DNA from: a virus
Length of the DNA: 22,873 nucleotides
Virus record (IMG/VR): IMGVR_UViG_3300023301_000119
Coordinates: 1-22,873 of that record
Direction: 5' to 3' (one strand)
In this document: piece by piece, positions 1 to 22,873 of the stretch
How the letters are laid out: each line of letters opens with the position of its first letter
How positions within the stretch are numbered: the first letter of the stretch is position 1
The notes under the pieces: model-generated
Database searches by the model: none
Told to the model about the DNA's origin: nothing
The model's input: the letters and a program-made list of their open reading frames with translations, nothing else
Position numbers and translations under genes: made by a program

Positions 1-204
<204 letters not shown>

Positions 205-555
205 ATGGAACTGACAGTGAAAAAAAGAGGCCGACCCGTCAAAATGACAATCCAGCGGTACGCTGAAAATCCGCCAGCGGTGCTGGCTAAGACCGATCAC
301 CAGCGTTTGAAGGAGCTAAAAGAGTTGATGATTCGTTCCGGCGGCAAAGACGTTGCGGAAAAAGTCATACAGATAGCGCTGAATGATGAACACCCGGGGC
401 AGATGGCGGCGCTTAAGATGTGTATGGACAGGACGTTGCCGGTCAGCATCTTTGAGAAAGACAAGAGCCAAAGGAGCGCTATCAGCATCACCATTAGTGG
501 TTTGGGTGTGCCGGAGCCAGTTGTTATCGACAACGGGGATATAACGGATGTCTGA
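205..555 (+). CDS. Putative terminase small subunit
   Basis: A 116-residue protein directly upstream of, and overlapping by 8 bases, the large terminase gene, which is where the DNA-recognition subunit usually sits. The N-terminus has a basic KKRGRP stretch like an AT-hook (about residues 5-11), followed by charged helical sequence and a segment around ALNDEHPGQMAALKM that I recall from small-subunit-like proteins beside this type of TerL. I chose the ATG at 205 because AAGGA at 194-198 lies 6 bases upstream. The frame also allows ATG 154 or GTG 112 (147 residues), but those add low-complexity sequence next to the G-rich leader. The assignment rests mainly on position and size. It could be an unrelated small DNA-binding protein. 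Confidence 0.55.
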   Translation: MELTVKKRGRPVKMTIQRYAENPPAVLAKTDHQRLKELKELMIRSGGKDVAEKVIQIALNDEHPGQMAALKMCMDRTLPVSIFEKDKSQRSAISITISGLGVPEPVVIDNGDITDV

Positions 556-2701
556 TTTGAACTTCTCGCTGTTGCCGTGGCAGCAAACGGTATTTTCTGA
601 CACGACAAGGTTTAAAGTCATCGCAGCCGGACGGCGGTGCGGTAAGTCGCGCTTGGCTGCGACGACGCTAATTATTGAGGCGCTGAAATGCCCGCTGGGA
701 AGCGCTGTCTTGTACGTCAGCCCGACGATGGGGCAGTCGCGTCAGATTATCTGGGACTTGCTGCTGGAGTTGGGGAGGGACGTCATCCAGTCTAGCCACG
801 TCAACAACTTGGATATTACGCTGGTTAACGGCGCGCGGATATACGTGAGGGGCGCGGACAGGCCGGACACGCTGCGGGGGGTTTCTTTGACATACGCGGT
901 GCTGGACGAGGTGGCCGACATTAAGCCAGAGGCTTGGGAGCAGGTCATCCGGGCGTCTTTGTCGGATCGCAAGGGTCGGGCGATGTTTATTGGTACACCA
1001 AAAGGGCGAAACTGGTTCCACGACTTGTGGAAGCTGGGGCAGGACGAGCAGGACAAAGACTGGAAGAGCTGGCACTTTACGACAGCAGACAATCCGCTGA
1101 TTGACGCGGCGGAGATTGAGTCAGCTAAGAAGACCCTGAGTAGCTTTGCGTTTAAGCAGGAGTATCTGGCGTCTTTTTCGAATGCGGGCGCTGACATGTT
1201 CAAGGAGGAGTGGATTAAGTACGGCGAAGAGCCGGAGTACGGCAGCTACTTTGTGGCGGTTGACTTGGCAGGGTTTGAGGAAGTGGCCAAGCAAGCGGCT
1301 AATAGTAAGAAGCGGCTGGATGAGTCGGCTATTGCGGTGGTCAAGGTGACGGATGACGGCAAATGGTTTGTGAAAGCAATTGAGCATGGGCGGTGGGACA
1401 TACGGGAGACAGCCGCTAAGATACTGCTGGCGATGCGGGAGTATCGACCACTGAGTATTGGCATCGAGAGAGGGGCGCTGAAGAACGCTGTACTGCCGTA
1501 CTTGTCGGACTTGATGCGAAAAAACAACGTGTACAGTCACATTGTGGATTTGACGCACGGCAACCGCAAGAAGACTGACCGGGTGATCTGGTCGTTGCAG
1601 GGACGATTTGAACACGGTAGAATCATACTCAACAGCAAAGAGGACTGGGACGACTTTGTAGATCAGTTGCTGATGTTTCCCTCCCCCGGCGTCCACGACG
1701 ATCTCTGCTTTGCAGCCGGAACAATGATTTCTACGCCGGATGGAGCCAAGCCTATTGAGTCGCTAAAAGTTGGCGACTGGGTGCATACGCCAGAAGGTAA
1801 TCGCCAAGTTACAGCCGCAAAGCTAACCAACCCCACGGCGCAAGTCTACTCATTAAACGATGGCGCGTTGGTAGGCACGGGCAACCACCCAATCATGACG
1901 AACAATGGATGGAAAGACTTGTGCGAACTGGAAAAAGATGATATTCTTGTGTATCAACACAGCAGGAGTTCATCATGGCTTTTCCAAGCAAAGAAGGTAT
2001 TGTCAAAGAAACGGTTATCTTTAACGGCTACCGCTACAACCGCTACCCTGAAGCTAAGAAGCTGGCTCACCGCAGGTACTTCACCAAAGGAGGAGGCGGC
2101 TTTCTGCATAGGGACACTTGGCTTTTCCACAACGGGCCGATTCCCGAAAAGCATCACATCCACCACAAGGACGGAAATTGGTCAAATAACGACATCTCCA
2201 ACTTGGAGTGCTTACCTGCTGCCGATCACCACAAAGAGCACAGCGAAGACCGCAGCCGCAACGCCAAACGGCCTGAACAACTGGCGCACTTGGCTTCAAT
2301 CAATCACATGGCTAAGGCTTGGCATAGTTCTGAAGAGGGGAAAAAATGGCACTCCGAAAACGGCAAGGCTGTTTGGGCTAGTCGGGTTAAAGTTGCGCAC
2401 ACTTGCCAACAATGCAGCCTTGCGTTTGAGTCTTTCAAGCCAACAAAAGTTTACTATTGCTCAGGTAAATGCGCGGCAACTGCGTGGAGAAAAGCGCACC
2501 CTGACTATTACAGCGCTAAAAGCAAGGCATCCCGTTTATAATTTGTCGGTAGCAGGGGCCAAGTGTTACTATGCCAACGGAATACTTGTCCATAACTGCG
2601 ACGCGCTCGCGTACATTGACCAATTGGCTGTAACCAGTTATTTTCAGGACGATGAAGAAAATGACTCTTGGCAACCTCAAGATATAATTGCGGGCGTCTG
2701 A
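548..2701 (+). CDS. terL: Terminase large subunit, interrupted by an intein
   Basis: ATP-driven DNA packaging motor and headful/end nuclease. The ATPase domain shows Walker A AAGRRCGKS (residues 26-34), Walker B TYAVLDE (115-121, acidic D120/E121) and a GTP coupling motif (149-151). The RNase H-like nuclease shows FVAVD (D239), SIGIERG (E307) and the last acidic motif HDDL/CDALAY, which is split by the intein between residue 386 and Cys684. Removing the 297-residue intein leaves about 420 residues, normal to slightly short for a phage TerL. The start overlaps the end of the preceding gene (ATG 548, upstream TGA 553-555), so translation is probably coupled. Because the intein cuts the catalytic nuclease motif, a working packaging enzyme should require protein splicing. 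The family assignment is secure. Whether splicing occurs is inferred from conserved splicing residues. Confidence 0.95.
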   Translation: MSDLNFSLLPWQQTVFSDTTRFKVIAAGRRCGKSRLAATTLIIEALKCPLGSAVLYVSPTMGQSRQIIWDLLLELGRDVIQSSHVNNLDITLVNGARIYVRGADRPDTLRGVSLTYAVLDEVADIKPEAWEQVIRASLSDRKGRAMFIGTPKGRNWFHDLWKLGQDEQDKDWKSWHFTTADNPLIDAAEIESAKKTLSSFAFKQEYLASFSNAGADMFKEEWIKYGEEPEYGSYFVAVDLAGFEEVAKQAANSKKRLDESAIAVVKVTDDGKWFVKAIEHGRWDIRETAAKILLAMREYRPLSIGIERGALKNAVLPYLSDLMRKNNVYSHIVDLTHGNRKKTDRVIWSLQGRFEHGRIILNSKEDWDDFVDQLLMFPSPGVHDDLCFAAGTMISTPDGAKPIESLKVGDWVHTPEGNRQVTAAKLTNPTAQVYSLNDGALVGTGNHPIMTNNGWKDLCELEKDDILVYQHSRSSSWLFQAKKVLSKKRLSLTATATTATLKLRSWLTAGTSPKEEAAFCIGTLGFSTTGRFPKSITSTTRTEIGQITTSPTWSAYLLPITTKSTAKTAAATPNGLNNWRTWLQSITWLRLGIVLKRGKNGTPKTARLFGLVGLKLRTLANNAALRLSLSSQQKFTIAQVNARQLRGEKRTLTITALKARHPVYNLSVAGAKCYYANGILVHNCDALAYIDQLAVTSYFQDDEENDSWQPQDIIAGV
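1964..1968 (+). promoter_or_regulatory. Shine-Dalgarno for the nested HNH gene
   Basis: AGGAG lies six bases before ATG 1975. It sits inside the intein reading frame (residues 473-474), just after block B. Its presence argues that the HNH protein starts independently and is not made as part of the intein polypeptide. Confidence 0.8.
1975..2541 (+). CDS. HNH homing endonuclease nested out of frame in the intein
   Basis: A 188-residue HNH endonuclease. The core runs from about residue 43 to 80: FLHRDTW (43-49), NGPIP (53-57), HIHHKDGN (61-68), then NN (71-72) and NLE (76-78). This is the arrangement of HNH_3-type homing endonucleases. Residues 115-140 hold Trp/Gly/Lys repeats of the GKKWHSENGK type often seen in the DNA-binding tail of such enzymes. 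A zinc-ribbon-like pair follows, C144-x2-C147 and C162-x3-C166. The start has a good Shine-Dalgarno. The stop TAA (2539-2541) falls inside the DNA of intein block F. The gene lies in a different frame from TerL and the intein (positions mod 3: 1 against 2). It would be expected to cut intein-less terL alleles and drive spread of the element, but its target is unknown. Confidence 0.92.
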   Translation: MAFPSKEGIVKETVIFNGYRYNRYPEAKKLAHRRYFTKGGGGFLHRDTWLFHNGPIPEKHHIHHKDGNWSNNDISNLECLPAADHHKEHSEDRSRNAKRPEQLAHLASINHMAKAWHSSEEGKKWHSENGKAVWASRVKVAHTCQQCSLAFESFKPTKVYYCSGKCAATAWRKAHPDYYSAKSKASRL

Positions 2702-2723
2702 CCCCTTAAAGTAGAGGCCAAAA

Positions 2724-4751
2724 ATGGATCAAAACAAGTTCGACGAACCTTCACAGAACGACAAGGACTTAACGGCCTTTGTTATAGACCACTGCACACG
2801 CTGGCGAGACTATCGAGATACCAACTTTTTGCAGAAGTATCTTGAGTATGAGCGTATTTTTCGTGGTGAGTGGGCGTCTGAGGATAAGACTCGTGAATCA
2901 GAGCGCTCGCGCATTGTGACGCCAGCCACTCAGCAGGCCGTCGAGACGCGGCACGCCGAGGTTATGGAGGCCATCTTTGGACAAGGTGAGTTCTTTGACA
3001 TTGAGGACGACTTGAAAGACGTCAACGGCGACCCGATGGACGTCGAGATGCTCAAAGCGCAACTCATGGAAGACTTCAAGCAGGACAAAATCAGAAAAGC
3101 TATCGACCAGATCGAATTGATGGCTGAAATCTATGGCACAGGTATCGGCGAGATCGTGGTCAAGACTGAAAAGGTGTTTGAGCCATCGACGCAAGCTATC
3201 CCTGGCCAGACTGAACAAGCAGCCATTGGCGTTGTAGAAAAACAACGTATCGCTGTCAAGATCATGCCCGTAAACCCCAAGAACTTCTTGTTTGACCCTA
3301 ACGGGACGAGCATCGACGACTGTATGGGTGTGGCAATTGAGAAGTATGTCGGTATTCAAAAGGTTGTTGAAGGTATGGAGAAGGGCATCTACCGTAAGGT
3401 GGATATCACCACCGACTCGGAAGACAACGATCTGGAACCAACGCAAGAAGTCACTCAGTACAAAGACGAAAAAGTGCGCCTGCTGACGTACTACGGGCTA
3501 GTGCCTCGCTCGTACCTGCTGGAAAAAGACGAGGAATTGGTAGAACTATTCCCAGAAAACTCAGTAGCTGATGACTACAGCGACATGGTTGAAGCCATTG
3601 TTGTAATAGCTAACGACGCTACGCTTCTGAAAGCGGAAGAAAATCCGTACATGATGAAGGACAGGCCGGTTATCAGCTACCAAGATGACACGGTTCCTAA
3701 CCGTTTGCTTGGTCGCGGCACGGTTGAAAAGTCGTACAACATGCAAAAGGCGATTGACGCTCAGGTGCGTAGCCACTTGGACAGCTTGGCGTTGACGACC
3801 AGCCCTATGATGGGCATGGACGCTACTCGCCTACCTCGCGGCGCTAAGTTTGAAGTCAAGCCGGGCAAAGCGTTTATGGTAAACGGCAATCCAGCGGAGA
3901 TTCTCTACCCCTTCAAGTTTGGCGAGACCAGCCTAAACAATCTGAACACGGCTAAAGAGTTTGAGCGTATGCTGCTACAAGCCACTGGCACGCTGGACAG
4001 TCAAGGCATGGTTAGCCAAGTCGCGCGCGACGGTGGCGGCATGAATATGGCGGTGGCTACGATCATAAAAAAGTACAAGCGCACGCTGGTGAACTTCCAA
4101 GAGGACTTTTTGATCCCGTTTATCCAGAAGGCAGCGTTTCGCTACATGCAGTTCGACCCGGAGCGCTACCCTTCAGTGGACATGAAGTTTGTCCCAACGG
4201 CTACGCTGGGAATTATTGCCCGTGAGTACGAGCAGCAGCAGTTTATCGGCCTTTTGCAGACGCTTGGCCCAAATACTCCAGTCTTACCGCTGATTCTCAA
4301 AGGCATCCTTAACAATTCCAGTTTGAGTAACCGTGGTGAGTTGATGGCAGCGCTTGACCAGATGAGCCAGCCTAATCCAGAAGCCCAACAGATGCAGCAG
4401 ATGCAGCAGCAACTCGCTATGCAAGCGGCTCAAGCTAGTATTGCGGTGCAAACGACCCAAGCAGAGCAGAATCGGGCAGAAGCTCAGAAGCTAATGACTG
4501 AAGCGCAGCTTATGCCGCAAGAAGTGCAGGCTAAAATTATTGCATCGACAACCAAGAACCTCCCAGCCGGTCAAGAGTCGCAAGAGTTTGATAAGCGGGT
4601 CAAGATTGCAGAGTTGATGCTCAAAGAAGCAGACATTAAGAACAAGTCCAAGATCGTTGAGCTTCAGATGGCCGAAAAGCAAAACAGAGTTAGCGGGATG
4701 GAAGAAGATTTCCTTACCCAACTTACTCAGGAGTTGAGCAATGGACGTTGA
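2724..4751 (+). CDS. Portal protein
   Basis: A 675-residue protein following TerL, where the portal normally lies. The N-terminal part (roughly residues 38-85) has the patterns EYERIFRGEW, SERSRIVTPATQQAVE and EAIFGQGEFFDI, which I recognise from large portals of podovirus-like phages. The middle (about 330-480) has the R-x-LLGRG...S-Y-NMQKAIDAQ segment and a long helical region. The C-terminus (about 545-675) is Gln/Met/Ala-rich coiled coil, with several QQMQQ-like runs, of the kind that forms a barrel in P22-like portals. It would form the dodecameric DNA entry ring at one capsid vertex. AGAGG at 2713-2717 is the ribosome binding site. The last 11 bases overlap the fibre gene downstream. 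I am sure of the portal role; the exact subfamily needs a profile search. Confidence 0.88.
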   Translation: MDQNKFDEPSQNDKDLTAFVIDHCTRWRDYRDTNFLQKYLEYERIFRGEWASEDKTRESERSRIVTPATQQAVETRHAEVMEAIFGQGEFFDIEDDLKDVNGDPMDVEMLKAQLMEDFKQDKIRKAIDQIELMAEIYGTGIGEIVVKTEKVFEPSTQAIPGQTEQAAIGVVEKQRIAVKIMPVNPKNFLFDPNGTSIDDCMGVAIEKYVGIQKVVEGMEKGIYRKVDITTDSEDNDLEPTQEVTQYKDEKVRLLTYYGLVPRSYLLEKDEELVELFPENSVADDYSDMVEAIVVIANDATLLKAEENPYMMKDRPVISYQDDTVPNRLLGRGTVEKSYNMQKAIDAQVRSHLDSLALTTSPMMGMDATRLPRGAKFEVKPGKAFMVNGNPAEILYPFKFGETSLNNLNTAKEFERMLLQATGTLDSQGMVSQVARDGGGMNMAVATIIKKYKRTLVNFQEDFLIPFIQKAAFRYMQFDPERYPSVDMKFVPTATLGIIAREYEQQQFIGLLQTLGPNTPVLPLILKGILNNSSLSNRGELMAALDQMSQPNPEAQQMQQMQQQLAMQAAQASIAVQTTQAEQNRAEAQKLMTEAQLMPQEVQAKIIASTTKNLPAGQESQEFDKRVKIAELMLKEADIKNKSKIVELQMAEKQNRVSGMEEDFLTQLTQELSNGR

Positions 4752-6543
4752 AAGCCTAGCCAAGCAGCTAATCCTCAAGGGTATGACCGATGAGCAGCAA
4801 AAAGCTGTTCTTGACTCAATCAAGGGGACGATGGAGCAAAGCCGTAAACTGCAAAAGCAGCGCGTCGGCGAGCAAGCTACGCTTGTCATCCAAGCACTAA
4901 AGAAAATTGAGTCAGATATCACTAGCCGCTACGATGCGCTTGGCAACAAGATAACGCAGCGGGTCGGCAGCATTAAAAACGGCGTAGACGGCGCAAAGGG
5001 TCGTGATGGCGTCAACGGGCGCGATGGCAAAGCGGGGCGCGACGGCTCGCAAGGGTCAAAAGGCACTGATGGGCTGGCGGGTCGTAACGGCTTGGACGGC
5101 GAGAACGGCGTATCGGTCACTGACGCACACATCGACTTCGATGGCTCGCTGATTATTAGCCTATCGTCCGGCCAAGTGCTGAACGTGGGTGAGGTAGTAG
5201 CTCCTGACTTGGCTGAGAAGATAAAAGTCATCACCAACGGCGGCGGCACAAGCCAACAGGTGCTTGACACGCTTATCAGCCTTCAAACGCAGATCAACAA
5301 CATTTACCCAAGCCAAACGGGTAACGCGGGCAAGTTCTTAACAACCAATGGAACGAATGTTTCGTGGTCACAAGTGGCAGGCGGCTTAGACTATCAAGGC
5401 ACTTGGAACGCATCTGCCAACACGCCTACCTTGGCAAGCGGCGTCGGCATAAACGGCTACTACTACATTACAAACACAGCCGGTTCAACCAATCTAGACG
5501 GCATTACTGACTGGCAGATTGGTGATTGGCTGCTGTTTAACGGCACAGTTTGGCAAAAGATTGACCAGTCCAACACAGTTGTTTCAGTAAATGGGCAAGT
5601 CGGTATCGTTGTCTTGTCAACTACCGATGTGGGTGAAGGCTCTCGGCTGTACTACACCGATGCACGCGCTAGAGCAGCTATCAGTGCAGGCACAGGCATT
5701 AGCTACAGCAGCGCAACCGGCGTAGTAACTAATTCCGCGCCCGACCAAACGGTAGCGCTTACGCAGGGGGGCACAACAACCATTACTGGTACTTACCCTA
5801 ACTTCACGATTTCATCTGGCGATCAGTTTAGTGGAACCGTAACGTCAGTAGCTGGGACAGGCTCGGTTAACGGCATTTCCCTGTCTGGCACAGTCACCTC
5901 TAGCGGCAGTCTGACGCTCGGCGGCACGTTGTCGGGCGTTAGCCTGACGACTCAGGTGTCTGGCACGCTGCCAGTGGCTAACGGTGGTACGGGCGCTACA
6001 ACTGCGCCAGCCGCGCTAACTAACTTGGGTGCATACCCGAGTAGTAACCCTAATGGCTACACAACCAACACTGGCACGGTTACATCGGTGGCCACGGGTG
6101 CTGGCTTGTCGGGTGGCCCGGTTACATCGGCTGGCACTATTTCGTTGGCCAATACTGCCGTAACTCCAGGCAGCTACACGGCCACTAACATCACGGTGGA
6201 CGCGCAAGGCCGGATTACCGCAGCGGCTAGCGGCGTAAGTGGGGCGGCGCTGTCAAACGACACCAGCACAGCCACGGACGTATTCCCGCTGTTTGCTAAT
6301 GCCACGACAGGCACGCCAGCAACAGTATTTACCAGCAACGCAAAGCTACTTTACAGGCCAAGTACGGGTGAACTCAAGTCTAGCGTTTTGAACGCTACGA
6401 ACGGCATAGTAGTAAACAGCCAAACAGTTGCGGTTAGCTACTCAATTGCAGCAGGCAGCAACGGCATGTCAGTCGGCCCAATAACAGTGGCTTCAGGCCA
6501 AACAGTCACAGTTGCATCCGGCTCACGCTGGGTAGTTTTGTAA
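4741..6543 (+). CDS. Collagen-like tail fibre protein
   Basis: A 600-residue fibre-type protein. Residues 1-70 are predicted helical and charged, possibly a trimerising coiled coil or attachment domain. Residues 81-123 are uninterrupted Gly-X-Y triplets, a collagen-like triple helix. The rest is Gly/Ser/Thr-rich beta sequence with patterns common in phage fibres: TGNAGKFLTTNGTNVSW near 195, LYYTDARARAAI near 300, and VANGGTGATTA near 410. The C-terminus lacks an obvious chaperone or lectin domain. AGGAG at 4729-4733 precedes the ATG, and the start overlaps the portal end by 11 bases. Its place between portal and scaffold is unlike T7 order but occurs in environmental podovirus-like genomes. 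The fibre role is inferred from composition and motifs; the receptor is unknown. Confidence 0.8.
   Translation: MDVESLAKQLILKGMTDEQQKAVLDSIKGTMEQSRKLQKQRVGEQATLVIQALKKIESDITSRYDALGNKITQRVGSIKNGVDGAKGRDGVNGRDGKAGRDGSQGSKGTDGLAGRNGLDGENGVSVTDAHIDFDGSLIISLSSGQVLNVGEVVAPDLAEKIKVITNGGGTSQQVLDTLISLQTQINNIYPSQTGNAGKFLTTNGTNVSWSQVAGGLDYQGTWNASANTPTLASGVGINGYYYITNTAGSTNLDGITDWQIGDWLLFNGTVWQKIDQSNTVVSVNGQVGIVVLSTTDVGEGSRLYYTDARARAAISAGTGISYSSATGVVTNSAPDQTVALTQGGTTTITGTYPNFTISSGDQFSGTVTSVAGTGSVNGISLSGTVTSSGSLTLGGTLSGVSLTTQVSGTLPVANGGTGATTAPAALTNLGAYPSSNPNGYTTNTGTVTSVATGAGLSGGPVTSAGTISLANTAVTPGSYTATNITVDAQGRITAAASGVSGAALSNDTSTATDVFPLFANATTGTPATVFTSNAKLLYRPSTGELKSSVLNATNGIVVNSQTVAVSYSIAAGSNGMSVGPITVASGQTVTVASGSRWVVL
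4981..5109 (+). repeat. Collagen-like Gly-X-Y repeat coding segment
   Basis: Fourteen consecutive Gly-X-Y triplets (fibre residues 81-122, ending at Gly123), mostly with charged X/Y residues such as GRDGVNGRDGKAG. Codons vary between units, so this is a protein-level repeat and not a recent DNA tandem expansion. In phage fibres such segments form rigid trimeric rods. Confidence 0.9.
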
Positions 6544-6556
6544 AGGAGCATTGGGT

Positions 6557-7279
6557 ATGCCAACAATTATTGATGGTTCGGGAAGCGCCACATTTCAAAC
6601 GCCTTTGCCTTTGCTTCAAGGCGGGACGGGAAGCACCAGCCTACCCGCCGCATCCGGTCGCCTTCTCCGCATCACACGCTTCACCACAGCAGGCAGTGGT
6701 ACGTGGACAAAACCCGCTGATACGTTGTCGGTGCTAATACGCGCTATTGCTGGCGGTGGTGGTGGTGGCTCTTGTAGGGCTGCTACGGCAGGCGGCGGCG
6801 GTGGAGGCGCAATAACAGAGTTGTTCATACCTGTAGCTGCTGCAAGTTATGCGTATGTGGTAGGCGCTGGTGGTGCTGGTGGTGCTGGCGGTGGCCAATT
6901 CGCTGCTATTCTTCCTGGTGGCGCTGGTGGTGCTACAACTATTGCAGGTATTGGTGGCGGTGGTGGAGGTGGTGGAGGTGGAGGAGGAGGCGGTACTGGT
7001 GGTGTTGGTGGCATCGGTGGTCAATCTAGTGGCGGCACGCAAATAGGCGGTGCTAGTGGCATCGGTGGAATTTATATTGACTCTTCAGCTGTGGGAGTTA
7101 CCGCTGTCGGTGGCAGTGGCGCGGGTGCTGGTGGTAGTAGCAGTATCGCATCAAGTGGCGGCGCGGCCCGTACATTTGGCGGGGGAGGTGCTGGGGGTTC
7201 CAGCCTGCCCGATACCCAAAGCGTTGTCGCAGGTGGAGCAGGCTTTTCTGGCTACATCGAATTACAGGAGTACTCATAA
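6557..7279 (+). CDS. Glycine-rich (polyglycine) tail fibre or adhesin
   Basis: A 240-residue protein. The N-terminus MPTIIDGSGS is followed by LLQGGTGSTSL, a fibre-type segment, then a short beta region (about 30-65). From about residue 67 onward it is dominated by Gly runs mixed with Ala, Ser and Thr, including 14 consecutive glycines encoded at 6953-6994. The C-terminus returns to ordinary sequence (FSGYIELQEYS). Gly-rich tips of this kind form polyglycine-II helix bundles in some phage adhesins and can specify the receptor. I chose ATG 6557 over TTG 6551 because AGGAG at 6544-6548 fits it and the N-terminus then matches the gene at 7862 (MPTIID). Antisense open frames here are artefacts of GGT/GGC codons. 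Receptor binding is an inference. Confidence 0.72.
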   Translation: MPTIIDGSGSATFQTPLPLLQGGTGSTSLPAASGRLLRITRFTTAGSGTWTKPADTLSVLIRAIAGGGGGGSCRAATAGGGGGGAITELFIPVAAASYAYVVGAGGAGGAGGGQFAAILPGGAGGATTIAGIGGGGGGGGGGGGGGTGGVGGIGGQSSGGTQIGGASGIGGIYIDSSAVGVTAVGGSGAGAGGSSSIASSGGAARTFGGGGAGGSSLPDTQSVVAGGAGFSGYIELQEYS

Positions 7280-7581
7280 TGAGAGCAGCAAAACTAACAA
7301 ACGGTGTAATCACCGATCTATGGGAAGTCCCTTCACTAACCTGCTTTGAGGGTGTTGAACTAATCGAAGTACCTGACAGCGTTGGCATGGGCGCAACTTA
7401 CGACGGCACAACATTCACCAACCCTTTACCTCCACCGGACACGCGGACATACAAACAACTTCGCGCTGCTGCTTACCCATCAATTCCAGACCAACTAGAC
7501 GCTATTTTCCACGGCGGTATTGAAGGCTGGATGGTTGAGATACAAGCGGTCAAAGACGCTTACCCCAAGGAGCCAACATAA
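7279..7581 (+). CDS. Small tail-fibre accessory protein, copy 1
   Basis: A 100-residue protein whose ATG overlaps the stop of the glycine-rich fibre gene (TAATG). The C-terminal half contains TYKQLRAAAYPSIPDQLDA followed by EGWMVEIQAVKDAYPK, a pattern I recall from small phage proteins encoded next to tail fibres. The protein at 8674 shares YxQLRAA, a tryptophan-containing segment and the AxPK ending. The N-terminal half (KLTNGVITDLWEVP) is different. It may be a fibre assembly factor or a short fibre-associated subunit. No enzymatic motif is visible. Confidence 0.6.
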   Translation: MRAAKLTNGVITDLWEVPSLTCFEGVELIEVPDSVGMGATYDGTTFTNPLPPPDTRTYKQLRAAAYPSIPDQLDAIFHGGIEGWMVEIQAVKDAYPKEPT

Positions 7582-7851
7582 ATGAGCAGCATTATCACAG
7601 CAGGCGATGCAACAAACGGCGTTAGTCTCACTGCCGGAAGTAACGGCACGTTGATTCTGCAAAGCGGTTTGGCTGGAGCCAAGGTTAATGCTTTGGTTTT
7701 GGCGGCGACGGGAGCTTTAAGCCTTGCTGGGCAGGCTGTGGGCACAACAGTCGGTGCTGCGGGCGCGGCATCTGCACTTCCCGCCAACCCACTCGGGTAT
7801 CTCACACTGGTGGTGAACGGTACTACGGTTCGGCTTCCATATTACAACTAG
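7582..7851 (+). CDS. Small fibre-like structural protein
   Basis: An 89-residue Gly/Ala/Ser/Val-rich protein starting directly after the preceding stop. It has repeated short beta-forming stretches (SLTAGSNGTLILQSG, ALSLAGQAVG) and ends with PLGYLTLVVNGTTVRLPYYN. That type of ending, a beta strand with NGTxxRxPYY, is common in short phage tail and fibre proteins. There is no signal peptide or catalytic motif. Its place in the fibre cluster suggests a virion tip or fibre accessory protein. Confidence 0.6.
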   Translation: MSSIITAGDATNGVSLTAGSNGTLILQSGLAGAKVNALVLAATGALSLAGQAVGTTVGAAGAASALPANPLGYLTLVVNGTTVRLPYYN

Positions 7852-7861
7852 GGAGTTTTAA

Positions 7862-8662
7862 ATGCCAACCATAATTGACTCGAACACGGGCCTAACAACA
7901 GGCGCTGTCAACCTAATGGCAGGCGCTTTGCAGCAACTTGACATGACCGCAACCATCGCGGCCAGCGCCATCACTGTTACGCTAAACCGCTGCGCCCTGA
8001 GCTTTCACCACACCGTACAGACCGCAGGAACTCCGGTAGTCATTGCCATGCCAACGGCCTTGACTTTGGTAATTGCATCAACTGATTCGTTCGGTGCTGT
8101 AACCGCTGACGGTGTTCGTCGGCTGGTCATCCTTGCGTACGACAACGCAGGCACGATTGAATTGGCAGCGTCCTCACTTGCAGGCGGGGTCAACCTTGAC
8201 GAAGTTGGAGTGATTACCACGGCTGCAACAGCTACCACACTGACGGCAATTAAAGCTGCTGCGGTGCGTACTGGCGTGGCCTACAAGGTTGTTGGGTTTG
8301 TTGACGCAACCTTTACGACTGCGGTGGGCTGGGGTTCACTGGTAGTGGTGCAACCGATTGGTGGGCAGGCACTGGCTGCAATGTCTAGCTTGGGATATGG
8401 GCAGACTTGGCAGAACTTGACGGCAAGTAGAGCTTTGGGAACTACATACTACAACACCACAGGCAAACCCATTATGGTCGCCACTCGCAACTCTGCATCT
8501 AGTGGTGCTCTTGCCCAATTAACAGTGAACGGGGTACTTTTGGCAAACAACGGCCAGTCAATTGGCACGTCAACACTCGCAAGTGCATGTTGGATTGTGC
8601 CTCCCGGTGCTTCATACGTTGCAGGCTTAGGCACGCTTGTCGCTTGGTCAGAACTTCGCTAA
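7862..8662 (+). CDS. Putative tail fibre / receptor-proximal structural protein
   Basis: A 266-residue protein with the N-terminus MPTIIDSNTG, echoing the start of the glycine-rich fibre at 6557. The body is Ala/Thr/Val-rich with long beta-prone stretches. The C-terminal third contains SLGYGQTWQNLTASRALGTT, a segment I recall from phage tail-fibre and tail-tip proteins, and it ends in hydrophobic beta sequence (GLGTLVAWSELR). GGGAG just upstream (7851-7855) serves the ATG. The small accessory gene downstream mirrors the fibre-plus-small-protein pair at 6557-7581. No catalytic residues are recognisable. Confidence 0.62.
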   Translation: MPTIIDSNTGLTTGAVNLMAGALQQLDMTATIAASAITVTLNRCALSFHHTVQTAGTPVVIAMPTALTLVIASTDSFGAVTADGVRRLVILAYDNAGTIELAASSLAGGVNLDEVGVITTAATATTLTAIKAAAVRTGVAYKVVGFVDATFTTAVGWGSLVVVQPIGGQALAAMSSLGYGQTWQNLTASRALGTTYYNTTGKPIMVATRNSASSGALAQLTVNGVLLANNGQSIGTSTLASACWIVPPGASYVAGLGTLVAWSELR

Positions 8663-8673
8663 AAGGAAAAATC

Positions 8674-8946
8674 ATGCACTACAAAGCCCCCGACGATTCC
8701 CTGCACTTTCTTGACGATGACAGCTACGCGCATGTCTTGCCTGTTGGCTCTATTGCCATCACGGATGCCGAAGCTGAAGCACTCAGGCCAGTGCCACCAG
8801 AGCCAACATACCAACAGCTACGCGCTGCTGAGTACAACCTGAAAAGCACAGGCGAACAATTCGCCATGCAGTATGACGATGCAGTAAACGGCACGACGAC
8901 TTGGGTGGACTGGCAAGATGAGATCAAAGCTGCGATACCGAAGTGA
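8674..8946 (+). CDS. Small tail-fibre accessory protein, copy 2
   Basis: A 90-residue protein. The frame is open upstream to 8587, but ATG 8674 is preceded by AAGGA at 8663-8667, and the upstream extension overlaps the previous gene. The first half is acidic (SLHFLDDDSYAHVLP, then ITDAEAEALRP). The second half has TYQQLRAAEYNL, a Trp-containing stretch and the ending DEIKAAIPK, matching the layout of the protein at 7279. The two are probably diverged copies or members of one family, each downstream of a MPTIID-type fibre gene. A role in fibre folding or attachment is plausible but unproven. Confidence 0.62.
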   Translation: MHYKAPDDSLHFLDDDSYAHVLPVGSIAITDAEAEALRPVPPEPTYQQLRAAEYNLKSTGEQFAMQYDDAVNGTTTWVDWQDEIKAAIPK

Positions 8947-9012
8947 TCTACTTTTGCAATGGCGGTTAAAATTTACCTATTCTTAACTCTTTTGATGCAG
9001 GACACATTTAAG

Positions 9013-9309
9013 ATGGCCATCCACGAAAACCCCGGGGCAAGAATTTCGGTCGATTTCAAGCTACCGCTATGGGGTCTGCTGACTTCTTTTAGCTTGGCCT
9101 GCTTGATGCTTGCTGGGCTTTATTTCAACGTCCAAGGGTTGACGGTTGCAGTGACGGAACTACAAGTTACGGTCAAAGCGGGTAATGCAGCTTTGGTTAA
9201 CGTTAGCTCCGAAAACGCAATGCAAAACTACCGCTTGGGCGCAATTGAAGCTGAGCAGTCTAGGATGAACGACATGCTTAGAACTATTCACGCCCGGAGT
9301 GGAAGATGA
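9013..9309 (+). CDS. Small membrane protein with one transmembrane helix
   Basis: A 98-residue protein with a short hydrophilic N-terminus (MAIHENPGARISVDFK), one hydrophobic helix at about residues 17-38 (PLWGLLTSFSLACLMLAGL), and a helical C-terminal part that would be a coiled coil (about 45-95). An in-frame ATG at 8959 would add 18 residues but has no ribosome binding site. ATG 9013 has a weak AGGA ten bases upstream. The stop overlaps the next start (ATGA). Many related phages carry a one-helix protein here. It might be an accessory holin or an inner-membrane protein, and its distance from the lysis genes at 20376 leaves this open. Confidence 0.6.
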   Translation: MAIHENPGARISVDFKLPLWGLLTSFSLACLMLAGLYFNVQGLTVAVTELQVTVKAGNAALVNVSSENAMQNYRLGAIEAEQSRMNDMLRTIHARSGR

Positions 9310-9545
9310 CTCCTGAACTGCAAAAATATTACGAAGACCGCTTCAGCATGTGCGCTGAGCAAGGCTGGCGTGACTTGATGGAAGATATCGAAGGTATGCT
9401 TGCTGGCGTAAACAATGTGTCTACCATTGCAGATGAAAAAGCTCTACAATTTCGCAAAGGCGAGATTTCAATACTGACTTGGCTGAAAACCTTGAAAGAG
9501 ATCAGCGAACGAGCGTATGAGGAGCTAAATGAAAAGAATATATGA
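9306..9545 (+). CDS. Hypothetical small acidic helical protein
   Basis: A 79-residue protein overlapping the membrane-protein gene by ATGA and the zinc-ribbon gene by 17 bases. The sequence is predicted all-helical and acidic (YYEDRFSMCAEQGWRDLMED, then LTWLKTLKEISERAYEEL), with no signal peptide or known motif. I recall similar short proteins just before the zinc-ribbon gene in podovirus-like genomes but know no function. The overlaps show it is translated as part of this cluster. Confidence 0.65.
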   Translation: MTPELQKYYEDRFSMCAEQGWRDLMEDIEGMLAGVNNVSTIADEKALQFRKGEISILTWLKTLKEISERAYEELNEKNI

Positions 9546-9762
9546 ATTTGTCTGCGATTGCAGCAAACGCACTGAGGCGCTAGTCGATTATGAGACGGCA
9601 AGCGTGCAGTGTAAATGCGGTGGGCTTGCTCACCGCGTTATTAGCGCTCCTTCATTTAACTTAGAAGGCTGGTCTGGGCACTTCCCGTCCTCTCATGGGC
9701 GGTTTGAGCGCAGGCACACTGAAAAGTTAAGCGCAGAGCGCAAATCCAACTCACAAGCATAA
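9529..9762 (+). CDS. FmdB-like zinc ribbon protein
   Basis: A 77-residue protein starting MKRIYEFVCDC. It has two Cys pairs, C9-x-C11 and C28-x-C30 followed by GG, then AHRVISAPSFNLEG. This is the FmdB/CxxC-type zinc ribbon layout, Y-E-[FY]-x-C near the start and CxCGG-x2-xRV-I after about 17 residues, with CxC in place of the more common CxxC. The C-terminus is basic and disordered. Such proteins are often encoded just before the scaffold and capsid genes in phages of this type. Their role is unknown; nucleic-acid binding or regulation is often assumed. Confidence 0.75.
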   Translation: MKRIYEFVCDCSKRTEALVDYETASVQCKCGGLAHRVISAPSFNLEGWSGHFPSSHGRFERRHTEKLSAERKSNSQA

Positions 9763-9807
9763 CGCCGGGTTGAAATATCCTACAACCATTTTGGCAGGAA
9801 CCATAAT

Positions 9808-10539
9808 ATGTTGATTGAAGACGAACAAGAGCCGCTAGGCGAACTCGAAATTGAACAGAAAAAAGTCGAACTTCCGGATAAGTACCGGGCTAAAAGTTTG
9901 GAAGAAGTTGTGCGTATGCACCAAGAGGCTGAAAAGCTGATTGGTAAGCAGGCCCAAGAGGTCGGCGAAGTACGCAAACTTGCAGACGAGTTGCTCAAGC
10001 AAAACCTCAGTTCTAAACAGCAACGTGTTCAAGAGGAAGAAACGGAAGTTGACTTTTTTGAGAACCCTCAAAAAGCAGTTCAAACTTCGATTGATAGACA
10101 CCCCGATATTCTCGCGGCCAGACAAGCTGGCCAAGACTTTAAACGGATGCAGATTCAGCAAAGGCTAACGCAAGAGCATCCTGATTACTCTGAAGTGGTC
10201 AACGATGCAGATTTTCAGAACTGGGTGAAAGCGTCACCTGTGCGTCTGGGCATCTACGCAAAAGCCGATGGTGAGTTTGACTATGACTCGGCAAATGAAC
10301 TGTTATCCACCTTCAAGCAAATTCGTGGCACTCAAGCTAAGAAGTCCGAGCAGGCAAGCGACGCTGTGCGGTCAAAGAGCATGAAAGCCGCTCAAGTTGA
10401 TGTAGGTGGTTCTGGCGAGAGTTCCAAACGTGTTTACAGACGTGCCGACCTTATTCGTCTCAAGATGACTGACCCTTCTCGGTATGAAGCGCTGAACGAT
10501 GAAATACTCTCAGCCTATGCTGAAGGGCGTGTACGATAA
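9808..10539 (+). CDS. Capsid scaffolding protein
   Basis: A 243-residue, highly charged and helical protein immediately before the major capsid gene. Early residues include PDKYRAKSLEEVVRMHQEAE and LIGKQAQEVGEVRKLADEL, which I recognise from scaffolding proteins of podovirus-like phages. The middle is acidic and predicted disordered. The C-terminus is basic (RRADLIRLKMTDPSRYEAL), as expected for a coat-binding tail. It would direct prohead assembly and then leave or be degraded. AGGA at 9796-9799 precedes the ATG. No protease motif is visible. Confidence 0.82.
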   Translation: MLIEDEQEPLGELEIEQKKVELPDKYRAKSLEEVVRMHQEAEKLIGKQAQEVGEVRKLADELLKQNLSSKQQRVQEEETEVDFFENPQKAVQTSIDRHPDILAARQAGQDFKRMQIQQRLTQEHPDYSEVVNDADFQNWVKASPVRLGIYAKADGEFDYDSANELLSTFKQIRGTQAKKSEQASDAVRSKSMKAAQVDVGGSGESSKRVYRRADLIRLKMTDPSRYEALNDEILSAYAEGRVR

Positions 10540-10557
10540 TTTAACTGGAGTTTTTTT

Positions 10558-11499
10558 ATGGCTTATCCTACCCCGCAAGTAACCAACACTACCGCATCAA
10601 CTTTTATCCCTGAAATTTGGTCTGACGAGATCGTCGCCGCTTACAAGAAAAATCTTGTGATGGCGAACCTTGTTATGAAGATGAATTTCAAGGGCAAAAA
10701 AGGCGATACGATTCACATTCCAGCGCCTACCCGTGGCTCGGCTTCTCTAAAAGCATCTTCAACGGCAGTCACCCTGATTGCTGACACGGAATCGGAAGTG
10801 CTGGTCAATATCAACCGTCACTTTGAGTACAGCCGTTTCATTGAAGACATCACCGAAGCTCAAGCTCTTGCGTCTATGCGTCAGTTCTACACAACTGATG
10901 CTGGCTACGCTCTGAGCCGCGCTGTGGATACCGACCTGATTAACTTGGGTCGTTCATCTAACGGTGGTGCTGGCACTAACGCTTACGCCACTGGCGCTTT
11001 CGTTGGCGGCGACGGTACTACAGCCTACGTTGCTGGCAGCAACAACCAAACCGCACTGACTGATGCAGCAATTCGCCGCACCATCCAGCGTTTGGACGAC
11101 AACGATGTGCCAATGGATCAGCGTTTCTTTGTCATCCCCCCATCTAGCCGTAACACGCTGATGGGCTTGGCTCGCTACACTGAGCAAGCGTTCATCGGCA
11201 ACGGCGACGCTATCCGCAACGGCGAGATCGGCAACCTGTACGGCATCCCCGTCTTCACTACCAGCAATGCAGACACAACCTCCGGTAGTGCCGCAGCGCG
11301 AGTTTGCTTGATGGGTCACAAGGACTCAATGGTTCTGGTGGAGCAAATCGGCATCCGTTCGCAGATTCAGTACAAGCAGGATTACCTGTCTACGCTGTTT
11401 ACTTCGGACACTTTGTACGGCGTTGCTGCCATGCGTAACGCGGCCTCAGTTGGCGCGGCTAAGTCTGCCTCGTTGTTCGCTTTGGTTGTGCCTGCATAA
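10558..11499 (+). CDS. Major capsid protein
   Basis: A 313-residue coat protein placed right after the scaffold. The N-terminus (STFIPEIWSDEIVAAYKKNL) and the following VMKMNFKGKKGDTIHIP are hallmark segments of the coat proteins of many aquatic podovirus-like phages with the HK97/P22-type fold. The E-loop-like region (about 60-90) carries SEVLVNINRHFEYSRFIEDI, and the P-domain-like middle has VDTDLINLGR. A near-C-terminal QYKQDYLSTLFTSDTLYGV stretch is also typical. TGGAG at 10546-10550 serves the ATG. A strong terminator follows 7 bases after the stop, which would favour high coat expression relative to downstream genes. Confidence 0.92.
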   Translation: MAYPTPQVTNTTASTFIPEIWSDEIVAAYKKNLVMANLVMKMNFKGKKGDTIHIPAPTRGSASLKASSTAVTLIADTESEVLVNINRHFEYSRFIEDITEAQALASMRQFYTTDAGYALSRAVDTDLINLGRSSNGGAGTNAYATGAFVGGDGTTAYVAGSNNQTALTDAAIRRTIQRLDDNDVPMDQRFFVIPPSSRNTLMGLARYTEQAFIGNGDAIRNGEIGNLYGIPVFTTSNADTTSGSAAARVCLMGHKDSMVLVEQIGIRSQIQYKQDYLSTLFTSDTLYGVAAMRNAASVGAAKSASLFALVVPA

Positions 11500-11505
11500 C
11501 GACCT

Positions 11506-11536
11506 AGCCCCTAGGCCACAAGCCTAGGGGCTTTTT
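11506..11536 (+). terminator. Rho-independent terminator after the capsid gene
   Basis: A perfect 10-bp stem (AGCCCCTAGG at 11506-11515 with CCTAGGGGCT at 11523-11532), a 7-base loop, and T residues at 11532-11536. It lies 7 bases after the capsid stop and 16 bases before the next start. The T tract is short and downstream genes continue in the same direction, so termination is probably partial. Confidence 0.9.
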
Positions 11537-11551
11537 AGAAAGAGTTAAAAA

Positions 11552-11749
11552 ATGGCTACTTATCGCTGTTTGCAAAGTGGTAACACGGTAACGTTCACGC
11601 AAGCACATGACATTGCAACGATGAAGGGTCACTCCGGCTACGTTCGTGTTGACGAAGAAGACACGCCGCAGAGCAAAGACCTCCCCCTTTTCAGCCCTAC
11701 GCCCGTAAAGCGTATGGGTCGCCCACGTAAAGCTGCTGAAGGAGTTTGA
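11552..11749 (+). CDS. Small protein with basic GRPRK tail
   Basis: A 65-residue protein between the terminator and the small basic genes. The N-terminal 40 residues (MATYRCLQSGNTVTFTQAHD and following) look like a small folded beta domain. The tail has a Pro-rich linker and KRMGRPRKAAEGV, an AT-hook-like basic motif. Homologous small proteins often follow the capsid gene, but I know no function. It could be a capsid-associated or DNA-contacting protein. Its stop lies one base before the next ATG. Confidence 0.68.
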   Translation: MATYRCLQSGNTVTFTQAHDIATMKGHSGYVRVDEEDTPQSKDLPLFSPTPVKRMGRPRKAAEGV

Positions 11750-11750
11750 C

Positions 11751-11849
11751 ATGCAAGTAAAAACACCAAAGAAGACTAAGCGAAAGCCGCTGCCTAAGCG
11801 TGGTCAGCGCACCGCCACTAACAAGATGGCAATGGCCAACAAGAAATGA
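11751..11849 (+). CDS. Tiny lysine/arginine-rich protein (32 residues)
   Basis: A 32-residue protein of which more than a third is Lys/Arg (MQVKTPKKTKRKPLPKRGQR, then a short TNKMAMANKK tail). AAGGAG at 11739-11744 stands 6 bases before the ATG, and the stop overlaps the next start as ATGA, which supports real translation despite the size. The composition suggests binding to DNA or RNA, but there is no fold signature. Confidence 0.6.
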   Translation: MQVKTPKKTKRKPLPKRGQRTATNKMAMANKK

Positions 11850-11998
11850 GCAAAAGCACTACGCACTACTTGCCGGATGGCAAGGTATATAAGGGTGCAA
11901 CTCACAAAATGGGTAGCGTCTTAATGAGCGGTGCTAAGCACACTCAGGCCAGCAAAGCGCTAACGCATACTCCAGCTAAGAAAGCGAAGCCCAAATGA
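11846..11998 (+). CDS. Small basic hypothetical protein (50 residues)
   Basis: A 50-residue protein linked by ATGA overlaps at both ends. The first half is THYLPDGKVYKGATHKMG, a beta-like segment around a DGKVYKG turn. The second half is Lys/Ala/His-rich and ends PAKKAKPK. There is no Shine-Dalgarno of its own, so expression probably depends on re-initiation from the 32-residue gene upstream. I recall short proteins with DGKxYKGxTHKM in aquatic phages, function unknown. Confidence 0.62.
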   Translation: MSKSTTHYLPDGKVYKGATHKMGSVLMSGAKHTQASKALTHTPAKKAKPK

Positions 11999-12141
11999 AA
12001 CAAGGTCTGTACAGTAATATTAACGCTAAACAAGCCCGCATCAAAGCAGGCTCGGGCGAAAAGATGCGTAAAGCTGGCGCTAAGGGCGCTCCGACACCGG
12101 CTGCTTTCAAGCAGTCAGCTAAGACCGCTAAAAAGAAATGA
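11995..12141 (+). CDS. Small basic hypothetical protein (48 residues)
   Basis: A 48-residue protein starting in an ATGA overlap and ending in another ATGA at 12138-12141. It contains GLYSNINAKQARIKAGSGEK and a K-rich tail with GAPTPAAFKQSAKTAKKK. The KQxRIKAGSGEKMRK pattern is widespread in small proteins of aquatic podovirus-like phages. Its role is unknown. High charge and absence of hydrophobic segments argue for a cytoplasmic or virion-internal nucleic-acid-associated protein. Confidence 0.65.
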   Translation: MKQGLYSNINAKQARIKAGSGEKMRKAGAKGAPTPAAFKQSAKTAKKK

Positions 12142-12363
12142 AGACTTTAGCCGTTTATCCTATAATGCAGGCACTGGCGGCAATCTCAAAGCGCCAGTGA
12201 AGTCAGGCGACAACCCTAGATGGGCCTCCTTTTTAGCCAGAATGGGTAGTATGCCTGGGCCAGAATATAAGGACGGCTGTTGTCCGTAAAGGCTTGGGGT
12301 GCATCGTCCAAGACAGACGCTAAGGCTAAAGCCAAAGCGATCTCCAAGCGGAATACAACATGA
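12138..12363 (+). pseudogene. Frame-broken small phage gene
   Basis: Three consecutive frames together read like one small protein. The first starts at ATG 12138 (ATGA overlap; MKTLAVYP) but stops after 20 codons. The second, from about 12161, reads YNAGTGGNLKAPVKSGDNPR and then ASFLARMGSMPGPEYKDG, with a stop at 12287-12289. The third, from about 12271, reads LLSVKAWGASSK, an Ala/Lys repeat and AISKRNTT, with TGA at 12361-12363 overlapping the next ATG as ATGA. The pieces keep the operon's start and stop overlaps at both ends and match a small phage protein pattern I recall. I infer two indels in a once intact gene of about 70-75 residues. Sequencing or consensus errors would give the same picture. 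Confidence 0.6.
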
Positions 12364-13007
12364 CCTACCTTGAACTTATCAATAACGTTTTAGTTAGGCT
12401 GCGAGAAACTCAGGTTTCCAGCAGTAACGAAACAACCTATTCCAGTTTAATTGGCCTTTTCGTCAACGACGCGAAGCGCCAGATTGAGGACGCTTACCCG
12501 TGGAACGTTCTCGGCCAGACCATCAACGTTGCGACTTCAGCTAGCGTCTACAGCTATTCGATAGTCGGCTCGGGTCAGAAGTTCCAAGTGCAAGACGTCC
12601 TCAACGTCACGTCCAATGTCGAGATGCGTAATATTAGCTTTTCCGAGATGAATCGCTACCAGAACTTTGCGACCCCCGGCGTAGGCATCCCAACATTCTA
12701 TGCTTTTAACGGTGTAGACAATAACGGCGACACTAAGGTGACGCTGTACCCACGGCCAGATGGTGTATACAGCATCCCGTTCTCGCTGACCATTGGCCAA
12801 CCTACGCTGGTTTCAGAAAGCACCCGTGTGATGGTTCCCGGCACGCTGGTAGCCCAAAATGCTTACGCTCGGGCTTTGGTTGAGCGCGGCGAAGACGGCG
12901 GCTTAAATTCATCGGAAGCGTACCAGCTTTACGTTTCAATGCTGGCTAACCACATCGCGCTTGAAGCGACTCGCTATCCTGAATATCAAGAGTTCTTAGC
13001 TGTATGA
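12360..13007 (+). CDS. Head-tail connector/adaptor protein
   Basis: A 215-residue protein starting MTYLELINNVLVRLRE, followed by FVNDAKRQIEDAYPWNVL, an N-terminal helical pair typical of podovirus adaptor proteins that sit under the portal. The middle is beta-rich with a variable segment (GVGIPTFYAFNG, TKVTLYPRPDG), and the C-terminus is helical (NAYARALVERGEDGGL and on). It would form a ring joining the portal to the tail. ATGA overlaps at both ends couple it to the broken gene upstream and the next tail gene. The adaptor role comes from position and recalled similarity. Confidence 0.62.
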   Translation: MTYLELINNVLVRLRETQVSSSNETTYSSLIGLFVNDAKRQIEDAYPWNVLGQTINVATSASVYSYSIVGSGQKFQVQDVLNVTSNVEMRNISFSEMNRYQNFATPGVGIPTFYAFNGVDNNGDTKVTLYPRPDGVYSIPFSLTIGQPTLVSESTRVMVPGTLVAQNAYARALVERGEDGGLNSSEAYQLYVSMLANHIALEATRYPEYQEFLAV

Positions 13008-14548
13008 GCCAACCCCTGCAAACCGCCAGCATATCGGCTCCAGGCTTCTTTGGGCTGAACACCCAAGACTCGCCGCTAGATTTGGCGTCTGGATTTGCGC
13101 TAGTGGCCACTAACTGCATCATCGACCAGTACGGGCGCGTAGGCTCTCGTAAAGGCTGGTCGCGGGTAAACGCATCCCCCGGCAATTTGGGTGCAAATAA
13201 CGTAATCGCCATCCATGAGTTAGTGCAGACAGACGGCACGTTGACGGTGTTGTTTTCGGGCAACAACAAACTGTTCAAACTAGACGGCTCAAATGCCGCC
13301 GTAGAGTTGACGTATGGAGGTGGGGGTACTGCCCCAACGATTACGGCAAGCAACTGGTCTACGGCGTCGCTTAACGGTATTGCGTACTTCTTCCAGACAG
13401 GCCACGATCCGTTAATATTCGACCCTGCGGTTAGCACTACAACGTACCGCCGCGTCAGTGAGAAGGCTGGCTACACCGGAACAGTGCCAAACGCTAATAT
13501 CGTGATCTCTTCTTTTGGTAGGTTATGGGTGGCTAACACCGCTACTGATAAAACCACGGTTTCATTTTCTGACTTGCTGGCTGGCCACGTCTGGACGACT
13601 GGCACGGCTGGCTCACTAAATATCAGTGCGGTCTGGCCGTCTGGCGCGGACGAGGTGCAGGGGCTATCCGCGCATAACGGCTTTCTTATTATCTTTGGTA
13701 AGCGTCAGATTTTGATCTATTCGGGCGCTACGACGCCTTCCACCATTACGCTAGCCGATACAGTGACAGGCATCGGCTGCATTGCGCGGGACTCTATTCA
13801 GTCAACCGGCAAAGACATTTTGTTCCTGTCTAATTCTGGCGTGCGTTCTTTTGCCCGTACAGTGATCGAAAAGTCTGTACCTCTAGGCGACCTATCTAGA
13901 AACGTGCGTAGCGACTTAGTAAACGTTATTGCTGGCGAAACGCTCGGTAACATCAAGTCGGTTTACTCAGAGACAGAAGCCTTCTATCTGTTGACACTGC
14001 CTTTTGTCAAAGAAGTTTATTGCTTCGACACCCGCACGCAACTACAAGACGGCTCTTTTCGAGTTACAAACTGGGACTCTATTGATCCAACGGCGTTGCT
14101 GTCCAAGCGAGATGGTAGTCTACTGATAGGTAAGAACGGCTACGTCGGCAAGTACGAAACGTACCTAGATTACAACCAGGCGTATCGGATGATGTACTAC
14201 ACCAATCATGCTGACCTCGGCAATCAAAACGTCACGTCAATACTGAAGCGGTTAAAAGTAATTGTTATCGGCGGTACGAATCAGTTTGTCACGATAAAAT
14301 GGGGTTTTGACTTCGGCACTAACTATTTATCGAGTAACGCGGCAATTCCAACGCAGGGTATTTTTGAGTACGGCGTTGCCGAATACGGCATTTCCAAGTA
14401 TTCTGACGGCGTGGCGCTGCAAATTTTAGCTGTAAGTGCAAGCGGTAGCGGTAAAATAGTGCAAACAGGCTATGAATCTAACATCAACGGCGCTGCGCTA
14501 TCTATCCAGCGCATAGAGATTCAATCTAAAGATGGGAAAATGCTGTGA
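13004..14548 (+). CDS. Putative tail stabilisation / nozzle protein
   Basis: A 514-residue beta-rich protein following the adaptor. It begins with SAPGFFGLNTQDSPLDLASG and then NCIIDQYGRVGSRKGW, a pattern found in large tail or stabilisation proteins of podovirus-like phages. Repeated short beta blocks with FGKRQILIYSG and DILFLSNSGVRSF suggest a beta-propeller, as in P22 gp10-like or T7 gp12-like nozzle subunits. It would close the tail below the adaptor. It overlaps both neighbours by four bases (ATGA, GTGA). The general role is likely; which tail ring it forms is not resolved. Confidence 0.6.
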   Translation: MSQPLQTASISAPGFFGLNTQDSPLDLASGFALVATNCIIDQYGRVGSRKGWSRVNASPGNLGANNVIAIHELVQTDGTLTVLFSGNNKLFKLDGSNAAVELTYGGGGTAPTITASNWSTASLNGIAYFFQTGHDPLIFDPAVSTTTYRRVSEKAGYTGTVPNANIVISSFGRLWVANTATDKTTVSFSDLLAGHVWTTGTAGSLNISAVWPSGADEVQGLSAHNGFLIIFGKRQILIYSGATTPSTITLADTVTGIGCIARDSIQSTGKDILFLSNSGVRSFARTVIEKSVPLGDLSRNVRSDLVNVIAGETLGNIKSVYSETEAFYLLTLPFVKEVYCFDTRTQLQDGSFRVTNWDSIDPTALLSKRDGSLLIGKNGYVGKYETYLDYNQAYRMMYYTNHADLGNQNVTSILKRLKVIVIGGTNQFVTIKWGFDFGTNYLSSNAAIPTQGIFEYGVAEYGISKYSDGVALQILAVSASGSGKIVQTGYESNINGAALSIQRIEIQSKDGKML

Positions 14549-15219
14549 GTAACTACGTTCAAAGTACCAATTTCGCTACAAAAGACGCGCTTCCTTCTGG
14601 CGATCCGCTCAAGATCGTCAAGGGCACGGAGATTAACACCGAGTTTGCCAATATTGCTATTGCCGTGGCGACTAAGGCCGATACGTCGTCGCCTACGTTT
14701 ACGGGAACGCCAACAATGCCAACAGGCACAATCGGCGTGACTCAATCAGTTGGTAACAACGCAACATTATTGGCCACAACAGCATTCGTTCAGGCAGCGC
14801 TTCAAGGGCTTACAGTCTTTTACCCGGTAGGTACAGTCTACACCAGCACACTGGCAACTAACCCAGCAATTACATTTGGCTTCGGCACTTGGGTAGCCTT
14901 CGGTGCAGGCCGCGTGCTAATCGGTAATGGAGGCGGGTTCTCTGGAGGGGCTACTGGCGGTTCTGCCGATGCAGTTATTGTTAGCCACAGCCACACGGCT
15001 ACAGTTAGTGATCCGGGACACGCGCATAACTACTCTGCACCCTCCGGCTCAGACGGCGCTATATCCGGCACGGTCGCATTTATTACTGGCGCAGGGAGTT
15101 CCTCTACAGGGACGGCAGTAACGGGTATCACAGTATCCAACAGCACAGCAGGCGTAAGCGGCACAAACGCTAACTTGCAGCCGTACCTCGTAGTATACAT
15201 CTGGACTCGGACAGCGTGA
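14545..15219 (+). CDS. Tail fibre / tail collar-type protein
   Basis: A 224-residue fibre protein with a GTG start overlapping the previous stop (GTGA). Residues 46-90 have the fibre pattern TSSPTFTGTPTMPTG and NNATLLATTAFVQAAL. The C-terminal half has a Phe/Gly-rich turn region, a His cluster (SHSHTATVSDPGHAHN) and ends NLQPYLVVYIWTRTA. His-rich SHSHxxxxxxxxHxH followed by an LQPYxxxxxWxR ending is the signature of phage tail-collar / T4 gp12-like tips, where histidines hold metal along the trimer axis. It is probably a short host-binding fibre. Confidence 0.72.
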   Translation: MSNYVQSTNFATKDALPSGDPLKIVKGTEINTEFANIAIAVATKADTSSPTFTGTPTMPTGTIGVTQSVGNNATLLATTAFVQAALQGLTVFYPVGTVYTSTLATNPAITFGFGTWVAFGAGRVLIGNGGGFSGGATGGSADAVIVSHSHTATVSDPGHAHNYSAPSGSDGAISGTVAFITGAGSSSTGTAVTGITVSNSTAGVSGTNANLQPYLVVYIWTRTA

Positions 15220-15509
15220 TCTCCCACCACTTCAGTGATGGTCTGTACGCCAAGCAAGCGGTTATACCTGCAGGTACGGCCATCTTAAAGCACACGCACG
15301 ACTTCAGCCACTTGTCAATTCTGGCACACGGCAAGGTTGCAGTAATGCAGGGCGATGAGATTGAAGTAATCCAAGCTCCAGCTTGCATTGAAATTAAGGC
15401 TGGTCTGACGCACGGCGTCAAGGCAATAACAGACTGTGTTTGGTTTTGTATTCACGCCACCGACGAGAAAGACCCGTCAAAGGTGGATGACATTTTGATT
15501 GGAGTTTAA
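15216..15509 (+). CDS. Small cupin-fold protein
   Basis: A 97-residue protein with a GTG start overlapping the fibre gene stop. It carries a cupin-type motif: AILKHTHDFSHLSILAHGKV (about residues 22-41, possible metal ligands H26, H28, H32), then IEIKAGLTHGVKAI (about 58-71, H67). The small single beta-barrel size fits cupin_2-like proteins. Phages often carry such proteins near fibre genes, sometimes as structural or sugar-binding parts. No substrate can be named. The 3' end runs into the Shine-Dalgarno of the next gene. Confidence 0.68.
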   Translation: MISHHFSDGLYAKQAVIPAGTAILKHTHDFSHLSILAHGKVAVMQGDEIEVIQAPACIEIKAGLTHGVKAITDCVWFCIHATDEKDPSKVDDILIGV

Positions 15510-15510
15510 T

Positions 15511-16455
15511 ATGCCGTTTATTGCTGCTGGCGCGTCGTTGCTAGGTGGATTTCTTAGCGGGCGATCTGCCAAAAAAGCCTCGCAAACACAAGCTAACGCG
15601 CAAATCGAAGCTGCCCGTATCGCCGCTGAAGAAGCGCGGTTTAGGCCAATCGGCATTACCACGCGCTTTGGCCAGTCTAACTTTGTGCAGGGCAGAAATG
15701 GTCGGCTGCAAAGCGCAGGCTACACACTAGACCCACAACTTGCGGGCTTTCAAAACCGCTTTTTGGGTCTTGCCGAAGATGGCTTGTCCCAAGCCGAGCA
15801 GGCGCAACAGCAGTTCGCCCCTCTTGGCCAAGCCGCGCAAGGTCTGTTTGGTCTTGGCGAGCAGTACCTAGCTCAGTCTCCGCAAGAAGCAGCGCAGCAA
15901 TACATGGCTGGTCAGCAGAACTTGCTGGCTCCTAGCCGTGAGCGTCAGTTTGCGCAGCTTCAAAACCAGATGTTCCAGACTGGTCGTGGCGGTCTGTCAG
16001 TAGGTGCTACTGGCGAGCGTCCAAGCGGTGCGGCTGGCCTTGGGTCAGCTAACCCTGACTTGGAAGCCTACTACAACGCGATTGCTCAGCAGGACGCGGG
16101 CTTGGCGGCTCAAGCTATGCAGGCAGGCCAACAGCAGACGGCCTTTGGTGCTGGTTTGTTCGGCACTGGCGGCAATTTGCTGTCTCAAGGCTTCGGCGGT
16201 CAAGCAGCGGCTATGACGCCATTTCAGGCGTACCTACAAGGCGCTACTGGTCTGGAGAGCTTGGGTCAGCAATCGCTGTCATTGGGCGCTTCACTGGGTG
16301 GCGGAAACACAGCCAGCGCTCAAGCGCTGCAATCTGGCGGCAACGCTGCGGCGACGTCGATGTTCGCGGCTAATGCTTACAATCCGTTTGCCACGGCTTT
16401 GTCTAACGCGGGGCGTACACCGGGTTTTGGGGACGCGGTACGTGGTTTGTTTTAA
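15511..16455 (+). CDS. Internal virion / DNA-ejection protein 1
   Basis: A 314-residue Ala/Gln/Gly-rich protein. The N-terminus is a short hydrophobic Gly segment (MPFIAAGASLLGGFLSGRSA) followed by a helical stretch and RFRPIGITTRFGQSNF, which I recall from internal virion proteins. The rest alternates long Gln/Ala helices with Gly-rich loops. Such composition and position, after the tail genes and before two larger similar proteins, fit the ejection proteins of podoviruses (the T7 gp14/P22 gp7 role). TTG at 15499 is in frame, but ATG 15511 has GGAG at 15501-15504 and is preferred. No enzymatic motif is visible. Confidence 0.62.
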   Translation: MPFIAAGASLLGGFLSGRSAKKASQTQANAQIEAARIAAEEARFRPIGITTRFGQSNFVQGRNGRLQSAGYTLDPQLAGFQNRFLGLAEDGLSQAEQAQQQFAPLGQAAQGLFGLGEQYLAQSPQEAAQQYMAGQQNLLAPSRERQFAQLQNQMFQTGRGGLSVGATGERPSGAAGLGSANPDLEAYYNAIAQQDAGLAAQAMQAGQQQTAFGAGLFGTGGNLLSQGFGGQAAAMTPFQAYLQGATGLESLGQQSLSLGASLGGGNTASAQALQSGGNAAATSMFAANAYNPFATALSNAGRTPGFGDAVRGLF

Positions 16456-16468
16456 TAGGGAGTAAGAC

Positions 16469-17707
16469 ATGGCTGAAATCGTTCAATCCTTGTTCGGCGT
16501 TACGCCGCAGATGTATCAACAGCAGCAAGCTAACCAAGCAGATGCTCGGGCGCTGCAATTCGCGCAGCTTAGTCCGTTTGAGCAGGCTAACTTCTCCATT
16601 GGCCGGGGGGCGTCTCAGCTTGTCGGCGCTCTAGGTGGCCAAGACCCGCAGCTTCAGATGCTTAGCAGGCGCAATCAAATCGCTCAGCAGATCGACTACA
16701 ACAACCCAGAATCTATCGCAGAAGGCGCTCGTCTCCTATCGGGTGCTGGGGATAGCCAAGGCGCTATGATGCTGGCCGAAGTTGGTCGCAAGGCGTTAAG
16801 CGAGCAGGCATTGGTCACGCAGCGTACCGCAGCAGCAGTCGCCTCCAACGCCTCCGCTGTACGCGAGAGAACAATTGCAACGCCCACTACGCCTGACATC
16901 ACCAACGCCCGCGCCTTCGCTGATTCGGCGGGGGCACTAGGCTCGCCGGAATACAACGCCGCTTTTATCGCAAAACTTAACGAATTTACAACCAAACCAA
17001 AGGACAAAGGCCCGGCGTTTGGGGCTGAACGCGAAGCCGTGTCAAGAGAACTGTTTAACGTACCGTTTGAGAACTTGACGCAAACTCAACAAGCCGTTGT
17101 GAACAAGCGAGTTGACGACAGCACTAAAAGTACGGCCAGGGCTGGCGCAACGCAGCTAGTATTGCCCGGACAAAAAGAACTTGTGGACGTGCCTAAGTTC
17201 CGCAACACCGTCCAAGCCACGATTGACCCGCAACTTAAAGCGATTAATTCTTCTGACCAAGCACTTACAGCGTTACAAGACTCGCTGGCGACAAACAATT
17301 TTGCGTCTTTCCGCGCCGCTCAAGTAATGTTTGCTAGGGCAATTTCGGGTGCTGGCGACTTGAGCCAACGGGAACTGAACGCTGCTGGCGCTGACCCGGC
17401 GCTGATTGGCGGCTCGGCTGACTACATATCCAAGTTGTTTACTTCAACGCCGACTGCGGATACCCAACGAAAAATGATTAAGACGCTAGAGGCTATCCGT
17501 ACTGTAGCTAGCGCTAAAGCTAGAACCGAAGTTGAACAGCAGCGCAAGATTGCGTTAAATTCGCCGGGTTACAACGTTGAGGCAGTAACTCAAGCGCTAA
17601 CATTCCCTGAGTTGGCGCAAAGGCCAACTGCGGGCGGTAGCGGTGGCAGCATAGCTGAACAGGCAAAAGCAGAACTAGCGCGCCGCGCAAACGCAGGGGG
17701 ACGTTAA
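16469..17707 (+). CDS. Internal virion protein 2
   Basis: A 412-residue protein with AGGGAG at 16457-16462 six bases before the ATG. It begins AEIVQSLFGVTPQMYQQQQ, continues with Ala/Gln-rich helices to about residue 135, then a Thr/Pro linker and a mostly helical C-terminal domain. It is poor in Cys and Trp and has no signal peptide. The second position in a set of three Ala/Gln-rich large proteins fits a stacked internal core or ejection complex like those of T7 (gp14/15/16) or P22 (gp7/20/16), but I cannot match it to a specific one. Confidence 0.6.
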   Translation: MAEIVQSLFGVTPQMYQQQQANQADARALQFAQLSPFEQANFSIGRGASQLVGALGGQDPQLQMLSRRNQIAQQIDYNNPESIAEGARLLSGAGDSQGAMMLAEVGRKALSEQALVTQRTAAAVASNASAVRERTIATPTTPDITNARAFADSAGALGSPEYNAAFIAKLNEFTTKPKDKGPAFGAEREAVSRELFNVPFENLTQTQQAVVNKRVDDSTKSTARAGATQLVLPGQKELVDVPKFRNTVQATIDPQLKAINSSDQALTALQDSLATNNFASFRAAQVMFARAISGAGDLSQRELNAAGADPALIGGSADYISKLFTSTPTADTQRKMIKTLEAIRTVASAKARTEVEQQRKIALNSPGYNVEAVTQALTFPELAQRPTAGGSGGSIAEQAKAELARRANAGGR

Positions 17708-17709
17708 AT

Positions 17710-20346
17710 ATGGCCGACTTAAGCAAACTAAGCGACGCTGAACTTGAAGCTATTTCGTCAGGCAACCTAAGCGGGCTATCTGACGCTACACTGCAAATGC
17801 TGTCCCAAGGCGACCCGCCGAAGCCAGCGGGCAATTTTCTTGTGGAAGCTGCGCGTAGGGGCGTTGCAAGCCTCCCCGGTTTTCTTGCTGGGGTTGGAGC
17901 ATTAGTAGGCGAAAGCGGCGCAGGACGAGGTTTGCCCGAGTTGCTTATGCCGCAAGCGCAACCGTCTGGTCGCCCACCAACAGAAGTTTACACAAGCGCT
18001 AGAGACGCTGTTCGAGACCCTCTTATGCGCGCTATGGGGTCAACAGGGGCTAGGCCGCAAACGGGCGGACAAAGAATACTTGCCGCAGGCGTTGAAGCTG
18101 CTACTGACCCTACGTCGTACCTATTCCCTCCGCTGGCCGCTGTTAGGCGTGCGGGCTTATTCGCTCAATCGCTTTTACGTCCGGCAGAACAAGTTGTTGT
18201 AGGGATGGGCGCGGAAGCTGGCAGTCAAGCCGGTGGAGTCGCTGGCGCAAAACTCGGTTCAGAAGGCACTGGCCAAGTCATCGGCAGTCTTTTAGGGGGC
18301 GCTGGGGCCGCGCAGGGGGCGGGTACGTTGCTAAGAGCTGCGCCTTTGGCCAGCAAAGGCCTTGACTTGGCTAAAAGTCAATGGGACAAAGTTCGCGGTC
18401 TTGTCCCTGAAGATGAAATTCTTAAAGACGTGGATAGCCGGATTAGCAACATCTTTATTGCTGCTGGCGCTGCTGACCCTAACTTTATGAAAACGCTGAC
18501 CGAAGCGGCGTCAGCGCAAAAGGGCGCGTCAATTAAAGCGCCGGGCGCTGCGGCCATCAAGTTGCCAATGTCTGCGATGTTGGCAAACAACCCGGTAATA
18601 GACAACTTTATACAAAACCTATCGTCGCGTGACCCGGTGTTCCGGGCGCAATACGGAGCGCAATATGAAGCCGCTAAAGCGGCGCTGGTGCAAAATCAAA
18701 TTCGGCTGTTTGGCGACCCGAAAAACGTAAGCGTTACTGCTACTGGCGTTGACTTAGCCGCGTCTCAAACAAGGCGCGTTCGTTCGCTTGACGCGCAGAT
18801 AGCAGATGCGTACAGGGATCAATCTATTGACCCTAACGTTTTTGGTCAGCGCGTCACTAAGCTGGTCGATAACAAAGCCAAGGCAGCATACGCCGAAGTT
18901 AAGCCGCTGTATGCAGAAGCGTTTGATATTGCCAAGGCTAAGAATGTTGAACTGCCAGCAGCGTCAGTCGATGACATCTACAACTTTGTAGTTGGAGAAC
19001 GTTCGGCGGACGTGTTCAAAACGTTTCCGTCTCTCTACAACAAAGTCCAAACCCGTTTTAAGCCTACCGTCACTGAACCAAGCGCCATCCTGACCGCTTC
19101 AGGTGCGCCAATGACGCCAGGTGGCAGGGCGTTTAGCTCAGCTACGGTAGAAGACTTAGATTCGCTCAAGCGCGAAATCAACCGTCAGCTTAGTAAAACG
19201 GATGTGCCAACAGAAATTCGACTGCTGTCCGAGTTAAAGGCGCGTGTTGGTGGGCATATCGACAACCTCGACCCGGATTTTGTTTCCGCGTACCGCAACG
19301 CGGATAAAGCCTATCTACAAAAGATCGGCTTGCCGTTTGACGCTGCAACGCTTCGCTCAGTAGACCGCAAGAAATTCGTTGAGCAGATCGCCCCAGCCAT
19401 CATCGGCAACAAGTCCAATGTCTCGGAGTTTGTCAACGCTGCTGGCGCTGACGGAGTTGCTTTGGTGCGTTCGGCTTTCGTGGATAGCTTCAGCAAATCG
19501 GCACTAAAGAATGACGTGCTTGACCCTAAAGCAGCGGCGAAATGGCTTAAAAAGAACGAGGGGGGCGTCTCGCTTGTACCCGGCTTGTCGGATGAGCTAA
19601 AGGCCGCGACGCAAGACGTTCAAAAATTGATCGCCGAACGTACACGCCTTAACGCTGACTTTCGACGTGTGGCAGGCGACCAGATCATAAGCGCTCAGGG
19701 CGTTAACAACTCTCAAGAGCTAGTCAACAAAATGTACGGTGACGTCAAGTTCACCAACAAGTTTATGCAGCAGTACGGCGGCAATAAAGATTCAGTCAAC
19801 GCCGTGCGAGCGTTTATGCTGGACGACTTGATAAAGGCCAAAGACCCTGTTGCAGCGCTGTCTGACCGTAATAACGCGGCGGTGTTTAACCGCGTGTTTG
19901 GCCCGACTTACGCCAAAAAAGTTCAGGATTTTGTTACTGTGTCTAACCGGCTGACAAAAGATTTAACTGACGTGTCTTTTAGGGGTGAGACTGTCCCGCG
20001 CACGGGGGTCGAAGAATTGACAGGCATTTCCCCTGAAATGATATTGTCCCGAATCTATAATCCAGTGTCCGGCGTAACATACGCTGTCACGTCGCTGTTC
20101 AGTAAGTTTTGGGCTAAAAGAGCGTCGGAAATGACGGAAGAAAGACTCAAAGCGCTGCTGCTTAATCCGAGCGACGCGGTGAAAGTCTTTGAGGCAGTGC
20201 AACCTCGCGTTGGTGGCATAGATGCGAAGAAAGTACGAAGTGCTATTGAAGTCGGGCGCAAGTACGGAATTCAGTGGGTAGATGACGCGGTAAGCGATTT
20301 GCAGACTGGCGCGGCTCGCGGCGCATTTCAAGAACCCCAAGAGTAA
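17710..20346 (+). CDS. Large internal virion protein 3
   Basis: The largest of the three, 878 residues. The N-terminus has two short related units (LSDAELEAISSGNLSG and LSDATLQMLSQG). A hydrophobic Gly/Ala region follows (about 50-75 and 155-215, for example SQAGGVAGAKLGSEGTG), which could insert in a membrane. Then comes a long, mostly helical, charged body (about 215-760) and a short C-terminal region with SGVTYAVTSLFSKFW. I do not see a lysozyme or transglycosylase active site. It is probably ejected with the DNA and forms part of a channel across the envelope. The start lies three bases after the preceding stop, with a purine run (17695-17700) as ribosome binding site. Confidence 0.62.
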   Translation: MADLSKLSDAELEAISSGNLSGLSDATLQMLSQGDPPKPAGNFLVEAARRGVASLPGFLAGVGALVGESGAGRGLPELLMPQAQPSGRPPTEVYTSARDAVRDPLMRAMGSTGARPQTGGQRILAAGVEAATDPTSYLFPPLAAVRRAGLFAQSLLRPAEQVVVGMGAEAGSQAGGVAGAKLGSEGTGQVIGSLLGGAGAAQGAGTLLRAAPLASKGLDLAKSQWDKVRGLVPEDEILKDVDSRISNIFIAAGAADPNFMKTLTEAASAQKGASIKAPGAAAIKLPMSAMLANNPVIDNFIQNLSSRDPVFRAQYGAQYEAAKAALVQNQIRLFGDPKNVSVTATGVDLAASQTRRVRSLDAQIADAYRDQSIDPNVFGQRVTKLVDNKAKAAYAEVKPLYAEAFDIAKAKNVELPAASVDDIYNFVVGERSADVFKTFPSLYNKVQTRFKPTVTEPSAILTASGAPMTPGGRAFSSATVEDLDSLKREINRQLSKTDVPTEIRLLSELKARVGGHIDNLDPDFVSAYRNADKAYLQKIGLPFDAATLRSVDRKKFVEQIAPAIIGNKSNVSEFVNAAGADGVALVRSAFVDSFSKSALKNDVLDPKAAAKWLKKNEGGVSLVPGLSDELKAATQDVQKLIAERTRLNADFRRVAGDQIISAQGVNNSQELVNKMYGDVKFTNKFMQQYGGNKDSVNAVRAFMLDDLIKAKDPVAALSDRNNAAVFNRVFGPTYAKKVQDFVTVSNRLTKDLTDVSFRGETVPRTGVEELTGISPEMILSRIYNPVSGVTYAVTSLFSKFWAKRASEMTEERLKALLLNPSDAVKVFEAVQPRVGGIDAKKVRSAIEVGRKYGIQWVDDAVSDLQTGAARGAFQEPQE

Positions 20347-20375
20347 GCGAGTTTTTAACCGGGGAGAAAGTCGAT

Positions 20376-20852
20376 ATGAACTTCGATCAGGCTTTTGAGA
20401 AGTTAATCGGGCATGAAGGGGGCTATGTCAATGATTCGCGTGACCCGGGCGGCGAAACGAACCACGGCGTGACCAAGCGCGTAGCTGTAGAAAGTGGCTA
20501 CACCGGGTCGATGAAAGACTTGCCGCTGGCCACTGCAAAAGCCATCTACCGCAAAAACTATTGGGATAGCGTCAGCGCTGACAAGCTGCCAGAAGGCGTG
20601 CGATTTGATGTTTTCGATGGCGCTGTAAACAGCGGCGTATCTCAGTCGGCCAAGTGGCTGCAACGTGCCGTAGGCGTAAAAGACGATGGCGTGATTGGCC
20701 CGAAAACAATCGCCGCTGCTTTTGCGACAGGGCCAAAACTGGCAGCACGCTACAACGGTGCGCGGCTTATGTTTATGACCAATCTGCACACTTGGCCTGC
20801 GTTCGGCAAAGGTTGGGCGCGACGCGTAGCAACTAATCTACTGGAGAACTAA
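20376..20852 (+). CDS. Endolysin, GH108-type muramidase with C-terminal PG-binding domain
   Basis: A 158-residue cell-wall hydrolase. The N-terminus has IGHEGGYVND, where Glu14 in HEGGY is the expected catalytic residue of the glycosyl hydrolase 108 (N-acetylmuramidase) family, followed by DPGGETNHGVTK. A C-terminal PG-binding-3-like part includes FDVFDGAVNSG, AKWLQRAVG and DDGVIGPKT (about 77-110). No signal peptide is present, so release needs the holin encoded next. GGAG at 20363-20366 serves the ATG. The total length is usual for these endolysins. Confidence 0.92.
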   Translation: MNFDQAFEKLIGHEGGYVNDSRDPGGETNHGVTKRVAVESGYTGSMKDLPLATAKAIYRKNYWDSVSADKLPEGVRFDVFDGAVNSGVSQSAKWLQRAVGVKDDGVIGPKTIAAAFATGPKLAARYNGARLMFMTNLHTWPAFGKGWARRVATNLLEN

Positions 20853-21254
20853 ATGGCGCTCGACCCTATTTCAGCAGCCTTGAGCATTGGCGGTAAATTG
20901 ATTGATCGCTTATGGCCTAACCCGGCAGAGCGCGACGCGGCAAAACTTGAACTGCTAAAAATGCAGCAGGCCGGGGAACTGGCGCAGATGACGGCGCAGA
21001 CCGACATAAACCGGGTTGAAGCGGCTAGCAGCAGCATTTTCGTAGCTGGCTGGAGGCCGTTTATCGGCTGGACTTGCGGCGCTGCATTTGCGTACAAGTT
21101 TGTAGTCGCCCCGGCGCTGGCTTTTGGATTGACGGCGTTCGGGCATCCCATCGAGTTGCCTGTGCTTGACTTTACTGAGATGTCCACCGTCCTGCTCGGC
21201 ATGTTGGGAATTGGCGGTCTGCGCACGCTTGAGAAAATTAAGGGCGTAGCGTGA
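20853..21254 (+). CDS. Holin, GTA-type three-transmembrane family
   Basis: A 133-residue protein starting one base after the endolysin stop, with TGGAG at 20842-20846. An amphipathic N-terminus (ALSIGGKLIDRLWPNP) and a helical charged stretch lead to the characteristic GWRPFIGWTCGAAFAYKFV, a second hydrophobic segment (APALAFGLTAFG) and a third near the end (VLLGMLGIGGLRTLEK). This is the layout of the 3TM holin family first noted in gene transfer agents. It would permeabilise the inner membrane to release the endolysin. The start of the next small gene overlaps its stop (GTGA). Confidence 0.82.
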   Translation: MALDPISAALSIGGKLIDRLWPNPAERDAAKLELLKMQQAGELAQMTAQTDINRVEAASSSIFVAGWRPFIGWTCGAAFAYKFVVAPALAFGLTAFGHPIELPVLDFTEMSTVLLGMLGIGGLRTLEKIKGVA

Positions 21255-21325
21255 CACCCTGCGCTTTTCTCTTGTTGACTGGCATTATCCTTGGCGTATG
21301 CGTAGGATGGGCGCTGTTTAGCTAA
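21251..21325 (+). CDS. Tiny single-membrane-span peptide (24 residues)
   Basis: A GTG-started open frame overlapping the holin stop as GTGA. The product is almost entirely one hydrophobic helix (TPCAFLLLTGIILGVCVGWA). It ends at 21325, overlapping by four bases the end of the converging minus-strand gene. The GTGA coupling, like that at 14545 and 15216, and the position after the holin suggest a lysis accessory peptide such as an antiholin or a very small spanin-like element. It has no lipobox and no periplasmic domain. It may also be a chance frame. Confidence 0.42.
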   Translation: MTPCAFLLLTGIILGVCVGWALFS

Positions 21326-21603
21326 ACGATCTTGCCTGTCTCAAGCCTGTCGGATACGAGCTTGGCGTAGCCTGCAATGTCAGCCCACGAATCGTAGTAG
21401 TCCGGGTCGCCGTTAATGATACGGCCTATCTTATGAGCGATCATCTCCAGCGCTTCCCACTGGTCATCTTGCAGTGTCTTGTTGCGCTTGGCTAGGTGGT
21501 TAGCCATGCTACGCTTTAGCTCTTGCGTAATTTCTGCATGGCCTACGAACGTACCGTAGCGGCTACCGCGTTCGGCAAGAATTGTGTCTGTATTAGTTGT
21601 CAT
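21322..21603 (-). CDS. Hypothetical protein, DUF6378-like
   Basis: A 93-residue protein on the minus strand. It contains ILAERGSRYGTFVGHAEITQ and HKIGRIINGDPDYYDSWADI, then AGYAKLVSDRL. This layout matches the DUF6378 type of phage protein (RYGxFxxHA near the start, H-K-x-xRI..GDP..DSW.DIAGYA at the end), a helical fold resembling MazG-like enzymes by pattern; that relation is inference. The start is the ATG at 21603 (MTTNTDTIL). The frame is open further upstream, but that overlaps the previous gene. It is the last gene of the minus-strand operon. Confidence 0.78.
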   Translation of the reverse strand: MTTNTDTILAERGSRYGTFVGHAEITQELKRSMANHLAKRNKTLQDDQWEALEMIAHKIGRIINGDPDYYDSWADIAGYAKLVSDRLETGKIV

Positions 21604-21793
21604 TTTGTTTGTTAATCTTTGGTAAAGGCGCCCAGAATTTCCAGAATTTATCTTGCCCATCGTACATACCGTACACCGCTACGCCGCCTTCGCCCAGCAA
21701 CTGCACCTTAACACTTCTCGGACAGGTGTCTAAGGGTCGCCAGAAATATTCAGGGTCTACAGCTACCGTACCGTCTGCGTTAAGTGATGTCAA
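21593..21793 (-). CDS. Small hypothetical phage protein (DUF551-like pattern)
   Basis: A 66-residue protein with a TTG start in a TTGA overlap with the upstream gene and GAGG about 9 bases before it. It contains FWRPLDTCPRSVKVQLLGEG and GQDKFWKFWAPLPK. A W-x-P-[ILM]-x-T-x-P opening followed by a short beta sheet and a Trp-rich end recalls small DUF551-like phage proteins, but the similarity is weak. Its end overlaps the next start by 11 bases. Function unknown. Confidence 0.65.
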   Translation of the reverse strand: MTSLNADGTVAVDPEYFWRPLDTCPRSVKVQLLGEGGVAVYGMYDGQDKFWKFWAPLPKINKQNDN

Positions 21794-21966
21794 TTTGATG
21801 TTCCTCGACTAGGGATGTAAACGTCCTCGCCGCGCGGCGGGGTCATGCGTATAGTGCGCGTGTCAAGGTGGCTGTGTCGGTAGTCTTGACCCGGCGGTGT
21901 GGCTGTTCGCCGCTTACGCTCTTCGGGTGTCAGTTCTTCTTTGGGTTCGTAGTCGTCGTCGATCAT
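21790..21966 (-). CDS. Small hypothetical protein (58 residues)
   Basis: A 58-residue frame starting MIDDDYEPKEELTPEERKRR and ending with a Pro/Arg-rich tail (MTPPRGEDVYIPSRGTSN). ATG 21966 overlaps the upstream stop as ATGA, and its own TGA (21790-21792) overlaps the next TTG start as TTGA. Without this gene there would be a gap of about 170 bases in an otherwise gap-free chain, so the overlaps are the best evidence that it is real. It is charged, probably disordered, and has no recognised domain. Confidence 0.6.
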   Translation of the reverse strand: MIDDDYEPKEELTPEERKRRTATPPGQDYRHSHLDTRTIRMTPPRGEDVYIPSRGTSN

Positions 21967-22352
21967 TCTGTTTTCTTTGTGTTATGGGCTTTTACTCTTG
22001 CGGCAGCGGCGGCTAGACGGAGTGCAAAATCAGCTTCGATGTAGTCGTAGCTATTGTCTAAGGGTTTGGGCGCGACTTGCGGTTTTGATAGCACCGAGTG
22101 CCAGCGATCCCGTTCTGTTGCCACAAGCGTCAGTTCTTGGTGCGCGTCAAACTCACTAATAAAGTTGAGTGTTGAGTTGTGAAGGCGTACCGCCTCCGCA
22201 TAAGCGGCTTCAGCTACTGCAAGTTTGGCAAGCAGTTCGAGACGCTGCGCTTTCATGCACGCTGGAATCTCGCAGTGATAGCCGCAACTGTGAATGTCAA
22301 CTGCCCACTTCTCGCCGCCAGCTATCCGGTCTGCTAATTCTGTTGGTGTCAT
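21963..22352 (-). CDS. Hypothetical protein with Cys/His-containing N-terminus
   Basis: A 129-residue protein. ATG 22352 is preceded by AAGGA six bases upstream, while the frame stays open to 22397. The first 35 residues include DIHSCGYHCEIPACMKAQRL, a compact Cys/His cluster (C, H-x-C, C) that could bind a metal. The rest is helical (KLAVAEAAYAEAVRLHNSTL, later ADFALRLAAAAARVKAHN) and may form a coiled coil. The stop and start overlap neighbours as ATGA. I do not recognise the family. Confidence 0.6.
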   Translation of the reverse strand: MTPTELADRIAGGEKWAVDIHSCGYHCEIPACMKAQRLELLAKLAVAEAAYAEAVRLHNSTLNFISEFDAHQELTLVATERDRWHSVLSKPQVAPKPLDNSYDYIEADFALRLAAAAARVKAHNTKKTE

Positions 22353-22555
22353 GGTGTTTCCTTTGTTACTCTGTCTGCGTATCTGTTGTACCGCCATGCG
22401 GTAGCTTCTGTGTCGATGCGGTTCCAGACTGCATCTTTATCTTCTTCCGATAGTGATGTCCACAACGAAACTTCGACGTATGTTCTGCCGCACCCTTTGC
22501 ATATTTCGTCATATAACGTCGTACATACCGCGATACATGGGCTATCAGGCTTCAT
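22349..22555 (-). CDS. DUF1289-family small cysteine protein
   Basis: A 68-residue protein with the DUF1289 pattern: PCIAVCTTLYDEICKGCGRT (C7, C11, C19, C22) followed by EVSLWTSLSEEDKDAVWNRI. Four Cys in CxxxC...CxxCGR suggest a metal or Fe-S site. Bacterial members are mostly uncharacterised and phage copies occur. GGAG (22565-22562) stands 6 bases before ATG 22555. The ATG overlaps the upstream gene by 11 bases and the stop overlaps the next start as ATGA, so it is part of the coupled operon. Confidence 0.8.
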   Translation of the reverse strand: MKPDSPCIAVCTTLYDEICKGCGRTYVEVSLWTSLSEEDKDAVWNRIDTEATAWRYNRYADRVTKETP

Positions 22556-22873
22556 CTACTACTCCAATCTTTCTTGCGCTACGATTTTTCATAACTGCGC
22601 TAACAATGCCTAAGCAGTCTTCTACATCTCTTACTGTTGCTCCGTCAAGCTGGCTGTCGTGTATTTCTAAAGCCAAATTGATAGCAGTCAGTTCTGCTGC
22701 CTTGCAAACGTAGCGCTGAGTTTTAACGCCGCGCTGCACTACGTCGAACAGGGCATCTTGTGCTGCACGTATCTCATCAAGCCAGTCCGCGCCCAAGTCC
22801 TGTCGCAGCCGCACAAAACCCTCGGTCATATTCATTGCATCGACCAGCGTTGTGATGTCTAGCTGCTTCGCCT
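22545..22873 (-). CDS. Hypothetical protein, 5' end beyond the window
   Basis: The frame is open from the right edge to the stop at 22545. At least 108 residues are visible. An ATG at 22835 (MNMTEGFVRLRQDLGADWLD) could start it but lacks a ribosome binding site, and the upstream residues (KQLDITTLVDA) read like a continuous helix, so the gene probably begins outside the window. The body is helical, with AQDALFDVVQRGVKTQRYV, a Cys and acidic helices. No known domain was recognised. Confidence 0.6.
   Translation of the reverse strand, partial: AKQLDITTLVDAMNMTEGFVRLRQDLGADWLDEIRAAQDALFDVVQRGVKTQRYVCKAAELTAINLALEIHDSQLDGATVRDVEDCLGIVSAVMKNRSARKIGVVDEA

Follow-up and report, generated by a model that had tools for sequence, protein, structure and literature searches.

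An HNH endonuclease gene nested out of frame within the intein of a viral terminase large subunit

The closest published case to the element described here is the ShiLan-type insert of actinobacteriophage methylases, which carries an HNH gene out of frame with its host (Arsenault, Gosselin and Gogarten 2025, PMC11855218); Applejack gp54/gp55 is a comparable case (PMC12613952). Both the ShiLan insert and the present element contain an alternate-frame HNH gene in an open host frame, are sporadically distributed, and have a +1 residue that differs from the proline of empty sites. The ShiLan insert lacks intein or intron splicing parts and a detectable ribosome-binding site, and its host is believed to retain it within the protein, whereas here a complete intein surrounds the HNH gene. 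PMC11855218 also cites, for overlapping frames, a preprint on actinobacteriophage inteins of 'non-canonical architecture' (10.1101/2025.01.02.630785) which may describe similar inteins. Fractured genes (Dassa et al. 2009) reportedly have split inteins with a free-standing endonuclease between their halves, the endonuclease being of a new family there and of the HNH type here. In both systems the endonuclease gene lies between the N- and C-intein regions, and some members of the present HNH family are arranged in the same way, whereas our locus and most of its relatives are one continuous, dual-coding ORF. The endonuclease of the fractured genes is reportedly Vsr-like.

Large inteins with a fused endonuclease resemble the present element in their Hint domain, in the endonuclease slot between the splicing blocks, and in their terminase large subunit (TerL) host. 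Those of mycobacteriophage TerLs carry the endonuclease in frame at sites in the ATPase domain, and both splicing and endonuclease activity have been shown for some (PMC5050341); in the present family the HNH gene is out of frame and most sites lie in the nuclease domain. Natural split TerL inteins share the TerL host and a metagenomic phage origin, and are possible descendants of endonuclease-bearing inteins, but they are known as split proteins. AceL-TerL is one such intein. GOS-TerL (cited in PMC7090010) is another. In the literature searched, which had most subscription papers outside its reach, neither an intein with an out-of-frame endonuclease nor a dual-coded state of the natural split TerL inteins was found described.

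The window, meaning the whole stretch of DNA analysed here, is an IMG/VR virus record of 22873 bases. It opens with a perfect GGCT tandem repeat (1-72), probably an assembly or library artefact. Immediately ahead of terL lies an ORF (112-555) that matches nothing in Pfam or PHROG and, judged by its position, may encode the small terminase. A second IMG/VR contig of 4233 bases (L002) is identical to the window sequence except for two N, and the two possibly come from one sample. On the + strand, an uninterrupted ORF at 548-2701 (stop codon 2699-2701) encodes a TerL precursor of 717 residues, intein included, which matches Terminase_6N (E 7.7e-15) and PHROG 2, terminase large subunit (E 3.4e-47). 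Comparison with intein-less homologues (L003-L081) delimits an N-extein at 548-1705, comprising the ATPase domain and most of the nuclease domain and ending in HDDL. The 297-residue intein that follows (1706-2596; TerL residues 387-683) is of class 1 type, with Cys387 as intein residue 1, a TxxH block and a terminal His-Asn; it is identified by matches to Hint_2 (E 5.8e-8), Intein_splicing and TIGR01443, by empty sites, and by a Hint fold in the AF2 model. Its N-terminal splicing region occupies 1706-1951 (in-house profile E 2.6e-35; pLDDT about 96) and includes block B, TGNH, at 1877-1888. The C-terminal splicing region, VYNLSVAGAKCYYANGILVHN, lies at 2534-2596 (profile E 1.9e-13; TIGR01443 intein_Cterm 25.7 bits, cut-off 15.6). 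The C-extein, CDALAYIDQLAV..., read from the ORF at 2597-2698, begins with the +1 residue Cys684 (2597-2599), which directly follows HN. The original prediction of an intein with a full set of splicing residues in the TerL frame was therefore correct.

Within this intein, also on the + strand, lies an HNH endonuclease gene of 188 codons plus stop (1975-2541), in the frame one nucleotide before that of the intein. A Shine-Dalgarno-like AGGAG (1964-1968) stands 6 nt ahead of its ATG, and its TAA (2539-2541) falls within the opening stretch of the C-terminal splicing block. The product matches Pfam HNH_3 (E 1.1e-14) and PHROG 15471 (E 1.3e-21), confirming the complete nested gene, with its own AGGAG, ATG and TAA, that had been proposed from the sequence. 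The endonuclease is thus in a different frame from the intein rather than fused to it, and TerL is a single ORF, which separates the locus from the fractured genes. An out-of-frame HNH gene in an open insert is shared with the ShiLan type, but the Hint and intein_Cterm matches identify a splicing domain. Judging from the sequence, the element is most probably a mobile TerL intein whose homing endonuclease is encoded by a separate, overlapping and internally started gene.

A profile scan of viral contigs and 84,980 prokaryote genomes, with candidates screened without a stop filter, placed the nested layout in 114 loci including the window, always with the intein frame at HNH frame + 1. The automatic definition, of which an open intein frame and the presence of the C-block are part, gave 111 loci, and L208, L215 and L219 were added after reading. 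All candidates with a good HNH, both splicing blocks and a continuous ORF had this same relative frame, with the sole exception of a Planctomycetota MAG locus (L200, 3251-4117), in which the HNH gene is nested in the other frame, apparently through a separate nesting event. Loci that combined N-blocks and an HNH gene with stops proved on reading to be split inteins. The comparison of TerL insertion sites suggested in the original prediction recovered mini-intein and out-of-frame versions, while none of the complete relatives has an in-frame HNH, every one being out of frame.

Among the closer relatives of the window, L082-L084 have HNH proteins 69-71% identical to that of the window and are nested alike. 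Inspection of relatives for indels or stops showed that L083, L084, L114-L117 and L119 (HNH 63-71% identical) keep both frames open, and the layout therefore cannot stem from indel errors. This check was clean in those seven and not in L118 (1-1144), where the reading frame slips by 1 nt somewhere between N-splicing block and HNH gene; this is either a contig error or a real loss of the continuous frame. L083 also has a second, unrelated-looking HNH-type ORF (50-691) upstream of a small terminase-like gene. Annotated phages with the nested layout are Tetrasphaera phage TJE1, Acinetobacter phage Highwayman and Rhodobacteraceae phage LS06-2018-MD07; in all three the annotation shows TerL alone at the locus, the HNH gene having been missed by gene callers. 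An unannotated gut phage likewise carries an HNH gene beneath TerL. The layout also occurs in prophages of bacteria and archaea, the hosts of the genome hits including Pseudomonadota, Bacteroidota, Bacillota, Chlamydiota, Planctomycetota, Nitrospirota, Patescibacteria and Thermoplasmatota MAGs.

The insertion site was defined with the best 80 TerL relatives in viral contigs, 79 of which are intein-less. These intein-less relatives are up to 92% identical, and empty alleles occur among TerLs of 86-92% identity. Their +1 position is Pro in 77, Val in one and a variant ending in one, with Cys in none. Since empty sites read HDDL^PDA/PDS and invaded sites HDDL^CDA/CDS, the intein interrupts exactly the HDDL/xDA motif that is conserved in the nuclease domain of TerL; its arrival was accompanied by a change from Pro to Cys. 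Across loci, most insertions lie near HDD/DNH...DA of the nuclease domain and occupy several distinct exact positions there; the site of L186 (IIIVDDP^C) is apparently Walker B, judging by its residues, and L224 has its intein at yet another site. In the window clade, host-gene and element relationships are compatible, and codon-position-3 distances among L114-L117 are lower for the element than for TerL. Recent horizontal transfer within this clade was considered and set aside: dual coding itself slows codon position 3 and the groupings match those of the host, so no transfer is claimed.

Several other states of the element are found at the same TerL sites. L087 and L088 are mini-inteins of 126 residues, including the +1 residue, to which the nested form L085 is related. 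L087 and L085 differ by ~520 nt at the HNH slot, with flanks of 93% (left) and 86% (right) DNA identity, and the start and stop of the L085 HNH gene fall in sequence that the mini-intein also has. The L166 intein occurs without an HNH gene in virus vir335, and L090 and phage Mic1 also have mini-inteins. TerL-IntN, HNH and IntC-TerL are separate ORFs in L111, L207, L210, L212, L216, L217, L221, L222 and Vibrio phage 1.245.O; two host ORFs with the endonuclease between them, as in fractured genes, are found in the same L-numbered loci and in L243. The link to split-intein layouts with a free-standing endonuclease that had been suggested is thereby supported, the same HNH family lying between the halves of split TerL inteins. 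In Lactobacillus phage CL2 (L111, 506-2771), terL is split by the intein with the HNH gene in the centre, and the IntC-TerL part (about 2487-2771) is unannotated. In Brochothrix phage BL3 (L244, 709-2607), terL is annotated as a single gene plus gp3 and is actually a split intein gene; a truncated, decayed HNH lies between the intein halves, and gp3 comprises IntC and the TerL C-terminus.

Free-standing HNH genes of the family adjoin terminase genes in PAE1, SN1, EauM-23, Poludnitsa, Ec1-ASingh and BP10, and in several phages the terminase genes beside them are intein-less. In Escherichia phage Ec1-ASingh (L107), a Hint-like domain begins at about 5300-5474, in a head-protein-like gene two after the portal region. 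In the HNH tree a Bacillota clade holds most of the split forms, one falls elsewhere, and the free forms are scattered; because the tree is unrooted and has many weak branches, no direction between mini, nested and split forms is claimed.

In an alignment of 42 HNH proteins, the HNH and Cys4 residues (H63, H64, N76, H85, C144, C147 and C166) are invariant. The sole match to the window HNH in a PDB sequence search is I-HmuI (PDB 1u3e; E 0.005), which is also its top fold match (E 0.09). I-HmuI is likewise a phage HNH homing endonuclease, but it is encoded by a group I intron, just the HNH core aligns well, and the window protein has a Cys4 zinc-binding-like tail. Since many phages have an HNH gene next to terL (Kala et al. 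2014, cited in PMC12613952), the nested protein could instead be a terminase packaging cofactor, and the TerL association of the family, with free-standing copies adjoining terminase genes, fits such a role. We consider this unlikely, given that the 79 nearest TerL relatives have no intein or HNH at the site, that HNH-less mini-inteins and a decayed HNH occupy the same sites, and that the family belongs to HNH_3, with I-HmuI as the sole PDB sequence match.

Clustering the 108 loci with a recognised N-block at 70% HNH identity gave 84 clusters. The HNH start is ATG in 74 of these 84, at a median position of intein residue 88, and the stop falls at the start of the C-block with a median overlap of 7 nt. 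Shine-Dalgarno matches of at least 5 letters precede 36 of 108 nested starts, compared with 3.3% of control windows, and matches of at least 4 letters precede 54 of 108, compared with 11.8%; the controls were windows in the corresponding TerL frame, with the best of several start codons picked likewise. A clear Shine-Dalgarno site is missing in half of the nested HNH genes. Programmed -1 frameshifting into a TerL-N/intein-N/HNH fusion would be another way to express the protein: the step from intein to HNH frame is -1, slippery-type heptamers lie within 150 nt in 18 of 84 clusters against 8% of control windows, and Shine-Dalgarno-like sites can stimulate frameshifting, as established for dnaX. 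As a general mechanism it is nonetheless improbable, for most nested loci have no slippery heptamer, the ATG holds a constant place, strong Shine-Dalgarno-like sites are tenfold enriched at start-codon spacing, L200 would require a +1 shift, and the HNH gene is an independent ORF in the split relatives. From the excess of heptamers, frameshifting may still operate in a minority of loci.

Structure prediction supports the proposed intein with a separate endonuclease. In the AF2 model of the intein, residues 1-85 and 265-297 have a pLDDT of about 95 and the middle 36-64, mostly below 65, so that the Hint fold is confident and the intein-frame stretch across the HNH gene appears as a disordered loop within it; the HNH protein, modelled in its own frame, has a pLDDT of 93. 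The best Foldseek match of the intein model is the gp41-1 intein (PDB 6qaz; E 4.8e-6), and no other solved structure is nearer to the splicing domain in sequence (E 2.5e-19) or in fold, although gp41-1 is split and its host gene is a helicase. The window shows the class 1 features of Cys1, TxxH, Asn followed by Cys+1, and a Hint fold. Among 44 aligned inteins, two of them HNH-less, C1, H61 and N297 are invariant and the block B Thr is present in at least 90%; the +1 residue is Cys in the window and Cys or Ser in relatives. It is very improbable that the insert fails to splice and that the whole loop is retained in TerL, as proposed for the ShiLan methylase element, a published insert whose HNH gene is out of frame and which has no splicing residues (PMC11855218): the class 1 residues are invariant over a diverse set, the blocks fold as a Hint domain, and the insert sits within the nuclease active-site motif of an essential enzyme. 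HNH and intein distances are weakly correlated; tight co-diversification of the HNH and splicing domains was rejected, as a Mantel r of just 0.13 shows that they did not simply diversify together as a single unit.

Evidence for the dual-coding intein also comes from the absence of stops from its frame. Expected stops were obtained by redrawing the HNH codons from the codon usage of local genes while keeping the protein. Across the 114 nested loci, the intein frame contains no stops where 383 are expected. In the corresponding frame, free-standing HNH genes have 59 stops (51 expected) and those of split inteins 61 (46 expected), giving a pooled 120 against 97 for the family outside a continuous intein. 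L200 has 5 stops in the usual frame and none in the frame used by its intein (5.6 expected, P 0.0025). In nested HNH genes, none of 126 Met codons precedes a codon starting with A, compared with 22 of 44 outside continuous inteins, and Leu or Val codons before such a codon end in TA or TG in 0 of 283 cases, compared with 1062 of 1806 (59%) in TerL exteins. The free-standing HNH genes of L108 and L184 (1260-1862) have an open intein-side frame, which is uninformative because these loci are GC-rich and about 0.5-1 stops are expected; L184 could be a recent escapee.

For the window by itself, 3.0 stops are expected in the intein frame and none is present (P = 0.025), far weaker evidence than the order of 1 in 10,000 originally estimated for chance openness, and insufficient on its own to decide either way. 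The other frame of the window HNH has 15 stops where 14 are expected. With 14 expected in one frame and 3 in the other, just one frame is easily reachable, so a single origin of the common frame need not be invoked; L200 is a case in which the other frame was usable. That one gene has been broken by sequencing or assembly indels, or that the intein frame is open by luck, agrees with the modest P value of the window and with the shift in L118 but is hardly credible, and is refuted for the class, as >100 loci from independent assemblies and from finished phage genomes have the layout in common, L200 is free of stops in the frame read by its intein and closed in the other, and relatives outside a continuous intein show the expected numbers of stops.

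The two frames of the dual-coding intein differ in what is conserved. Over 83 pairs, which share sequences and are not independent, amino acid identity is 65% in the HNH frame, 40% in the intein frame and 39% in the unused third frame, identifying the HNH frame as the conserved one. HNH codon positions 1, 2 and 3 differ by 0.28, 0.23 and 0.52 in these pairs. From these comparisons, the HNH frame is under purifying selection, and the intein frame across it is stop-free filler selected mainly to avoid stops. The same figures led to rejection of the idea that the intein-frame protein is evenly conserved along the HNH gene. The original prediction of selection on the intein frame accordingly holds for its openness and fails for a conserved protein sequence, while the comparative data support its claim that one stretch of DNA encodes two separate proteins.

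The layout is real, under selection and widespread, and it probably functions as a mobile two-gene intein. The long frame would be translated as a TerL precursor, in which the N- and C-splicing blocks would fold into a Hint domain while a loop of ~170 residues, translated from the HNH gene in the wrong frame, protrudes; excision of the intein would then yield a working TerL. The HNH protein would be started separately within the same message and would cut intein-less terL near the HDDL/PDA site, whereupon repair would copy the whole insert into the empty allele, with Cys replacing Pro at +1. We infer the steps after translation, and homing itself from the patchy presence of the element and the HNH_3/I-HmuI relationship.

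More tentatively, dual-coded inteins may be stable and widespread endonuclease carriers in which the endonuclease is free from the start, forming one station of a cycle and a route to natural split inteins; we regard this as a possibility rather than the favoured account. Such a cycle would pass from mini-intein to nested HNH, to a split intein with HNH between its halves, and to a split intein with the HNH lost. Once the HNH gene starts independently, the intein frame could tolerate a stop or a shift if the C-terminal part gained a start. One TerL motif thus offers empty, mini, dual-coded, split with endonuclease, and split with decayed endonuclease states for comparison, and because the family includes cultured phages, splicing, internal initiation and homing are directly testable. 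The element is also a clean natural example of a long same-strand overlap, with one frame encoding a conserved enzyme and the other kept free of stops as the main effect of selection, and gene callers hide its nested HNH gene. The finding bears on how inteins acquire endonucleases and on how natural split inteins arise.
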